A stretch of DNA of 64,000 bases, from NCBI RefSeq assembly GCF_024055725.1, contig NZ_JAMXMX010000019.1:1-64000 (forward strand), written 5' to 3'. This DNA is from Actinoallomurus spadix. Lineage in GTDB: Bacteria; Actinomycetota; Actinomycetes; Streptosporangiales; Streptosporangiaceae. Position 1 is the stretch's first letter. The number at the start of each line of letters is the position of its first letter. Position numbers and translations under genes: made by a program. Below the pieces are notes generated by a model that was not told the origin of the DNA, did no database searches, and saw only the letters and a list, made by a program, of their open reading frames with translations. This document shows positions 1 to 64,000 of the stretch, piece after piece.

Positions 1-30
1 CGCCCCCCACGCCAGGGATTTCGGTCGCGG

Positions 31-1245
31 TCAACGGCTCACCGAGTCCGCGGCATCCGGCTCGCGGGCCGCCACGGCTGCCGGGCCGCCGATCGGGCCC
101 GCGAGGAGGATGACGAGGAAGGCCAGGACGCCGCCCGCGCCGGCCACCGCGAAGGCCGCGTGGACGCCGCCCGCGTCGCCCGCCAGGCCGGCGAGGGCCG
201 CGCCCGCCGAACTGCCGACCCCGAAGGCCGTCACCAGCCAGGCGAACGCCTCTGTCACCGTGCCGCGCGGCGCCAGGTCGTCGACCAGCGTGAAACTGCA
301 CGCCAGCACCGGCGCGAGGAACAGCCCGCTGGCCATCGCCAGCACCGGCATCACCGGGAAGCCCGGCGCCCACGTCAGCGGGACGTAACCGGCCGCGAGA
401 CCCGCCATCAGCAGCACCAGGCGCCGGTGCGCGGGTCCGGTGCGGGGCCGCAGGCCGTACGCGATCCCGCCGGTCAGCGCGCCCGCGGACATGAGCGCCA
501 GCAGCAGGCCCGAGGCGTACGAGAGGTGGCGCGCGTCGGCGTACGCGACCACCGCCACGCTGAACACGCCGAGCGACACGCCCACGCAGGTCAGAGAGAT
601 GATCAGAACGCGTATCCCGGGGGAGCGCAGCGGGCCGGCCCAGTGCCCGCCGCCCTGCTCACCGCGCCACTCGCGTGAGGGCGGGGACGTCGTGACCACG
701 AGCGTGCCGGCGATGCCGAGGGCGCCGGTGAGGATCAGCGCCGTCTCCGTGGAGACGACCGCGGCGGCGACCACGAGCAGGGGACCCAGCGTGAACAGCA
801 GTTCCTGGGCGGCCGCGTCCAGGGCGTACGCGGCGTGGACCTCCGCGGGCCCGTTCAGGACGGAGGGCCAGAGCGCCCGCAGTCCCGCTTCGAGGGGCGG
901 CGTCGCGAACCCGGCCAGGATCACCGCGGCCGTCGCGGCGACCGGCGACCGTCCGCCGACGGCCGCGAGCAGCGCGAACCCCGCCGCCGCGGCCGTCGCC
1001 GCGGACGCCAGGATGCGGGGCTGGCCGTAGCGGTCCATCGCGCGTCCGAGCACCGGCTGTCCCGCCGCCGTCGCGAGGCCGTTCACCGCCGACAGCACCC
1101 CGGCGAGGGTGTATCCGCCGCCGTGCCCGCGGACGAACAGCACGATCGCCAGCGCGGCCATGCCGTTCGGCAGCCGGCCGAGGAGCGTGCCGCCGAGCAG
1201 CCGAGCGGCGTGCGGTTTACGCAGGACGTCGAGGTAGGCGCGCAT
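31..1245 (-). CDS. MFS transporter (drug/metabolite exporter type)
   Basis: A 404-residue hydrophobic protein with about 12 membrane segments and the split 6+6 layout of the major facilitator superfamily; a charged loop near residue 200 separates the halves. It probably exports a small molecule; the substrate cannot be read from the sequence. I start it at the ATG at 1245 because AAGGA lies six bases upstream; the frame also opens at a GTG at 1293, but that lies inside the operator region. It is divergent from a LacI-family regulator 77 bp away, so the pair probably forms a regulator/exporter switch. Two copies of one palindrome lie between them, the nearer one 11 bp from this start. Confidence 0.85.
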   Translation of the reverse strand: MRAYLDVLRKPHAARLLGGTLLGRLPNGMAALAIVLFVRGHGGGYTLAGVLSAVNGLATAAGQPVLGRAMDRYGQPRILASAATAAAAGFALLAAVGGRSPVAATAAVILAGFATPPLEAGLRALWPSVLNGPAEVHAAYALDAAAQELLFTLGPLLVVAAAVVSTETALILTGALGIAGTLVVTTSPPSREWRGEQGGGHWAGPLRSPGIRVLIISLTCVGVSLGVFSVAVVAYADARHLSYASGLLLALMSAGALTGGIAYGLRPRTGPAHRRLVLLMAGLAAGYVPLTWAPGFPVMPVLAMASGLFLAPVLACSFTLVDDLAPRGTVTEAFAWLVTAFGVGSSAGAALAGLAGDAGGVHAAFAVAGAGGVLAFLVILLAGPIGGPAAVAAREPDAADSVSR

Positions 1246-1255
1246 CTGATCCTTG

Positions 1256-1292
1256 TCATACGTATTACAGAAGTCTCCGGTCATACGTATCA
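1256..1292. promoter_or_regulatory. Paired palindromic operators between MFS and LacI genes
   Basis: Two copies of TCATACGTATYA lie at 1256-1267 and 1281-1292, with CpG centres exactly 25 bp apart. Each carries the perfect palindrome ATACGTAT; a central CG is typical of LacI-family operators. The copies flank the exporter's upstream region and abut the regulator's promoter, so binding could repress both genes. That the neighbouring LacI protein binds here is inferred from position. Confidence 0.65.
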
Positions 1293-1310
1293 CTCATCGA
1301 TGCGCAGGTC

Positions 1311-1316
1311 TAATCT
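1311..1316 (+). promoter_or_regulatory. -10 element of the LacI gene (leaderless start)
   Basis: TAATCT lies six bases before the GTG at 1323, so transcription should begin at or next to the start codon. No Shine-Dalgarno sequence is present. The expected -35 position overlaps the operator copy at 1281-1292, which fits autoregulation. Confidence 0.5.
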
Positions 1317-1322
1317 TTTGTC

Positions 1323-2294
1323 GTGTCCAAGAGACCGACCAGCCGGGACGTCGCCCGGGTCGCCGGGGTCTCCCAGTCCACGGTCTCGATCGTGCTGGCC
1401 GGGAAGGCCGAGGGCAGGGTCAAGCCCGAGACGCGGCAGGCGGTGCACGAGGCCGCGCGGCGCCTCGGCTACCGCCCGAACCTCGCCGCCCGCAACCTCC
1501 GGCTCGGCCGGACCCGCACGGTGCTCCTGGTCGTCCCCACGCTCACCGGCCCGGTCTTCGGCCCGATCTACGCGGGCGCCGCCGAGGTCGCCGCCGACCG
1601 CGGCTTCGGCCTCATCGTCCATCCCTGGCCCGACGACGCCGGACCGGCGCGCAGCCAGGTCGACACCCAGGCCATCGAGGGCGTTCTCGCCTCGTCCATC
1701 GTCGGCGGCGTCACCGACTTCGGCGACCTGCCCGTCGTCCTCATGGACAGCGATCCGGCCGCTCCGGCGCCGACCATCAACTTCGACGTCGCCGGGGGCA
1801 TGCGTGCCATCGCCGGTCACCTGGCCGCGCTCGGCCACCGCCGGATCGGTCACGTGGCCGCCGCCGTCGACGCCTGGACCTTCCGCGTGCGCGGCGAGGC
1901 GCTCGCCGACGCGTTCCCCGGGTCTCTCGTCCGCCGGACGGCCGCGATCGACGTCGCGGCCGCCCGGCAGGCCGCCCTCGCGCTGCTGGACCGGCCGGGC
2001 CGCCCGTCGGCCCTCGTCTGCGACGACGACGTGATCGCCGCGGGCGCGTACAAGGCGGCCCGCGCGCTCGGCCTGGACATCCCCGGCGACCTGTCCGTCA
2101 CCGGCTTCGACGACGTCCTGCTCGCCACCGCCCTCGAACCGGAGCTCACGACCATCCGGCTGCCCGCCGAACACCTGGGCGCGGCGGCCATGACAGCCCT
2201 GCTCGAACTCCTCGGCGGCCGCCGCCCGCCCGGCGTCTCCCTGCCCGGCGAGCTCATCGTCCGCCGGTCCACCGCCCCGCCCGCGTCGCCCTAA
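1323..2294 (+). CDS. LacI-family transcriptional regulator
   Basis: A 323-residue DNA-binding repressor of normal LacI length. The N-terminal helix-turn-helix (residues about 4-26, SRDVARVAGVSQSTVS) is followed by the hinge helix (about 50-60, containing NLAARNLR). The rest is a periplasmic-binding-protein-like effector domain with the family's FDDV motif near the C-terminus. Such effector domains usually bind a sugar or nucleoside. It reads away from the MFS exporter and very likely controls it through the paired ATACGTAT palindromes. The GTG start lies next to a -10 hexamer and is probably leaderless. Its stop codon overlaps the stop of the convergent Uma2 gene. Confidence 0.9.
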   Translation: MSKRPTSRDVARVAGVSQSTVSIVLAGKAEGRVKPETRQAVHEAARRLGYRPNLAARNLRLGRTRTVLLVVPTLTGPVFGPIYAGAAEVAADRGFGLIVHPWPDDAGPARSQVDTQAIEGVLASSIVGGVTDFGDLPVVLMDSDPAAPAPTINFDVAGGMRAIAGHLAALGHRRIGHVAAAVDAWTFRVRGEALADAFPGSLVRRTAAIDVAAARQAALALLDRPGRPSALVCDDDVIAAGAYKAARALGLDIPGDLSVTGFDDVLLATALEPELTTIRLPAEHLGAAAMTALLELLGGRRPPGVSLPGELIVRRSTAPPASP

Positions 2295-2929
2295 CGCGGC
2301 AGGTCGTCCAGGTCGATGTCGATCGGGAACGGCACGGGCACGCTGAGCTTGCCGTGGTGGATGCCCGTCACGGCGTACGTCCTGGTCGCCGGGTCCAGTT
2401 CGTACACGTAGACGACCGGACGGCCGCCGTCGTCCTCCACCCGCCAGAAGTGCGCGATGCCGGCCTCCGCGTACCGCGCCGGCTTCAGCTTCCGGTCCCG
2501 CTCCTCCGACTCGGGAGAGACCACCTCGACGACGAGATGCACCTCGTCCGGCGTGTAGAACGTCCGGTCGAGGTCGTCCGCGGCGGCGGCGTCGATCACG
2601 AGCACGTCCGGACAGGGCCGCATTCGATGCCCCAGCTTGACGTCCATCTCGCTGAGAGTGAACAGATGAGGCGGCACCTGTGCGCTGAGACTCACCCTGA
2701 GCCCGTGAATCACATAGTCGTGGAAGCGTTTCTGGGGGGACATGAAGACGAGGGCTCCATCGATGAGCTCGACATGCTGGAAGAAGTCGGGTTCGCCGTT
2801 CGGACCCTCGGGGGGCAAGTGGTCCATGTCATCGGCGGTCCATCCCCACGGGGGAGGGGACGGCCAGTACTCCAGTGCGCTGGTCACGTCGTGCATGCTA
2901 GGTCGATCCCCATCGCGATGCGTGCTCAT
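2291..2929 (-). CDS. Uma2-family (DUF820) putative endonuclease
   Basis: A 212-residue protein of the Uma2/DUF820 family, which has a PD-(D/E)xK restriction-endonuclease-like fold. The core is visible: PDVLVID near residue 108, the hydrophobic strand LVVEVVSPES near 132-141 carrying the acidic residue, and a downstream lysine in RKLKPARYAEAG. Family members are common in many copies in actinomycetes and cyanobacteria, and their role is unproven. No methyltransferase or toxin-antitoxin partner is adjacent. An alternative start is the ATG at 2896; neither start has a strong ribosome binding site. Confidence 0.8.
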   Translation of the reverse strand: MSTHRDGDRPSMHDVTSALEYWPSPPPWGWTADDMDHLPPEGPNGEPDFFQHVELIDGALVFMSPQKRFHDYVIHGLRVSLSAQVPPHLFTLSEMDVKLGHRMRPCPDVLVIDAAAADDLDRTFYTPDEVHLVVEVVSPESEERDRKLKPARYAEAGIAHFWRVEDDGGRPVVYVYELDPATRTYAVTGIHHGKLSVPVPFPIDIDLDDLPR

Positions 2930-3018
2930 TCGAATCTTTTCCGTAACCGAACTCTCGTCGTCACCTCATTCTGCCCTCGGCGGCAGGGGATGTCGGTCGT
3001 CGCTGCTTCAATCGGCGG

Positions 3019-3804
3019 ATGGACTTCCGCGAGTCACTCGCCGAGATCGAGGCGCTGTGCGCCGAGCACGTTCCGGGGGCGGCCGGCCCGCAGCTGGCGG
3101 CGATGGCGCTGCCAGGGCTCATGCTCGATCCGGTGGACGACGGGCACCTCGCCACCGGGCGCTGCCGTCTCGGGGGCCCGGCCCTGCTGGAGCCGGGCAC
3201 GCCCTGGCCGGAGTGCGACGGCATCCCGCTCAGCCTGCTGGCCGTCCTCGACACCGATCCGCTCGCCGGGTGGCTCGGCGACCGGCTGCCCTGCCGCCCC
3301 GGCCTGCTGAACTTCTTCTACCTGGACCCGGATCTCGACTACGACGACTACCGGCACATCGACTTGTTCGAGGACGCCCGGGTCTGGCGGGTGATCCCGG
3401 CCGACCCGGCGCGCGCCGAGTCGGTGGCGGCGCCGGCCGGGGCCCGCTCCTTCGCCGCCACGCCGCTCCGGGCGTCGCCGATCCCGACCCTCCCCGACCA
3501 GTGGGACCCGGCCGTCGACGGCCTCGACTTCGGCCCGGACCGTGACCTTCCTCCCTGCCTGGAGGTGGGCGAGGTCTGCGGCGCCTGGACCGAGCGCTAC
3601 GGCGATGGGCTGCACCGGGCGTTCGGCTGGCCGTCCCTGCTCCAGGGCCCGCTGCAGGCCGAAGGCCACGTGCACCTGCTGCAGATCGACGGTTTCGACC
3701 GCTGGACGTTCGGCGACGCCGGGGTGCTGTACTACACGATTCCGGAGGACGCCCTGCGCGCGGGCGACTTCACCCGGGTGGTCGCGGAGGGGCAGTGCTG
3801 CTGA
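3019..3804 (+). CDS. DUF1963 (YwqG-like) protein
   Basis: A 261-residue soluble acidic protein. The segment GGPALLEPGTPWPECDG (about 52-68) followed by PLSLLAVLD matches the start of the YwqG/DUF1963 domain, and a later FYLDPDLDYDDYR segment and a C-terminal WTFGDAGVLYYTI strand fit the same fold. The function of this family is not established. It stands alone, 100 bp before the aldo/keto reductase gene, and no promoter motif or strong ribosome site is evident. Confidence 0.75.
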   Translation: MDFRESLAEIEALCAEHVPGAAGPQLAAMALPGLMLDPVDDGHLATGRCRLGGPALLEPGTPWPECDGIPLSLLAVLDTDPLAGWLGDRLPCRPGLLNFFYLDPDLDYDDYRHIDLFEDARVWRVIPADPARAESVAAPAGARSFAATPLRASPIPTLPDQWDPAVDGLDFGPDRDLPPCLEVGEVCGAWTERYGDGLHRAFGWPSLLQGPLQAEGHVHLLQIDGFDRWTFGDAGVLYYTIPEDALRAGDFTRVVAEGQCC

Positions 3805-3904
3805 CCCCGCCGGGCGGGTCCCGCGCGGGCGGCAGCCCTCGGAGCTGCGGTTTCGCCGGACTCGGTGTTCGGCGGGCCGAGCCGGGGGTGCAGACTTGCC
3901 AACC

Positions 3905-4930
3905 ATGAGTTACCAGGCCGCCGAGAACAGATATGACCAGATCCCCTACCGCCGGACGGGGCGCAGCGGGCTGAAGCTGCCCGCCGTCTCCCTGGGGCTG
4001 TGGCACAACTTCGGAGACGACAAGCCGCTGGAGACACAGCGGGCGATCCTGCGCCGCGCGTTCGACCTGGGCGTCACCCACTTCGATCTCGCGAACAACT
4101 ATGGGCCTCCTTACGGCAGCGCGGAGACCAACTTCGGGCGGATCTTCAGGGAGGACTTCCGGCCGTACCGCGACGAGTTGATCCTGTCGACGAAGGCCGG
4201 TTACGACATGTGGCCGGGTCCTTACGGTGAGTGGGGGTCGCGGAAGTACCTGCTCGCCAGCCTGGACCAGTCGCTCGCCCGGATGGGCGTGGACTACGTC
4301 GACATCTTCTACAGCCACCGGTTCGACCCGGAGACGCCCCTCGAGGAGACGATGGGCGCGCTGGACCACGCCGTACGGTCGGGCAAGGCGCTGTACGCCG
4401 GGATCTCGTCGTACTCGCCGGAGCGCACCGCCGAGGCCGCCGCGATCCTGCGCGAGATGGGCACCCCGCTGCTGATCCACCAGCCGTCGTACTCCATGCT
4501 GAACCGCTGGATCGAGGGCGGCCTGCTCGACACCCTCGAGCAGGAGGGCGTCGGCTGCATCGCGTTCTCGCCGCTGGCGCAGGGCATGCTGACCGACAAG
4601 TACCTGGGCGGCATCCCCGAGGGCTCGCGGGCCAGCCAGGACAAGTCGCTGTCCCGGGATCTGCTCACCGGGGAGACCCTCGCGCACGTCCGCACGCTCA
4701 ACGAGATGGCCGGGGAACGCGGCCAGACGCTGGCCCAGATGGCCATCGCCTGGACGCTGCGCGACCCGCGGGTCACCTCGGCCCTGATCGGGGCGAGCAG
4801 CGTGGCGCAGCTGGAGGACAGCCTCGGCGCGCTGAAGAACCTCGACTTCAGCGACGAGGAGCTCGCCGCGATCGACGCCGACGCGGTCGAGGCCGGCATC
4901 AACCTGTGGGCCGCCTCCAGCGCCCACTGA
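3905..4930 (+). CDS. mgrA: Aldo/keto reductase, L-glyceraldehyde 3-phosphate reductase type
   Basis: A 341-residue TIM-barrel NADPH oxidoreductase close in length and sequence to the E. coli YghZ/Gpr (MgrA) group, which reduces L-glyceraldehyde 3-phosphate and methylglyoxal. The catalytic tetrad is visible: Asp61 and Tyr66 in FDLANNYG, Lys in STKAGYD and His in YSHRFD. The C-terminal cofactor loop ALIGASSVAQLEDSL is intact. The frame opens further upstream, but homology begins at the ATG at 3905. It ends three bases before the stop of the convergent membrane gene. Detoxification is the likely role, but the physiological substrate is inferred. Confidence 0.88.
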   Translation: MSYQAAENRYDQIPYRRTGRSGLKLPAVSLGLWHNFGDDKPLETQRAILRRAFDLGVTHFDLANNYGPPYGSAETNFGRIFREDFRPYRDELILSTKAGYDMWPGPYGEWGSRKYLLASLDQSLARMGVDYVDIFYSHRFDPETPLEETMGALDHAVRSGKALYAGISSYSPERTAEAAAILREMGTPLLIHQPSYSMLNRWIEGGLLDTLEQEGVGCIAFSPLAQGMLTDKYLGGIPEGSRASQDKSLSRDLLTGETLAHVRTLNEMAGERGQTLAQMAIAWTLRDPRVTSALIGASSVAQLEDSLGALKNLDFSDEELAAIDADAVEAGINLWAASSAH

Positions 4931-4933
4931 TCG

Positions 4934-5575
4934 TCACACGGCGATGAGCAGGGTGGCCGCGCCCGCGCCGATGAGCGCGGCCGCCCACAGCCGGTCCAGG
5001 TTGAACCAGGCGCGGCGCAGTACGGCCAGGCCGACGACCTCGTACACGAGCACGGCGATCGTGCCGGCGACGATGAACATGGCGAGCGTGTGCACGCCCG
5101 TCACGAACACCGCCGCCGTCACCGCGCTGCCCGCGCCCGGCGTCATCCCGTGGGCGTGGCCGGGCGCGGTCACCGCGCCGTGGGTCAGCACGGGCAGCAG
5201 CATGAGGCCGGCCCCGTGCGCCGACGACATGAGGAACGACCAGCAGGCGAGCTGCCAGAGCGTCAGCCGCATGCCCACCCAGCGGAAATGGCGGCGGGAC
5301 AGCAGCCGCCACAGGCCGAACCCGACCAGCACGGCGCCGCCGCCGATCGACACGATCCGGGAGGTCAGCACCGACCCGGTCACCGTGACCACGGCCGCGA
5401 TCACGAACACCGACGCGGCGTGACCGGCCGCGATCGCCGGCAGGGACTGCAGGACCAGGGCCCGGGACCGCTCCTGCAGGCCCCGGGCCACGGCGAACAG
5501 CCAGCCCATGCCGGGGTTCAGCCCATGGAAGGCGCCGAGGGCGACCAAGGCCACGAGCGAACCGTCGTTCATCAC
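4934..5575 (-). CDS. Polytopic membrane protein coupled to SBP56 gene
   Basis: A 213-residue protein with about six membrane helices. The first helix carries FHGLNPGMGWLF and the centre a histidine-rich loop (THGAVTAPGHAHGM), features reminiscent of the NicO/HupE/UreH/DsbD-like transporter folds that move metals or reductant. I cannot assign it to one family. Its GTG start overlaps the TGA of the upstream SBP56 gene in a GTGA arrangement, so translation is coupled. Many bacterial methanethiol oxidases depend on copper, so a metal or redox supply role for its partner is possible but inferred. Confidence 0.75.
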   Translation of the reverse strand: MMNDGSLVALVALGAFHGLNPGMGWLFAVARGLQERSRALVLQSLPAIAAGHAASVFVIAAVVTVTGSVLTSRIVSIGGGAVLVGFGLWRLLSRRHFRWVGMRLTLWQLACWSFLMSSAHGAGLMLLPVLTHGAVTAPGHAHGMTPGAGSAVTAAVFVTGVHTLAMFIVAGTIAVLVYEVVGLAVLRRAWFNLDRLWAAALIGAGAATLLIAV

Positions 5576-6969
5576 GGGTAGCAGTACGAGTCGGAGGACG
5601 CGTCACCGCCCTGGAGACGGGTCTGGTGCGGGCGCAGCCCGCGGAAGTCGTCGCCGTGCGGGAAGAACCTCTCGTCGATGGTGAAATCGTCACCTGAGTC
5701 GATCTTGGCGGCCCACGCGCCGACGCCGTCCGGGTAGAACTGGTCGTCCCAGGGCCCGTACAGGGAGTTCGTGACGTAGACGCGCCGGCCGTCGCGGCTG
5801 ACCTCGACCATCTGCGGGCCGCCGGCGAGCGGCAGGCCGGGCGCCGCCGGGTGCGGGGTGCGGCGCACGATCCCGCCGATCCGCACCGAACCAGCCTCGA
5901 CCGGGTTGAACGGGTCGGACACGTCGTAGCGCTTGAGCTCGCCGGTGCCCCAGCAGGAGACGTACAGGTGCCGATCGTCCACCGACAGGTCGATGTCGGT
6001 GACGAGCGGCGGCACCGCGCCGAACGGCGCGATCACCGGCGGCAGAGCGCTGGAATCCGCGGGCTCGGCAGGAATCGTGATGACCTTGCGGGCCTTGAAC
6101 TCGCCGTCCTCGCGGTACCAGACCCACACCGAGGCGGACAGGTCCTCGACGCTGACGACGACGCCCGCGAAGCCGTACGTCCTGGTCGGGTCGTGCGCGG
6201 GCCGCAGTTCCAGGACCATCTGGTGCTCGTCGCCGAGGTCGACCGTCTGGACATGACGGCGTTTGCGCAGGTCCCAGAAGTGCAGGGCGTGGCCGTACTC
6301 GCGGCCGAGCAGTAGCTCGGCGTTCACGCCGTCCTCGATCATCGAGGGCGTGCCCCACTCCGAGGTGACCATGACGTCCTGCGTGAGGTGCCACCAGAAG
6401 TCGTACGCGAGGTGCTGCGGCCCCCGGTCGGCCTCCCAGGCCCCCACGACCTCGAACGAGTCGTGGTCGAGCACCGCGATGCCCCCAGGACCGTCCTGTC
6501 CATTCGCACCGCCCAGCGCGGAGACGTACAGCCCGTCGGGGCCGCAGTGCACCGTGTGCGGCCGGGAGTAGCCGGCGCGTTCGGCCAGCTCCTCCGGCTC
6601 GATGACCTTGACGATCGACGGTTTGAGGGGATCGTCCTTGACGTCCAGGACGTGGATCCGGGAGGAGCGCAGGCCCGGCACGACGAGGTATCGCCGCTCG
6701 ACGTGGGGGTGCGGAGCGTTGGGGCACAGGGCGCTGCTGCAGGCGTTCCACCCGAAGTGGTGCAGCTCGTCGCCGGTGTTCGGCAGGTCCGTCCAGCCGA
6801 CCACGGAGCCGTACGAGGTGGAGTCCGGGTCGACGTCGACGACGGCGATCGCGTCGGGCCGCTGGGCCGATCGGTCGAACGCGGCGGTGTAGGCCAGCGT
6901 CTCGGGCGGAGCGTCGACCGCTTCCCGGGGGGACGGATAGAAGGTCGGATCCGGTCTCCACAGAGCCAT
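5572..6969 (-). CDS. Selenium-binding protein 56 / methanethiol oxidase
   Basis: A 465-residue protein matching the SBP56 family along its full length (human SELENBP1 is about 470 residues). Characterised members oxidise methanethiol to formaldehyde, hydrogen sulfide and hydrogen peroxide. Beta-propeller blades with conserved segments such as RPHTVHCGPDGLYVSALG, SEWGTPS and LYVSCWGTG are present, as are the metal-ligand-type histidines (HTVHC, PQHLAYD, DEHQM). The ATG at 6969 is chosen because AAGGAG lies seven bases upstream, although the frame opens at 7122. No signal peptide is visible, so it is probably cytosolic. The membrane gene follows with a 4-nt overlap. Confidence 0.9.
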   Translation of the reverse strand: MALWRPDPTFYPSPREAVDAPPETLAYTAAFDRSAQRPDAIAVVDVDPDSTSYGSVVGWTDLPNTGDELHHFGWNACSSALCPNAPHPHVERRYLVVPGLRSSRIHVLDVKDDPLKPSIVKVIEPEELAERAGYSRPHTVHCGPDGLYVSALGGANGQDGPGGIAVLDHDSFEVVGAWEADRGPQHLAYDFWWHLTQDVMVTSEWGTPSMIEDGVNAELLLGREYGHALHFWDLRKRRHVQTVDLGDEHQMVLELRPAHDPTRTYGFAGVVVSVEDLSASVWVWYREDGEFKARKVITIPAEPADSSALPPVIAPFGAVPPLVTDIDLSVDDRHLYVSCWGTGELKRYDVSDPFNPVEAGSVRIGGIVRRTPHPAAPGLPLAGGPQMVEVSRDGRRVYVTNSLYGPWDDQFYPDGVGAWAAKIDSGDDFTIDERFFPHGDDFRGLRPHQTRLQGGDASSDSYCYP

Positions 6970-7201
6970 GTCACGCTCCTTGCGGCGCGGGGTCGTCACC
7001 CAACGTACAGGCGCTCTCACGGATTCATCCTGCCCCAAGTTCCCTATCGGATCAATGGGGATTATGGTCCGTCCGGAATCGCTGTGACCTCGGCACCGTC
7101 CGGCGTGGTCCTCCCGCACCACTGAGCCGAACGGGGTTCAGGAGGCTCCAGGTCACCCGGGTGACGAGACACCGCCCCCGATGCTGGCAAAATCAACTCG
7201 T

Positions 7202-8260
7202 GTGACCGACCTCGTGCAGCTGCTCACCCCGGAGGGGGAGCGGATCGACCACCCCGGATATCCCTTCGAGATCAGCGCGGAGGAGGCCCGGGCCCTGTTC
7301 CGCGACATGACGCTCGTGCGGCGGCTCGACGTCGAGGCGATGGCGCTGCAGCGGCAGGGCGAGCTGGGCCTGTGGGCGCCGCTCCTCGGACAGGAGGCGG
7401 CGCAGATCGGCACCGCCCGCGCCCTCCGGCCGGAGGACTTCGTCTTCCCCAGCTACCGAGAGCACGGCATCGTGTACTCCCGGGGGGTGCCCTTCTCCGA
7501 CCTCCTGGAACTCTGGCGGTGCACCTCCTTCAGCGGCTGGGACGCCGAGAAGTTCCGGATGGCCGGATACACGCTGGTCATCGGCGCTCAGACGCTGCAC
7601 GCCGTCGGCTACGCCATGGGCGTGCAGCGCGACGGGGCGGAGGAGGCGGTGCTGGCCTGCTTCGGCGACGGCGCGACCAGCCAGGGCGACGTGAACGAGG
7701 CGTTCGTGTGGGCGGCCACCCAGAACGCGCCCGTCGTCTTCCTCTGCCAGAACAACCACTGGGCGATCTCCGCGCCGGCGGAGACGCAGGCCCGGGTGCC
7801 CATCTACCGCCGCGCCGCGGGCTTCGGTTTCCCCGGCGTGCGGGTCGACGGCAACGACGTGTTCGCCTGCCTGGCCGTGGCCCGTACGGCGCTGGAGCGG
7901 GCGCGGGCCGGCGAGGGGCCGACCCTCATCGAGGCCGACACCTACCGGATGAGCGCGCACACGAGCTCCGACGACCCGAAGCGCTACCGGGCCGACGCGG
8001 AACTCGAGGAGTGGCGGCGGAAGGACCCGATCGAACGGCTCCGCGCCTACCTCACCAAGAACGATCTGGCCGGTGAGGACTTCTTCGCGGCACTCGAGAC
8101 CGAGGCCGACGAGCTCGGCGCGCGCGTTCGCGCCGATTGCCGGGCGCTGCCCGACCCGGACCCGCGGGAGATGTTCGATCACGTGTACGCCGGCGCGCAC
8201 GCGCAACTGGCCGAAGAACGCGCGGCCTTCCACGCCTATCTCGACACGTTCGCCGACTGA
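7202..8260 (+). CDS. pdhA: 2-oxoacid/pyruvate dehydrogenase E1 component, alpha subunit
   Basis: A 352-residue thiamine-diphosphate-dependent E1-alpha subunit. The TPP/Mg motif runs from FGDGATSQGD to QNNHWAIS, and the downstream YRMSAHTSSDDP segment is the phosphorylation-loop region with the conserved RxSxHTxxDD pattern. E1-alpha works with E1-beta, E2 and E3 to decarboxylate pyruvate or branched-chain oxoacids. None of these partners is adjacent; the next gene is an unrelated 77-codon frame. The GTG at 7202 lacks a ribosome site and follows AT-rich CAAAATC, so it is probably leaderless; an in-frame ATG at 7181 is the alternative. Pyruvate versus branched-chain substrate cannot be decided. 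Confidence 0.87.
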   Translation: MTDLVQLLTPEGERIDHPGYPFEISAEEARALFRDMTLVRRLDVEAMALQRQGELGLWAPLLGQEAAQIGTARALRPEDFVFPSYREHGIVYSRGVPFSDLLELWRCTSFSGWDAEKFRMAGYTLVIGAQTLHAVGYAMGVQRDGAEEAVLACFGDGATSQGDVNEAFVWAATQNAPVVFLCQNNHWAISAPAETQARVPIYRRAAGFGFPGVRVDGNDVFACLAVARTALERARAGEGPTLIEADTYRMSAHTSSDDPKRYRADAELEEWRRKDPIERLRAYLTKNDLAGEDFFAALETEADELGARVRADCRALPDPDPREMFDHVYAGAHAQLAEERAAFHAYLDTFAD

Positions 8261-8302
8261 CGGGAATGATGGGACCGAACGCCGCACGTGGCGGGCGCGC
8301 CG

Positions 8303-8322
8303 CCGGCCGGTCGACCGGCCGG
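8303..8322 (+). terminator. 20-bp perfect palindrome after the E1-alpha gene
   Basis: CCGGCCGGTCGACCGGCCGG lies 43 bp past the E1-alpha stop. It can fold into a GC-only hairpin but has no T tract, like many actinomycete terminators. It could also be a protein-binding site. Confidence 0.4.
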
Positions 8323-8438
8323 GGGAGGGGGGACGCCGGGCCGTGCGGACCGTTCGTCTACGATTTTTTGCGTCTCGGCATCCGCGGTGGTGACCGTGCC
8401 GACGACGGCCCGCACCGCCGCCACTCCAAGGAGAAGCG

Positions 8439-8672
8439 TTGAGCAGCCCGAGTACCAAAGACAACCTGGATCTCGCCGAGCACGCGCGGGACCTGGCCGA
8501 CCGAGCGCCGGCCGGATCGCTGGAGAAGGCCGCCGCCGGGTCCGTCGCCGTCACCTGCGCGACCACCCGTGACGTCGAGCAGGCCCGGACCGTCCTCGGC
8601 GGCGTCGTCCCGGCCGACGTACGCCAGGCGGCGATCGCCCTGCTCGAACGGCTCGCCGCCGGCCAGGCCTGA
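8439..8672 (+). CDS. Small acidic protein of unknown function
   Basis: A 77-residue alanine-rich, helix-forming protein with no membrane segment or signal peptide. The TTG start at 8439 is supported by AAGGAG five bases upstream. The C-terminal half (DVRQAAIALLERLAAG) looks amphipathic. I do not recognise a family. It follows the E1-alpha gene by 178 bp with a palindrome between, so it may be a separate transcript. Codon use is typical of the window. Confidence 0.6.
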   Translation: MSSPSTKDNLDLAEHARDLADRAPAGSLEKAAAGSVAVTCATTRDVEQARTVLGGVVPADVRQAAIALLERLAAGQA

Positions 8673-8736
8673 CCATCCGGCGGCGGATCGCCCGGCGGAG
8701 GCCCGCCGCGTTGATCCGCCGACGCGAGGTGATCGC

Positions 8737-8830
8737 TCAGTGGAAGCCTGCGGCGTGAGCCGCCGCCCACCGGGCGAACGCGCGGGCCGGCCTGCCGGTG
8801 ATCCGCTCCACGCCCGGCACACCTCGGGCG
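8737..8830 (-). pseudogene. 3' remnant of an NAD(P)-binding (NmrA-like) oxidoreductase gene
   Basis: On the minus strand a short frame ending in TGA at 8737 encodes RITGRPARAFARWAAAHAAG and two more residues. This resembles the conserved tail of NmrA-like NAD(P)H-binding reductases (TGRPxRxFxxWAxxHAxxF). Upstream in the same frame the homology disappears within about 30 codons and no Rossmann motif is found, so only a gene end remains. It sits between two plus-strand genes in a 246-bp gap. Confidence 0.4.
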
Positions 8831-8905
8831 GGTGTTCGGCCATGCCGGCGAAGCCCACCGGAGACCGTGTCCACGGCCGGTCCGTAGCACAGGCTGCCAT
8901 CTCGG

Positions 8906-8911
8906 TAGAAT
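8906..8911 (+). promoter_or_regulatory. -10 element of the groES-like gene
   Basis: TAGAAT lies seven bases before the GTG at 8919 and no ribosome binding site is present, which fits a leaderless transcript. No convincing -35 hexamer or CIRCE/HrcA inverted repeat is visible, so this chaperonin gene is probably not under HrcA control. Confidence 0.5.
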
Positions 8912-8918
8912 CCCGACT

Positions 8919-9239
8919 GTGGCCGACCCGAAGTTCGAGATACAGATGCTGCACGACCGCGTCATGGTGCGCCCCGAGAAGGAGTCGGGAGAACGCCGCA
9001 GCAGCGGAGGCATCGTGATCCCGGCGACCGCCGAGCAGTCCAACCGGCTGGTGTGGGGCGAGGTCTGCGGAGTCGGTCACAACGTGCGCACCGTCAAGGT
9101 CGGCGACATGGTGCTGTACCACGACGAGGACCAGTACCAGGTCGAGGTGCAGGGCGAGCAGTACCTCGTGATGCGCGAGCGCGACCTGCACGCCGTCGCG
9201 AACGAGCGCCCCGAGTACGGCACCGGCCTCTACCTCTGA
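8919..9239 (+). CDS. groES: GroES-like co-chaperonin (stand-alone)
   Basis: A 106-residue Cpn10-fold protein. It shows the N-terminal LHDRVMVRPEK strand, the mobile-loop region with ESGERRSSGGIVIP, and the C-terminal VGDMVLYHDED and YLVMRERDLHAV strands. GroES caps the GroEL ring. Here no groEL gene follows, and the sequence is diverged from the usual actinobacterial GroES (an eight-residue N-terminal extension and a GTGLYL tail), so it is likely an additional Cpn10. The GTG start is probably leaderless. It converges on an SDR gene 80 bp downstream. Confidence 0.85.
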   Translation: MADPKFEIQMLHDRVMVRPEKESGERRSSGGIVIPATAEQSNRLVWGEVCGVGHNVRTVKVGDMVLYHDEDQYQVEVQGEQYLVMRERDLHAVANERPEYGTGLYL

Positions 9240-9319
9240 CGTTCGCGTCCCTGGGCACGCCGTGGCGCGCCGGGGCCCGGCTCACGGCGGCAGGTGTGGA
9301 CCCCGGGACTGCGGCCGGT

Positions 9320-10054
9320 TCAGTCGTACCTGCGGCCGGTGCGCGAGGAGAGACGGCCCGCGAGATTTCGCGGGATCAGCTTGCCGAGGCCGACCAGGGC
9401 CTTGTACTGCACGCCGGGCACGCTGACGGTGACGCCCTTCCGGAAGTCGCGTAGCGCGTCCGCGACGACCCGGTCGGCGTCCAGCCAGAACGGCTTAGGG
9501 ATGCCCGAGACGTTCATCTCCGCCCGGTCGTGGAACTCGGTGCGCACGAAACCGGGGCACAGCGCCATGACGTGGACGCCCGGGACGTCCGCGGCCACGC
9601 CCTGGCTGAACCCCACCACCCACGCCTTCGACGCTCCGTACGTGCCGCGTGAGAAGAACGCCGCCACGGAGGCGACGTTGATGACACCGCCGCGCCCGCG
9701 TTCCCGCATGCCGGGCAGGGCCGCGTGCGTCAGCCGCAGCACCGCCTCGCAGTGCACCCGCAGCATCGCCAGTTCGTCCTCGAGAGGGACCTGCAGGAAA
9801 CGCCCCTTTTGCCCGAACCCGGCGTTGTTGACGACGAGGTCGGCGTGGCGGGCGGCCTCCTCGCCCTTGGCGAGACCGTCGTCCGTGGCCAGGTCGGCCA
9901 CGACGACCTCGGCGTTGCCGCAGTCCTCGGCCGCGCGGGCCAGCCGCTCCGCGTCACGGGCGAGCAGGATCAGGCGGAAGCCGTCCGCGGCGAGCCGCCG
10001 GGCGAACGCCGCGCCGATTCCCGCGGTGGCGCCGGTGATGAGGGCAGTGGGCAT
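9320..10054 (-). CDS. Short-chain dehydrogenase/reductase
   Basis: A 244-residue classical SDR. The Rossmann motif TGATAGIG (7-14), the NNAG motif and the catalytic Ser with YxxxK (YGASK) are all present, followed by CPGFVRTEF, typical of the DltE/YqjQ-like branch. NAD(P) is the expected cofactor; the substrate is unknown. GATAAC lies eight bases before the ATG at 10054 and a weak GAGG lies in between, so the start may be leaderless. It is separated from the upstream secreted-protein gene by a hairpin at 10152-10183. Confidence 0.85.
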   Translation of the reverse strand: MPTALITGATAGIGAAFARRLAADGFRLILLARDAERLARAAEDCGNAEVVVADLATDDGLAKGEEAARHADLVVNNAGFGQKGRFLQVPLEDELAMLRVHCEAVLRLTHAALPGMRERGRGGVINVASVAAFFSRGTYGASKAWVVGFSQGVAADVPGVHVMALCPGFVRTEFHDRAEMNVSGIPKPFWLDADRVVADALRDFRKGVTVSVPGVQYKALVGLGKLIPRNLAGRLSSRTGRRYD

Positions 10055-10151
10055 GACCTCAGGTTATCCGCCGCCGATCCGGACCGATCTTGCCGCGGTC
10101 ACGGCCACCGGCACACCCGCCCGCGTCGGTCACCGCGGCGACATGGCACGA

Positions 10152-10183
10152 AGGCCGCCCCCTGGGAAGAAAGGGGACGGCCT
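10152..10183 (-). terminator. Hairpin terminator after the small secreted-protein gene
   Basis: AGGCCGCCCCCT and AGGGGACGGCCT form a 12-bp stem with one mismatch and an 8-nt loop. It lies 80 bp past the stop of the 10,264-10,698 gene on the same strand and before the SDR start. There is no long T tract. Confidence 0.55.
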
Positions 10184-10263
10184 CCGTGAGCACGAACCAT
10201 TCGACGATCACCGCGCCGACGGACGGCTCGGCCGCCGGTGTACGGATCAGGCGCGGCCGCAGA

Positions 10264-10698
10264 TCACTTGTGCACCGTGGCGCAGGCGGCGCCCGCGTGG
10301 TTCACGTACGCCTTCGTCGGCGCGACGCCGGCGCAGAGGCGCGTCTTGTTGGGGAACTTCTTCTTGACGATCAGCTCGATCGACGGCACGTTCTTGAACT
10401 TCTTCTTCGCCCAGAGGATGTAGAACTTGTGCTTGGGCGCGGCCACCTCGATGTAGGCCCAGCCGGAGACCTTCGTACCCTTCGACGCCTTGGTCTTGCT
10501 CCAGACGGTGACGGTGTCGACCTTCAGTCCCTTGCCCTTCACGTAGGCGCAGAACTTGGAGCCGCACGGCCAGGCGCTCTCCGTGTGCACCGTGCCCGCG
10601 CTCGCCGTGTGCACCGTGCTCGCGCTCGCCGTACCGCCGGTGAATGCCAGACCGGCCACCGCGACGGCGCCGGCGAGGGCCATGGAGAGTCTCCGCAT
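10264..10698 (-). CDS. Small secreted basic protein, unknown function
   Basis: A 144-residue protein with a classical signal peptide: MRRL, a hydrophobic core to about residue 20, and cleavage near ASA. The mature N-terminus contains a short duplicated THR-VAL-HIS-rich segment (STVHTASAGTVHTESA). The remainder is lysine-rich with several paired KK residues and four cysteines, suggesting one or two disulfides outside the cell. GGGAG lies five to six bases before the ATG. I recognise no domain. It stands alone between hairpins. Confidence 0.7.
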   Translation of the reverse strand: MRRLSMALAGAVAVAGLAFTGGTASASTVHTASAGTVHTESAWPCGSKFCAYVKGKGLKVDTVTVWSKTKASKGTKVSGWAYIEVAAPKHKFYILWAKKKFKNVPSIELIVKKKFPNKTRLCAGVAPTKAYVNHAGAACATVHK

Positions 10699-10824
10699 GT
10701 TTCTCCCTTGGGGTGATCTTGTGCGACGAGATCACCCTAGGGACGCGAAGGGCCGCGACACAGAGTCTGCGGACTCAACCGGAGAGCAGGACCCGAGACC
10801 TATTCGTGGTGCCGTCGAGACCTG

Positions 10825-11520
10825 TCAAGCCAGGCAGCGCAGGGCGTCGCGGAGGCCGGTGTCGAGCGGATGGCCGCCGGGCAGGCGTCCCACGGTGGCC
10901 TCGACGAACTCCGCCGGGGTCAGCCGGCCCAGCGCCTGCGGCGTCCGCACCACCAGGTCGCCGTCGTCGTCCTCGGCGACCTCCACCGGGGCGCCCTTCT
11001 CCGCCAGCGCGAACCGGCCGACGACGACGCGCCAGGCCGTGCGCTCCCGCGCGTCGTCGACCGGCACGCCGACGTCATCGCCGTGCGTGGCGTACTCGGA
11101 GGCGTAGTGGAACGCCTGGAGGCCGACCGGGTACGGCCCCGCCATCGTGGGCAGCCGCGCGTCGCGGCCGAGGTCGCGCATCCGCCGGCGGGTGTCGCCG
11201 CTCCGCGTGCGCCACTCATCGAGCACCTCCTCCACGGGCATGGCCCGGCGCGTGCGCACGCACCAGTCGTTGAAGCCCGCGAGGCCGGAGACGCCCTTCT
11301 TCTCCAGGCGGGACCACAGCCCGTCGAGGTCGTCGTCGAGGCAGGCGTGGTTGTAGTCCTCCTCACCGGCGAGATGGGCGAGGACGTCGCGGACCGTCCA
11401 TCCCTCGCATCGGGACGGCCGCGTCCAGTCGTCGTCCTTCAGGCCGCTGAAGAAGCGGTCGAGGCGCTCGGCCTCGCCGTCGAAGATGGCGAACGGGTCG
11501 AGATCATCGAGTGTCGTCAC
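10825..11520 (-). CDS. Maleylpyruvate isomerase-family (mycothiol-dependent, DinB-like) protein
   Basis: A 231-residue four-helix-bundle protein. The segment WTRPSRCEGWTVRDVLAHLAGEE near residues 32-54 is the signature of the TIGR03083/maleylpyruvate isomerase N-terminal domain, and a later ASEYATHGDDVG segment supplies the metal-site histidine. Members use mycothiol as thiol cofactor. The specific reaction is unknown. The GTG at 11520 is chosen because AGGAGG lies seven bases upstream; the frame also extends to 11553. Confidence 0.82.
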   Translation of the reverse strand: MTTLDDLDPFAIFDGEAERLDRFFSGLKDDDWTRPSRCEGWTVRDVLAHLAGEEDYNHACLDDDLDGLWSRLEKKGVSGLAGFNDWCVRTRRAMPVEEVLDEWRTRSGDTRRRMRDLGRDARLPTMAGPYPVGLQAFHYASEYATHGDDVGVPVDDARERTAWRVVVGRFALAEKGAPVEVAEDDDGDLVVRTPQALGRLTPAEFVEATVGRLPGGHPLDTGLRDALRCLA

Positions 11521-11587
11521 GCCCGTCCTCCTGCCCCAGGGACGCCGGGCCATGCCGGTCCGGCGCGATGCCGCGGGGAATGCCGGT

Positions 11588-12001
11588 TCAGAAGCGGTAG
11601 TGGAAGCCGACGCCGTACCGCGCGAGCTTGGCCGACCTGCTGACCTTGACCCCGGTGAGGGTGAACTGCCCGACCTTGACGGACTGAGGCGTCGTCGAGG
11701 CGGTGAACCTGCGGCTGGTGCGACCGGAGACGTCGGTCACGATCACCTTCACCTGTCCGGCGTGCGCGGCGCCGGTCTGCACCCGCAGGCCCGCCGTGGT
11801 CTTCGTCGTGCCGGCGGCCTGCCACCAGGCTCCCGTCTTGGCGTGCCGCTTGGCGGGCGAGTGCGACGCGGTGGCCCGCGCGGACGGAGACCTCTTCCGG
11901 GCGGCGCCCTGTTCGCGCCGCGCCGCGCCGGCCGGGTCGCTGCAGCCCGCCAGCAGCCCGAGCGCGACGATCACAGCCGGAAGGCGTACGCCTCCGCGCA
12001 T
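11588..12001 (-). CDS. Small lipoprotein, unknown function
   Basis: A 137-residue protein with a lipoprotein signal peptide: hydrophobic core then LLAGC, with Cys20 as the lipidated residue. Residues 28-55 are a basic Ser/Ala/Arg/Lys linker, probably crossing the peptidoglycan. The C-terminal 80 residues are rich in Val/Thr and likely form a beta-sandwich. AAGGAGGAAG before the ATG is a strong ribosome site. The next gene downstream on this strand is the maleylpyruvate-isomerase family gene, 67 bp away. Confidence 0.72.
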   Translation of the reverse strand: MRGGVRLPAVIVALGLLAGCSDPAGAARREQGAARKRSPSARATASHSPAKRHAKTGAWWQAAGTTKTTAGLRVQTGAAHAGQVKVIVTDVSGRTSRRFTASTTPQSVKVGQFTLTGVKVSRSAKLARYGVGFHYRF

Positions 12002-12174
12002 TCTTCCTCCTTATTGAGCGACGGGAGAAAACCTTAGCCGCTGGCGGGCCTCCCGGTGACCACGGCCGTACCGCCGGGCTCCGGCCGGCGCCGGGGCTTC
12101 TGGCGGTCGCCGGGGCGCACGGCCTACAGTCGGCAGTGAAGGTGATCGACGCTTTTCCGAGATCCGGAGTGGAG

Positions 12175-13356
12175 ATGCCCTATTACCGCGCCGTCGGGGA
12201 GATCCCCCGCAAACGGCACATTCAGTTCCGCAGGCCGGACGGCGGGCTGTACGCCGAGGAACTGATGGGGGAGGAGGGGTTCTCAACCAACTCCTCGCTG
12301 CTCTATCACGTGAACCCGCCCACGGCGATCGTCAAGAGCGAGGGCGTGGACCTGCCGGCGCACGCCACCCGCACGTCGCCCAACCATCCGCTGCTGCCGC
12401 GCCACTTCAAGATGCACGAGCTGACGGCCGGGGGAGACCCGGTGCTCGGACGGCGGCTGCTGCTCGCCAACGAGGACGTCCGCATCTCGTACGTCGCCGC
12501 CGACACGGACGGCGAGCTGTACCGCAACTCGGTCGGCGACGAGTGCGTGTACGTGGAGGCCGGCCGCGCGCGCCTCGAGTCGGCGTACGGACCGCTGGAC
12601 GCCGGCCCGGGCGACTATGTCGTGATCCCGACCGGGACCATCCACCGGTTCGTCCGCACCGATCCGGCCGAGCCGCTGCGCCTCATCGTCTTCGAGGCCT
12701 CCGGGCACATCCGGCCGCCGAAACGCTACCTGTCGCAGTACGGCCAGTTGCTGGAGCACGCGCCCTACAGTGAGCGCGATCTGCGCGGCCCCGCCGAGCC
12801 GCTGGTCTTGGAGGGGGAGGACGTGCCCGTGCTCGTCCGCACCCGCGCGGGCCTGTCCCGGCTGACCTACCGGAACCATCCGCTCGACGTCGTCGGCTGG
12901 GACGGGTTCCTCTACCCGTTCGCGTTCAACATCGCCGACTTCGAGCCGATCGTGAAGCGCACCCACGCGCCGCCGCCGGTGCACCAGACGTTCGAGGGCC
13001 CGAACTTCGTCATCTGCTCCTTCTGCCCCCGGCCGCTCGACTTCGACGAGGCGGCGATCCCGATTCCGTACAACCATCACAACGTCGACTCCGACGAGGT
13101 GATGTTCTACGTCGCCGGCGATTACACGGCGCGCCGCGGCTCGGGGATAGACATCGGGTCGATAAGCCTGCATCCCTCCGGATTCACCCACGGCCCGGCG
13201 CCCGGCGCCGTGGAAGGCGTCATCGAGGCGGTCGGGAAGGGCCTCAAGACCACCACGGAAACGGCTGTGATGATCGATACGTTCCGGCCGTTGAATATCG
13301 GGGGAGAGGCGTTCTCCGTCGAAGCGTCCGATTACGCCTGGAGCTGGGCTCGCTGA
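12175..13356 (+). CDS. hmgA: Homogentisate 1,2-dioxygenase
   Basis: A 393-residue cupin-fold iron dioxygenase that opens the ring of homogentisate in tyrosine and phenylalanine breakdown. The N-terminal RKRHIQFRRPDGGLYAEELMG is characteristic of the bacterial enzyme. The active-site region has NHHNVDSDE (His and Glu iron ligands) and HPSGFTHGP (third His). I choose the ATG at 12175, preceded by GGAG; an in-frame GTG at 12136 sits six bases after TACAGT and would be a leaderless alternative adding 13 residues. The isomerase and hydrolase partners are not nearby, so the pathway is scattered in this genome. Confidence 0.9.
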   Translation: MPYYRAVGEIPRKRHIQFRRPDGGLYAEELMGEEGFSTNSSLLYHVNPPTAIVKSEGVDLPAHATRTSPNHPLLPRHFKMHELTAGGDPVLGRRLLLANEDVRISYVAADTDGELYRNSVGDECVYVEAGRARLESAYGPLDAGPGDYVVIPTGTIHRFVRTDPAEPLRLIVFEASGHIRPPKRYLSQYGQLLEHAPYSERDLRGPAEPLVLEGEDVPVLVRTRAGLSRLTYRNHPLDVVGWDGFLYPFAFNIADFEPIVKRTHAPPPVHQTFEGPNFVICSFCPRPLDFDEAAIPIPYNHHNVDSDEVMFYVAGDYTARRGSGIDIGSISLHPSGFTHGPAPGAVEGVIEAVGKGLKTTTETAVMIDTFRPLNIGGEAFSVEASDYAWSWAR

Positions 13357-13362
13357 CCCTCG

Positions 13363-13384
13363 TCTCCGGGAGGAACGCCGGAGA
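13363..13384 (+). terminator. Hairpin after hmgA
   Basis: TCTCCGG and CCGGAGA form a perfect 7-bp stem with an 8-nt loop, starting six bases after the hmgA stop. No T tract follows. Confidence 0.45.
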
Positions 13385-13638
13385 TGTCGAGGCTGCCGTG
13401 GCTCGAATCGGCCATTGACGGCCTTTTCGGCATCTCCGGTCGGCGTCGCCCATCTTTCATTTCCAACATCTCCCCAGGAATGCGACGTCTCGCCGGGTCG
13501 CGCACGGTAATCGGGAATGACCGAGTGTGATCAAAGGTCGTCCGGGTAGTAGTGGCGATGGATCCGAAAGGCCGCCGATAAAGGCGGTCGAAAAGGTCCG
13601 TGCAACGCAGTTCCTGCTACCTCAAAACGGAGATCTGC

Positions 13639-13998
13639 ATGCGAAAGATGTACGCGCTCGGAACGGGAACGATGGCTCTCGCCGCGGTCGTGGCGACCGG
13701 TCTGGCCGCCCACGCCGACAAGGGCGAGCCGCCCGCACCGCCGGCCGCCCACCAGGCGGCGACCAGCGGCTACCAGGTCGTCGTCCTGCCCAACGCGAAC
13801 GTCCCCGCCTTCCAGCGGCGCACCGTCTACTGCCCGGCCGGCAAACACGTCATCGGCGGCGGCGGCGAGGCCCGGGGCAACGGGGCCATCCTTGTCGGCA
13901 GCTTCCCGACCTCCGACGGCCGCGGCTGGATCGCCCTGGGCCGGCAGCCCGGCTACAGCACGGTCGGAATCAGCGTCTACGCGATCTGCGCGTACTGA
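13639..13998 (+). CDS. Small secreted protein, unknown function
   Basis: A 119-residue protein with a signal peptide (MRKMYALGTG, hydrophobic core, cleavage near AAHA). The mature part has YQVVVLPNANVPAFQRRTVYCPAGKHVIGGGGE and ends in SVYAICAY; two cysteines (in VYCPAGK and AICAY) could form one disulfide. The pattern of a Cys followed by GxxVIGGG resembles small actinomycete exported beta-sandwich proteins. GGAG lies eight bases before the ATG. The 282 bp between this gene and hmgA hold only the hmgA hairpin. Confidence 0.7.
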   Translation: MRKMYALGTGTMALAAVVATGLAAHADKGEPPAPPAAHQAATSGYQVVVLPNANVPAFQRRTVYCPAGKHVIGGGGEARGNGAILVGSFPTSDGRGWIALGRQPGYSTVGISVYAICAY

Positions 13999-14142
13999 CC
14001 CGGCCGCGGTCCACCGCCCGGGACGAGGCCGGTGGACCCGCGTGACCCGCACATCCGCGTGACCCCACGGCGCCGGCCGCTCGAATCCTCGGGCGGCCGG
14101 CGTCCGCGTTCCCGCCCGCCACGCCTCACCGGACCCGGTCCG

Positions 14143-15756
14143 TCAGGCCAGGGCGGGCACCGCCGCGAGCAGGGAACGGGTGTACTCGTGCGCGGGGGCG
14201 GCGTACAGTTCCTCCACCTCGGCGAGCTCCACGAGTGCGCCCCCGCGCAGCACCGCGACCCGGTCGCTCACCTGGCGGATCACCGCGAGGTCGTGGGACA
14301 CGAAGACGATTGTCAGGCCGTAGTCCTCCTGCACGTCGCCCAGCAGGTCGAGAATCTGCGCCTGCGTCGAGACGTCGAGCGCGGAGACCGCCTCGTCGCA
14401 GACCAGCAGCCTGGGCCGCAACGCCAGCGCCCGGGCGATGCCCACGCGCTGGCACTGCCCGCCGGAGAACTCATGCGGGTAGCGGTCATGACGCGCCGGT
14501 TCCAGGCCGACGCGCTCCATCAGCTCCCGCGCCGTTCTCCGCGCCTCGCCGTCGGGCACGCCGCGGACCCGCAGCGGGTCGGCGATGGCGTCGCCGACGG
14601 TCCGCCGCGGGTTCAGCGAGGACACCGGATCCTGGAAGACCATCTGCATCTCGCGCCGGACCTGGCGCAGCCGCTTCTCCGGCAGCCCGGTGACCGTCTC
14701 ACCGTCGAACACGATCCGTCCCGACGTCGGGGGCAGCAGCCCCACCATCATCCGTACGAGCGTGGTCTTGCCGCTGCCGCTCTCCCCGACGACACCGAGG
14801 GTCTCGCCGCGCCGTACGTCGAGTGAGACGGCGTCCACGGCGCGCGTCGTCTCGCGTCGCAGGCCGCGTCCGGGCCGCCGGAACTCCCGCGTGAGGCCCG
14901 TCACGGTCAGCAGGGGCTCCCCGGGGTCGCGCCGGGCGTCGCGGCGGGCGTGCCGCGGAGCGTCGAGGCGGGGCACCGCGTCGAGGAGCGCCCGGGTGTA
15001 CGGCCGCGCCGGAGCGCGCAGCACCTCGCGTACCGGTCCCTGCTCGACGACCCGGCCCCGGTGCATGACGAGGACCTCGTCGGCCGACCGCGACACCACG
15101 CCGAGGTCGTGCGTGACGAGGAGCAGCGCCATCCCGGTGTCGGCGCGGAGCTCGTCGAGCAGGTCCAGGATCTGCGCCTGCACGGTGACGTCGAGGGCAC
15201 TGGTCGGCTCGTCGGCGACCAGCACCTCCGGTTCGCAGGCCAGCGCCATGGCGATGAGGGCCCGCTGCCGCATGCCGCCGGAGAACTCGTGCGGGCGCGC
15301 CCGGGCCCGCCGCGCCGCGTCCGGGATGCCGACCCGGTCGAGCACCTCCACCGCCCGCGCCCACGCGGCCCGGCGATCGGCGCCCGAGTGAGCGCGGTGG
15401 ACCTCGGCGATCTGGTCTCCGATCCGGTAGTAGGGGTCGAGCGCCGTCATCGGATCCTGGAAGATCATCGCGATGCGCCGGCCCCGTACCCGGCGGACCC
15501 CTTCGCCGTCGAGTCCGTTGACCTCCACCCCGTCCGGGCCGCCGAGGAGGATCCGGCCGGTGACCCGCGCGCCCGTGGTCCGGTGCAGGCCCAGGAGCGC
15601 GAGCGCCGTCGTGCTCTTGCCGGACCCGGACTCTCCGACCACGCCGAGCGCCGCACCGGCGGCCAGGTCGAACGAGACCCCGTCGACGGCACGGAACGCG
15701 CCTTCGCCGGTGGAGTACTCGACACTCAGATCCCGCACCGACAGGACGACGCTCAC
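14143..15756 (-). CDS. ABC importer ATPase, fused DppD-DppF type
   Basis: A 537-residue protein with two complete ABC domains in tandem. Domain 1 has Walker A GESGSGKST, Q-loop FQDP, signature FSGGMRQR and Walker B LVADEPTSALD. Domain 2 has GESGSGKTT, FQDP, FSGGQCQR and LVCDEAVSALD. The domains meet around residue 260. It powers an oligopeptide/nickel-type importer. The GTG start overlaps the permease stop (GTGA), which makes it the last gene of a four-gene operon. Each domain ends in the oligopeptide-family region with PYTRALL or EYTRSLL. Confidence 0.92.
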   Translation of the reverse strand: MSVVLSVRDLSVEYSTGEGAFRAVDGVSFDLAAGAALGVVGESGSGKSTTALALLGLHRTTGARVTGRILLGGPDGVEVNGLDGEGVRRVRGRRIAMIFQDPMTALDPYYRIGDQIAEVHRAHSGADRRAAWARAVEVLDRVGIPDAARRARARPHEFSGGMRQRALIAMALACEPEVLVADEPTSALDVTVQAQILDLLDELRADTGMALLLVTHDLGVVSRSADEVLVMHRGRVVEQGPVREVLRAPARPYTRALLDAVPRLDAPRHARRDARRDPGEPLLTVTGLTREFRRPGRGLRRETTRAVDAVSLDVRRGETLGVVGESGSGKTTLVRMMVGLLPPTSGRIVFDGETVTGLPEKRLRQVRREMQMVFQDPVSSLNPRRTVGDAIADPLRVRGVPDGEARRTARELMERVGLEPARHDRYPHEFSGGQCQRVGIARALALRPRLLVCDEAVSALDVSTQAQILDLLGDVQEDYGLTIVFVSHDLAVIRQVSDRVAVLRGGALVELAEVEELYAAPAHEYTRSLLAAVPALA

Positions 15757-16742
15757 GTGAGGACCACCCTCCGGTCGACCGCCGCGTACAGCAGGTCGGC
15801 GGCGGTGTTGGCCAGGACGACGGCCAGGCCGGCCGTCAGCGTCAGGCCGGCCACCACCGGCAGGTCGACGTTGTTCGACGACTGGACGATCAGCTGCCCG
15901 ATGCCAGGGAGCCCGAACAGCGTCTCGGTGAGCATCGCGTTCACCAGCACCGCGCCGAACTCGACGGCGTTGATCGAGATCAGCGGGGTGAGGGCGCCGC
16001 GCAGCGCGTGCCGCCCGATGACGCGGCGCTCGGGCAGGCCGTAGGCGCGGACGGTCCGGATGTGGTCCTCCGACAGGGTCTCCAGCATGCCCGTGTGCGT
16101 CAGCCGCGTGAAGATCGCGGACTGCAGGATCGTCAGTGTCAGCCACGGCAGGACGAGGTTGCGCGCCCAGCCCGCCGGATCCTCGGTCAGCGGGACGTAC
16201 ACCGGGAAGTCCAGCCACCGCAGCCACCCGCAGAACACCATGAGCAGCAGCAGGCCGCTCACGAACACCGGGGTGCCGAGGCCGCCGAGGACGAAGACGG
16301 TGATGAGGCGGTCGGTGAGCCGCCGCTCCCGCAGCGCCGACACCAGGCCGAGGGCGACGCCGGTGACGGTCCACAGGACGAGCGCGCCGGCCGTGAGCGA
16401 CAGTGACACCGGCAGCCGCTGGGCGATCAGGGAGAGCACCGGCAGGTCCGTCTGGAACGAGTAGCCCAGGCACGGCGCGGCGCAGTGGCTGACGTCCGGC
16501 CCCGAGCTGTAGTCCCGGCCGGCCACCAGGCCCTCCAGGAAGTGCCAGTACTGGGTCGTGATCGGCTGGTCGAGGCCGAGCTTGTGGTGGATGGAGGCGA
16601 GCTGACCGCCGTCGCAGCCCTTCCCGCAGACGAGCACCGCCGGGTCGGCGGGGATGGCGTAGAAGATGCCGTAGACGACGGCCGTCATCACGACCAGCAG
16701 CACGAGCAGGCTGCCGAGGCGGCGGAGCAGGTAGCGGGTCAC
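15753..16742 (-). CDS. ABC importer permease, DppB type
   Basis: A 329-residue membrane protein with six helices. The N-terminal membrane helix is followed by a long extracellular loop with four cysteines (CGKGC, SHCAAPC), typical of DppB/OppB-type subunits. The EAA-like cytoplasmic loop reads TVRAYGLPERRVIGRHALRGALTPLI and couples to the ATPase. It pairs with the DppC-like permease just upstream, whose stop overlaps this GTG start by 4 nt. The substrate is presumably a peptide or a metal chelate. Confidence 0.9.
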   Translation of the reverse strand: MTRYLLRRLGSLLVLLVVMTAVVYGIFYAIPADPAVLVCGKGCDGGQLASIHHKLGLDQPITTQYWHFLEGLVAGRDYSSGPDVSHCAAPCLGYSFQTDLPVLSLIAQRLPVSLSLTAGALVLWTVTGVALGLVSALRERRLTDRLITVFVLGGLGTPVFVSGLLLLMVFCGWLRWLDFPVYVPLTEDPAGWARNLVLPWLTLTILQSAIFTRLTHTGMLETLSEDHIRTVRAYGLPERRVIGRHALRGALTPLISINAVEFGAVLVNAMLTETLFGLPGIGQLIVQSSNNVDLPVVAGLTLTAGLAVVLANTAADLLYAAVDRRVVLT

Positions 16743-17698
16743 CGGCGGCCTCGCAGGGACGCCTTGGGATCCAGAGCGGCGCGCAGGCCGTCCGCCAGCA
16801 GCGTGAACGCCAGGACGGCGGTCAGCAGCGACAGGCCCGGCACGAGCACGTACATCGGGTCCGCGCGGAACCAGGTGGTGGCGGTCGACAGCATCTGCCC
16901 CCAGGAGGAGGCCGGCGGATGCACGCCCACGCCGAGGAAGGACAGCCCCGCCTCGGACACCATGTTCCCCGGCAGCAGGATCGCCGCGTAGGTGAGGACC
17001 TGCGGCAGCGCGCCGGGCAGGATCTCGCGCAGCGCGATCCTGCCCGGCGACGCCCCCGACAGCCGGGCCGCGGCGACGTAGTCCCTGCTCTTGAGGGACA
17101 GCACCTGCCCCCGGGTGAGCCGGGCCGTGCCACCCCAGTTGAACAGCCCGATGACCAGCATCAGCAGCACCGGCCGGGGGAACGACTGCGGCACGATCGC
17201 CAGCAGTGCGATCGCGAACATCAGCTGCGGGAACGAGATGGCCAGGTCGATGAGCCGGCCCAGCGTGGCGTCGGCCCACCGGCCGCCGAATCCCGCGGCC
17301 AGCCCGACCGCCACGCCGAGCAGCAGCTGCACGACGAGCGTGCCGAAGGCGACGGCGAAGGAGATCCGCGCCCCGTACAGGGCACGCGCGAACAGGTCGC
17401 GCCCGGTGGTCGGCTCGACGCCCAGCCAGTGGTCGGCGCCGGCCCCGCCCAGCGCGCCGCGCGGCACGCCGCCGCGCGCGGAGTCCAGCAGCTGCGTGTG
17501 GAACGTCGTCGTGTCCTGCCCTTCCAGCGCGGTCAGCAGCGGCGCGAGGACGGCGGCCAGGACGAGCACGCCCGTGACGATCAGGCCGGCCATCGCGGGC
17601 CGGTCGGACCGCAGGCGGCGCAGCACCTGGCGGGCGCGGGCCGGCGACCCGGAGACGGCGGCGCCCGGGTCGCGGACCTCCGCGAGGACTTCACTCAC
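16739..17698 (-). CDS. ABC importer permease, DppC type
   Basis: A 319-residue permease with the DppC/OppC N-terminal helix (about 38-58), then DHWLGVEPTTGRDLFARALYGARISF, typical of OppC proteins, and an EAA loop AARLSGASPGRIALREILPGALPQ. The gene order binding protein, C, B, ATPase differs from the usual A-B-C-D order. It starts 9 bp after the binding-protein gene. Confidence 0.9.
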   Translation of the reverse strand: MSEVLAEVRDPGAAVSGSPARARQVLRRLRSDRPAMAGLIVTGVLVLAAVLAPLLTALEGQDTTTFHTQLLDSARGGVPRGALGGAGADHWLGVEPTTGRDLFARALYGARISFAVAFGTLVVQLLLGVAVGLAAGFGGRWADATLGRLIDLAISFPQLMFAIALLAIVPQSFPRPVLLMLVIGLFNWGGTARLTRGQVLSLKSRDYVAAARLSGASPGRIALREILPGALPQVLTYAAILLPGNMVSEAGLSFLGVGVHPPASSWGQMLSTATTWFRADPMYVLVPGLSLLTAVLAFTLLADGLRAALDPKASLRGRR

Positions 17699-17707
17699 GT
17701 CACCGGC

Positions 17708-19426
17708 TCACTTCACCGAGACCATGGCCACGTCGTACGAGCCGCGCCACTCGTCGAGGTAGGTGTTCTTGACGTTCTTGCCGTACAGCCGCAGGTAGAT
17801 CGGGTGGAACAGCGGCACCGTGAGCGCCTGCCGGCCGAGCTCGGCGTCCAGCGCCCCCCAGCGGGGCCGCGCCTGCAGCGGGTCGGAGATCTTGTTGATC
17901 GCGTCGAACTCGGCGTTGACCTTCGGGTCGTCGTACTGGGCGAAGTTGTAGTTGCCGCCGTCCTTCAGGATCTGCCGTCCGTCGAAGATCGGGGCCAGGA
18001 AGGGGCCGCCGGTCGGCCAGTCCGCGCCCCAGCCGGACAGGAAGACGCCCGGCTCGTCGGACGGCTTCGTCTGCGCCGACCGGTAGCTCGCCTGGTCGTA
18101 GGCCTTCAGCCGCACGGTGACGCCCGCCTGCTTGAGGGCCTCCTGCACGGCCGTGGCGACCGCCGGGCCGTCCTGGTTCGCGTCGTTGTTGCGGTGCGCG
18201 AGCGTGATCGTCAGGTTCGGCAGCCCCGCCTGGGCCAGCAGCTCCTTCGCCTTGGCCGGGTTCCCGGTCGGGCCGGCCGGGAAGGCGTCGTACGGCTGGT
18301 AGCCGAACGCGGCCTGGTCGGGCAGGAACGTCGTGGCCGGCGTGGCGAGCGAGCTGCCGCCGACGGCGTTGACCGCCGCCTGCCGGTCGACCGCGTAGGA
18401 GATCGCCTGCCGCACGCGGACGTCGTCGAACGGCTTGACCTTCGTGTTGAAGGCGATGAAGTTCGTGTAGCCGAACCGGCCGCGCACGGTGCGCTTCTTC
18501 AGGTTCGGGTCGGTGGAGATGCGGGCCAGCTCCGCCGGGCTGAGGTCGGTGTCGGTGGTGATCGCGTCGGCGTCCTTGCCCGCACTGGTGCTGAGCCGCT
18601 GGTTGATGACGGCCGCGCTGAGGCCGTACGTCGCCTCGATCCGGTCGGGGCAGGCCAGCCGCTGGTCGTCGACCGCGCGCGACCAGTTGGGGTTGCGGAC
18701 GAGCGTCAGGCTCTTGTCCTGCACGTGGGTCTGTACCTTGTACGGGCCGCTGGAGACCGGGTGCCTCTCGTACGCGGTGCCGCCGTCCTTGGCCTTCGGT
18801 ACCGGGGTGAACTGCGTGGCCGTCGCGACGTACGGGAAGTCGCCTTCGGGCTTGCGCAGCTTGAAGACGATCGTCTTGTCGTCGGGGGTCTGGATCGAGT
18901 CCAGCTCCTCACCCTTGTACGGCCCCTTGTAGTCGGCGCCGCCGACCAGCCAGTCGCGCAGGTACGGGATGCCGCCCGGCAGCTCCGGCGCGAACGACCG
19001 CTCCACGCCCCACTTGACGTCCTTCGAGGTGATGGGCGTGCCGTCCTCGAACTTCAGGCCGTCGCGAAGGTGGTAGGTCCAGGTTCTGGCGTCGTCGCTC
19101 GGCGTCCCGGTGTCGGTGGCGAGGTCCGGGGCGACGGTCGTGCCGGCCTGACCGGGCACGCGCTTGCGCGTGGTCAGGGTCCGGAAGACGAGGGACGGGA
19201 CGGCGCCGCCTCCGGAGGTGTAGATCCGTGCCGGGTCGAAGTGCTCGTCGGTCGCCGAGGTCTGGTCGAGGATGTAGAGCGTCCCGCCCTGGCAGCTCTG
19301 CGGATCGAACGCCGTTCCGGGCGAGGAGGAGGCCGGACCGCCGCCCGAGCAGGCCGTCGCGGCGGCCAGGACGGTGGCGGCGGTGAGCAGGATGGAGACT
19401 CTACGCATCATCGGCGGTGTTCTCAT
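17708..19426 (-). CDS. Peptide/nickel-type ABC substrate-binding lipoprotein
   Basis: A 572-residue SBP_bac_5 (DppA/OppA) protein with a lipobox ending ATAC, Cys26 being the lipidated residue. Family landmarks include TYHLRDGLKFEDGTPITSKDV, a DVRVRQAISYAVDRQA segment and the C-terminal LFHPIYLRLYG. It captures the ligand outside the cell for the downstream permeases. The start is uncertain, because no clear ribosome site precedes the ATG at 19426 or the ATGs at 19411/19408. An AT-rich palindrome lies 60 bp upstream and probably sets its regulation. Length is on the long side for the family. Confidence 0.9.
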   Translation of the reverse strand: MRTPPMMRRVSILLTAATVLAAATACSGGGPASSSPGTAFDPQSCQGGTLYILDQTSATDEHFDPARIYTSGGGAVPSLVFRTLTTRKRVPGQAGTTVAPDLATDTGTPSDDARTWTYHLRDGLKFEDGTPITSKDVKWGVERSFAPELPGGIPYLRDWLVGGADYKGPYKGEELDSIQTPDDKTIVFKLRKPEGDFPYVATATQFTPVPKAKDGGTAYERHPVSSGPYKVQTHVQDKSLTLVRNPNWSRAVDDQRLACPDRIEATYGLSAAVINQRLSTSAGKDADAITTDTDLSPAELARISTDPNLKKRTVRGRFGYTNFIAFNTKVKPFDDVRVRQAISYAVDRQAAVNAVGGSSLATPATTFLPDQAAFGYQPYDAFPAGPTGNPAKAKELLAQAGLPNLTITLAHRNNDANQDGPAVATAVQEALKQAGVTVRLKAYDQASYRSAQTKPSDEPGVFLSGWGADWPTGGPFLAPIFDGRQILKDGGNYNFAQYDDPKVNAEFDAINKISDPLQARPRWGALDAELGRQALTVPLFHPIYLRLYGKNVKNTYLDEWRGSYDVAMVSVK

Positions 19427-19485
19427 TCGGGGGAGGGAACGACGGTGCGGCCCGCCATCGGCGCGGGCCAGGCAGAAATATATAC

Positions 19486-19500
19486 TTTCCTAGTAGGAAA
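19486..19500. promoter_or_regulatory. Palindromic operator in an AT-rich island
   Basis: TTTCCTAGTAGGAAA is a perfect 7-1-7 inverted repeat inside an AT-rich stretch (about 19475-19509) that stands out in this GC-rich window. It lies between the ABC importer operon (starts at 19426, minus) and the divergent hypothetical gene (starts at 19626, plus). The binding protein is unknown and no regulator gene is adjacent. The AT-rich flanks probably hold the -10/-35 of the importer. Confidence 0.6.
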
Positions 19501-19625
19501 AATAAACAACGGCCGAGAAGCGCGCCATCCGGTGTTCCCCCGCGGCCGGTTCCATGGTCGACTAGGGGTCCCCGAACCCGGCCGCACCTCGCGGGCCCCG
19601 CGGCGCGGCACCCGAACGGAGGACG

Positions 19626-20555
19626 ATGAATCCACGGTGGGAGGCCTGGGACCTGCTGGGCGGCGAGTACGACGTCCGGGTGCTGGAGCCGTCTCCGCCC
19701 GCCGTGACGACACCCCCGTGGTACGCCGACGATCCCCTCGCCGGCCCGTACGGCGCCAAGCTCGTGACCCCCCTCTGCGGGCTCGGCCGCTCCTGGGACG
19801 ACCTGGCGCGGGAGCGCCCCGAACTGGCCGGGTTCTGCGCGGACCGCTGGCTGGGTGCCTGGCGCCGCCTCGCTCCGCTGCCCCGGGACTTCGCCGCGAC
19901 CCGCAGGACCCTGCACGCCCTCGCCGAGCACGTCGTCGCGGCCGCCCGGCACGCCGCCAACGGCAGGATCGGCCTGCGGTTCACCCGCGGCGGCTTCGGC
20001 ACGCCCTACTTCGGCGACGACCGGCAGCTCCGCGTCGAGAACGGCCGGCTGGTCGTCGGCGACGCCGTCGCCTCCCCGGAGACCCTCGCGGACGCCGCCC
20101 GCCTGGCCGGTGTCCCGCTGGGGATGCCGCCCGACGCCTACTTCCCGCGGACCCCGGCCGACCCCGCGCTGCCCCTCACCGTCAGCCCGCCCGCCGCCGA
20201 GGCGCTCGGCGCGTGGTACGGCTTCGCCTGGTCGGTGCTGGAACAACTGCGCTTCGACGCCCGCGCGCTCGGCCCGGGCCGGGTGCAGCTGTGGCCGGAA
20301 CACTTCGACGCCGCCGTGGACCTGGGGGACGAGGCCACCGGCCGGCGGGCCGCGTTCGGCGCGTCGCCGGGCGACGCCCAGCACCCCGAGCCGTACCTCT
20401 ACGTAGCGCCCTGGGCCAAGAGGAAGGGCGCGTACTGGAACGACGACGCGTTCGGCGGCGCGTCCCTGCCGTACGCCGCACTCCTGACCGCCGGCGACCA
20501 GCGCGCCACCGCGCTCGGCTTCCTCCGCCGGGGCCTGGACACCCTGAAGGGCTGA
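19626..20555 (+). CDS. Conserved actinobacterial protein of unknown function
   Basis: A 309-residue soluble protein with no signal peptide. It contains segments I recognise as recurring in actinobacterial hypothetical proteins: LRFTRGGFGTPYFG (about 118-131), VQLWPEHFDAAVDLG (about 221-235) and a C-terminal PEPYLYVAPWAKRKGAYWN. The conserved WPEHFD and GGFGTPYF blocks suggest an enzyme or ligand-binding fold, but no function is known to me. GGAGG lies four bases before the ATG. It is divergent from the ABC importer operon and may share its palindromic operator. Confidence 0.75.
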   Translation: MNPRWEAWDLLGGEYDVRVLEPSPPAVTTPPWYADDPLAGPYGAKLVTPLCGLGRSWDDLARERPELAGFCADRWLGAWRRLAPLPRDFAATRRTLHALAEHVVAAARHAANGRIGLRFTRGGFGTPYFGDDRQLRVENGRLVVGDAVASPETLADAARLAGVPLGMPPDAYFPRTPADPALPLTVSPPAAEALGAWYGFAWSVLEQLRFDARALGPGRVQLWPEHFDAAVDLGDEATGRRAAFGASPGDAQHPEPYLYVAPWAKRKGAYWNDDAFGGASLPYAALLTAGDQRATALGFLRRGLDTLKG

Positions 20556-20888
20556 CCCGGCGCGATCGGAGGCGGGACGGCCCTCCGCCGAGCGGGGTCC
20601 GCGGCCCCCGGAGCGCCGCCGGATGATCCCGCACCGGCGGCGAAGAGGTCTTCCCGGACCGCGTCATGTTCGCGTCCAGTCTCGGCATACCCGGTCAAAC
20701 ATCCGCCTCGCCCGTTAAAGAAGTCGGCCGATTCAACTTCACGGGCCGCCGCGATGGGTAACCGAATTGCCGGGGCACATGGGCGGCCTCGGGAGAGACG
20801 CTCCCGGCTCGCGGACGCGGGGGATGACGGCGAATCAGGGCTGACGTCCGTACGTGCCCGCCCACGTCATCGGGGGAAAGGAACGGAA
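20556..20888. other. Intergenic region with no recognisable gene
   Basis: These 333 bases separate two plus-strand genes. Codon-position bias is weak in all frames and I see no RNA-gene-like structure. The end carries the ribosome site of the lipoprotein gene (AAAGGAACGGAA). A stretch around 20701-20745 is slightly AT-richer and may contain its promoter. Confidence 0.5.
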
Positions 20889-21581
20889 ATGCGGAACGGA
20901 GTCATTGCCGCCGGAGTGCTGGCCCTGGGCCTGCTCGGCTCGGCCTGCGGCGAGGGCAGCAAGACCACGCCGGAATCGCAGGGCGGCGGGGGACCGTACG
21001 CCCAGCCTTCCAGCCCACAGGCCTCGCCTCCCGGGGTCTCCCCGTCGGAATCCGAGTCACCGGGGGCGTCCGCGCCCGCGTCGCCGGCGCCGTCCGAGTC
21101 GATGCCGGCCGCCGGCATGGGGGTGCTCAACGCCAAGAAGACGAGTCTGGGCACGATCCTGGTCGATGGCACGGGCCGGACGCTCTACGCCTTCGAGAAG
21201 GACAAGGGCCAGGGCGGCAAGTCCGCCTGTGAGGGCGCCTGTGCGAAGGAATGGCCGCCGTTCACCGCCGGCGGCGGCGCCGCCTCACCCGGTGGGTCAC
21301 CCGGCGCGTCGCCCGGCGGCTCGCCCGGCGCGTCGCCTGGTGGGTCACCCGGTGGTTCGCCTGGTGGTTCACCGAGCGCCGGACCCGGTGTGAAGTCGTC
21401 CATGCTGTCGACGACGACCCGGTCCGACGGGACCAAGCAGATCGTCTACAACGGCTGGCCGCTGTACTACTACGCGAAGGACACGTCGCCCGGCGACATG
21501 AAGGGCCAGGGCGTCACCTCGAACGGCGCGCCGTGGTACGTCGTCGGTGCCGACACGGGGGCTCCGATCACGAAGCACTGA
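20889..21581 (+). CDS. Yx(FWY)xxD-repeat lipoprotein (COG4315 type)
   Basis: A 230-residue lipoprotein: signal peptide, lipobox LLGSAC with Cys20, then a Pro/Ser-rich linker to about residue 75. Two secreted-repeat (PF03640-like) units follow, with the landmark motifs LYAFEKD and LYYYAKD and the intervening CEGACAKEWPPF. A low-complexity SPGG/SPGA insert of seven 4-residue units splits the two repeats. Function is unknown; similar proteins are often induced under envelope or redox stress. The ATG at 20889 has AAAGGAACGGAA upstream. It converges on the M50-like protease gene. Confidence 0.82.
   Translation: MRNGVIAAGVLALGLLGSACGEGSKTTPESQGGGGPYAQPSSPQASPPGVSPSESESPGASAPASPAPSESMPAAGMGVLNAKKTSLGTILVDGTGRTLYAFEKDKGQGGKSACEGACAKEWPPFTAGGGAASPGGSPGASPGGSPGASPGGSPGGSPGGSPSAGPGVKSSMLSTTTRSDGTKQIVYNGWPLYYYAKDTSPGDMKGQGVTSNGAPWYVVGADTGAPITKH
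21285..21368 (+). repeat. Seven 12-bp tandem repeats inside the lipoprotein gene
   Basis: Units of the form TCRCCYGGYGSB (for example TCACCCGGTGGG and TCGCCCGGCGCG) are repeated seven times in frame, encoding Ser-Pro-Gly-Gly/Ala. Such an array can change copy number without a frameshift, so the linker length may vary between strains. Confidence 0.85.
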
Positions 21582-21589
21582 GTCACCGA

Positions 21590-22327
21590 TCACCAGCCCG
21601 GCAGCCGCGGCATCGTGTCCGGCAGCAGCCAGGACCCGCCGGCCAGCAGTGCGGCGACGGCGACCACGCCGAAGCCGAACACCCACAGCAGGCCGGGCAT
21701 GCCGGTCAGGCGGGCCAGTTGGTCGGCGTCGGAGTCGGGTGCGCGGCCCCTGGAGCGCTTGCTCTGCAGCTCCACCACGGGCCGCGCCCCCGCCAGCAGG
21801 AGGAACCACGTGAACGCGTAGGCGAACGCCGCCTGCACGGTGGCCGAGCCGTACCACGACACGGCGAAGATCACCGCGCCGGTCGTGACCACCGACACCA
21901 CGCCGTACGCGTTGCGGACCATGACGAGGATCGCGGCGAGCAGGACGATGCTCGCCCACAGCAGGGCCGTGATGTGCCCGGCGGCCAGGAGCCCCGCCGC
22001 GCCCAGGCCCAGCAACGGCGGCGTCACGTATCCGGCGGACGCGGTGACGATCATCCCGGGCCCGTACGGCCGGCCGCGCGACACCGTCACACCCGACGTG
22101 TCGGAGTGCAGGCGGATGCCCTGCAACTGCCGTCCGGTGACCAGCGCCGCGAACGCGTGCCCGCCCTCATGGGCGATGGTGACGACGTTGCGCAGCGGAT
22201 GCCACACCGAGCGGACGGAGACCGCCACGAGGGCCACCACGCCCGTGACGCCGACCAGCCACCACGACGGGTGCGGCTGCGTGCCGACGACCTCGTGCCA
22301 GACACCGCCGATCGTTGACGTGTGCAA
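21590..22327 (-). CDS. M50-like (site-2-protease type) membrane metallopeptidase
   Basis: A 245-residue polytopic protein with HEGGH in the second hydrophobic segment, the HExxH-type zinc site of the peptidase M50B-like family. About five helices follow; a second conserved region, SAGYVTPPLLG, lies after it. Site-2 proteases cut transmembrane regulators within the membrane, but this small actinobacterial branch has no known substrate. I start it at the TTG at 22327, because AGGAGAGG precedes it at good spacing; upstream codons up to 22420 add only a basic, non-conserved segment. No anti-sigma factor gene is nearby. Confidence 0.78.
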   Translation of the reverse strand: MHTSTIGGVWHEVVGTQPHPSWWLVGVTGVVALVAVSVRSVWHPLRNVVTIAHEGGHAFAALVTGRQLQGIRLHSDTSGVTVSRGRPYGPGMIVTASAGYVTPPLLGLGAAGLLAAGHITALLWASIVLLAAILVMVRNAYGVVSVVTTGAVIFAVSWYGSATVQAAFAYAFTWFLLLAGARPVVELQSKRSRGRAPDSDADQLARLTGMPGLLWVFGFGVVAVAALLAGGSWLLPDTMPRLPGW

Positions 22328-22454
22328 CGCCTCACCTCTCCTCATCGGCCAGCTCACCGTCCCGTACGAGGTACGACGTGTCCCGCCGCGGTGAAGTTTC
22401 GACCACCGGCGAACCCGCATCTCTCTTGGGAGCGGACAGTAGGGTAGGGAGCCT

Positions 22455-23579
22455 ATGAGCGACCCGTTGATGAGCGTTTATCCCCCCTTGGAGCCGGCGA
22501 CCCTGGTCACCCGGCGGTCTCTGCAGTTCCCGTTCAACTCGGACGGGCTGACGCTGACCCACCTCGGGCGTGGCGCGATCTGGCTGGCGCTGAAGGCCCT
22601 CGGCCTCGGGCCGGGACACCGGCTGGCCATGCCCGCCTACCATTGCGGCTCGGAGGTCGAGGCCGCCCGGCTGGCCGGCATCGAGGTCGTGTTCTACCGG
22701 GTGCTCCCCACGCTCGAGGTGGACCACGAGGACCTGTTCCGCGTGTCGCGGCAGTGCCACGCGACCTACCTCATCTCCTACTACGGCTTCCCGATGCCGC
22801 CGCTGCCGCCGGGCACGCTGGTGATCGAGGACGCCGCCCACGCGCTGTTCTCCTACGACGGCGGAGCCGCCATCGGCTCGCGCGGCGCCGCGGCGATCTT
22901 CTGCCCGCGTAAGTCCCTGGGCGTGCCGGACGGTGGCGCCGTGCTCATCCGGGACGGTCACATCGAGGCCCAGGGGCGGCCGCCGTGGAAGCGCATGGCC
23001 CGGTCGATGGCGTCGCAGAGCATGGGCTGGGCCGCCCAGTCGCGGGCGGGCGTGCTGCGGGCTCCCGCGACGAAGGTCTTCCGCAAGGTCAGCAAGGCCG
23101 AGCAGGCGGTCGAGGAGGGCACGCTCACCGAGGTCGTGATCGGCGAGTGGAACCTCGAGGTCGCCGACCTGGAGGTCGCCGCCTCCAAGTCGTCCCGGAT
23201 GACCGAGTGGGCCGTCCACGGCGCCGACGGCGAGGCGATCCGCAGGCACCGCCGCCGTAACTACGCGATCCTGCTGAACGCCCTGCCCGACGTGGTCCCC
23301 CCGCGCTTCCGCGGCCTGCCCGACGGCGTGGCGCCCCTCTACTACCCCGTGCGCGTACCGCAGCGCGACCGGACCATCGCCGAGCTGCAGAAGCGCGGCG
23401 TGCGCTCGATCGAGATCTGGCCCGTGCCGCACCCGCTCCTGGACCGCCGGCGGTTCGCCGAGCTTGAGCCGCTGCGCCACGAGATGCTCGCCCTGCCGGT
23501 CCACCAGGGCCTGTCGGAGTGGCACATGGAGCAGGTCGCCAAGGCCGCCCGCGAGGCCATCATGGCCGCGCACCGATAG
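22455..23579 (+). CDS. DegT/DnrJ/EryC1/StrS-fold PLP-dependent aminotransferase
   Basis: A 374-residue fold-type I PLP protein. EDAAHALFSY carries Asp126, which contacts the pyridine nitrogen, and FCPRKSLGVPDGG carries Lys153 as the likely Schiff-base lysine, matching the DegT pattern. Members transaminate nucleotide-linked keto-sugars. No sugar-nucleotide or glycosyltransferase genes surround it, so its substrate is open. GGGAG precedes the ATG. Confidence 0.8.
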   Translation: MSDPLMSVYPPLEPATLVTRRSLQFPFNSDGLTLTHLGRGAIWLALKALGLGPGHRLAMPAYHCGSEVEAARLAGIEVVFYRVLPTLEVDHEDLFRVSRQCHATYLISYYGFPMPPLPPGTLVIEDAAHALFSYDGGAAIGSRGAAAIFCPRKSLGVPDGGAVLIRDGHIEAQGRPPWKRMARSMASQSMGWAAQSRAGVLRAPATKVFRKVSKAEQAVEEGTLTEVVIGEWNLEVADLEVAASKSSRMTEWAVHGADGEAIRRHRRRNYAILLNALPDVVPPRFRGLPDGVAPLYYPVRVPQRDRTIAELQKRGVRSIEIWPVPHPLLDRRRFAELEPLRHEMLALPVHQGLSEWHMEQVAKAAREAIMAAHR

Positions 23580-23602
23580 CAGGCCGTCAGGGAGCCAGGG
23601 CG

Positions 23603-25297
23603 TCAGGGCGTCTGGGTGCAGAGCGGGTTCCGGTCGCCGTTCCGGTCGATGCAGGGCGGGTAGCCCCGGATGCCGAGCTCGGCGCGCGCGTCGGCGCTGC
23701 CCAGGAAGGCGATGAAGTTCCGCAGCAGCGAGGACCCGCCCGGGGCGCCGGCCGTGTAGAGGTACTCCACGGTCCAGAACGGGTAGCCCTGCGCGATGCT
23801 GGTGGCGTCCGGGAGCCGGCCGTCCAGCGTCACCACGTGGAACTTCTGCAGCCGGGCCGCCGCGGCCTTCGCCGCGGGAGCGTCCGCGTAGCCGATCGCG
23901 CCCGGCGTCTGGGCGACCTTGTCGATGAGCTCGCCCGTGGTGCGCAGCTCACACCGGATCGTCGGCGCGTGCAGTGGCGGGCTGCTCTCCCGGCACTCGG
24001 TCGAGGACGCCGCGCCCTCCGACCGCCCGAGGAGCCTGTTCTGGAAGACCTGGCGGCTGCCGGACTCGCCGTCCCGGCCGACGATTCGGATCGGGACGTC
24101 GTCGCCGCCGAGCTCGCTCCACCGGTGGTACCGGCCGCGGTAGATGTCCCGGAGCTGCGCCAGGCTGAGGTTCGTGACCCCGGTGGCGTCCGAGAGGATC
24201 ACGCTGTAGACCACCACCGCCACCGGATGACTCTTCAGCGCGATCGCCGGGCGGGTGGTGTCCGGCCCGTCGTTGAGCACCGCGAGACCGCCGGGATCCT
24301 CGCCGCCGATCGCGGACAGGTCGTGCATGCCGGCCCGGCTCCCCGCGAGCTGCAGGTCGATCGTCGCCGAGGGACAGGCTCTGCGGTACTGCCGGGCGAT
24401 CTCCCGGAGCGGGTCGGAGAAGGCGCTGGACCCCTCGAGACGGAGGTGGCCGCTCGTGCAGTGGAGCGCCGGGTCCGACCTCCGCTGGTAGTAGTTGGCG
24501 ACCACGTTCCCGGTCAGGGCCAGGGCGAGCACGACCCCCGCGGCGATCGCCGCCACGGGCCAGCCCAGCCTCCGCTGACGTTTCTCGTCCTTCACCCAGC
24601 CGCTGGTCAGGGCGCCGCCCGCCTCGATCTTCTTGCTGATGGCGCCATCGGCGGGATCGCCCTGCTCGCGGAGTACGACGACGAGCTTGAAACGCTGCCG
24701 ACGTTCCAGCGACAGGCCGGTCAGCCGGACGCCGTTCCACTGCCGGACGTCCTCGGGCGGCCCGGCGACCGGGCTCTTGACCAGGCCCGTCAGGCGGTCG
24801 GCCAGTAACCTGCGGAGCGTCCGCACATCGGGCCCGCCGTCGCCCGGAACGACGCTTCCGGGAGTGGCGGTGAAGAACTCCAGGTGGTCCCGCACCGCGT
24901 CATGGAGCCGGTCGGTGCTGGCGTCGGACACGCGCGCGTTCCAGATGACGCGGCCCTTGAAGGTGAACGAGAGCGGCCTGGTGAAGTCGGACGGCTCGAT
25001 GTCGTAACCACCGGTGTTGCGCACGCGGATGATGACGATGCTGAGCCGGTCGAAGGTCCGCGCGTACTCCCGCAGCCGCGGATCCGTGACCGTCGAGCGG
25101 TCGTCCACGTCGTGCAGCGCCACCGGACTGAGACCGATCTTCGAGTTGTAGAGCACCCGATAGGTGATCCGGCGGCGCCGGACGAGGTAGCGGTCGGCCA
25201 GGGGACTGCTGACGAGCAGGACGATGAGGATCCCCAGGAGAACGTTCTCCTGACGTTGCGCGATGAGTTCGGCGATCGCCTGGATCATGGTGAGCAT
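23603..25297 (-). CDS. Two-helix membrane protein with extracytoplasmic PstS-like domain
   Basis: A 564-residue protein. TM1 spans about 18-34 and TM2 about 246-269. Basic residues after TM1 and before TM2 place residues 35-245 in the cytosol and 270-564 outside. The outer part is a PBP-like/PstS domain: LEGSSAFSDPLREIARQY, SVILSDATGVTNLSLAQLRDIYRG and RDGESGSRQVFQ are family landmarks. The inner domain I do not recognise. This layout suggests a sensor or docking protein rather than a free transport protein; no pst permease genes are adjacent. The start could be the fourth codon, also Met. Confidence 0.75.
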   Translation of the reverse strand: MLTMIQAIAELIAQRQENVLLGILIVLLVSSPLADRYLVRRRRITYRVLYNSKIGLSPVALHDVDDRSTVTDPRLREYARTFDRLSIVIIRVRNTGGYDIEPSDFTRPLSFTFKGRVIWNARVSDASTDRLHDAVRDHLEFFTATPGSVVPGDGGPDVRTLRRLLADRLTGLVKSPVAGPPEDVRQWNGVRLTGLSLERRQRFKLVVVLREQGDPADGAISKKIEAGGALTSGWVKDEKRQRRLGWPVAAIAAGVVLALALTGNVVANYYQRRSDPALHCTSGHLRLEGSSAFSDPLREIARQYRRACPSATIDLQLAGSRAGMHDLSAIGGEDPGGLAVLNDGPDTTRPAIALKSHPVAVVVYSVILSDATGVTNLSLAQLRDIYRGRYHRWSELGGDDVPIRIVGRDGESGSRQVFQNRLLGRSEGAASSTECRESSPPLHAPTIRCELRTTGELIDKVAQTPGAIGYADAPAAKAAAARLQKFHVVTLDGRLPDATSIAQGYPFWTVEYLYTAGAPGGSSLLRNFIAFLGSADARAELGIRGYPPCIDRNGDRNPLCTQTP

Positions 25298-25523
25298 GCC
25301 GCCCGTGAGCCCCTCCCCGTGTGAGCGGTTCCACGACTCTAGAGCGACCGGGGGAGGACTCCGCCCGGCGGCGGCTCAATTCACCGGCCTTTCACAGGCA
25401 CGCCGCCTCCGGGCCGCCGGCGGTCCATCCCCACGCCGGCCCGCCTACGCCCATACCGGCCCCGCCCGGGCGGCCATGTGCGGGGCGGCCATGGGCGGGA
25501 ACGGATCCGGCCGGGAACGGAGA

Positions 25524-25555
25524 AGGCGCCCACCCGGGGGACCGGATGGGCGCCT
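25524..25555 (-). terminator. Hairpin terminator of the TPR/CofE-like gene
   Basis: AGGCGCCCA and TGGGCGCCT form a 9-bp perfect stem with further partial pairing around the loop. On the minus strand it is followed by TTCTCC. It lies 32 bp past the stop at 25587. Confidence 0.55.
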
Positions 25556-25566
25556 CGTGATCCGCT

Positions 25567-25598
25567 GACCTCAGATCTCGCGGACCTCAGATCTTGCG
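25567..25598. repeat. 16-bp tandem duplication across the gene end
   Basis: GACCTCAGATCTCGCG and GACCTCAGATCTTGCG lie head to tail with one mismatch. The second copy contains the stop codon of the TPR/CofE-like gene, and the first copy repeats the same stop-containing sequence just downstream, so a recent duplication of the last codons is visible. Confidence 0.8.
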
Positions 25599-26915
25599 GA
25601 TGAGCACGATCGGGGTCTGCTCGTCCTCGTTGCCCGCCGGGTTGTCGGACAGGACCTTCTCCACCCACTTGCGGTCGACGCCCTTCGATGCCCCGACGAC
25701 CCACGCGCCGGTGAGGTGGTTCGCGTCGACGACGCAGACGTGGCAGCCGAGCGCCGCGGACAGGTCCTCCGACAGCTTGTCCGGCCGGCCGGGGCCGAAC
25801 AGCAGGTGGTGGTCGTGCGGCGGGAGCGCCGCCGCCACGTCGTCGATCATGGCCGCGCCGGGGCCGGCGACGCGGTAGAACCAGCCGCGCTTGCCGACCA
25901 GCTTGCCCGCCGCGCCTGCGGCCGCGCCGAGGAGGACCTTGGCGCGCCCCGCCTCGAGGATCGCGCCCTGCATGCCGGCCGGGCTGTGCAGCGGCCCGAT
26001 CTTCCCGACGAACTTGCTGAGCTGCTTGGCCATGCCCTCCGGGGTGATGAGCTCCAGCGGGATCATGCGCCCCTGACCGGCCGACGCCGGGCTCTCCGAC
26101 AGGGCGAGGATGTCGTCCGGCTGCAGCATGCCCTGCGTCGCCTCCTGGATCACCGGGAGGATGCCGGAGCGCAGCGTGATCATCCTGGTCTTGATCGGGA
26201 TGCGGCGGGCGCCGACCGCGCGCTCGTCGACCGGCGGGATGTTCGGCGCCTTCTCCGGCGCGAGCTCACCGAAGTGCTGGTGCAGCATCTCCTTGATCGG
26301 CTTGTTGCGCGGGTAGATCGCCGCACCACGCTGGAGGATGTCGCGGGCGCCCGCCGGGTCGCCGGCCTCCAGCCGGAGCGCGGCGAGGAGCGTGTAGTCC
26401 GAGGCGTACACCAGGTAGTCCGGGGCCAGCGCGATCAGCTCGGTCTGGTACTTCAGGGCGCGCGGCTTGTCGCCCCGGTCCACCGCCCACTTCGACAGGC
26501 GCTTGAGCGCGTGCCGGCGCAGCTGGGAGTCGTTGACGACCGACTCGAGGATCGCCTCGGCGTCGTCGACCCATCCGCCGTCCTTGAGCACGTCGGCGAG
26601 CGTCAGGGCGTACCACGGGATCGTCGGGTACTTCTCGCGGGCCTGCCGGACGATCTGGGCGGCCCGGCCGTAGTCGCCGCGCCACTTGTACGCTTCGGCG
26701 AGCGCCGCCGTGGCGAACCGCGTGTCACCACCGGCCGCGATCGCCTGGTGGGCGATCTGCTCGGCCTTCCTGTCGTCGCGCTCGTTGGTGAGGACCAGCC
26801 AGGACAGCAGGGACAGACCGTCACCGTCGAGATCGGACCGCTTGGCCTCGAGGAGCTGCTGGGCCTCCTCGGGCTTGCGGAGCCAGATGTCATAGGCGCG
26901 GCTGTTCGTGCTCAT
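25587..26915 (-). CDS. TPR domain fused to a CofE-like (F420:glutamate ligase fold) domain
   Basis: A 442-residue soluble protein. Residues about 15-220 form helical TPR-like repeats (for example ALAEAYKWRGDYGRAAQIV and LAALRLEAGDPAGARDIL). From about 240 the sequence IPIKTRMITLRSGILPVIQEA followed by GMLQPDDILALSESPASAGQGR resembles the N-terminal region of CofE (F420-0:gamma-glutamyl ligase), and RGWFYRVAGPGAAMIDDVA with VVDANHLTGAWVVGAS fits its later part. No cofC or cofD is near and the glutamate/GTP-binding residues look altered, so it may be a paralogue with another role. The gene stands alone with its own terminator. Confidence 0.65.
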   Translation of the reverse strand: MSTNSRAYDIWLRKPEEAQQLLEAKRSDLDGDGLSLLSWLVLTNERDDRKAEQIAHQAIAAGGDTRFATAALAEAYKWRGDYGRAAQIVRQAREKYPTIPWYALTLADVLKDGGWVDDAEAILESVVNDSQLRRHALKRLSKWAVDRGDKPRALKYQTELIALAPDYLVYASDYTLLAALRLEAGDPAGARDILQRGAAIYPRNKPIKEMLHQHFGELAPEKAPNIPPVDERAVGARRIPIKTRMITLRSGILPVIQEATQGMLQPDDILALSESPASAGQGRMIPLELITPEGMAKQLSKFVGKIGPLHSPAGMQGAILEAGRAKVLLGAAAGAAGKLVGKRGWFYRVAGPGAAMIDDVAAALPPHDHHLLFGPGRPDKLSEDLSAALGCHVCVVDANHLTGAWVVGASKGVDRKWVEKVLSDNPAGNEDEQTPIVLIRKI

Positions 26916-27102
26916 TGTCAGAACCTCATGCGTCGTCGGCGATCTGCGGGAGTCGGCCCATCATCTCAGAGTTTCGGCGCGGCCGACGCGGGACCCGTGC
27001 ACCGCCGGTTCACCGCTCCAGGATGGGCGGATCGCGGGAAGAGGAGGGATTTCGCAGGTTGCATGACCCGGGCTTGTGGCACGGTCGATACCCTTGAGTC
27101 TC

Positions 27103-28434
27103 GTGGACCTCCTCGATTCCTGGCGTGACCTTCCGGCCGCTCAGCAGCCCGACTGGCCCGACCCGGCCCGGCTCCAAGACGTCGCCGCGCAGCTGTCCGA
27201 ACTCCCGCCTCTGGTGTTCGCCGGCGAGTGCGACCAGCTCAAGGCCCACCTCGCCGCCGTGGCGCGCGGTGAGGCGTTCGTCCTGCAGGGCGGCGACTGC
27301 GCCGAGACGTTCTCCGGCGCGACGGCCGATGACGTGCGCAACAAGCTGAAGACCCTGCTGCAGATGGCCGTCGTCCTCACCTACGCGGGGAGCGTCCCGG
27401 TCGTCAAGATCGGCCGGATGGCGGGGCAGTTCGCCAAGCCGCGGTCCAAGCCGTTCGAGGTGCGCGACGGCGTCGAGCTGCCCGCCTACCGGGGCGACAT
27501 GGTCAACGGGTTCGACTTCACGCCGGAGAGCCGCGTGCCGGACCCGGAGCGGCTCCTGCGCGCCTACCACGCGGCCGCCGTCACGCTGAACCTCACCCGT
27601 GCCTTCACCCAGGGCGGCTACGCCGACCTGCGGCAGGTGCACGCCTGGAACCACGACTTCGTCGCCGAGAGCCCAGCGGGCCGGCGGTACGAACGGCTGG
27701 CCGGGGAGATCGACCGGGCGCTGGCGTTCATGCACGCCGCCGGAGCGGACCCCGAGGAGTTCCACCGGGTCGAGGTGTACTCCAGCCACGAGGCGCTCCT
27801 CCTGGACTACGAACGGGCCCTGACCCGGATCGACTCGCGGTCCGGCCTGCCGTACGACGTGTCCGGCCACTACCTGTGGATCGGTGAGCGCACCCGGCAA
27901 CTCGACGGCGCGCACGTGGAGTTCATGCGCCACATCCGCAACCCCATCGGGGTCAAGCTCGGGCCGACCACGACCGCCGAGGAGGCCCTCGCCCTCATCG
28001 AGCGGCTGGACCCCGAACGCGAGCCCGGCCGGCTCACCCTCGTCACCCGGATGGGCGCCAAGCGGATCCGCGAGCACCTTCCCGCCCTGGTGGAGAAGGT
28101 CACCGCGAGCGGCGCGCAGGTCGCGTGGATCTGCGACCCGATGCACGGCAACACCTTCGAGGCGGAGAGCGGGTACAAGACGCGCCGGTTCGACGACGTG
28201 CTGGACGAGGTCGCCGGCTTCTTCGAGGTGCACCGGGCGCTCGGCACCCACCCGGGCGGCGTGCACATCGAGTTCACCGGCGACGACGTCACCGAGTGCG
28301 TCGGCGGGGGCCACGACATCGTCGAGGACGACCTGCACCAGCGGTACGAAACAGCCTGCGACCCCCGCCTCAACCGCGGTCAGGCCCTGGACCTGGCGTT
28401 CATGGTGGCGGAGATGTACCGCGTCGGGAAGTGA
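27103..28434 (+). CDS. aroG: 3-deoxy-7-phosphoheptulonate synthase, class II
   Basis: A 443-residue class II DAHP synthase, the plant/Mycobacterium type, which condenses phosphoenolpyruvate and erythrose 4-phosphate as the first shikimate-pathway step. Landmarks: FAGECDQL, LQGGDCAETF (metal/PEP site Cys), VVKIGRMAGQFAKPRS, NPIGVKLGPTT, DPMHGNTFE, GGVHIEFTGDDVTECVGG and YETACDPRLN. I start it at the GTG at 27103, where homology begins; in-frame GTG at 27076 and TTG at 27094 are alternatives. No ribosome site precedes any of them, so a leaderless start is possible. Other aro genes are absent from the window. Confidence 0.93.
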   Translation: MDLLDSWRDLPAAQQPDWPDPARLQDVAAQLSELPPLVFAGECDQLKAHLAAVARGEAFVLQGGDCAETFSGATADDVRNKLKTLLQMAVVLTYAGSVPVVKIGRMAGQFAKPRSKPFEVRDGVELPAYRGDMVNGFDFTPESRVPDPERLLRAYHAAAVTLNLTRAFTQGGYADLRQVHAWNHDFVAESPAGRRYERLAGEIDRALAFMHAAGADPEEFHRVEVYSSHEALLLDYERALTRIDSRSGLPYDVSGHYLWIGERTRQLDGAHVEFMRHIRNPIGVKLGPTTTAEEALALIERLDPEREPGRLTLVTRMGAKRIREHLPALVEKVTASGAQVAWICDPMHGNTFEAESGYKTRRFDDVLDEVAGFFEVHRALGTHPGGVHIEFTGDDVTECVGGGHDIVEDDLHQRYETACDPRLNRGQALDLAFMVAEMYRVGK

Positions 28435-28473
28435 TTCCCGGCTCGCGTCGCCGAGCGGGGCCGCGTGGTCGTC

Positions 28474-29490
28474 TCAGACCACGCGGACCGCGCCGGCGAA
28501 GGGGCGGGTCGACAGGTCCGCGACCCGGACGTGGTCGCCGGTGTGCGGCGCGTGCACGAACTTCCCGTCGCCGATGTACATCCCCATGTGGTGGATGTCG
28601 GAGTAGAAGAAGACGAGGTCGCCCGGTTCCAGCTGGTCCCGTGAGACGTGCACGCCGGCGTTCCACTGGTCGCCGCCGTAGTGCGGCAGGTTGACGCCGA
28701 CCTGCCGGTAGGCCCACATCGTGAGGCCCGAGCAGTCGAAGCCCCGGCCCGGTGCCGCGCCGCCCCAGACGTACGGCACGCCGAGCTGGCTCAGCGCGGC
28801 ACGGACGGCGCCGACCGCCTTGCCGGGGCCGCCGGGGATCTCGGGCACCTTCTCGCCCCGGCCGGCGCGCTCGACGGCGTCCCGCAGGAGCGGCCTGCGC
28901 ACCTTCTCCAGCGCGGCGCGGATGGTGGCGCTCTGGCGGGCGAGCCGGCTCTTGAGGAGGGCCGCCTCCGCGGCGCGCTCACGGGCGTCCTGGCCGGTCC
29001 ACTCGGCGTTCTGGATCGCCCGGGTGAGCTGCCGGATCTCGGTGTCGTCCTGCTGCGTGAAGTAGTGCAGGGTCGTGGCCCGGTCCAGCAGCGCGCGCGG
29101 GTCCGAGGACGCGAGCAGCGCCGGCGTACCGTCGGCCGTGCCGTTCATGTAGCGGATGGCGGCGAACCGGCCGACCTTGCGCTGGATGGCCTTTAGCGCT
29201 TCGGCGGCACGCGCGGAGGTCTGGCCGGCGATGACGGCGGCCCGCTGGGCCTGCTCCAGGCGTACCTTGAGGCCGTTGTACTGCTCGGTGAGCTGCTCGA
29301 GCCGGTCGCTCAACTGGCCGGCGCGCTGCCGGAGCGCGTCCATGCGGGGAGCGGGGCGGGTCGCGTCGGCCAGTGCGGGCGGCGCGAGCCCGGCGATGAC
29401 GAGGGCGAAGGTCACGACCGCCGTACGGCGCGCCGTGTCCTTCCCGGGATGAAGAGGGTCGCGGCTGTCCGCGGCGCGGGATCGATCCAT
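28474..29490 (-). CDS. NlpC/P60 peptidoglycan hydrolase with coiled coil (RipA-like)
   Basis: A 338-residue secreted endopeptidase. A signal segment (VVTFALVIAGLAPPALADA) precedes a coiled coil of about 150 residues and a C-terminal NlpC/P60 domain with catalytic Cys in GFDCSGLTMW and His in HHMGMYIGDG; FVHAPHTGDHV completes the site. It cleaves the peptide stems of the cell wall. The ATG at 29490 has GAGGAG upstream. A c-di-AMP riboswitch fills the leader, so expression should follow c-di-AMP levels, as known for actinobacterial cell-wall hydrolases. Confidence 0.9.
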   Translation of the reverse strand: MDRSRAADSRDPLHPGKDTARRTAVVTFALVIAGLAPPALADATRPAPRMDALRQRAGQLSDRLEQLTEQYNGLKVRLEQAQRAAVIAGQTSARAAEALKAIQRKVGRFAAIRYMNGTADGTPALLASSDPRALLDRATTLHYFTQQDDTEIRQLTRAIQNAEWTGQDARERAAEAALLKSRLARQSATIRAALEKVRRPLLRDAVERAGRGEKVPEIPGGPGKAVGAVRAALSQLGVPYVWGGAAPGRGFDCSGLTMWAYRQVGVNLPHYGGDQWNAGVHVSRDQLEPGDLVFFYSDIHHMGMYIGDGKFVHAPHTGDHVRVADLSTRPFAGAVRVV

Positions 29491-29510
29491 CCAGAGGCTC
29501 CTCTTTTCAG

Positions 29511-29682
29511 GCCGCCTACCGGGTTGGCTGACGGGTTCGGACGAGAAGGAAGCCCTACCGCGGGCCGTCTGAGACGGACGCGGATTCACCCCGGCGCGAA
29601 GGCGAGGGAACGCCCCCTGCCACCGCGAGTGGGTCCCCGGTTCCCCGGCGCGCCACGGCGCGACGGGCGATTCGGCGGTCCG
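29511..29682 (-). promoter_or_regulatory. c-di-AMP (ydaO/yuaA) riboswitch 1
   Basis: Read on the minus strand, the leader contains the conserved ydaO blocks in order: CCGCCGAATC (about 29670-29680), GGGGAACCGGGGACCC, GGGGTGAATCC (about 29583-29594), GTAGGGCTTCC, and the 3' block AACCCGTCAGCCAACCCGG then TAGGCGGC (ending at 29511). This is the ydaO motif, an off-switch for c-di-AMP. It lies 20 bp before the NlpC/P60 start. Confidence 0.9.
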
Positions 29683-29712
29683 GCCGTCTCTCGGCCGGTG
29701 ACGACTCGCTGG

Positions 29713-29741
29713 AGATTAACGGATCGTGACGGGGCGTCCAA
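29713..29741 (-). promoter_or_regulatory. Promoter of riboswitch 1 and the NlpC/P60 gene
   Basis: On the minus strand a -35 TTGGAC (29741-29736) and a -10 TAATCT (29718-29713) are separated by exactly 17 bp, a good vegetative-type promoter. Transcription would start near 29706, about 25 bp before the riboswitch. Confidence 0.7.
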
Positions 29742-29856
29742 CGAGAACATGCGGAGATGGCCCGGGGGATCGCAGGATGGTCACTCCGGGTGATGTGCGG
29801 CTGGTCCTTTGCGCCTAGGTCTGCTGCCCGGACCGCACACCTGGGCCCTGGACGCG

Positions 29857-29898
29857 ACGGTCCCCGCCTGCCTCCGGGTGGGAGGAGACGGGGACCGT
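29857..29898 (-). terminator. Strong hairpin terminator after the CHAP gene
   Basis: ACGGTCCCCG and CGGGGACCGT form a perfect 10-bp stem, with CCTCC/GGAGG pairing further inside. It lies about 50 bp past the CHAP stop and before the next promoter. Confidence 0.7.
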
Positions 29899-29946
29899 GC
29901 GGATCGCGGCGCGCGCGGCTCGGGGCCGCGGCTCAGGGATGCCGTA

Positions 29947-30957
29947 TCAGGACAGGACGGACTCGGACACGACCTCGGTCTCGATCGCGCCGTTCTGGGA
30001 CACGGCGGCGTGGAGGGTGTTCCAGAACGCCAGCTCGACGTCCTCCTCCAGCTCCGAGATCTTGCCCCAGAACTCCTGGTCCTCGGCCTTCGCGGCGGCC
30101 TCGGCGGACAGGACCGGCATGAGCGTGGTGCTGGCGTCGGCGGCGTCCAGGTCGGCCACGCTGACCTCGGCGGGCAGCTCGACCGGCGTGCGGTGGTGCT
30201 TGCCGCGCTTGCGGACCCGGACGCTCGGCGCCGGGACGGGCACCTTGACCTTCGACTTGCCGACGGCCAGGGCCACCGTTCCGAACAGCACGACGGCGAG
30301 CAGCCCGGTCAGGGCGGCCTGCTGGTCCGGCATGGGGGACGACGGGGCGGCGGGGTCGTGGGCCGCGGTCGTGTGCGCGTCGACCTGCGCCTGGACGTCC
30401 TTGCCGATCTCCTTGACGGCGGGCGGGGGCGCGGCGTGCTTCGGGGCGTAGTTCTGGTCGGTCTGGGCCGTCTGCGCCGCCTGTACGGGCGCCGCCTTGA
30501 CCTTGACCTTCGAGGGATAGCCGAACCCGACCACCTGGCTGATGTCCCGGGTGGCGCGCGTCAGCGCGTTGTTGTGGTTGGCCTCGATCGTGTGCAGCGT
30601 GTGGCCGTCGACCCGCTCGACGATGCCGACGTGCTCGATGTCGCCGATGCTCTTGCCGCCCGACCAGGAGAAGAACACGATCGCGCCGGGCTCGGCGTGG
30701 TGCCCCCAGGCGTCCTGCTTCTTGAACCACTTGGCGTGGTCGGGGGTGTAGGCGAACTGGCCGGTCCAGTCTTCGACACCGGCCTTGTCGGCGGCCCACG
30801 CGATGAACATGTCGCACCAGGCCGACGTCTTGTAGACGGGGTCCTTGTCGACGTGCTTGCCGTACCAGTCGCCGAACTTGGTGTAGCCGCTGGCCTTCTC
30901 GTGATAGCCGAGCTGACTTTTGGCGACGTCGAGCAGTTTCTTGCCTACCGGATCCAT
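29947..30957 (-). CDS. CHAP-domain cell-wall amidase with internal membrane anchor
   Basis: A 336-residue protein. Residues 1-145 form a CHAP domain with catalytic Cys48 (TSAWCDMF) and His109 (IEHVGIVE). A linker rich in Ala/Pro/Gln follows, then one membrane helix at about 213-233, a basic stretch (KSKVKVP, RVRKRGKHHR) and an acidic tail of about 80 residues. There is no signal peptide; positive charges after the helix predict the CHAP domain outside and the tail inside. GGGGAG precedes the ATG. A second c-di-AMP riboswitch sits directly upstream. Confidence 0.85.
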   Translation of the reverse strand: MDPVGKKLLDVAKSQLGYHEKASGYTKFGDWYGKHVDKDPVYKTSAWCDMFIAWAADKAGVEDWTGQFAYTPDHAKWFKKQDAWGHHAEPGAIVFFSWSGGKSIGDIEHVGIVERVDGHTLHTIEANHNNALTRATRDISQVVGFGYPSKVKVKAAPVQAAQTAQTDQNYAPKHAAPPPAVKEIGKDVQAQVDAHTTAAHDPAAPSSPMPDQQAALTGLLAVVLFGTVALAVGKSKVKVPVPAPSVRVRKRGKHHRTPVELPAEVSVADLDAADASTTLMPVLSAEAAAKAEDQEFWGKISELEEDVELAFWNTLHAAVSQNGAIETEVVSESVLS

Positions 30958-30970
30958 TCGCTCCCCTTTT

Positions 30971-31099
30971 GCCGCCTACCGGGTTAGCTGACGGGTTCGG
31001 GCCAGAGGTAGCCCTACCGTGCGTGACGGATTCACCCCGAGGGACTGATGGGTCCCCGGCTCCCGCGACGCTGGCTGCGCCGCCGGGATTCGGCGGTCG
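30971..31099 (-). promoter_or_regulatory. c-di-AMP (ydaO/yuaA) riboswitch 2
   Basis: The minus strand carries the ydaO blocks CCGCCGAATCCC (about 31085-31096), CCGGGGACCCATC, GGGGTGAATCC (about 31030-31040), GTAGGGCTACC and AACCCGTCAGCTAACCCGG with TAGGCGGC (ending at 30971). It is shorter than riboswitch 1, mainly in the P1-P3 loops. It ends 13 bp before the CHAP start, so it probably controls this gene alone. Confidence 0.9.
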
Positions 31100-31146
31100 G
31101 CCTGCAACCCCCTGGTTGGAGGTTGGTCACAGCCCGATCTCGGCGC

Positions 31147-31176
31147 AATCTAGCCGAACTTTCACAACAACGGCAA
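31147..31176 (-). promoter_or_regulatory. Promoter of riboswitch 2 and the CHAP gene
   Basis: A -35 TTGCCG (31176-31171) and a -10 TAGATT (31152-31147) lie 18 bp apart on the minus strand, about 45 bp upstream of the riboswitch. Confidence 0.6.
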
Positions 31177-31320
31177 CGCGTTCGGAAACGAAAGTCTGAC
31201 ACCGTGCGCTCACCGAGCGTAGCCGGATGTGGTCGCGTCCAGCCGGGTAACGCCCGAAAAGGCACTCTCACGTGCGGCGAAGCACGCGAGACGAGGGCGG
31301 AGGCGGTTTCCGGCGGGGGA

Positions 31321-31369
31321 ATCGAGTGCCGTGTCCGCCGCCCGAAAAGTGACGAACACGGCACTCGAT
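31321..31369. terminator. 14-bp perfect hairpin, probable terminator
   Basis: ATCGAGTGCCGTGT and ACACGGCACTCGAT pair perfectly around a 21-nt loop. It lies between the LVIVD gene end and the promoter of the CHAP gene, both on the minus strand, so it probably insulates the riboswitch from read-through. Confidence 0.6.
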
Positions 31370-31388
31370 GGGTTCTTCGCGGTTCGCG

Positions 31389-31408
31389 GCGAACGCCGCG
31401 GCGTTCGC
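31389..31408 (-). terminator. 20-bp palindrome abutting the LVIVD stop codon
   Basis: GCGAACGCCGCGGCGTTCGC is a perfect palindrome starting at the base after the LVIVD stop codon at 31409-31411. With the longer hairpin 20 bp further on, it forms a tandem terminator. Confidence 0.5.
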
Positions 31409-32800
31409 TCAGCGCACCTCGGGCCGCAGGACGTCGACGCCGCGGTTGTTGTCCGCGACGAACACGTATCCGGCGTGCCAGTACGGCGCCCACGACATGG
31501 CGTCCGCCGGCCGGTAATAGGCGATCTGCCGCGGATGGGCCGGGTCGCGAACGTCGAGGAGCCGGGTCCCCTGCGTGTAGAACGACTGCGCCAGGATCCC
31601 GTGCCGCACGTCGAAGTAGTGGGCCGAACAGTCGTCGGTGTCCGTCCGGCTGCCCTCCTGGCCGGCGACGCTCCACGTGCCGACCGCACGCAGGCGGAAC
31701 GGCCGGTCAGGCGTCGAACGCCAGCCCTCCCCGCCGTACGAACCCCGCAGCGAGGCGATCACCAGCCGGCCGTCATCGGCGCAGCCGGGGTTGAAGGCCT
31801 CCTCGGTGACGTAGACCAGGTCCCCGTGGCCCGGCGCCTCACCGGCGGTGGAGCCGACCGGCCGGAACGAGTTGTGCAGGAACTTCGAGGGCGCCGCGAC
31901 CTCGCTGACACCGCCGCCCGCGTACGGCACCGGGTCCCACGCCCGCGCCACGCGCGTCACGCGCCGGACGGGGTCCCAGCGACGCCCATGCGTCCAGTAG
32001 CCGCGCACGCCGCCTGCGCCGGAGGCCCAGGTCACCCCGGCCGCGTCGACCTGGATGTCGTGGACGTAGTCGGTCTTCCCGTCGTTGCGGGCGAGCTCGA
32101 TCGGCTGCGGGAACGTCCGCGGGTGGCGCGGGTCCCGTACGTCGGTCACCCAGACCGGGCGGCCGCCCCAGTCGGCGGGCATCCAGTCGGCCCGCGCCGG
32201 GCCGCCGGTCCACAGATAACGGCAGTCGTCGACGCAACTCGTCGTATGCCCGGCGGGGACCTTCTCGTACGCGAGTTGTACCGGTTTGGCGGGGTCGGCC
32301 AGGCTCACGACGTAGATCCCGGACTCGCCGGTGTGCGTGTTGCCGTTGAAGGCGCGCGGGTCGCGGGCCAGGAAGACGAGCTTGCGCCGCGGGTCGGCCT
32401 CGGTGTCCTCCGTCTCCCACATGCCCGGCATGGACAGCGTGCCCAGGGCCTTCGGCGCGGCCGGGTCGGTCACGTCGTACGTCTTGAGGCCGAAGGTCCC
32501 CGAGACGTACATCACCGTGCGGCGCCCGTACGTCAGGAAGCCGAGGGAGATCGCGCCCTTGGCGTCGGGAAGGGCGGCCGCCAGGCGCACACCCTTGACG
32601 GCGGAGGACGGGGGCAGCGGGACGGAACGGATCTGGCGGGTGGCGACGTCCCGCTGGACGGCGGCCCCGGTGGTGTGGGTCTCGGTGGCGTGGGCCGCGT
32701 CGTCGTCGCCGGGTGGGCACGCGAGGGCGGGACCGGCCATCGTGACCGCGGCGGTGGCCGCGGCCAGAACGGACAGGGACAGGGTGCGGAGGGTTCTCAC
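31409..32800 (-). CDS. Secreted LVIVD-repeat protein
   Basis: A 463-residue protein with a signal peptide (LSVLAAATAAVTMAGPALA). The mature part shows repeating beta-propeller units of the LVIVD type, for example GLKTYDVTDPAAPKALG, GIYVVSLADPAKPVQLA, WVTDVRDPRHPRTF and RLLDVRDPAHPRQIAYY. Histidines and acidic residues are frequent. Function is unknown; such propellers usually bind proteins or ligands outside the cell. The GTG at 32800 is chosen because AGGAGAT precedes it; the frame opens at 32833. Confidence 0.8.
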   Translation of the reverse strand: MRTLRTLSLSVLAAATAAVTMAGPALACPPGDDDAAHATETHTTGAAVQRDVATRQIRSVPLPPSSAVKGVRLAAALPDAKGAISLGFLTYGRRTVMYVSGTFGLKTYDVTDPAAPKALGTLSMPGMWETEDTEADPRRKLVFLARDPRAFNGNTHTGESGIYVVSLADPAKPVQLAYEKVPAGHTTSCVDDCRYLWTGGPARADWMPADWGGRPVWVTDVRDPRHPRTFPQPIELARNDGKTDYVHDIQVDAAGVTWASGAGGVRGYWTHGRRWDPVRRVTRVARAWDPVPYAGGGVSEVAAPSKFLHNSFRPVGSTAGEAPGHGDLVYVTEEAFNPGCADDGRLVIASLRGSYGGEGWRSTPDRPFRLRAVGTWSVAGQEGSRTDTDDCSAHYFDVRHGILAQSFYTQGTRLLDVRDPAHPRQIAYYRPADAMSWAPYWHAGYVFVADNNRGVDVLRPEVR

Positions 32801-32970
32801 GTCATCTCCTCTATCCGGGTGGCGAAGGAGCATGATCCGCCCGGGACGCTATAGAGCGCCGCCCACCGGATCAAGGGCCCGGCGGCGCCGCACCGGCGAT
32901 CAATTCTCGCCGGGCCGCCGCCCCGGTCCTCCGCGCGGCGCGGGCGGTCCGTCACCTCCCTAAACGTTCT

Positions 32971-33003
32971 TGAAGCGAACCTGAAGCGGGCCTTAAGCCC
33001 CTC
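32971..33003. promoter_or_regulatory. Three 11-bp direct repeats upstream of the GH64 gene
   Basis: TGAAGCGAACC, TGAAGCGGGCC and TTAAGCCCCTC follow one another without gaps, giving TKAAGC every 11 bp, one helical turn. This spacing is typical of direct-repeat sites for OmpR/PhoB- or SARP-type activators. The block ends 65 bp before the GH64 start and lies in the divergent space shared with the LVIVD gene. Confidence 0.5.
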
Positions 33004-33068
33004 GCGCGGCGGTTCCCCGGCCGCTTCGCTGGACGCCTGACGCGGTCGGATGAGGAGGAAGGGAACAC

Positions 33069-34268
33069 GTGAACAGCAGGATGATCGGCAGAAGGTCGTT
33101 CCTGGCGTCGACGGCCGCCCTGGGCGCGCTCGCGCTCGGCGGCGGGACGACGGGATGCGCCCCGTCGTCGCGGGCCCGGAGCACGGCGGCGACCGCGGGC
33201 GGCCTGCCGCTCACCGCGGTGAACCGGACCGGCCGGCACGCCGCCGAACCGGTCTACATGTACGTCCTCGGCGTCGACCCGGCGACCGGCGCCCAGGGGC
33301 ACGTGACGGCGGACGGCGTGTTCGTCCCGTGCGCGGCGTCGGACAACGGGCCGGACGGGTTCACCGACTACGCGATCCCGTTCCGCGACTCCGGCGACGC
33401 GGCCGTGGCCCTGCCGAAGATGTCCGGCCGGGTCTACTTCTCGATCGGCGACCGGCTGCGGCTGAAGGTCGTAACCGACGGGAACGGCAGACCGGCCCTG
33501 CAGTACCCGGCGGGCTGGGTCGCCACGGACCCGAACCACCGGATCCTGCACGACTGGATCGAGTTCACCCACAACGACGCCGGCATGTTCTGCAACACGA
33601 CGGCGGTCGACATGTTCAGCATCCCGCTGGCCATCCGGCTCGCCGGCACCCGTACCCAGACCACCGGCACTCTCGTCGACGGAGGCCGTGACCGGATCTT
33701 CGCGGCGGTGTCGGCGCACCCGGACTTCGCCCGGCTGGTCGTCGGGGACCGGCTGCGGGTGATCGCACCCGGGCACGGCATCGAGGCGGGGCTGTTCCCG
33801 GCCGACTACTACGACTCCTACATCGACGCGGTGTGGGACAGGTACCGGGGGACGCCGCTGACGGTACGGACGGACGCCGGCACCTACACCGGAAGGGTCA
33901 CCGGCGAACACCTGTCCTTCAGCGGCGGCACGCGGGCCCCCGCGTCCGTCGCGCGGCCGTCGACCCGCGACGTCCTGTTCTGCGACGGTGCGCTCGCGGC
34001 GCCGAACGACGGCGTCACCGGGCCGGTCGCCGCGATCCTCGGTGCCGCCTTCAACCGCTCGACGCTCCTCTCGCATGCGAGCCAGCCGGTCACGGATCCC
34101 GCGCGGTACTACCGGGAGGGCGTGACCAACCACTACGCCAGGGCGATGCACGAGGCCGCCGCGGACGGCGCCGCGTACGGCTTCGCCTTCGACGACGTGG
34201 CCGGCCACGCCTCCTACATCCAGGACGGCGCGCCCACGTCGGTGACGGTGACGCTGACGCCCTTCTGA
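33069..34268 (+). CDS. GH64-family beta-1,3-glucanase, Tat-exported
   Basis: A 399-residue protein with a twin-arginine signal (GRRSFLASTAALGALALGGG). The domain begins with LPLTAVNRTGRHAAEPVYMYVLGVD, and the segments RVYFSIGDRL, DWIEFTHNDAGMFCNTTAVDMFSIPLAI and YDSYIDAVWDRYR match the GH64 laminaripentaose-producing glucanase/thaumatin-like fold; the acidic pair in WIEFTHND and NTTAVDMF is a good candidate for the catalytic residues. It attacks fungal or plant beta-1,3-glucan outside the cell. The GTG start has AGGAGGAAGG upstream. The 11-bp repeats suggest activation by a response regulator. Confidence 0.87.
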   Translation: MNSRMIGRRSFLASTAALGALALGGGTTGCAPSSRARSTAATAGGLPLTAVNRTGRHAAEPVYMYVLGVDPATGAQGHVTADGVFVPCAASDNGPDGFTDYAIPFRDSGDAAVALPKMSGRVYFSIGDRLRLKVVTDGNGRPALQYPAGWVATDPNHRILHDWIEFTHNDAGMFCNTTAVDMFSIPLAIRLAGTRTQTTGTLVDGGRDRIFAAVSAHPDFARLVVGDRLRVIAPGHGIEAGLFPADYYDSYIDAVWDRYRGTPLTVRTDAGTYTGRVTGEHLSFSGGTRAPASVARPSTRDVLFCDGALAAPNDGVTGPVAAILGAAFNRSTLLSHASQPVTDPARYYREGVTNHYARAMHEAAADGAAYGFAFDDVAGHASYIQDGAPTSVTVTLTPF

Positions 34269-34446
34269 GCCGGCGCTCCGATGGCCGGAACCGGTCACTG
34301 AGGGACCTAGGGTTCCGGGAGGGCGACGGCATCGACGCGGCCGCACTCCAGGAGAGAGGCCATGCGGGCGCTGCTCCTGCGGCGCGCGGGAACCTGACGG
34401 ACACTCCCCGGCCGAGCGGTCGACCCGGCCGGAGCGGGCGGCGGCC

Positions 34447-35106
34447 TCAGGAGCGGGCGTGGGCGCGGACGGCGTCCTCGACCGGCGTGTCACCGCCGAC
34501 GAGTTCGAGGGTCCGCCCGGCGGTGCCGGGAGTGTCGAGCAGCGCGGCGATCACCCGCGCGACGTCGGCGCGGGTCACGGCGCCTCGCGGCACGGACTCC
34601 TCCAGGGTCACCCGGCCGGTCGCCGGGTCATCGGTCAGCCGTCCCGGCCGCAGGACCGTCCAGTCCAGGTCGCGCCCGCGCAGATCCTCCTCCGCGGCCG
34701 TCTTGGCCTCGATGTAGGCGGCCCAGACCTCGTCGCCACCGGGCTCCGGCGGCCTGCCGGCGCCCATCGAGGAGATCTGCACGAACCTGCGGACCCCGGC
34801 CCGTTCGGCCGCGTCGGCAAGCAGCACCGACGCGGCGCGGTCGACCGTGTCCTTGCGGGCGGCGCCGCTGCCCGGCCCCGCGCCCGCCGCGAACACCACC
34901 GCGTCGGCCTGGTCCAGGTGCACCGCGACGTCCTCCAGGCGCGCGGACTCCAGGTCGCACACGACCGGGGCGGCGCCGGTGGCCGCGACGTCGGCGGCGT
35001 GGTCCGGGTTGCGGATCAGCCCGACGACGCCGTCACCACGCGCCGCCAGCAACTCTTCGAGAAGGAGGGCGATCTTGCCGTGCCCTCCGGCGATCACGAT
35101 TCTCAT
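34447..35106 (-). CDS. NAD(P)H-binding (atypical SDR/NmrA-like) protein
   Basis: A 219-residue protein of the YwnB/NAD(P)-binding_10 type. The Rossmann motif is IAGGHGKIA near the N-terminus, followed by VFAAGAG, FVQISSMGAG and YIEAKTAAEEDLRG with the Tyr/Lys pair. C-terminal LRPGRLTDDPATG is typical. Function is probably reduction or sensing of an NAD(P)-linked substrate. The ATG at 35106 has GAGGAG upstream. It is 121 bp downstream of the MDR gene on the same strand; three tandem CCCCGAGGY 9-mers lie at 35189-35215 in this gap. Confidence 0.83.
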   Translation of the reverse strand: MRIVIAGGHGKIALLLEELLAARGDGVVGLIRNPDHAADVAATGAAPVVCDLESARLEDVAVHLDQADAVVFAAGAGPGSGAARKDTVDRAASVLLADAAERAGVRRFVQISSMGAGRPPEPGGDEVWAAYIEAKTAAEEDLRGRDLDWTVLRPGRLTDDPATGRVTLEESVPRGAVTRADVARVIAALLDTPGTAGRTLELVGGDTPVEDAVRAHARS

Positions 35107-35227
35107 GCGCTCCTCAACGTGCCGAGGTCGAACGATCTTCCTCTGTGAGGGCGGACGCCGCACCCGGTGCTCCCCGCAGGCCGGCCGCCCCCGAGGTCCC
35201 CGAGGTCCCCGAGGCCGCCGGCCGGCC

Positions 35228-36154
35228 TCACCCGATCTCCAGCACGATCTTCCCGCGCGTGTGCCCTTCGGCGCTCAGCCGCTGCGCCTCGGCCGCCTCA
35301 CCGAGCGGAAAGGTCCTGGCGACGGTGACGTTCAGCCGCCCGTCGTCGGCCAGCCCCGCGAGCGCGGCGAGGTCGGTCGGATCCGGCCGGACGAAGACGT
35401 ACCGCCCCCCGCGGTCCCGGACGGACGGATCGACGATCGACGCCCAGCGTCCCTTGTCGGTCAGCAGCTCCGGCGTGACGTCGATGGCCTCACCGCCCAC
35501 GAGGTCGAGGGCGGCGCTCACCCCGTTCGGCGCCAGGCGGCGCACCTCATCCGCGAGGCCGGGCCCGTACGCCACCGGTTCGGCGCCGAGTTCGCGCAGG
35601 TAGTCATGGTTGTGCGGGCCCGCGGTGCCGATGACGCGTGCGCCCTTGGCCCGCGCGATCTGCACGGCGAACGAGCCGACACCGCCCGACGCGTTGTGGA
35701 TGAGCACGGTGTCGTCGGGGGTGACGGCCAGGGCCTTCGTGAGCGCCTGGTACGCGGTCAGCCCGGCCAGCGGAAGCCCGGCGGCCTGCGCCCAGGACAG
35801 CCTCTTCGGCTTGCGGCCGAGCGTCCGCACCGGCGCCGCGACCAGTTCGGCGTACGTCCCACGGCCGACGTGGTCCTCCCGGACATAACCGATGACCTCG
35901 TCCCCGGGAGAGAACTCGCTGACGGCCGGGCCGACCCGCTCGACCACCCCCGCGACATCCCAGCCGGGGATGACGGGGAAGTCCGTGGCGAACAGACCGT
36001 CGAGGTTCCCCTCCCGGATCTTCCAGTCCACCGGGTTCACCCCGGCCGCCTTCACGCGCACCAGCACGAAGTCCGGTCCGACCTTCGGCTCCGGCGCGTC
36101 GGTGAGCTCGAGTACGTCCGGGCCGCCGTATCGCTGCATCGTTATCGCTTTCAC
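35228..36154 (-). CDS. Zinc-independent MDR (quinone oxidoreductase-like)
   Basis: A 308-residue medium-chain dehydrogenase/reductase of the zeta-crystallin type: GroES-like N-terminal domain, AGVNPVDWKIREG, GWDVAGVVERVG, then the Rossmann segment IHNASGGVGSFAVQIARAKGARVIGTAG. It lacks the zinc ligands of alcohol dehydrogenases, so it most likely reduces quinones or enones with NADPH. The GTG at 36154 follows TAAGGC by seven bases and lacks a ribosome site, which suggests a leaderless transcript. Confidence 0.85.
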   Translation of the reverse strand: MKAITMQRYGGPDVLELTDAPEPKVGPDFVLVRVKAAGVNPVDWKIREGNLDGLFATDFPVIPGWDVAGVVERVGPAVSEFSPGDEVIGYVREDHVGRGTYAELVAAPVRTLGRKPKRLSWAQAAGLPLAGLTAYQALTKALAVTPDDTVLIHNASGGVGSFAVQIARAKGARVIGTAGPHNHDYLRELGAEPVAYGPGLADEVRRLAPNGVSAALDLVGGEAIDVTPELLTDKGRWASIVDPSVRDRGGRYVFVRPDPTDLAALAGLADDGRLNVTVARTFPLGEAAEAQRLSAEGHTRGKIVLEIG

Positions 36155-36193
36155 ACACCCAGCCTTACCAGCGCCCGCTCGCTCACACCTCGA

Positions 36194-36544
36194 CTATCGC
36201 CGGACCGCGCCGGGAAGCGGCTGCTCCGGGGGAGCGTCGGTCCAGCCCGCCGTGCGCCACATCTGCAGGTACCGGGCGGCGCCCGGCGCCATCCGGGGAA
36301 TCTTCCGGCCGGGCCGGACCACGACCGCACGGGTCACCATGAGGAAGCCGCTCGACGGGCGGATGAGGAGCCGCCAGTCCAAAGTCCCGTACGGCGGCGC
36401 GCCCGTACGAACCTCGCCGCCCGACCCGAGCCGGGCGGTGCGAGGCGAGAGGGCCGAGGCGAACCGGGGCGGGCGATGGCGAGGCGGCCGGGAGGTGGGG
36501 CGGGCGGCGACGTTATGGGAGTCCCGTCTCTTCGCCGCCGTCAT
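36194..36544 (-). CDS. Possible small protein of unknown function
   Basis: A 116-codon frame with the usual GC-rich third positions. The C-terminal half (GTLDWRLLIRPSSGFLMVTRAVVV onward to a Pro-rich end) looks protein-like, the N-terminal half is a basic low-complexity stretch. No ribosome site precedes the ATG and no homologue comes to mind. The true protein may begin further in. It lies in a 580-bp gap between the GTPase operon and the MDR gene; the remainder of that gap shows nothing I can name. Confidence 0.35.
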   Translation of the reverse strand: MTAAKRRDSHNVAARPTSRPPRHRPPRFASALSPRTARLGSGGEVRTGAPPYGTLDWRLLIRPSSGFLMVTRAVVVRPGRKIPRMAPGAARYLQMWRTAGWTDAPPEQPLPGAVRR

Positions 36545-36734
36545 TGACTGCCTGCCGTCATGAGCGACATCGAAGCCCGATATGCACCACTTGGGGCGGC
36601 GACAACGACGGCAAGGGCGCTCCTCAGTCCGCCGGCCCGCCCGGCCCCTCTCACCGCCTCCGCCGTCACGGTGGCCTGGTCGCCGTCGTGGCGTCCTCCC
36701 GTTCCGGTGCCCTGCCGCGCTGTGTCGTCGCCGC

Positions 36735-38456
36735 TCAGCGGAACCGGGCGTAGCCGGTGAGTCCCAGCAGGAGGAGCGCCGTCGGCGCCAGCACGGTCAA
36801 CGCCGTGAGAAGGACGCCGCGGCCCAGCCGATACCCGAGGGGTACGAGCCGTTCGGGCCGTCCCGCGGCGCGCCACGGAACGCGTCGTTCCGTCGTGCCG
36901 GCCCGGTCGTCCGTCTCCCGGCCCGGGGACTCCGCCGGGTCTCGCCCCGGCCCGTCGAGCGGCAGGCCGGCGACCCAGCCGAACAGGCCGGCGAGCGCGG
37001 CCGACGGAGTGTCGAGGCCGGAGGCGAGGTACCGCACGTGCCCCGCGGTGCGCTCGAGCGTACGGATCGTGTTGCCGAGACCGACGCCCTCCAGCCAGCC
37101 GCGCACGTCCTCATCGACGCCCCGGCCGACCGACGTCCTGCGCAGGACGTCGGCCTTGGTGACGACCACGGCGATACGCCGGTGCCGGCCCTGGTCGTCG
37201 CGGGAGCGCAGATCGGCCAGGAGCCGCTGCAGCGTGTCGGCGGGATCCTCCTCCGAGGTCGCCGTCTCCTCCACGAGCAGTCGTTCCTCCCGGGACAGCG
37301 CGTGGCGCAGTTCCGGCAGGGCGAACGGGTCGATGACGAACAGCAGCGCCTCGCCGTGGTCGAGGTAGCGCAACCGCTCGACCCGGGTCGCGCCGGTGTG
37401 CAGCTCCCCGGCCGGGTCGAACAGGTAGAGGATCCGGTGACCCGCGGGCAGGGTCACGTCCAGCATCGTGGCGGCGGGCAGTTCGGGACCGGTCTTGGCG
37501 AGGCGCCCGCCGGCGTCGAGCTCGGCCAGCGCGTCCGCGTACGCACGGGCGTCCCGGGCCTCGACGAACTCCGCCCGCCCACCGGACGCGGCCGCGCCGG
37601 TGCGCAAGGCCCGTACGGCCAGGAACATCAGCGTGGTCTTGCCGGCCGCGGGCCCGCCGACGAACGGCAGTGGCTCGACCCGCGCCCGGCCGATCCGCGC
37701 GGGCAGCGGGCGTCCGCAGTGCGGGCAGTACGCGCTGAGCCGGAACCGGCCGAGCAGGATCGTCGTGGGCAAGCGGGCACCGCAGCGGCAGACGTGCCGG
37801 AACGCGCCCAGCCGGTTGGGCACCAGGCGGAGGTGCCGCGCGTCGCAGTTGGGGCAGGCGTACGCGGGCAGTGCCAGCCGCTCGTAGCAGCCCGGATGCG
37901 GGCAGGCCAGCAGGATCCTGCGGTAGGCCGTCCAGAGCCGTTCGACGGTCCCGAGCATCAGGACGCAGACGGACCAGGCGACCAGGCCGGCACCGGCCAC
38001 CGCCACGGTCACCACGGCGAAGGCCAGGGCGGCGACGGTCAGCGGCAGCGCGGCCAGCAGGATCCCGGCGCACAGCGCCAGCCAGATCGGGAACAGGGCG
38101 AGCCCCTGCGGGAGGCGGAGCAGCCGCGCCGTCAGCGTGGTGACGGTCCGGCGCGCCTCCGCCAGGCACCAGGGGATCGTGCGGAGCGTCAGCGTCCGGG
38201 CGTCCCGCCAGACCTGGTCGAGGAGGTACTGCGGGTAGGCCGGGTCGGGCGCGTCGACGGCCGGGCGTGGCACGCTGGACGGCCCGTCCAGCCCGGCGGC
38301 CGTCAGGGTCCGCCACGCGACGACGAAGAACCGGCCGATTCCGGCGCCCGTGGCCACGATCAGGGCGACGGGCACGGCGAACGGGACGACGAACACGAAC
38401 TCGACCCAGACCAGGCCGACCCAGAGGAAGAACAGGAGGGCGTAGACGACGGGCAC
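36735..38456 (-). CDS. Membrane-anchored zinc-ribbon GTPase (double-GTPase system, DO-GTPase2 type)
   Basis: A 573-residue protein. Hydrophobic segments occur at about 3-45 and 118-168, with one C-terminal helix at about 548-568. Zinc-ribbon cysteine pairs follow (Cys185/190/201/204, 223/225 and 244/247). The TRAFAC GTPase domain has G1 GGPAAGKTT (267-275), G3 DPAGE (347-351) and G4 TKAD (433-436). I match it to the DO-GTPase2 family described from actinobacterial conflict-system operons; that naming is from memory. The GTG start is 4 bp after the GAP1 stop, and it is the last gene of the six-gene operon. It probably signals from the membrane. Confidence 0.75.
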   Translation of the reverse strand: MPVVYALLFFLWVGLVWVEFVFVVPFAVPVALIVATGAGIGRFFVVAWRTLTAAGLDGPSSVPRPAVDAPDPAYPQYLLDQVWRDARTLTLRTIPWCLAEARRTVTTLTARLLRLPQGLALFPIWLALCAGILLAALPLTVAALAFAVVTVAVAGAGLVAWSVCVLMLGTVERLWTAYRRILLACPHPGCYERLALPAYACPNCDARHLRLVPNRLGAFRHVCRCGARLPTTILLGRFRLSAYCPHCGRPLPARIGRARVEPLPFVGGPAAGKTTLMFLAVRALRTGAAASGGRAEFVEARDARAYADALAELDAGGRLAKTGPELPAATMLDVTLPAGHRILYLFDPAGELHTGATRVERLRYLDHGEALLFVIDPFALPELRHALSREERLLVEETATSEEDPADTLQRLLADLRSRDDQGRHRRIAVVVTKADVLRRTSVGRGVDEDVRGWLEGVGLGNTIRTLERTAGHVRYLASGLDTPSAALAGLFGWVAGLPLDGPGRDPAESPGRETDDRAGTTERRVPWRAAGRPERLVPLGYRLGRGVLLTALTVLAPTALLLLGLTGYARFR

Positions 38457-38460
38457 CGCG

Positions 38461-40940
38461 TCACGCCCCCCGGCGGGCGCGCCGCCACGCCGCGGCCAGC
38501 CGCGGGTCGCGGTCGGTGAGCGCCGACTCGACCTGCCGCCGGGCGAACCTTCCCAGCCCGTCCGCCCACGCGTCGAGCGCCGCGACGGTCACGCCGGCCT
38601 CCGCGAGACGGGCCCCGACCTCGGCCAGGTCCACGCGGCCGCGCCGGTCCAGGCCGGCGGCCAGCCACGGTCCCAGCAGGCCGTCGCGTACGCCGTCCGG
38701 CGCCGCGGCGAGCACGCGGGCCCGCGCCGCGGGCGAGCGGCCGGCGAAGACCCGGGCGACACCGGCCAGCGCGCGTTCGTGCAGCGGCTCTCCCCGCCGC
38801 AGCGTGGCGAGGAACCGGGCCACGTCCTCCTCGGAACCGGCCCGCAGCGCCCGTTCGAAGGTCAGGACCGTACGGGCGGCGCCGGCCAGCGTGGGCAGCC
38901 GGTCGTGGATCAGCCGCGCGAGCCGCAGGCCCTCCGCCGCGTCCAGCGGCACACCGTCGAACACCCTGCGCGGCAGGGCGCGCAGGACGGCGAACCGCCG
39001 CATCACCGGGCCCAGCCGCTCGACCAGCCATCGGCACTCCGGCACCGTGGGCGCCTCGGCCCACAGCGCGCCGAGCAGGTCCTCGATGTCGGGCAGGCCG
39101 TGGGGTTCGAGCTCGACCAGCGCGGCGGTGGCCGTGAGGCGGTCGGCGCGCGCGGACAGCACCAGGCCCCCGGTGCGCGGGGCGAGCGTCCAGTCCTGAT
39201 CACCGAGCGCGGCACACGCCTCGGGCGTCAGCATCGCCCGCCGGACCGCCGGGGGGCTCGCCTCCAGCCCGGACACCAGCCCATGGACCAGGGCCTTCCG
39301 CCAGAGCGGCGGAGTCGCCTCGACCGCCGCGGCCACGTCACCGTCGCCCCGCCGCGCGCAGGCGGCCGCCGCGGCGGCCACGCACTCGGCGTCGACCGCG
39401 CCGCCCACCCGGACCGCCAGCTCGACGAGCCCGGCGAGCGTCCGCAGGTCCGGCGCCTCGGTCATCGCCGCACGGAAGTCCTCCGGCAGCCCGTCGCGCA
39501 GCCGTATCCGGGGCAGCCTCGGCCGTACGTCCGGGTCGGTCAGGGCGAGGCGCACGCAGCGCTCGGCGGCCTCCGGGATGGCGTCCGCCAGTGCCGACGC
39601 CAGGTCGAAGCCGACGGCGGACAGGGTGGGCCGCAACGACGGCCAGACCCAGCCGGGGACCCCGCGGGCGCGGATCAGCCTGGCGCAGACCGACTGCTCC
39701 CCTGGGGAGACGGACGTGTCCCCCCGGCACAGCGCGAGCAGCGCCGCCGCGCCGTCGAGCGCGGAGCCCCCGCCGCCCGGCCGGGACGGCGGGCGTCCCG
39801 TGCCGCGTCCTCCGGCGCGGCGACGCCGCCGGCCGGCGGCAGGTGCGGGGGACCGGGGTGCCGCGCGGCCGCGGTCTCGGGTGCGGGAACGCCGCCGGCC
39901 GCCACCTGGTCCGGGGGACCGGGATTTCGTGCCGCCGCGGTCCCGGGCGCGGAGACGCCACCGTCCGGCGGCCGGCCCGGGGACCGGGAACTTCGTGCCG
40001 CCGTGTCCTCCGGCGCGGGGACCTCGCCGCCCGCCGGCCGGCCAGGGCCGCCCGGGTCCCGCACGGGGGCCGGCGTCTCCGAGATCAGTTCACCGACGGC
40101 GTCGATGCCGTCCAGGTCGCCGGTCCGCCAGCAGTCCGTGATCACCCGCGCGAACCGGCCCGGCCGCGCGCCGTTCGGGGAGAAGGGCTCGTCGAGGCGG
40201 AAACCGCCTTCCGGGCAGGCGGACGGGACCGTGCCGACGATGACGTGCGGAGCCGTCTCCAGGTCGGCGGCGTAGGTCGTGAACGACAGGTCGGCCGCGA
40301 GCTCGGCGGGCAGCGAGTACGACACCGCGGCGATCCACCGGGCTACGGCCTCGGTGTCCTCGGCGACGAGGACCACCCGGCCGTGCCCGGCGTCCACCAC
40401 CGTGGCCACGGCGTCGAGGATCGCGGCGAGCCGGTCGTGCGCGCGGTCGCCGCCGAGCCGATCGAGGAGCGAGTCCGGGTCGAACGCCGTGCCGGGTGCC
40501 AGGACGGCCGGCGCCGCGTCCTCCGGCGCCGGGCCGTCCGAGCCGGGAGAGTCGCCCAGAGGAGGATCCTGCAGGGGGGAGTCCCACAGAGGGGAATCCC
40601 AGAACTCGATGGGCCGCAGGCCCTCCATCTCCTCCGGCGTGGCCACGACCGCCTGTCCGAGGAAGTTGCCGTACCGGCCCGAGTAGTCGCGGCCGGTGTA
40701 ACGGCAGTGGGCCAGCACGGTGTACCCGTCCGCGCGACCGTAGGTCAGCGCGGTCGGGAAGCCCACCAGCTCGTCGGGGCCGGGCGCGGACGGGGCCCCC
40801 GGTGGAGGCCGGTACGCCATGTAGGGGGTCACCGCGCCGACGACGCCGGACGGCGTGCCCGGCGTCATGCCGACGAACTGGAAGCCCGACCGGCCCGTCG
40901 GGCCGCGCTCGGCAGAGGTGTAGGTCAGCCGCCAGATCAT
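38461..40940 (-). CDS. GTPase-associated protein 1 (GAP1), apparent -1 frameshift
   Basis: The N-terminal frame starts at the ATG at 40940, overlapping the upstream GTPase stop (ATGA). It begins WRLTYTSAERGPTGRSGFQFVG and contains YTGRDYSGRYGNFLGQAVV, matching the GAP1-N2 domain, then enters a linker of four ~22-residue repeats. In this frame it ends at 39675. The remaining 435 codons, a helical GAP1-M/C-like region, continue in the -1 frame from a run of five G (39771-39767): GGSALDGAAALLALCRGD reads straight into the downstream frame. Joining there gives 826 residues, a normal GAP1 size. The break may be a real mutation, programmed slippage or a sequencing error. Confidence 0.72.
39764..40031 (-). 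repeat. Four imperfect ~66-bp repeats in the GAP1 linker
   Basis: On the minus strand the linker encodes four copies of a 21-23-residue unit of the form GGVxAPExAAARxPGPPxxxxA, beginning near 40031, 39962, 39896 and 39830. The frame break lies at the end of the fourth copy. Such repeats favour slippage and misassembly. Confidence 0.75.
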
Positions 40941-42094
40941 CCGCGGGCCTCGTCGAGCATCCCGAACCGGTACAGCAGCCACAGCAGCGGGTCTTCGACG
41001 CGGTACGGGCGGATGCCGCCCGTACCGACCGCGCCGTCGCGGGGGACGCCGCCGAGGGCGGACACCCCGAACAGGCCGTACTCGGCGTACTCGTGCCCGA
41101 GGTAGCGGTCGAGCTCGCCGGCCTGCCAGTCGTGCAGCAGCGCGCGTACCTGCTCGTGCACGGCCTCCCGGTCGTCCAGGTCGAGGACGTCGGACCGCTC
41201 GGGGTGACGCCGCAGCGCTCCGTCGAGCGGCAACGCGTCGATCTTGGTGAGGGCCACGGCGGCGGGGACCGGCAGCCGCCTGCCGTGCGGGACGTCCCGG
41301 CCCGCGCGCAGCAGCTCGGTGACCCGGGCGATGACGTTGACCGGGTCACCGTCCGGATCGCCGTTCCCGGTCTTCAGCTCGACGGGGTCGACGAGGAAGA
41401 TGATGGCGTCGGCCGCCGCGAGGTAGCGCAGATGCAGGTCGGTGACGTCACGGCTGCGCAGGTCCTCGCCCGCCGTGTCGAACAGCACCAGCGTCAGGGA
41501 CATGTCCCGCTGCCGCAGGCGGCGGCGCCGGGTCCGGGTGAGGAGGTACACCAGCGGGTCGCGTGGCGTCGTCACGGCGCTGGCGGTCGCGGGCAGCAGC
41601 CGCCGCTCCCCGAACAGCGGCCGGTGGAAGTCGCGCTTGTACCGCTCGATCGTGCGGTCGTCGCACGCCACGAGCGAGGTGCCGAGCTCCGCGCCGATCC
41701 GGTGCGACAGCTCGTGCAGCAGCACCGCGATGTAGGTGCTCTTGCCGGAGTTCTTCGCGCCGACCAGGGCGACGATCTTCCCGGGCGTCTCGCAGTACGC
41801 CGCGGGCAGCGGGTTGTGGCACTCCGGGCACGCGCGGCGTGCCGTGGTCTGCCCGCATTCGGGGCAGACGGCACGGCGGGCCGGAGCCCGGCCGATCCGC
41901 AGCCGCGCCGGCGGCTCCGGCGGGCCGAAGACGGGAGGCAGCGACGCGGCAGCCGCGGACCCGGTGTAGGCGGCCAGCCGCTCGTCGAGCCGCGGCGTGC
42001 AGCCGGGACCGCGTCCGGGACTGCCCGCACACCGGAACGCGATCCGCTCGCGCTCCACCGTCGCGAAACAGTAGGGGCAGGTGATCGACGGCAT
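40937..42094 (-). CDS. Soluble zinc-ribbon GTPase (double-GTPase system, DO-GTPase1 type)
   Basis: A 384-residue protein without membrane segments. Zinc-ribbon pairs lie at Cys6/Cys9, 22/32, 77/80 and 89/92. The GTPase core has G1 GAKNSGKST (112-120), G3 DTAGED (206-211) and G4 TKID (283-286), a TRAFAC-type arrangement. It presumably switches between GTP states under control of GAP1, which is encoded next with an ATGA overlap. The ATG at 42094 shares one base with the FN3 gene stop (TGATG), which identifies the start. Homology to DO-GTPase1 is my assignment. Confidence 0.75.
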   Translation of the reverse strand: MPSITCPYCFATVERERIAFRCAGSPGRGPGCTPRLDERLAAYTGSAAAASLPPVFGPPEPPARLRIGRAPARRAVCPECGQTTARRACPECHNPLPAAYCETPGKIVALVGAKNSGKSTYIAVLLHELSHRIGAELGTSLVACDDRTIERYKRDFHRPLFGERRLLPATASAVTTPRDPLVYLLTRTRRRRLRQRDMSLTLVLFDTAGEDLRSRDVTDLHLRYLAAADAIIFLVDPVELKTGNGDPDGDPVNVIARVTELLRAGRDVPHGRRLPVPAAVALTKIDALPLDGALRRHPERSDVLDLDDREAVHEQVRALLHDWQAGELDRYLGHEYAEYGLFGVSALGGVPRDGAVGTGGIRPYRVEDPLLWLLYRFGMLDEARG

Positions 42095-44628
42095 CAGCCC
42101 ACTTTCAGGTGGCGGACCGGAGGGTCGCGCAGCTCGATTGTGTCGTCTTCGGCGAAGCAGCGCACCCAGAACGGCCGGGGCAGGCGCGGCAGCGCGACCT
42201 CCAGGCGCGCGGGCACCTCCACGTCGTCCCACGTCATCACGGTCCGGCCGTCGCCGGGCCGCTGCGGCATGGGACCCGGGCGGGTGACGAGGACGAGCCG
42301 CCGCAGGCGTACGGGCACGGCGGCGGACAGGGTGACGGTGAGCGGGCCGCGCAGGCGGGGCCGCCGCACCTCGTAGCCGACGGTGGTGCGGCCCGGCACG
42401 ACGGTGGTCACGGGGGAGCCGGTGACCCGCCGTCCCTGCGCCGTCCCCGCCGCGGCGACCTCGATCTTGACCGTCTCGTCCGGGGGAGCCGGGAGACGGA
42501 CGCCGCCGTGAGCGTCGTAGCCCGCCCGGCCGACCGGCAGGCGGCGCTCGGCACCGGTGGCCGGCCGCCAGGCCACCTCGACCTCGGTGACGTCCGGCGG
42601 CCAGTCGAAGCCCAGGACGATCACCTCGCCGCGCCGCTCGGCGATCAGCTCGCGCGGCGGCGTCAGGCTCACGTGCTCGCGGTGGGCGCCGATCGTGGCG
42701 AGGTCCCCGGCGACGGACACGGCCAGCAGCACCCCGGGACCGGTCCGCACCGTGAGGCCGCCCGGGGCGGGCGCCGCGCGCAGGAGCCGGCCGATGCGCC
42801 GGACGTCCTCCAGCGGCAGCGTCGTGCCCGGCGGCCAGGGCGGCGGCGCGTCCATCGCGACGAGCTCCACCTCGCCCTCGGCGGGCGGGTCGAAGGTGAC
42901 GACGAGCCGCCCGGCGGGGTCGGGCTCGACGCCGAGCCCGGTCACGGGAGCGGGGCGGGCGGCGGGCGTCGCCGCGGCGTGCACGCCGGCCGTGACGGTC
43001 TCCCGGCCGTCGGCGCCGAGGTACGCGGCGGCGATGCGGTCGTGGTTCGTCGTCCCGTTGCGGCCGGTCTCGTCGCGGAAGCCGGTGCGCGCAGCCGGGA
43101 CGGGCGTGCCGTCCCGGGTCACGACGACGCGGACCGCCTCGGGCGGGCAGGACCAGCGGCCCGCGACCACGCGGTCCGCGGCGGTCACGACGACGTCCGC
43201 CGGCTCCGGCCGCACGAGGACCGGCCCGGCGACCGCCGGCGCCGACGCCGCCGAGCCGCGTACGGCGAACACCGCGTAGTAGACGGGGGCGTTCAGCGGG
43301 GGCGCGCCGTCACGGGCGTGGGCGGCCTCGGCCGCGAGCCGCTCCCCGTCACCGGGATGCCGAGGAACCCGCCCCAGGCAGCGCAGCACGACGTACCCGA
43401 TCTCACCGACCCGGGACGGCGACGGCGACCAGGACAACGCGACCGCGGCGCCGTCGACGGCCGCCTCGAGCCGCCCGGGTGCCTGCGGCGGCAGCCCGGC
43501 CTGCAACTCGGCCGCGCCCGGCAGGTCGCCGACCAGCCGGAGCGCGTCGGCAAGCCGCAGCCATGCCCCGTCAGGGTCGGTCAGCAGGAGGGACGCCGCC
43601 TCCTGGCGCAGCGCCGTCGCCGCCGCCACCCGGCGCCGCGCCTCGTCCGCGAGGACCCGCGCGTCACCGGCCGGCTCGCCCGCCTGGCCCGCCACCTCGG
43701 CCAGCTCGGCGGCCGCCTGCACCTCGCCGGCGTCGATGAGGTCGCGCAGCCGCGCGGTCAGGCCGCCCTCCGGGGCGGTCTCCCGGCGGATCGCGAAGAC
43801 CAGGCGGCGCGCGTCGTCGCGGTCCACGCCGAGGTCGTCGACGGCGTACCGCAGCAGCGCGCCCTCCGAGGCCCGCTGCTGGTGCCGCTCGCGCAGCCGC
43901 GCCACCACGTCGTAGCGGACGAGCTCCGCCAGCCGGGTGCCGACCTGCCGCACCGCGACCAGGACCGTGTCGGCGTTCGTGCGGTTGCCGTCGTGCGGCC
44001 GCCGGCTCCACTGCTCGCCGACCCGCTGCGCCGCGGGCCGCAGGTCGGGGATCTCGCCGAGGACATGACCGGCGTGCGGCTCGCCGGTCAGGAACTCGCG
44101 CAGGTGCCGCGCGCCGAGGGCGTCCAGCGCGTCGCGGGCCCGGGCGTACCCGGCGTAGGGCGGCGCGGCCGGCAGCGGGTCCGGGTCCCGGACCTCGATG
44201 CCGGTGGCGCGGGCGACGTCCGCGGCCTCACCACCGATCTCCCGCAGGTCGGCGGGCGACAGCATGCGCAGGTCCCCGGCGGCGTCGAGCAGCCGGTCCC
44301 GCAGTTCGGCGCGGCGGCGCGCGGCACGGTCGCCCGCCGCGGCGATCTCGGCGCGCAGCGGCGCCGGGTCGCCCGCCGCCGCCCGCTCGAACAGCGGCGC
44401 GAGCCTCAGGTGCTCGCCCTCCAGTCGGTCGATCAGCCGCCGGAACCGCAGCCGGCCCCGCGCCTTGCGCCAGCAGGTGCGCACCTGCTTGACGTGCTCG
44501 GCCAGCTCGCGGGGGACGAGGGGGTCCGGCAGGGCGTAGCGCAGGCGCAGGTCGTCGGGCGGCTGGTCCCCGGCCGCCCTGGCGGGCTCCAGCACCTCCC
44601 GGACATAGCGCCGTTCGTCAAAGACCAC
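42094..44628 (-). CDS. Large helical and fibronectin type III-like protein of the GTPase operon
   Basis: An 844-residue protein with no signal peptide or membrane helix. Residues 1-370 are predicted helical and rich in Arg/Asp/Glu/Ala. From about 385 beta-sandwich units of FN3 type follow: VALSWSPSPSRVGEIGYVVLRC, PVYYAVFAVRGSAAS, a WSCPPEAVRVVVTRDG unit and FDWPPDVTEVEVAWRPATG. The last 200 residues are more beta-rich. FN3 domains outside secreted proteins are unusual in bacteria and here likely act as a scaffold or client-recognition part. The GTG start overlaps the Hsp70 stop by one base (TAGTG). Confidence 0.65.
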   Translation of the reverse strand: MVFDERRYVREVLEPARAAGDQPPDDLRLRYALPDPLVPRELAEHVKQVRTCWRKARGRLRFRRLIDRLEGEHLRLAPLFERAAAGDPAPLRAEIAAAGDRAARRRAELRDRLLDAAGDLRMLSPADLREIGGEAADVARATGIEVRDPDPLPAAPPYAGYARARDALDALGARHLREFLTGEPHAGHVLGEIPDLRPAAQRVGEQWSRRPHDGNRTNADTVLVAVRQVGTRLAELVRYDVVARLRERHQQRASEGALLRYAVDDLGVDRDDARRLVFAIRRETAPEGGLTARLRDLIDAGEVQAAAELAEVAGQAGEPAGDARVLADEARRRVAAATALRQEAASLLLTDPDGAWLRLADALRLVGDLPGAAELQAGLPPQAPGRLEAAVDGAAVALSWSPSPSRVGEIGYVVLRCLGRVPRHPGDGERLAAEAAHARDGAPPLNAPVYYAVFAVRGSAASAPAVAGPVLVRPEPADVVVTAADRVVAGRWSCPPEAVRVVVTRDGTPVPAARTGFRDETGRNGTTNHDRIAAAYLGADGRETVTAGVHAAATPAARPAPVTGLGVEPDPAGRLVVTFDPPAEGEVELVAMDAPPPWPPGTTLPLEDVRRIGRLLRAAPAPGGLTVRTGPGVLLAVSVAGDLATIGAHREHVSLTPPRELIAERRGEVIVLGFDWPPDVTEVEVAWRPATGAERRLPVGRAGYDAHGGVRLPAPPDETVKIEVAAAGTAQGRRVTGSPVTTVVPGRTTVGYEVRRPRLRGPLTVTLSAAVPVRLRRLVLVTRPGPMPQRPGDGRTVMTWDDVEVPARLEVALPRLPRPFWVRCFAEDDTIELRDPPVRHLKVG

Positions 44629-46247
44629 TAGTCGACGCGTATGTGGGCCAGGTCGGTGCGCGACTGGTGCACCTCTTCCTCGGACATCCCGCCGACGCGC
44701 ACCTCGAGCTTCAGCTCCTCGGCGGTCTCCTTCTCCACGGCCGTGACGTGCAGCAGCCCGGAGGTGTCGAGGGCGAAGGTGACCTCGATGGGCCAGCCCG
44801 CGGGTTTGCCGGGCGGGATCTTCAGCTCGCCGTCGGCGATGGGCGTGTTGTGGGCGACCTCGGTCGACTCCGCGCTGCCCGCCTGCTCGACCACGATGAT
44901 CTTCACGATCGTCTGGTCCTCATCGACGGTGCCGAACTCGCGGGTCTTGCCGCGGGGGAGCGCGTCGTTGGCGTGCACGAGGTGGACGACGTGCTCCTGC
45001 TCGGTGTCCGGGTCCAGCGCGATGACCCCGAAGGCGCGGGAGGCCACGGTCGTGATCTGCCGGGCGGCCATCCGCTCCTGGTCGCTCTCGGACAGGCCGG
45101 CCCGGGTCGCCAGGTCCAGGGCCTTGTCCGTCTCGCCCTTGGCCAGGAGCTGCCGGTAGGTCTCCTCGAAGGCGTACAGCGCGGCGCCCTTGGCGACCGC
45201 CAGGTCCGGGTCCTGCAGCCGGGGGCTCAGGGCCAGCTCGCCGGCCAGCCGCCGCTGCACGGCGGGCATCTTCGTGGAGCCGCCGACGAGCACGAGGTCG
45301 TCGTAGTCGGCCACGCCCTTCCCGGCCGCGGTGGCGAGCGTCCGGCCGGTGATCTCGATGGTGCGGTCGAGCAGGTCCTTGGTGATCTCCTCGAACGTGT
45401 CCCTGGTCAGCTCGACCGTCGCCACCCGGCCCTCGTGCATGACGCGGACGACATGCCGGGTGCGCAGCGACAGGGCCTTCTTGGCCTCCTCCGCGTCGTG
45501 CCGCAGCTGCTGCTCGGTGTGCTTGTCGTCGAGGGGATCACCGACGTCGGGGTGCTCCTCGGCGAACCGCTCGGCGAGGTACTCGACGACCCGGGCGTCC
45601 CAGTCGGCGCCGCCGAGCTCGTGGTCGCCGTCGGTGCAGACGACGGAGATGTCGCCGCCGCGCAGGGTGATGACCGTGGTGTCGAAGGTACCGCCGCCGA
45701 GGTCGTACACGAGGATCGTGCGGTCGGCGGACTCGTCGCCGTCGTCCCCGCCGCCGTCCGCCGTCGCGGGGTTGAGCACGCCGTACGTGATGGCGGCGGC
45801 GATCGGCTCGGAAATGATGTCGATGACGTTCAGCCCGGCGATGTGGCCCGCCTTGCGGGTGGCGTCCCGCTCGGCGGCCCCGAAGTAGGCCGGCACCGTG
45901 ATCACGACGTCGCGGACCTCCTCGCCCGTCGTCGCCGTGGCGTCGGCCACCAGCTTGCGCAGGACGAACGCGGAGATCTCCTCGGGGGAGTAGTCCCGCT
46001 CGTGCAGCTCACGCGGCACCTCGTGGCCCATGTCCCGCTTGATCAGGCTGACCACCAGGTCGGGGAACAGTACCGCGGTGTCCTTCGCCGGCGCGCCGAC
46101 GACGACGTTGTCGGCGGACTCGAAGTAGACGACCGACGGCGTCGTGTCGGTGCCCTCCATGTTGCGCAGCACGGCCGGCCGGCCGACGTCGTCGACGCGC
46201 GCGATGCACGAGTGCGTCGTGCCCAGGTCGATACCGTAGACAGCCAT
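44628..46247 (-). CDS. Hsp70-family chaperone lacking the C-terminal lid
   Basis: A 539-residue DnaK-like ATPase. The nucleotide-binding domain has GIDLGTTHSC at residue 5, DLGGGTFDTTV near 190 and LVGGSTKMPAVQ near 315. The substrate-binding beta domain (TTVASRAFGVIA, VHANDALPRGKTREF, ELKIPPGKPAGWPIEVTFALDTSGLL) is present, but the protein stops about 70-100 residues short of a full DnaK and lacks most of the helical lid. No J-protein is in the operon. The upstream GrpE-like gene ends one base before this start. This is an operon-dedicated Hsp70, not the housekeeping DnaK. Confidence 0.88.
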   Translation of the reverse strand: MAVYGIDLGTTHSCIARVDDVGRPAVLRNMEGTDTTPSVVYFESADNVVVGAPAKDTAVLFPDLVVSLIKRDMGHEVPRELHERDYSPEEISAFVLRKLVADATATTGEEVRDVVITVPAYFGAAERDATRKAGHIAGLNVIDIISEPIAAAITYGVLNPATADGGGDDGDESADRTILVYDLGGGTFDTTVITLRGGDISVVCTDGDHELGGADWDARVVEYLAERFAEEHPDVGDPLDDKHTEQQLRHDAEEAKKALSLRTRHVVRVMHEGRVATVELTRDTFEEITKDLLDRTIEITGRTLATAAGKGVADYDDLVLVGGSTKMPAVQRRLAGELALSPRLQDPDLAVAKGAALYAFEETYRQLLAKGETDKALDLATRAGLSESDQERMAARQITTVASRAFGVIALDPDTEQEHVVHLVHANDALPRGKTREFGTVDEDQTIVKIIVVEQAGSAESTEVAHNTPIADGELKIPPGKPAGWPIEVTFALDTSGLLHVTAVEKETAEELKLEVRVGGMSEEEVHQSRTDLAHIRVD

Positions 46248-46248
46248 C

Positions 46249-46974
46249 TCATTCTCCTCCGACGGGTTCGGCCGCCACCCGGGCGATGATCACCTCGGCG
46301 CGTCGTACGATCCGGTCACCACGGACGAAGCCGGCCCGCTGTACCCGGGCCACCGTGCCGTCGAGGTCCGCGTCCGCCACGTCCTCGGTGCCCGAGGGGC
46401 GGTGCCGCGCCGGGTCGAACGGCTCACCGGTCTCGACGGGCATCCGCTCGACGCCGGTGCGGGCGAGGATCTCGGCCAGCTCGTCGGCGATCGCCGCGAG
46501 CAGCACCGGTGTGTGGGCGGGGTCGGCCGTCTCCCGCTCGGCCTCCCGCCGCACCAGGTCGTAGAGGCGGTACAACGCCGCGCGCACCGGCTCGAACGTG
46601 GCCTGCAGCTCGCCGTGGCGCAGCCGCTGGTTGTCCTCGTGCAGCCGGTCGATGACGCGCTCCCGGTGCGCCGCCCGCTCGTGCTCCCTGCCGACGGCCT
46701 CGGTGAGGCCGGTCAGCAGCGACCGGATCTCCTCGAGTGACACCGTGCCGCGCCGTCCGGGCCCGTCCGCAGCCGGCTCGCCGGCCGAGGACGCCCGCGT
46801 CGCCGGCGCGCGCCCGGTGCGCCGGGAGCGGGGCGCGCGGGAGGGCCGGGGGGCGGAGGACGGTGCGCCGGCCTCCGCGGCGGGAGGCTCATGCGGCAGC
46901 CCGGCGGCCCGGCCGGGATCGCCGGGCGGCGGGGAGCCGCTCCCGCCGCTGGGGGGCTCGGGGTCAACGGGCAT
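46249..46974 (-). CDS. GrpE-like nucleotide exchange factor
   Basis: A 241-residue protein. Residues 1-77 are a Pro/Ala/Arg-rich disordered segment; 80-120 form a coiled coil; a four-helix region follows, ending in the GrpE beta domain with PFDPARHRPSG and GTVARVQRAGFVRGDRIVRRAEVIIARV, which match GrpE's conserved GYxxxDRVLRPAxVxV. GrpE helps Hsp70 release ADP. It is the first gene of the six-gene operon and probably works with the lid-less Hsp70 downstream. ATG at 46974 is 9 bp after a -10 hexamer, so the mRNA is nearly leaderless. Confidence 0.82.
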   Translation of the reverse strand: MPVDPEPPSGGSGSPPPGDPGRAAGLPHEPPAAEAGAPSSAPRPSRAPRSRRTGRAPATRASSAGEPAADGPGRRGTVSLEEIRSLLTGLTEAVGREHERAAHRERVIDRLHEDNQRLRHGELQATFEPVRAALYRLYDLVRREAERETADPAHTPVLLAAIADELAEILARTGVERMPVETGEPFDPARHRPSGTEDVADADLDGTVARVQRAGFVRGDRIVRRAEVIIARVAAEPVGGE

Positions 46975-46983
46975 GGTCTCGCA

Positions 46984-47012
46984 CCATAACTCTGAGTGAG
47001 CAGGGACGTCAG
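46984..47012 (-). promoter_or_regulatory. Promoter of the chaperone-GTPase operon
   Basis: A -35 CTGACG (47012-47007) and a -10 TTATGG (46989-46984) lie exactly 17 bp apart on the minus strand. The -10 ends 9 bp before the GrpE start, so the whole operon could be read from here. No ribosome binding site or CIRCE/HAIR heat-shock repeat is visible. Confidence 0.55.
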
Positions 47013-47246
47013 CCCATTGTCCCCATCACCGGAAGCGGGCACCACCCTTCTGGGCAGTTCGATGTCGCCGCCCGTCACTTTTCCGCGCTCACCGGCCCGG
47101 CATTCCCCCTCGGACCTGGCGTTAGCCACAGAGAGTGATATCGCGGCCGATAGGCGAACTATCGCTTCAAATTGGGCGTGTTCCACGCGACGCGCTCGGG
47201 AAGCCGCCGTCCCTGGCCCGGAGCACGCGGGGCGCTCCGCACCGCA

Positions 47247-47846
47247 CTAGTGGATGACCGCGCCGGCCTGGCGCTGGCGCTCGGCCATCACCGACAGGAC
47301 GTGCTCGACGAGGGCGATCAGGACCTGCTTGCCGGACTCGCGCCGGCGTACGTCGCACAGGATGATCGGGACCCTGGGGTCCAGGTCGAGCGCGGCGCGG
47401 ATCTCCTCGGTGTCGTACTGGATCGCGCCGTCGAAGCAGTTGACGCCCACGATGAACGGCAGCCGCCGCCGCTCGAAGTAGTCGATGGAGGGAAAGGAGT
47501 CGGCGAGGACGACGGCGCCGAGGGCGCCGAGGGCCAGCTCGTCCCACATGAACCAGAACCGGTCCTGGCCGGGTGTGCCGAACAGGTACAGGACGAGACC
47601 GTCGCGGATGGTGATGCGGCCGAAGTCCATCGCCACGGTCGTCGTGGTCTTGCGCTCCACGCCGGAGGTGTCGTCGATGCCGACGCTGCGGTCCGTCAGC
47701 TGTTCCTCGGTCCGCAGCGGCTTGATCTCGCTGACGGCGCCCACCAGGGTCGTCTTTCCCACGCCGAATCCGCCCGCGACGAGGATCTTCACGGCGAGCG
47801 GCATGGCGGCAGCGCCCCGTGAGGGGTCAGAGCGCCTGGAGTCCAT
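47247..47846 (-). CDS. cvnD: Conservon GTPase (CvnD)
   Basis: A 199-residue small GTPase of the bacterial conservon type. G1 is GGFGVGKTT (25-33), G3 is FGTPGQDR and the G4 region is NCFDGA. CvnD proteins signal downstream of CvnA-C in control of development and secondary metabolism in Streptomyces. The ATG at 47846 overlaps the DUF742 gene by 20 nt, which is usual for this family; ATG at 47804 is an alternative. It is the last conservon gene. Confidence 0.92.
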   Translation of the reverse strand: MDSRRSDPSRGAAAMPLAVKILVAGGFGVGKTTLVGAVSEIKPLRTEEQLTDRSVGIDDTSGVERKTTTTVAMDFGRITIRDGLVLYLFGTPGQDRFWFMWDELALGALGAVVLADSFPSIDYFERRRLPFIVGVNCFDGAIQYDTEEIRAALDLDPRVPIILCDVRRRESGKQVLIALVEHVLSVMAERQRQAGAVIH

Positions 47847-48189
47847 TGAGCACTTCCTTCAAAACCCGTTCGTTGGGAAGACGGTTCTCTGTTTCAGGAC
47901 GGCGTACGACGATCAGCCCGAGGTCGAGCAGATCCCCCAGCAGGACCCGGACGACGCCCAGGGGGAGTTTCAGCTTCGCCGAGATCTCCGCCACCGAGAG
48001 CGGGCGCACGCACAGGTCAAGGATGGCGACGTGCTCCGGGCCGGCGTTCGGCGGAGCGAACGTCGACGTCGCCGCCGTCGCGATGATCGCGATCAGGTCG
48101 AAGCCCTCTCGCGAGGCCCTGGTCCGGCCTCGCGTGAGCGCGTACGGCCGGACCACCGGCCCGGCCTCGTCGTCGAGCCATTCGCTCAT
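47827..48189 (-). CDS. cvnC: Conservon DUF742 protein (CvnC)
   Basis: A 120-residue DUF742 protein with the typical VVRPYALTRGRT at the N-terminus and a winged-helix-like C-terminal half: RPLSVAEISAKLKLPLGVVRVLLGDLLDLGLIVV. It is thought to connect the roadblock protein and GTPase. It starts 84 bp after cvnB and overlaps cvnD. Confidence 0.92.
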   Translation of the reverse strand: MSEWLDDEAGPVVRPYALTRGRTRASREGFDLIAIIATAATSTFAPPNAGPEHVAILDLCVRPLSVAEISAKLKLPLGVVRVLLGDLLDLGLIVVRRPETENRLPNERVLKEVLNGLQAL

Positions 48190-48273
48190 TCAGCCGTCCC
48201 GCCTCGTGGGCCGTCGTGGAGAGGGCGACATCGCCGGGTGCCCGTTGTGTTGTCCTCGCACGATCATCCGGCC

Positions 48274-48678
48274 TCACGATTCCACGGCTGAGCGAGGCAG
48301 GGTCGACATGTGCTGGCCGACGCGCTTGACCAGCATCGCCATCTCGTAGGCGATCATACCGACGTCCGCGTCCGATCCCGCCAGCACCGCGAGGCAGGCG
48401 CCCGAGCCCGCCGCCGTGACGAACAGGAACGCGTGGTCCATCTCGACGATCGTCTGGCGTACGCCGCCTCCGCCGAACTGGCGTCCGGCGCTGCGCGCGA
48501 GGCTCTGGAAGCTCGCCGCGACCGCCGACAGGTGCTCGGCGTCCTCCCGGGTCAGGCCGGCGGACGAGCCGACCAGCAGGCCGTCACTGGAGAGCACCAC
48601 CGCCTGCCGCACCTGGGCGACACGGGTGACGAGGCTGTCCAGCAGCCAGTTGAGTTCCCCCGCAGAACCCGCTGACAT
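48274..48678 (-). CDS. cvnB: Conservon roadblock/LC7 protein (CvnB)
   Basis: A 134-residue roadblock/LC7 domain protein. LNWLLDSLVTRVAQVRQAVVLSSDGLLVGSS and the C-terminal VGMIAYEMAMLVKRVGQHM are the conserved blocks. Roadblock proteins act as GTPase regulators, matching its location upstream of cvnD. ATG at 48678 overlaps the cvnA stop by one base (TGATG), which fixes the start. Confidence 0.92.
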   Translation of the reverse strand: MSAGSAGELNWLLDSLVTRVAQVRQAVVLSSDGLLVGSSAGLTREDAEHLSAVAASFQSLARSAGRQFGGGGVRQTIVEMDHAFLFVTAAGSGACLAVLAGSDADVGMIAYEMAMLVKRVGQHMSTLPRSAVES

Positions 48679-51644
48679 CAGATGTCCTCCTCTTCGTGAT
48701 GGGTGGCGGTCTGCTCGGCGTCCGAGCGGCCGCGCAGCCATCCCTTCTGAATCGAGCTCAGCATCGTGCGGAGCTCCTCCGGCGAACGCTCATTGCTGGT
48801 CGCATTGTCCACAGGCTCGGCCTCTTCGCGAAGCTGGGGGGCCAGGTTCGCCTGCCGGACCCGGCGCGGCAGTGCCGGCCTGGTCCCGGAGGCCGTGGAA
48901 CCGGTGCTCGTGAAACCGGCCGACGCGGTGGTGTCGGGAACGGCGGTGTCCGCGGGCTCCTCGGACGGTTCGAACAGCGAACGGCCCGGGGACGGCGCTC
49001 CGCCGTGTCGGCCCGGGAGCGGCGGCCGCTCCTCGGACGTCCCGCCGCGGCGGGACGGCAGCGGCGGCCGGTTCTCGCCGGTCTCGCCGCCGGACGCCGG
49101 CCGGTCGCTCCGCGCGCCGCCCGATCCGGCACCGTCCTCGTACGACGGCGGACTCGGGGAGTACCCGCTCGTGCCGGACGAGAAGCCGGTCGTGCTCCCC
49201 GCCTTGTAGTCGTCCGTCTCCTGCGGCCCCTCGCCGTACGCGGTGGGGACGGCGTCGTAACCGCCGAGGCCCGCGGAGTACGCGCCCGTCCCGTAGCCGG
49301 TGGCCGGGAACGATCCGGTGTCGGAGCCCGGGACCGGGAACGATCCCGTGCCGGCTCCCGTGTCCGCGCCGCCGGAGTCCTGCGACCGGGCGTCGGAGCC
49401 GCGGGGGGCGGTGCCGTACGGCTTCGCGTCGTACGGGCCGGTGGTGTAGGCGGCCTGCGCACCGGTGTCACCGCGACGCTGGGGAAGCGGCGGCCGGTCG
49501 CCCCGGATCGCCTGGATGGGCCCGGTGATCGGACCCCCGATCGGGCCGGTGTCCGTGGGGTTCGGGCCGGTCGGCGCGCCGATGGCGCCGATCGGGACCA
49601 GCGCCTCCTCGCCGCGCCGTGTCGTCGCGGGCGGGCCGGCCTCCAGCTCGGGCCGTTCGTCTCCGCGGGAGACGATCGCGTCGGGCAGCAGGACGATCGC
49701 GGTCGTACCGCCGTACGGCGAGGTGCGGAGCGTGACCTGTACGCGGTGCCGCTGGGCCAGCCGGCCGACGACGAACAGGCCGAGCTGGGCGCTGTTGGAC
49801 AGGTCGAAGTCCGGCGGGTTCGTCAGCCGCTCGTTGGCGCGCTCGATGGTCGCCTGGTCCATGCTCAGGCCGCGGTCCTCCACCTCGAACGCGAAGCCGT
49901 GCGCCACGAGCTGGCCGGTGACCTGGACGGTGGTGTCGGGCGGGGAGAACAGCGTCGCGTTCTCGATGAGCTCGGCGAGCAGGTGGATGAGGTCGGCGAC
50001 CGCGGGGCCGGCGACGGCCACGCGAGGCATGGCGGACACGGTGACCCGCGCGTAGTCCTCCACCTCGGCGGCGGCGGCGCGGGCGACGTCGACGACCGGG
50101 ACCGGGTTGCGCCAGCCACGGCCGGGCGTCTGCCCGGACAGGATGATGAGGCCTTCCGCGTGGCGGCGCATGCGGGTCGCGAGGTGGTCGAGGCGGAACA
50201 GGTCGTCCAGCTCGTCCGGCTCGGTGACCCGGCGTTCCATGGAGTCCAGCAGGCTGAGCTGGCGGTGCAGCAGCGCCTGGTTGCGGCGCGCCAGGTTGAG
50301 GAAGACCTCGCTGATGCTGCGCCGCAGTCCGGCCTCCTCGACCGCGCCCTGGATCGCGGTGCGCCGTGCGGCGTTGAACGCCTGGCCGACCTGGTCGATC
50401 TCCTGGGTGCCGAAGGACAGCGGCGGGGCCTCGGCGGCGACGTCGACGTCCTCACCGCGGCGCAGCCGCCGGATGACGCTCGGCAGCCGCTCGTTCGCCA
50501 GGTCGAGGGCGGCGCGGCGCAGGCCGGTCAGGTCGCGGACGACCGAGCGGCCCACCCACAGCGACAGGGCGAGCGAGGCGATGACCGCGATCAGACCGAG
50601 CGCGCCGGCCAGCGCGACGTTCCGGATGATGCCGTCGGAGACGGGCTTGGCACGCTGGGCGGCGCTCGCCGTCGACGACAGCTCCAGGCCGCGCAGTCGC
50701 GTCAGGATGGAGCTGACCTTGATCTTCCACTTGACGTCCATGCCGGCCAGCGGCTTCGGGGCGGCCTTGCCGGCCATGCCCGCGCGGGGCTGCTCCGGCA
50801 TGTTGTCGGTGAACTGGTCCTCCAGCGCCTGCAGACCGGTGAACTCGGGCGTCGAGATGATCCGCTGGTAGTAGGCGCGGTCGGCGGGCCGGAGGTCCGG
50901 GACGATCTGGTCGTAGAGGCTGCGCTGGGTGCCGACGAGCTTGGTGAACTGCACGTGCTCGGAGAACGTCAGGCGGCCGGTGGCCAGCGCGCCGGCCAGC
51001 AGCGCGTCCTCCTGGGAGAGGACCTCGCGCGCCCGGGCCAGGGCGACCTCGTTCTTGGCGTCCTTGGTGACGTCCGGGTCGCTCAGGGTCGACAGCGACG
51101 ACTGCAGGGCGATGACGTCGGAGATCGTGTCGGTGTAGTCGTTGAACGCCTGCATGCGGCTTTCCTTGCCGCTGTCGATCGACTTGCGCTTGTTCTGCAG
51201 GTTGTCGAGGTGCACGATGACCTCGTGTGTCCACTGCCGTGCCTCGGCGGTGGCGTCCTTCTGCGCGCCCGCGTCGGTGGCCAGCCGGCGGAACAGGTCG
51301 GCCTGCCGGTCGGTGACGAGACGGCCGGACTCCATCGACGCCCGGTCGCCGGCCGACTTGCTGGCCAGGAAGACCACGGACAACCGGCGCTCCTGCTCCA
51401 GCGCGCTGCCCAGACCCCCGGAGGGGTAGTTCAGATGATCCTGGATCGTGTTGACATGTCGCAGGTTCAGGCCGTCGCCCAAGGTGATGCTCGCTGCGAA
51501 CACCCACAAGGTGCTGAGTGACACCAACGGGACGATGAGCAGCAGAACTATCTTGAAGCGGACTGACCCGAACACGCGGCCGACCCGGGACCGGGACGAC
51601 CGCCGACTGACATCTGATCCCACTCGTCGGTCCTTAGATTGCAC
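48678..51644 (-). CDS. cvnA: Conservon sensor histidine kinase-like protein (CvnA), NIT domain
   Basis: A 988-residue membrane protein. TM1 lies near 33-52 and TM2 near 345-367; between them is a nitrate/nitrite-sensing (NIT) type all-helical sensor. HAMP follows, then a region with RRNQALLHRQLSLLDSMERR replacing a classical H-box, and a HATPase_c domain with LIENATLFSPPDT (N-box) and AQLGLFVVGRLAQRHRVQVTLR. The last 270 residues are Gly/Ser/Pro-rich with four RPxLPxR motifs. It senses outside signals and signals through CvnB-D. It is divergent from the polyamine operon across a 275-bp region. Confidence 0.9.
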   Translation of the reverse strand: MQSKDRRVGSDVSRRSSRSRVGRVFGSVRFKIVLLLIVPLVSLSTLWVFAASITLGDGLNLRHVNTIQDHLNYPSGGLGSALEQERRLSVVFLASKSAGDRASMESGRLVTDRQADLFRRLATDAGAQKDATAEARQWTHEVIVHLDNLQNKRKSIDSGKESRMQAFNDYTDTISDVIALQSSLSTLSDPDVTKDAKNEVALARAREVLSQEDALLAGALATGRLTFSEHVQFTKLVGTQRSLYDQIVPDLRPADRAYYQRIISTPEFTGLQALEDQFTDNMPEQPRAGMAGKAAPKPLAGMDVKWKIKVSSILTRLRGLELSSTASAAQRAKPVSDGIIRNVALAGALGLIAVIASLALSLWVGRSVVRDLTGLRRAALDLANERLPSVIRRLRRGEDVDVAAEAPPLSFGTQEIDQVGQAFNAARRTAIQGAVEEAGLRRSISEVFLNLARRNQALLHRQLSLLDSMERRVTEPDELDDLFRLDHLATRMRRHAEGLIILSGQTPGRGWRNPVPVVDVARAAAAEVEDYARVTVSAMPRVAVAGPAVADLIHLLAELIENATLFSPPDTTVQVTGQLVAHGFAFEVEDRGLSMDQATIERANERLTNPPDFDLSNSAQLGLFVVGRLAQRHRVQVTLRTSPYGGTTAIVLLPDAIVSRGDERPELEAGPPATTRRGEEALVPIGAIGAPTGPNPTDTGPIGGPITGPIQAIRGDRPPLPQRRGDTGAQAAYTTGPYDAKPYGTAPRGSDARSQDSGGADTGAGTGSFPVPGSDTGSFPATGYGTGAYSAGLGGYDAVPTAYGEGPQETDDYKAGSTTGFSSGTSGYSPSPPSYEDGAGSGGARSDRPASGGETGENRPPLPSRRGGTSEERPPLPGRHGGAPSPGRSLFEPSEEPADTAVPDTTASAGFTSTGSTASGTRPALPRRVRQANLAPQLREEAEPVDNATSNERSPEELRTMLSSIQKGWLRGRSDAEQTATHHEEEDI

Positions 51645-51905
51645 CGCGACAGGCTCGACTTTCAGTGAGGCGGGGGAAACACCGTGTGAACGCGCGGCAC
51701 TCTACTAGACATCACGGCGGGAACTGGCCGCCTCTGTAAATATCGGGCATCAAACACTCCCGTAGTCGGAGGTGAACCCGGTGTCATTCGGGACGAATAA
51801 CTGCAGGTAGGGGCGCGTTTATCGGACCAAGTTTCTCAGGTCGGGCCGAGAACTGGATTTCGGACGTTCGGTGACAAGGGCTCCGCATCCTCCGCCGGAC
51901 ACCCC

Positions 51906-51911
51906 TAGAAT
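51906..51911 (+). promoter_or_regulatory. -10 element of the polyamine operon
   Basis: TAGAAT lies eight bases before the GTG at 51920 with no ribosome binding site, so the first gene of the operon is likely leaderless. The intergenic region upstream (51645-51919) is locally AT-richer (for example TGTAAATATC at 51734). On the minus strand TAGAGT at 51704-51699 could be the -10 of cvnA. Confidence 0.5.
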
Positions 51912-51919
51912 CCGCGATC

Positions 51920-52732
51920 GTGATCCATGACGACCAGCCCCCGGAGACGCTCCCCGTACGTGGACGCTCGCCGCTACCCGGCGGGCGTCACCGCCGACCG
52001 GGCAGCGGCGATCTTCCCCCCGACGCACCGGTCCTCGTCCTGGCGGTACCCGGAACGGTCCCGGACGTCGGCGACGAGATCGCGGGGTTCATCCGCACGT
52101 CCCGTACCGACATCGACATCCGGGTCGCGCCCATCGCCGGGCCCGTGCTGGGGGAGGTCCTGCGCGGCCTGCCCGAGGGCCGTGCGGCGGTCGTGGTCCC
52201 GCTGGTCACCGGCCCGCACTCGCAGACGTACCAGGCCATCAACACGGTGGTCGCGGAGACCGGCGCGCGGGCGACCGTCACCGATCCGCTCGGCCCCCAC
52301 CCGCTGCTGGCCGAGGCACTGCACGTGCGGCTCGCGGACAGCGGCCTGGCGCGCGCCGACCGGATCCGGCAGTTCAGCATCGGCGCGTCCGTCGACGGCG
52401 TCGTCGTCGCCACGGTCGGTGGCGACCCGGCCGTCCGGGAGGCCGACATGACCGCCGTCCTCCTCGCCGCGCGGCTCGCCGTCCCCGTCGTCGCCGCGTC
52501 CATCGACGGCCGTCCGACGGTGTCCGACGCGGTCGGGCGGCTGCGCGAGTCCGGCGGGCAGCGTATCGCCATCGCCCCGTTCGTCATCGGACCGGAGATC
52601 GACTTCGAGCGCCTCGCCAAGCTCGCCAGCGACGCGGGCCTCGGCTGCGCCGAGCCGCTCGGCGCCCATTCTTCTGTGGTGCGCCTGGTCAACCTGCGCT
52701 ATGAGGTCGCGCTGGACGAGGAGCTGTCATGA
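51920..52732 (+). CDS. Sirohydrochlorin chelatase-like (CbiX family) protein
   Basis: A 270-residue protein with two CbiX/chelatase-type repeats. Repeat 1 has APVLVLAVPGTVPDVGDEIAGFI and VPLVTGPHSQTYQAINTV; repeat 2 has IAIAPFVIGPEIDFERLAKLASDAGLGCAEPLGAHSSVVRLV. Classical chelatases insert cobalt or iron using two histidines (from HGS and HxH motifs); here the first motif reads VPGT and the glycine/histidine site is degraded, so catalysis is doubtful. The gene is leaderless (GTG 51920) and ends in an ATGA overlap with the next gene, so it belongs to the polyamine operon; its role there is unknown. Confidence 0.72.
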   Translation: MIHDDQPPETLPVRGRSPLPGGRHRRPGSGDLPPDAPVLVLAVPGTVPDVGDEIAGFIRTSRTDIDIRVAPIAGPVLGEVLRGLPEGRAAVVVPLVTGPHSQTYQAINTVVAETGARATVTDPLGPHPLLAEALHVRLADSGLARADRIRQFSIGASVDGVVVATVGGDPAVREADMTAVLLAARLAVPVVAASIDGRPTVSDAVGRLRESGGQRIAIAPFVIGPEIDFERLAKLASDAGLGCAEPLGAHSSVVRLVNLRYEVALDEELS

Positions 52733-53964
52733 TGTTCGCCGGAACGCGGGGCCGTACGGCCCGCGGGTCCATGAGGTCCGTTCTCAAGCCGAAGTCCCTC
52801 ACCAGGTTCGCCTGCGCCGCGGCGCTCGTCCTGGCCGCGGCCGGGTGCGGCGGCGACTCCAACGGGGGCAAGGCCCAGGCGGTGCCGCGCCTGCCCGTGC
52901 AGCAGGAGATCGGGGCCTCCGAGGGCCGGCTCAACCTGGTCATCTGGGCCGGGTACGCCGAGGACGGCTCCACCGACAGGCACGTCGACTGGGTGCACGC
53001 CTTCCAGAAGAGGACCGGCTGCAAGGTCAACGCGAAGGTCGCCGACACGTCCGACTCGATGTACGCCCTGATGAAGACCGGGCAGTACGACGGCGTCTCG
53101 GCCTCCGGCGACTCGTCGCTGCGGCTCATCTACGGCGGCCTGGTCGCGCCGGTCAACACCAACCTGCTGAAGAACTACCGCGACATCCCGTCGTACCTGA
53201 AGAACCAGCCGTACAACTCGGTCAAGGGCCAGATGTACGGCGCGCCGCACGGCTACGGCGCGAACTACCTCACGTACCGCACGGACAAGATCCCGGGCAC
53301 GCCGCCGTCCTGGAGCATCGTCTGGGACAAGGGCAGCGCCGCCGCCGACCACGTCGTCGCGTACGACTCGCCGATCTACATCGCCGACGCCGCGCTCTAC
53401 CTGAAGGCGCACCGTCCGGACCTGAAGATCACCGACGTGTACGAGCTGAACCAGAAGCAGTTCGACGCCGCCGTCGAGCTGCTGAAGCAGCAGCGCCCGA
53501 ACGTCAACCAGTACTGGTCGAACTACCTGGACGAGGTCGAGGCGTTCAAGGCCGGTGACAACTACGCGGGCACGGCCTGGCAGGTGACGGCGAACATCGC
53601 CAAGTCGGAGAAGGCGCCGATCGGGACCACCATCCCGACGGAGGGCGCCACCGGGTGGTCGGACACCTGGATGGTGGCGGCACACGCCGAGCACCCGAAC
53701 TGCATGTACAAGTGGATGAACTGGATCGAGTCCCCCAAGGTGCAGGCGGCGGTCGCGCAATGGTTCGGTGAGGCCCCGGCCAACCCGAAGGCCTGCAAAT
53801 ACGCGGCGAAGGGCTTCTGCACGCAGTTCCGCGTGGGCGACGTCGACTTCTACAAGCGTCTTGCGTTCTGGAAGACTCCGGTCGCAGACTGTGGTGATTC
53901 TCGCGGAACGAGTTGCGTCGACTACGCGAAGTGGACGGAACTCTGGACGCAGATCAAGGGATAG
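52729..53964 (+). CDS. Polyamine ABC substrate-binding lipoprotein 1
   Basis: A 411-residue lipoprotein with lipobox LAAAGC (Cys40 counted from the ATG at 52729; an ATG at 52771 is another possible start). The body matches the PotD/PotF spermidine/putrescine-binding family: NLVIWAGYAEDG, CKVNAKVADTSDSMYALM, YDGVSASGDSSLRL, and C-terminal SWATWx-like SDTWMVAAHAEHPNCMYKWMNWI. It is about 60 percent identical by eye to the second binding protein and both end WTQIKG or close. It is coupled to the CbiX-like gene by ATGA. Confidence 0.88.
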   Translation: MMFAGTRGRTARGSMRSVLKPKSLTRFACAAALVLAAAGCGGDSNGGKAQAVPRLPVQQEIGASEGRLNLVIWAGYAEDGSTDRHVDWVHAFQKRTGCKVNAKVADTSDSMYALMKTGQYDGVSASGDSSLRLIYGGLVAPVNTNLLKNYRDIPSYLKNQPYNSVKGQMYGAPHGYGANYLTYRTDKIPGTPPSWSIVWDKGSAAADHVVAYDSPIYIADAALYLKAHRPDLKITDVYELNQKQFDAAVELLKQQRPNVNQYWSNYLDEVEAFKAGDNYAGTAWQVTANIAKSEKAPIGTTIPTEGATGWSDTWMVAAHAEHPNCMYKWMNWIESPKVQAAVAQWFGEAPANPKACKYAAKGFCTQFRVGDVDFYKRLAFWKTPVADCGDSRGTSCVDYAKWTELWTQIKG

Positions 53965-55029
53965 ATGACTCAGATGAACACCGAAGAGCCCGGCGTCTCC
54001 GCGGCGGTCGAACTCCGCGCGGTGCGCAAGACCTTCGGCGAGGTCAGCGCCGTCGACGGTGTCGACCTGGAGATCGGCGACGGGGAGTTCTTCGCCATGC
54101 TGGGCCCCTCCGGGTCGGGCAAGACGACGGTGCTGCGCATGATCGCCGGTTTTGAGACGCCGACCTCCGGGTCGATCCGCCTCGGCGGGCGCGAGGTGAC
54201 GAAGCTGCCGCCGTTCGAGCGCGACGTCAACACCGTGTTCCAGGACTACGCGCTGTTCCCCCACATGAACGTCCTGGCGAACGTCGAGTACGGCCTCAAG
54301 GTGAAGAAGGTCCCGAAGGCCGAGCGCCGCGAGCGCGCGCTGGAGGCGCTGGCGTCCGTCCGTCTCGAGGGGTTCGAGACGCGCAGGCCGGGCCAGCTGT
54401 CCGGCGGGCAGCGGCAGCGCGTGGCGCTGGCACGCGCGCTCGTCAACCGCCCCAAGGTCCTCCTGCTCGACGAGCCGCTCGGCGCCCTCGACCTGAAGCT
54501 GCGCGAGGAGATGCAGGTCGAGCTGAAGGCCATCCAGCGGGAGGTCGGCATCACCTTCCTGTTCGTGACGCACGACCAGGAGGAGGCGCTGACCATGGCC
54601 GACCGGGTCGCGGTGTTCAACGCGGGCCGGATTGAGCAGGTCGGGACGCCCGCCGACGTGTACGAGCAGCCGGCGACGGCGTTCGTCGCAGGGTTCGTCG
54701 GCACCTCGAACCTCATCGAGGGTGAGGCGGCCCAGTCGATACTCGGCCGGCCGGGCGTGTACAGCGTCCGGCCGGAGAAGCTCCGCGTCGACACGGACCT
54801 CGACGCGGAGCTGCCCGAAGACGAGCACTCCGCCACCGGCACGGTGGCGGAGGTCGTCTACGCGGGGGCGGCCACCCGGTTCGTCGTCGATCTCGACGCC
54901 GGGGGCCGGTTGGTGGCACTGCAGCAGAACCTGCAGTCCTCCTCGATGGACGTGCTCAAGCTGCGCGAAGCCCGGGTCAGGCTCGCGTGGCGTCGTGAGC
55001 ACGAGTTCGCCATCGCCGGTCCGACGTGA
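53965..55029 (+). CDS. potA: Polyamine ABC transporter ATPase
   Basis: A 354-residue ATPase of the PotA/MalK type. Walker A GPSGSGKTT, Q-loop VFQDYALFPHM, signature LSGGQRQRVALARAL, Walker B LLLDEPLGALDLK and H-loop VTHDQEEAL are all present. A TOBE/OB-like domain with RPEKLRV occupies the C-terminal 100 residues. The start codon directly follows the stop of binding protein 1. It powers both permeases downstream. A GC-rich hairpin follows it at 55063-55080. Confidence 0.92.
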   Translation: MTQMNTEEPGVSAAVELRAVRKTFGEVSAVDGVDLEIGDGEFFAMLGPSGSGKTTVLRMIAGFETPTSGSIRLGGREVTKLPPFERDVNTVFQDYALFPHMNVLANVEYGLKVKKVPKAERRERALEALASVRLEGFETRRPGQLSGGQRQRVALARALVNRPKVLLLDEPLGALDLKLREEMQVELKAIQREVGITFLFVTHDQEEALTMADRVAVFNAGRIEQVGTPADVYEQPATAFVAGFVGTSNLIEGEAAQSILGRPGVYSVRPEKLRVDTDLDAELPEDEHSATGTVAEVVYAGAATRFVVDLDAGGRLVALQQNLQSSSMDVLKLREARVRLAWRREHEFAIAGPT

Positions 55030-55062
55030 TGCCGGCCGGTCGCCGCCCGACCGGTCGTCTCG

Positions 55063-55080
55063 CCGCGGCGTGAGCCGCGG
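55063..55080 (+). terminator. Hairpin between potA and binding protein 2
   Basis: CCGCGGC, loop GTGA, GCCGCGG: a perfect 7-bp stem with a 4-nt loop, followed by TCTTCC. It could reduce transcription of the second binding protein and the permeases or protect the mRNA end, since the operon continues after it. Confidence 0.5.
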
Positions 55081-55118
55081 TCTTCCCCGAGATAACCCCT
55101 CATCTGATCGGAGTTCCC

Positions 55119-56324
55119 ATGCGCGCCACGCGCCTCGCGCTCGTCGCGATGGCCGCCGTGTCCCTTCTCGCCGCGGGCTGCGGCGGCAAAAGCGGCGGGT
55201 CCCATCACGGCGGGACCGGTGCCGGAGGGTTCACGCCCCCGAACATCCCCGCGCTGACGTCGCTCGGCCAGGGCGAGGGCCAGGTCAACCTGGTCTCCTG
55301 GGCCGGCTATGTGGAGGACGGCTCGAACAACAAGGACCTCGACTGGGTCCACCCGTTCGAGCAGCAGACCGGCTGCAAGGTGAACAACAAGGTGGCCGGC
55401 ACGTCGGACGAGATGGTCAGCCTGATGAAGACCGGCCAGTACGACGCGGTCTCCGCCTCGGGCGACGCGTCGCTGCGGCTGATCGCCGGCGGCACCGTCG
55501 CTCCGGTCAACACGAGCCTGGTCCCGAACTACGCCGACATCTTCCCGGACCTGAAGAACAAGCCGTGGAACTCTGTGAACGGCAAGATGTACGGCATCCC
55601 GCACGGCCGTGGCGCGAACATGCTGATGTGGCGCACGGACAAGGTCACCACCGCGCCCGACTCCTGGAGCGTGGTGTTCGACCCGAACTCCCCGTACAAG
55701 GGTCACATCACCGCGTACGACTCGCCGATCTACATCGCCGACGCCGCGCTCTACCTGATGTCGACCCAGCCCGCCCTGGGCATCAAGGACCCGTACGCGC
55801 TGGACCAGAAGCAGTTCGACGCCGCGGTGAACCTGCTCAAGGAGCAGAAGCAGATCGTCGGCGAGTACTGGTCGGACGCCACCAAGATCCAGCAGTCGTT
55901 CAAGGCCGGTGACACCGTCCTCGGTACGACCTGGCAGGTCATCGCCAACGGGCTGACGGGCGAGAAGACCCCGGTCCAGACGGTGCTGCCGAAGGAGGGC
56001 GCCACCGGGTGGTCCGACACCTGGATGGTCGCGGCCAAGGCGCAGCACCCGAACTGCGCCTACAAGTGGCTCGACTGGGTGGTCTCCCCGAAGGTGAACG
56101 CGCAGATCGCCGAGAGCTGGGGTGAGGCGCCGGCCAACAGCAAGGCCTGCACGCTGACGGAGGACAAGAACTTCTGCACCAGCTACCACGCCGCCGACGC
56201 GCCGTACTGGACGAAGGTCCACTACTGGAACACGCCGATCACGCAGTGCCTCGACGGGCGTAAGAACGTGAAGTGCGTGGACTACTCCAAGTGGACGCAG
56301 GCCTGGACGCAGATCAAGGGCTGA
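55119..56324 (+). CDS. Polyamine ABC substrate-binding lipoprotein 2
   Basis: A 401-residue paralogue of the first binding protein. The lipobox is LLAAGC with Cys21. Family blocks are NLVSWAGYVEDGS, CKVNNKVAGTSDEMVSLMKTGQYDAVSASGD, YDSPIYIADAALYL and GATGWSDTWMVAAKAQHPNCAYKWLDW. It shares the order of all conserved blocks with protein 1, so the pair arose by duplication. GGAG precedes the ATG. The permease gene starts in TGATG overlap with its stop. Confidence 0.9.
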   Translation: MRATRLALVAMAAVSLLAAGCGGKSGGSHHGGTGAGGFTPPNIPALTSLGQGEGQVNLVSWAGYVEDGSNNKDLDWVHPFEQQTGCKVNNKVAGTSDEMVSLMKTGQYDAVSASGDASLRLIAGGTVAPVNTSLVPNYADIFPDLKNKPWNSVNGKMYGIPHGRGANMLMWRTDKVTTAPDSWSVVFDPNSPYKGHITAYDSPIYIADAALYLMSTQPALGIKDPYALDQKQFDAAVNLLKEQKQIVGEYWSDATKIQQSFKAGDTVLGTTWQVIANGLTGEKTPVQTVLPKEGATGWSDTWMVAAKAQHPNCAYKWLDWVVSPKVNAQIAESWGEAPANSKACTLTEDKNFCTSYHAADAPYWTKVHYWNTPITQCLDGRKNVKCVDYSKWTQAWTQIKG

Positions 56325-57214
56325 TGAGCATCACCGCCACGCCCGGCGGGCCGGTTCGCCGGCTCGCCGGGCTGCTTCACCGCCGGCCGTACCTCCGCCT
56401 GGCCACGCTGCTGTCCGCGCCGCTGCTGTGGCTCGTGGTGGCCTACCTCGGGTCCCTCGCCGCGCTGTTCGCCGCGGCCTTCTGGACGACGGACGACTTC
56501 ACCGGAGAGGTGGTCAAGCAGTTCAACCTGGACAACTTCCAGGAGCTGTGGAGCCAGACCGTCTACCGGACCATCACCGTGCGGAGCGTCGGCGTGGCCG
56601 CGGCGGTCACCGTCATCGACGCCGCGGTCGCCTTCCCCATGGCCTTCTACATGGCTAAGATCGCCTCACCGCGCGCCCAGCGCTGGCTGGTGATCGCGGT
56701 GCTGACGCCGCTGTGGGCCAGTTACCTGGTCAAGGCGTACGCCTGGCGGATCATGTTCTCCGGGTCCGGGGTGCTGAGCTGGATCCTCGACCCGTTCGGG
56801 ATCCACGGCCCGGGGTACGGCCTGCCGGCCACGATCACGACTCTGGCCTACCTCTGGCTGCCGTACATGATCCTGCCGATCTACGCGGGCCTGGAGCGGC
56901 TGCCGAACTCCCTGCTGGACGCCGCGGGTGACCTCGGCGCCCGGACCTTCCGGACGTTCCGTACCGTCATCTGGCCCGTGGCCGTCCCCGCGGTGATCGC
57001 GGGATCGATCTTCACGTTCTCGCTCTCGCTCGGCGACTACATCACGGTGAAGATCGTCGGCGGCAAGAGCCAGCTCATCGGCAACGTCGTCTACGACAAC
57101 ATCGGCGCCGCCGACAACCTGCCGTTCGCCGCGGCCGTCGCGACGATCCCGGTGGTGATCATGGTCATCTACCTCGTCGCCGTACGCCGTACCGGCGCGC
57201 TGGACAACCTCTGA
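56324..57214 (+). CDS. potB: Polyamine ABC permease 1 (PotB type)
   Basis: A 296-residue membrane protein with six helices. The EAA loop is DAAGDLGARTFRTFRTVIWPVAVPAVIAG. Other PotB blocks are PMAFYMAKIAS, LTPLWASYLVKAYAWRIMFSGSGVLSW and SLSLGDYITVKIVGG. It forms the pore together with the next permease. The start overlaps the upstream stop by one base. Confidence 0.92.
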   Translation: MSITATPGGPVRRLAGLLHRRPYLRLATLLSAPLLWLVVAYLGSLAALFAAAFWTTDDFTGEVVKQFNLDNFQELWSQTVYRTITVRSVGVAAAVTVIDAAVAFPMAFYMAKIASPRAQRWLVIAVLTPLWASYLVKAYAWRIMFSGSGVLSWILDPFGIHGPGYGLPATITTLAYLWLPYMILPIYAGLERLPNSLLDAAGDLGARTFRTFRTVIWPVAVPAVIAGSIFTFSLSLGDYITVKIVGGKSQLIGNVVYDNIGAADNLPFAAAVATIPVVIMVIYLVAVRRTGALDNL

Positions 57215-57233
57215 CCGGCGGGGGAGACCTGCA

Positions 57234-58040
57234 ATGACTTTGTCGCGAGGCGCGCGCGTCGCGCTCCGGGCCGGAATGATCATCGGCCTGGCCGTCATCT
57301 ACGTGCCGCTGTTCGTCGTGCTCGTCAACTCGTTCAACGCCGACAAGGCGTTCGCCTGGCCGCCCTCCCACCTGACCGGCCACTGGTGGTCGACGGCGTG
57401 GGACAACGGCGGTGTGCGCACGGCGCTGTGGACGTCGGTGAAGGCCGGGCTCGGGGCCACCGCGGTGGCGCTGGTGCTGGGCACGATGGCGGCGTTCGCC
57501 GTGCAGCGGTACCGGTTCTTCGGCCGCGACACGGTGTCGCTGCTCGTCATCCTGCCGATCGCGCTGCCCGGCATCGTCACGGGCATCGCGCTGAACAACG
57601 CCTTCCGCACGGTGCTGTCGCCGCTGGGCATCCAGCTCGGGCTGTTCACCGTCGTCGTCGGGCACGCGACCTTCTGCGTCGTCACGATCTTCAACAACGT
57701 GCTGGCCCGGCTGCGCCGGCTCGGCACCCGCGTCGAGGAGGCGTCGGCCGACCTGGGCGCCGACACCTTCCAGACGTTCCGGTACGTTACTTTCCCGCTA
57801 CTGCGTTCCGCGCTGCTGGCCGGCGGGCTGCTGTCGTTCGCGCTGTCGTTCGACGAGATCATCGTGACGACGTTCACGGCCGGGGCGGGGGTGCAGACGC
57901 TGCCGATCTGGATCTTCAACAACCTGTTCCGGCCGAACCAGGCACCCATCGTCAATGTCGTGGCCGCCGCGCTGATCGTGCTGTCCGTCGTCCCGGTGTA
58001 CCTCGCCCAGCGCGTCTCCGGGGACACCCGGGGCCTGTAG
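57234..58040 (+). CDS. potC: Polyamine ABC permease 2 (PotC type)
   Basis: A 268-residue permease with six helices. PotC features include YVPLFVVLVNSFNADKAF, an EAA loop EEASADLGADTFQTFRYVTFPLLRSALLAG and SLSFDEIIVT-type FALSFDEIIVTTF. A GGGGGAG ribosome site precedes the ATG, 19 bp after potB. It completes the transporter and lies 63 bp before the aldehyde dehydrogenase gene. Confidence 0.92.
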   Translation: MTLSRGARVALRAGMIIGLAVIYVPLFVVLVNSFNADKAFAWPPSHLTGHWWSTAWDNGGVRTALWTSVKAGLGATAVALVLGTMAAFAVQRYRFFGRDTVSLLVILPIALPGIVTGIALNNAFRTVLSPLGIQLGLFTVVVGHATFCVVTIFNNVLARLRRLGTRVEEASADLGADTFQTFRYVTFPLLRSALLAGGLLSFALSFDEIIVTTFTAGAGVQTLPIWIFNNLFRPNQAPIVNVVAAALIVLSVVPVYLAQRVSGDTRGL

Positions 58041-58103
58041 CCCCGGGCACCGGGCCGACGCCATGACTCCGACGCCAAGACTCCAGGAAGGACCGCTCGC
58101 GAT

Positions 58104-59534
58104 ATGAAGCGCACCGTCCGTAACTTCGTGAACGGCTCGCCGGCCGACGCCGCCGACGGCCGTACCGCGGACCTGATCAGCCCCGTCACCGGCGAGGCCT
58201 TCGGTATGGCCCCGGTCTCGGGGCAGGCCGAGGTCGACGCCGCGTTCGACGCGGCGTCGCGCGCGTTCGAAACCTGGCGCGACACGACGCCCTCCGAGCG
58301 GCAGCTCGCGCTGCTGCGCATCGCCGACGCGATCGAGGCCCGCGCCGACGAACTGGTCGCGCTCGAGTCGGAGAACACCGGCAAGCCGATCGGCCTGACG
58401 GCGTCGGAGGAGATCCCGCCGATGGTCGACCAGATCCGGTTCTTCGCCGGCGCGGCGCGAATCCTGGAGGGCCGCTCCGCCGGGGAGTACATGGCCGGCC
58501 ATACCTCCTGGATCCGGCGCGAGCCGATCGGCGTGTGCGCGCAGGTCACGCCGTGGAACTACCCGATGATGATGGCGGTCTGGAAGTTCGCGCCGGCCAT
58601 CGCCGCGGGCAACACGGTCGTGCTCAAGCCGTCAGACACCACTCCGGTGACGACGGCGCTGCTCGCCGAGATCGCCGCGGAGTTCCTGCCACCGGGCGTC
58701 TTCAACGTCGTCTGCGGCGACCGCGACACCGGGCGCCTCCTCGTCGAGCACCCCGTTCCGCAGATGGTCTCCATCACCGGCTCGGTGCGCGCCGGCACCG
58801 AGGTCGCCCAGTCGGCCGCCGCCGACCTGAAGCGGGTGCACCTGGAGCTGGGCGGCAAGGCGCCCGTCATCGTCTTCGACGACGCGGACGTCGAGGCAGC
58901 CGCCCAGGCGATCGCCGAGGCGGGCTACTTCAACGCCGGCCAGGACTGCACGGCGGCGACCCGGGTGCTGGCGGCCCCGGGCGTCCACGACGACTTCGTC
59001 GCCGCCCTGACCGAGCAGGCCGCCCAGACTCGCACCGGCCTGCCCGACGACGAGGACGTCCTGTACGGCCCGCTGAACAACGCCGTGCAGCTCGACCGGG
59101 TCGCGGGGTTCATCGACCGGCTGCCCGACCACGCGTCCGTGACCGCCGGCGGCTCCCGTACGCGCGAGCAGGGTTTCTTCTACGAGCCCACCGTCGTCTC
59201 CGGGCTCCGCCAGGACGACGAGGCGGTGCAGCAGGAGATCTTCGGCCCGGTCATCACCGTGCAGCGGTTCTCCGATGAGGACGAGGCCGTCCGCTGGGCC
59301 AACGGCGTGAAGTACGGCCTGGCCTCCTCGGTATGGACCCGCGACCACGGCCGGGCGATGCGCGTTTCGCGGCGGCTGGACTTCGGCTGCGTCTGGATCA
59401 ACACGCACATCCCGCTGGTCGCCGAGATGCCGCACGGCGGCTTCAAGCACTCCGGGTACGGCAAGGACCTGTCGATGTACGGTTTCGAGGACTACACCCG
59501 CGTCAAGCACGTGATGTCCAACATCGAGGCCTGA
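58104..59534 (+). CDS. patD: Gamma-aminobutyraldehyde dehydrogenase
   Basis: A 476-residue NAD-dependent aldehyde dehydrogenase. Asn152 (TPWNYPMMM), Glu248 (LELGGKAP) and catalytic Cys282 (AGQDCTAATR) are present. The sequence matches the actinobacterial PatD/Prr group, which oxidises 4-aminobutanal, formed from putrescine, to GABA. It follows the polyamine importer in the same direction, so the operon couples uptake with degradation. AGGAAGG precedes the ATG by about 12 bp. A small palindrome GTCGGCG-C-CGCCGAC lies 13 bp past the stop. Confidence 0.9.
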   Translation: MKRTVRNFVNGSPADAADGRTADLISPVTGEAFGMAPVSGQAEVDAAFDAASRAFETWRDTTPSERQLALLRIADAIEARADELVALESENTGKPIGLTASEEIPPMVDQIRFFAGAARILEGRSAGEYMAGHTSWIRREPIGVCAQVTPWNYPMMMAVWKFAPAIAAGNTVVLKPSDTTPVTTALLAEIAAEFLPPGVFNVVCGDRDTGRLLVEHPVPQMVSITGSVRAGTEVAQSAAADLKRVHLELGGKAPVIVFDDADVEAAAQAIAEAGYFNAGQDCTAATRVLAAPGVHDDFVAALTEQAAQTRTGLPDDEDVLYGPLNNAVQLDRVAGFIDRLPDHASVTAGGSRTREQGFFYEPTVVSGLRQDDEAVQQEIFGPVITVQRFSDEDEAVRWANGVKYGLASSVWTRDHGRAMRVSRRLDFGCVWINTHIPLVAEMPHGGFKHSGYGKDLSMYGFEDYTRVKHVMSNIEA

Positions 59535-59632
59535 CGGCCATCCGACGTCGGCGCCGCCGACCGCGCTCCACGGCGTGGCCGGCGGCGTCGGCGCGATGAT
59601 GATCTACATTGTAAAGGCGGTCGCCCCGCGCC

Positions 59633-60154
59633 TCAGGCCTCGAACTCCTGACGCAGCACGCTGTAGATCATGACGTCGCGCCAGGCGCCGTCGCGGAAGC
59701 CGTACCCGCGCAGCACGCCCTCACGGGTGAAGCCGGCCTTCTGCAGCGCCCACTGCTCGGCCGTGTTCGTGACCTCGGTGATCGCCTCGACCCGGTTCAC
59801 CTGGGTGTGCGCGAACAGGTAACCGGCGAGCAGCCGCTGCGCCTCGGTGCCGTACCCCAGGCCGCGCACCTCCGGCCGCATGGCGACGCCGATGTTCCAG
59901 CAGTACGACCGGAGCGACGTGGACTGCCTGCGCCACGACACGAACCCCAGCCGCTCGTCGCCGCGCACCACCATGAGGACGCCGCGCTCGTCCTCGATCA
60001 GGCCGTTCTCCTCCCAGCGTCTGCGGAAACGCCACTGTTCGAACCAGCCGAGCCAGCCGTGCTCCCCGGTGGCCTCCGGATCGCCCGTCAGCCTCTCGAT
60101 CACCGCCAGATCGTCCCCGCCCACAGGCCGCAACCGCAGCTCGTCATCGCCCAT
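59633..60154 (-). CDS. GNAT-family N-acetyltransferase (RimJ/RimL type)
   Basis: A 173-residue acetyltransferase. LRLRPVGGDDLAVIERL at the N-terminus and the acetyl-CoA site region with IGVAMRPEVRGLGYGTEAQRLLAGYLF (motif A) and NTAEQWALQKAGFTREGVLRGY (motif B) define the fold. The ATG at 60154 follows TAAGCT by eight bases and is leaderless. The substrate is not known; RimJ/L relatives acetylate ribosomal protein or small amines. It converges with patD. Confidence 0.85.
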   Translation of the reverse strand: MGDDELRLRPVGGDDLAVIERLTGDPEATGEHGWLGWFEQWRFRRRWEENGLIEDERGVLMVVRGDERLGFVSWRRQSTSLRSYCWNIGVAMRPEVRGLGYGTEAQRLLAGYLFAHTQVNRVEAITEVTNTAEQWALQKAGFTREGVLRGYGFRDGAWRDVMIYSVLRQEFEA

Positions 60155-60162
60155 GGCGGCAA

Positions 60163-60168
60163 AGCTTA
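60163..60168 (-). promoter_or_regulatory. -10 element of the GNAT gene
   Basis: TAAGCT on the minus strand ends eight bases before the ATG at 60154; no ribosome binding site is present. Confidence 0.45.
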
Positions 60169-60290
60169 GGCTCGCCGCACCAGGGCAACAATGGTGCGCT
60201 CCCGCCCCGCTCGGGGGCGGGAACGTCGTCGTCCACGCGATCCGCGTCGTCCGCGTCCCGTACCGCCTGGTCCCGGCGGCACCCCGTCCG

Positions 60291-61151
60291 TCAGGCGGCG
60301 TCCAGCTCCGCGATCTCCTCCGGAGTGAGCTCCAGCTCGGCCGCGGCGGCCGAGTCACGGATCGTCTCCGGGCGGCTCGACCCCGGAATCGGGATCACGA
60401 CCGGGGACTTCGCCAGCATCCAGGCCAGGCAGACCTGCTGCGGGCTCACCCCGTGCGCCCGGGCGACCCGCTCGAAGGCCGAGTGGGCGGATCCCAGGGC
60501 ACCCGCCCTGGTGATGCCGCCGAGCGGGCTCCAGGGCAGGAACGCGATGCCCAGCTCGTCGCAGAGCCGCAGTTCGGGCTCGCTGCTCCGGAACCTCGGC
60601 GAGAACTCGTTCTGCACGGAGGCCAGGCGGCCGCCGAGGATCTCCTGAGCCTGGCGGATCTGCTCCGGGTTCGCGTTCGAGATGCCGGCCATCCGGATCT
60701 TCCCCTCATCGAGGAGATCGCGGATCGCCCCGACGGACTCCGCGTACGGGACGGCGGGATCCGGCCGGTGGAACTGGTACAGCCCGATCGCCCCCACCCC
60801 GAGCCGCTTGAGCGACGCGTCACACGCCCGGCGCAGGTGCTCCGGCGAGCCGTCGAGCGCCCAGCTCCCGCCGCCGGGACGCGTGTGGCCGCCCTTCGTC
60901 GCGACCAGCACGTCCGAGGTGTCACCGCCGTACGACGCCAGCGCCTTCGCGATGAGCGACTCGTTGTGCCCCACGTCGTCCGCGCCCAGGCTGTACGCGT
61001 CGGCCGTGTCGATGAGGGTCACCCCCGCGTCGAGGGCCGCGTGGACGGTGGCGATGGAACGGCCCTCCTCCGGCCGTCCCTCGATGGACAGGGGCATCGC
61101 CCCGAGCCCGATCGCGCCGACCTGGACATCGCCGATCCGGCGAGTACGCAT
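60291..61151 (-). CDS. Aldo/keto reductase
   Basis: A 286-residue AKR. Asp (LIDTADAYSLG), Tyr in the same block, Lys in VATKGG and His in YQFHRPDP make up the catalytic tetrad, and IPIPGSSRPETIRD is the cofactor loop. GGAGGT precedes the ATG at 61151. It is divergent from a LysR-type regulator, which probably controls it. The natural substrate cannot be told. Confidence 0.87.
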   Translation of the reverse strand: MRTRRIGDVQVGAIGLGAMPLSIEGRPEEGRSIATVHAALDAGVTLIDTADAYSLGADDVGHNESLIAKALASYGGDTSDVLVATKGGHTRPGGGSWALDGSPEHLRRACDASLKRLGVGAIGLYQFHRPDPAVPYAESVGAIRDLLDEGKIRMAGISNANPEQIRQAQEILGGRLASVQNEFSPRFRSSEPELRLCDELGIAFLPWSPLGGITRAGALGSAHSAFERVARAHGVSPQQVCLAWMLAKSPVVIPIPGSSRPETIRDSAAAAELELTPEEIAELDAA

Positions 61152-61360
61152 GAAGAGACCTCCGAAGACTTCCTGCACGAGAAACGGTCGTCGCCTCGCG
61201 TGGCTCAACCCGGTGGCGCGACCCACACGACGGCGACCCCGGGTCCTACCCACGAACGGGCGGCACTCCCCAGGGCGGGCGACCTGGTCAAGACTGCTCG
61301 CCGGGACGCTGCGTGTCCAACAGAGGAAACCGATGCGATCCAGCAGTCCGAGTGCTCAAT

Positions 61361-61366
61361 TAGGGT
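61361..61366 (+). promoter_or_regulatory. -10 element of the LysR gene
   Basis: TAGGGT lies eight bases before the GTG at 61375 with no ribosome binding site, another leaderless start. CAATTAG directly before it may belong to a LysR T-N11-A site, but a clear palindrome is not visible. Confidence 0.4.
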
Positions 61367-61374
61367 GCTCGTTC

Positions 61375-62292
61375 GTGGAGCTGCGGCATCTCGAGTACTT
61401 CCTGGCGGTGGCGGAGGAGGCACACTTCACCCGCGCCGCCGAACGTCTGCACCTGGCCCAGTCCGGCCTGTCCGCGTCGATCCGCGCGCTCGAACGCGAA
61501 CTCGGCGCACCCCTCTTCGTCCGGAGCACCCGCCGGGTCGAGCTGACCGAGGCCGGCCGCGCCCTGCTGCCCGAGGCCCGGCGCACCCTCGCCGACGTCG
61601 CTGCGGCCCGCGCCGCCGTCGCCGCCGTCCAGGGCCTCCTGCGCGGCACCCTCCGCATCGGCACGGAGCAGTGCCTGTGCGTCGTGGACCTGCCCGCGCT
61701 GCTGTCCCGGTTCCGGTCCGTGCACCCCGGCGTCGAAATCCGGCTGCGCCAGACCGGCTCCGTCCACCTCGTCGAGGAGGTACGCGCGGCGCGCCTCGAC
61801 CTGGCCTTCGTCGCGACCGCGGCGGAGCCGCCGGCGGGTGTCGCCCTCACCCCGCTCGCGACCGAGCCGATGATGCTCGTCTGTCATCCGGACCACCGGC
61901 TCACCGCCTGCGAGGCGGTCCACTGGACGCAGCTGGACGGCGAGTCCTTCGTCGACTTCCACGCCGATTGGGGATCGCGCCAGGTCACCGACCGGGCGTT
62001 CGAGGCGGCCGGGCTCCGCCGCCGCGTGGCCCTTGAGGTCAACGACGTGCACGGCCTGCTCGACTTCGTCGGAGCCGGCCTGGGAGTGGCCCTGGTACCC
62101 CGGCCGATCGCGTACAAGAAGAGCAAGAACGTGCGCGTCCTGCCGCTGCGGGACACGCCGCCGTCCTGGCGGGTGTCGGTCGCGGTGCCCACGGACGGGC
62201 CGGCGAACACCCCGGCCTCCCGGGCGCTGCTCGCCATCCTGGGCGACTTCCTCGCCTGGCCCGCCGGAGCGCCGGAGCCCGCCACGACCTGA
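61375..62292 (+). CDS. LysR-family transcriptional regulator
   Basis: A 305-residue LysR regulator. The helix-turn-helix LEYFLAVAEEAHFTRAAERLHLAQSGLSASIRALERELGAPLF opens the protein, and the effector domain has the family's GTLRIGTEQ segment and DVHGLLDFVGAGLGVALVPRP near the end. It probably activates the divergent aldo/keto reductase gene in response to a small molecule. Its stop lies two bases before the stop of the convergent GNAT gene. Confidence 0.9.
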   Translation: MELRHLEYFLAVAEEAHFTRAAERLHLAQSGLSASIRALERELGAPLFVRSTRRVELTEAGRALLPEARRTLADVAAARAAVAAVQGLLRGTLRIGTEQCLCVVDLPALLSRFRSVHPGVEIRLRQTGSVHLVEEVRAARLDLAFVATAAEPPAGVALTPLATEPMMLVCHPDHRLTACEAVHWTQLDGESFVDFHADWGSRQVTDRAFEAAGLRRRVALEVNDVHGLLDFVGAGLGVALVPRPIAYKKSKNVRVLPLRDTPPSWRVSVAVPTDGPANTPASRALLAILGDFLAWPAGAPEPATT

Positions 62293-62294
62293 AC

Positions 62295-62900
62295 TCACCT
62301 CGGCCCGACCTCGCCCGGAGAACCTCCACGGCGGTGTGCCGGCCGCCGGCGGCCGCGCGGGGATCGGAAGGGCGCGTGCCCGCGCCACTCGTCCTCCAGG
62401 ATGGCGAACATCTCGGAGTCGCGCCATCCGTCCCGGATCAGAGCGGTGTGGCGATGCCGCCCCTCCCGGGTCATGCCCAGCCTGGACAGCACCCGCGCCG
62501 ACGCGAGGTTCCGTGGGTCACACGTGGCGAAGATCCGATGCAGCGCCAGTCGCTCGAAACCGTGGTGGAGCAGTTGTTCCCCGATCGCCGTGCCCACGCC
62601 ATGACCCCACGCGCGCGGATGCACCACATAGGTGATCTCGCCCCGGCGCTGCTCGAAACTTCGAACGTGCAGCTCGCCCATGCCGACCACGTCATCCCCG
62701 ACGCGAGCCACGTAGGCGAACCTCTTCTGCGGCACCTGCGACCACGCCGCGACCGCGGCCACCACGAACTCCCGCGTCTGCTCCTCGGTGTTCGGCCCCC
62801 AGACCTGGAAGCGGCAGACCTCGTCCAGGGAGGCCCAGGAGTGCACGGCCCTCCAGTCGGCGAGCTTGATCCTGGCCAGTGAAACCGAGCGCTGCTCCAT
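62295..62900 (-). CDS. GNAT-family N-acetyltransferase
   Basis: A 201-residue RimJ/RimL-type GNAT protein. GEITYVVHPRAWGHGVGTAIGEQLLHHGFERLALHRIFATCDPRNLASARVLSRLGMTREGR is the conserved acetyl-CoA block. The C-terminal 25 residues are Arg/Gly-rich. CAAGAT lies seven bases before the ATG, which suggests a leaderless start. The substrate is unknown. It is divergent from the DinB gene. Confidence 0.85.
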   Translation of the reverse strand: MEQRSVSLARIKLADWRAVHSWASLDEVCRFQVWGPNTEEQTREFVVAAVAAWSQVPQKRFAYVARVGDDVVGMGELHVRSFEQRRGEITYVVHPRAWGHGVGTAIGEQLLHHGFERLALHRIFATCDPRNLASARVLSRLGMTREGRHRHTALIRDGWRDSEMFAILEDEWRGHAPFRSPRGRRRPAHRRGGSPGEVGPR

Positions 62901-62910
62901 GTTCCCGATC

Positions 62911-62937
62911 TTGTCAGGCGGCGCTCAGCGGCATAAT
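62911..62937 (+). promoter_or_regulatory. Promoter of the DinB-like gene
   Basis: A -35 TTGTCA (62911-62916) and a -10 CATAAT (62932-62937) lie 15 bp apart; the -10 ends seven bases before the ATG at 62945. The spacer is short. No ribosome binding site is seen. Confidence 0.5.
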
Positions 62938-62944
62938 TCGCGCC

Positions 62945-63451
62945 ATGACCACCGACCGGATCGCCCCGCCGACCGTCGGGGGAGAGCGCGAGATGCTGCG
63001 CGCCTTCCTCGACTACCACCGTGCCACGCTCGCGATGAAGTGCGAGGGGCTGTCCGACGACGACCTGCGCCGCGCGGCGGTGCCGTCCTCGACACTGTCC
63101 CTGCTCGGCCTCGTGCGCCACATGGCCGAGGTCGAGCGGACCTGGTTCCGCATCGTGATGAACGCCGAGGACATCGCCCTCGTGTGGTCGGACGAGGGCG
63201 ACTACCAGGTGGCGTACGACGCGAGCGCGTCGACCCGGTCGGAGGCGTTCGCGGCCTGGCAGGCGGAGGTCGAGCACGCCCGCCGCATCGAGGAGGCCGC
63301 CGAGTCCCTGGACGTCACCGGCCATCAGCCCCGGTGGGGCGAGGACGTCTCGCTCCGCCTGGTGATGCTCCACCTCATCCATGAGTACGCCCGGCACAAT
63401 GGCCACGCCGACCTCATCCGCGAGGCCATCGACGGCACCGTCGGCGTCTGA
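62945..63451 (+). CDS. DinB/DUF664-family protein
   Basis: A 168-residue four-helix-bundle protein. MLRAFLDYHRATLAMKCEGLSDDDLRRAAVPSSTLSLLGLVRHMAEVERTWFR and the C-terminal MLHLIHEYARHNGHADLIREAIDG supply the three metal-site histidines of the DinB/DUF664 superfamily. Actinobacterial members are probably thiol-dependent transferases, with mycothiol as the candidate cofactor. Function is not established. Confidence 0.85.
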   Translation: MTTDRIAPPTVGGEREMLRAFLDYHRATLAMKCEGLSDDDLRRAAVPSSTLSLLGLVRHMAEVERTWFRIVMNAEDIALVWSDEGDYQVAYDASASTRSEAFAAWQAEVEHARRIEEAAESLDVTGHQPRWGEDVSLRLVMLHLIHEYARHNGHADLIREAIDGTVGV

Positions 63452-63586
63452 TCCGCTCCGGCCTCCGGCCGCCCCTGGCCCGGCGCCCCTGGTCACGGCG
63501 GCCGGACGCCGATCGGCGCGGCCTGAGCCGTGAGACGCCCCGGGCCGACCTGACGGCGACCCCTCGATCGGGGGCCACCGCTGCGG

Positions 63587-64000
63587 CTACTGCTCTCCGG
63601 TGAACATCGCGATCAGGCCGTGAGGCGCGCCGTCGCCGAACATGAGCTCGTGCAGGCGGACGGCCTCGGCGGCCTCCGCGGCGCTGCGGGGGAACAGAGC
63701 CCGCTCGTACTCGGTGAACGCGTCCTCGGCGTCACCGGGGTGCGCGGCGAGGGCCGCGCCGAGCTCGGCACCGTCGTACATGGCCAGGTTGGCGCCTTCG
63801 CCGGACGGGGGCATGAGATGGGCGGCGTCGCCGAGCAGGGTCACCCCCGGCACCCGGTCCCATCGGTGGCCGCCGGGCAGGGTGTGGACGGGGCGCAGGA
63901 CCGGCGCGGTATCGGCGCCGGTGATCAGCGTGGTGAGCTCCGGCGCCCAGCCGTCGAACTCGCGGGCGATCCGCGCGATGGCCGCGGTGGGATCTGTGAG
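63587..64000 (-). CDS. FAD-dependent monooxygenase, 3' part (cut by window edge)
   Basis: The C-terminal 137 residues of a flavoprotein monooxygenase whose start lies beyond the window. The conserved block VTLLGDAAHLMPPSGEGANLAMYDGAELGAAL is the FAD_binding_3 GD motif, here closest in pattern to TetX/UbiH-type hydroxylases. The open frame continues to the last base (LTDPTAAIARIAREFDGWAPELT). The substrate cannot be judged from this fragment. Confidence 0.85.
   Translation of the reverse strand, partial: LTDPTAAIARIAREFDGWAPELTTLITGADTAPVLRPVHTLPGGHRWDRVPGVTLLGDAAHLMPPSGEGANLAMYDGAELGAALAAHPGDAEDAFTEYERALFPRSAAEAAEAVRLHELMFGDGAPHGLIAMFTGEQ

Follow-up and report, generated by a model that had tools for sequence, protein, structure and literature searches.

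A vertically inherited GAP1-N2 DO-GTPase operon of actinomycetes with a lid-less Hsp70 that appears to lack the J-domain interface

The window analysed here (the whole stretch of 64,000 nucleotides at positions 1–64,000 of Actinoallomurus spadix contig NZ_JAMXMX010000019.1) contains a six-gene operon, a GAP1-N2 DO-GTPase module of the HSP70/GrpE type that is chromosomal and passed on vertically. One property of its Hsp70 and of the corresponding proteins in related loci is new as far as could be found in the literature searched: judging by their sequences, these proteins are without a lid, a hydrophobic linker or a J-domain interface but keep the ATPase residues. Hsp70s are regarded as unable to do without J-domain proteins, and a widespread operon whose Hsp70 has no J-contact surface but does have its ATPase would be a natural test of how an Hsp70 can be coupled to another partner, here two GTPases. 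The set of six proteins also gives the DO-GTPase/GAP1 systems a concrete experimental entry.

The operon lies on the minus strand at 36735–46974, in the order grpE, lid-less hsp70, FN3 protein, soluble DO-GTPase, GAP1 and membrane DO-GTPase, and the successive gene junctions measured on the sequence are +1, −1, −1, −4 and +4 nt. The identity of the parts is close to certain. The first gene (46249–46974) encodes a GrpE-like nucleotide exchange factor of 241 aa (Pfam PF01025, E 1.6e-12), the second (44628–46247) an Hsp70 of 539 aa (Pfam HSP70, 8e-101), and the third (42094–44628) an FN3 scaffold protein of 844 aa, identified by a fibronectin profile match, AlphaFold2 and Foldseek. The soluble DO-GTPase (40937–42094, 385 aa) and the membrane DO-GTPase (36735–38456, 573 aa) both match Pfam DO-GTPase2 (PF19993, 1.2e-9 and 6.9e-20, respectively), with further evidence from alignment and motifs for the former and from hydropathy and motifs for the latter; GAP1 (38461–40940) lies between them. 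These six parts and their tight coupling on a single strand had been proposed in an earlier note made from the sequence alone, and they are confirmed by the coordinates, by the Pfam, profile and structure matches, and by junctions of −4 to +4 nt. The one promoter that the note placed in front of the operon was not detectable – a sigma-70 scan found 0 where 0.2 were expected, in a type of scan that misses many actinomycete promoters. The genome that contains the window is 8.0 Mb in 71 contigs, and the genus mates of the strain include Actinoallomurus soli and A. purpureus. A conservon, another GTPase signalling operon, occupies 47247–51644 of the window on the same strand and encodes NIT-HATPase, Roadblock, DUF742 and ATP/GTP-binding proteins.

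The nucleotide-binding motifs (P-loop, D(T/P)AGE and TKxD) are intact in both GTPases, and CxxC motifs identify their N-terminal zinc ribbons. The soluble protein has N-terminal Cys motifs, the P-loop GAKNSGKS, DTAGE and TKID. The membrane protein has Cys pairs, the P-loop GGPAAGKT, DPAGE and TKAD, and its hydrophobic segments at residues 1–48, 115–172 and 544–570 make up an N-terminal TM region and a C-terminal TM helix.

The earlier reading of the fifth gene as GAP1 holds for its domains, but the gene is not one open frame in this assembly. The first frame (39675–40940, minus strand) encodes GAP1-N2 and GAP1-M (Pfam PF20013, 1.2e-35, and PF20014, 1e-23) and ends at a stop at 39675; the second (38461–39776, same strand) continues in the −1 frame with GAP1-C, a helical repeat as judged from the frames and the AlphaFold model of the A. 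soli orthologue. GAP1-C had no significant match in the PDB (best E 0.04). Pairwise alignment with A. soli places the break at a 7-nt gap at 39776, just downstream of a tandem array on the same strand (39802–40041, 3.6 copies of a 66-nt unit, Tandem Repeats Finder) that codes for the disordered linker of GAP1. In all relatives checked GAP1 is a single frame (in G002 as far as the contig reaches), and this assembly alone shows the split. Either the assembly is in error at this point or the gene has mutated recently, and GAP1 may be broken in this strain. Programmed frameshifting was rejected as a general feature of GAP1, as the genus mates have one frame and there is no slippery heptamer at the junction. 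The length of the linker is highly variable: in one genus member (L026, 8440–9520) it has ca. 360 Pro/Gly/Thr-rich residues. A repetitive His/Asp/Arg/Pro-rich insertion is found inside the GAP1-N2 domain of another locus (L032, ca. 9870–10050), near the N-terminus of GAP1.

The Hsp70 of the window consists of an ATPase domain and SBD-beta, and its profile alignment to the PDB covers the NBD and SBD-beta only. All of the Hsp70s encoded in these loci (system Hsp70s) terminate after SBD-beta when aligned with the canonical DnaKs of the window's genome, with 20–39 residues past the SBD-beta marker, compared to 137–165 in lidded DnaKs. The lid-less Hsp70 of the earlier note is thus borne out by both the profile alignment and the residue counts. 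The linker region is also altered, with 34–80 residues compared to 26 in DnaK (8–54 extra), and the VLLLD motif is absent.

Residues were compared with E. coli numbering carried over through conserved motifs, in a sample of 44 system Hsp70s drawn from outside the Firmicutes members of the theme. The ATPase residues D8, K70, E171, D194, T199 and D201 are retained in all 44, while R167, D148 and D393 are retained in none. N147 has become G and L397 has become R, K or H in every one of the 44, and position 167 is exactly D in 25. Among 21 control Hsp70s from the same genomes, D148 is found in 20, R167 in 19 and D393 in 18. In DnaK, R167, D393 and L391 are contacts for the J-domain and for allostery (PMC7289447, PMC8215388) – D35 from the HPD motif of DnaJ touches R167, and H33 touches L391 in the linker (PMC8215388). 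R167 also forms a pair with D393, and in simulation the R167D change makes the domains disengage in the manner of J-domain binding (PMC7289447).

That the J interface simply went with the lid was considered and rejected. Three of the 21 controls are lid-less Hsp70s that contain SBD-beta (L147, L148 and L150), and they retain R167 and D393; because these controls keep the interface residues, the loss is a mark of the subfamily and not an effect of losing the lid. Since the system Hsp70 is without lid, allosteric linker and J-domain interface, the client-sensing chaperone put forward in the earlier note is unlikely, at least in its ordinary form, and the sequence features suggest that the protein works as a dedicated switch and not as a general chaperone. 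As a separate observation, L147 (7464–9020) and L148 (7193–8725) each have a distinct lid-less Hsp70 with a GrpE-like gene after it, with R167 and D393 kept and without GAP1, apparently another little-described Hsp70/GrpE pair.

Two canonical dnaK-grpE-dnaJ clusters are found elsewhere in the window's genome, so the Hsp70 and GrpE of the operon are a third and dedicated pair that has no J-protein. The GrpE, the third of the genome (the other two adjoin the canonical dnaK genes), has a disordered Pro/Ala-rich N-terminus and the GrpE C-terminal region at residues 160–231. Four J-domain proteins are encoded in the genome, none near the operon, and the operon itself encodes no J-domain. The GrpE-signature loop of the system Hsp70s has 13 residues, 6 shorter than the 19–20 of DnaK, which makes it uncertain that the operon's GrpE acts as a classical exchange factor. 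The short loop is common to other lid-less Hsp70s.

In its AlphaFold model (pLDDT 88.6), the FN3 protein is all helical at residues 1–380 and has tandem FN3-type beta sandwiches at residues 385–844. The model matches FN3 arrays in the PDB (Foldseek, E 3e-12), and the profile of the protein's alignment matches fibronectin (E 5e-9). Pfam fn3 was found in 12 of 38 family members, with no match in the window's own protein, and Pfam DnaJ in none of the 38 (the window's protein and 37 others from actinomycetes). A J-domain hidden in the N-terminus was rejected on the lack of a Pfam DnaJ match, an hhalign probability of 0.5%, and the presence of HPD in only 4 of 55 proteins, at no conserved site. The helical N-terminal domain does bear a DLxxRY motif. 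Of 54 FN3 proteins, 31 combine the motif with an Hsp70 in the locus and 14 lack both, while 8 have only the Hsp70 and 1 only the motif, an association (Fisher p = 1e-6) that is confounded by phylogeny. The 8 loci with Hsp70 and without the motif mostly have diverged Hsp70s; the locus with the motif and no Hsp70 is L088. On this pattern, the helical N-terminus with its DLxxRY motif is the best candidate for the part of the FN3 protein that faces the Hsp70. A charge swap between D167 of the Hsp70 and DLxxRY was also considered, with D167 in 25 of 34 Hsp70s of motif loci and 0 of 10 others, but the motif and non-motif groups are two separate clades and the co-variation therefore proves nothing.

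GAP1-N2 is present in 13 of 60 related genomes. All 15 loci of those 13 genomes have the order grpE-hsp70-FN3-GTPase-GAP1-GTPase, as far as the contigs reach. There are 30 complete six-gene loci in total, that of the window and 29 others, and because the same order recurs in those 29 the operon is more than a chance arrangement. Within the 60 related genomes the full-length FN3 profile matches only the 13 with GAP1-N2, and its matches fall within six-gene loci, save one truncated extra copy that begins grpE-hsp70-FN3. The Hsp70 subfamily (a profile score above 480 bits) is found in 13 of 13 GAP1-N2 genomes and 1 of 47 others (Fisher p = 3e-12); the sole match outside, in genome G056, has an adjacent GrpE gene on a short contig. 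Homologues routinely found apart would, according to the earlier note, have refuted its reading; the gene order is instead strongly conserved, and the FN3 protein and the Hsp70 subfamily are hardly ever encoded away from these loci. Distances between the components are correlated across the 30 loci, with Mantel r of 0.70–0.94, of which shared ancestry alone would give part. In L095 (10413–11150) and L104 (14095–14874), GrpE is encoded just after the operon on the opposite strand, so linkage has been retained despite rearrangement.

Class-wide, GAP1-N2 was found in 53 of 395 genomes. The six-gene order is complete in 17 of the 55 loci read; in 23, an Hsp70 gene precedes FN3-GTPase-GAP1 on the same strand. 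The remaining loci have a chaperone-free FN3-GTPase-GAP1-GTPase arrangement (9 rows) or GAP1-GTPase fusions, or are more divergent. Five loci (L115, L118, L120, L121 and L123) have a single frame of ca. 980–1100 aa that fuses GAP1-N2 to a membrane-type DO-GTPase. The chaperone-free loci bear on whether the Hsp70/GrpE pair is a dedicated folding or membrane-assembly chaperone that matures the two GTPases and GAP1, with no signalling. Hsp70 and GrpE are co-operonic and co-inherited with the GTPases and GAP1, and SBD-beta is kept, so peptide binding by the system Hsp70 is possible; however, the system Hsp70 has lost the lid, the linker and the J interface that folding Hsp70s have, and because related loci keep the other four genes without an Hsp70, the GTPases are not always dependent on it. 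We consider such a folding role improbable.

Within the genus, the operon is universal (8 of 8 genomes) and always lies between a conservon and a zinc-type dehydrogenase gene. The conservon (a cvn GTPase operon) immediately precedes the operon on the same strand and is kept there across the genus, and one GTPase of the module is in the membrane, which would fit an envelope or development signalling module tied to the conservon and to the state of the cell wall. In a tblastn survey, the other genera of the family had no conservon beside the operon, so the adjacency may be plain synteny, and we regard this explanation as very unlikely.

The genus-wide site also bears on the anti-phage or conflict role proposed by Kaur et al., with the FN3 repeats as sensors of an invader, the GTPase-GAP1 pair as the setter of a threshold, and a membrane effector that stops or kills the cell. 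Such a role is consistent with the patchy class-wide occurrence, with effectors described in kin systems (e.g. SLATT fused to GAP1, PMC7159879), and with dN/dS of about 0.2–0.5 in GAP1, FN3 and GrpE, compared to 0.0–0.16 in neighbouring genes. However, dN/dS is below 1 in all six genes (0.08–0.54), no effector domain was recognised in these genes or their nearest neighbours, and PADLOC gave a single match at noise level. No defence neighbours, defence island or mobile carriage were found around the operon, which sits at a fixed site in every member of the genus. The soluble GTPase had no match in phages and two distant matches only, on Rhodococcus megaplasmids; the best phage matches of the Hsp70 are ca. 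35% identical. The conflict or surveillance function suggested in the earlier note thus finds no specific backing at this locus, and we consider it unlikely, if less so than the two explanations above.

In the reading that we prefer, at slightly less than an even chance, Hsp70 and GrpE form an insulated clamp that is independent of J-domains and by which the GTPase-GAP1 pair is gated at the membrane. The Hsp70 would be insulated from the DnaJ proteins of the cell and would clamp a few partners within the complex, timed by ATP. Its hydrolysis might be intrinsic, an option in keeping with the simulation in which R167D of DnaK mimics J-domain action (PMC7289447), or it might be triggered by the helical N-terminus of the FN3 protein in place of a J-domain; we infer the latter possibility only from co-occurrence, which is confounded by phylogeny. 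GrpE would reset the clamp. The FN3 array would carry the complex and perhaps sense a ligand or the state of the envelope, and the state of the clamp would set the engagement of the soluble DO-GTPase and GAP1 with the membrane DO-GTPase, the likeliest output. We tentatively suggest, with somewhat less than even confidence, that these proteins are a separate type of bacterial Hsp70, distinct from DnaK, HscA and HscC, which never uses a J-domain, stands apart from the chaperone network, is driven or gated by the FN3 protein, and times a GTPase switch.

DO-GTPase/GAP1-N2 systems were described by Kaur, Burroughs, Iyer and Aravind in 2020 (eLife 9:e52696, PMC7159879). That paper sets out a second theme, ca. 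14% of GAP1-N2 loci, with HSP70, GrpE and an FN3 protein "typically fused to DnaJ" or TPR. Because this HSP70/GrpE theme has been described, the window operon is a member of an already known kind, and the kinship with NTPase-centred systems known from comparative genomics, as claimed in the earlier note, is supported. The mechanism had also been called untested there, and no functional tests of GAP1-N2 DO-GTPase systems were found in the open-licence literature searched. The operon and the theme have in common GAP1-N2 with GAP1-M; HSP70, GrpE and an FN3-repeat protein in one operon; and two zinc-ribbon DO-GTPases, of which one has TM helices at both termini. They differ in that the DnaJ fusion, usual in the theme but not defining, is absent from all 38 actinomycete FN3 proteins, and in that the variable effector, not present in every described locus, was not recognised in the operon or next to it. 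The TPR alternative was neither found nor excluded in the window's FN3 family. Loss of the J interface, linker and lid of the Hsp70 is not described in the available portion of the paper.

The system Hsp70 resembles the DnaK-type Hsp70s, which work with DnaJ and GrpE, in its ATPase domain motifs, SBD-beta and GrpE partner. Unlike DnaK, it has no lid, no VLLLD, extra interdomain residues, replacements at R167, D148, D393 and L397, a shorter GrpE-signature loop, and no J-domain partner encoded nearby. It resembles HscA and HscC as a specialised bacterial Hsp70 without the GrpE-signature loop of the DnaK type. HscA and HscC, however, have their own J-proteins and no GrpE (PMC8215388), whereas the lid-less system Hsp70 has no J-protein and is paired with a GrpE.
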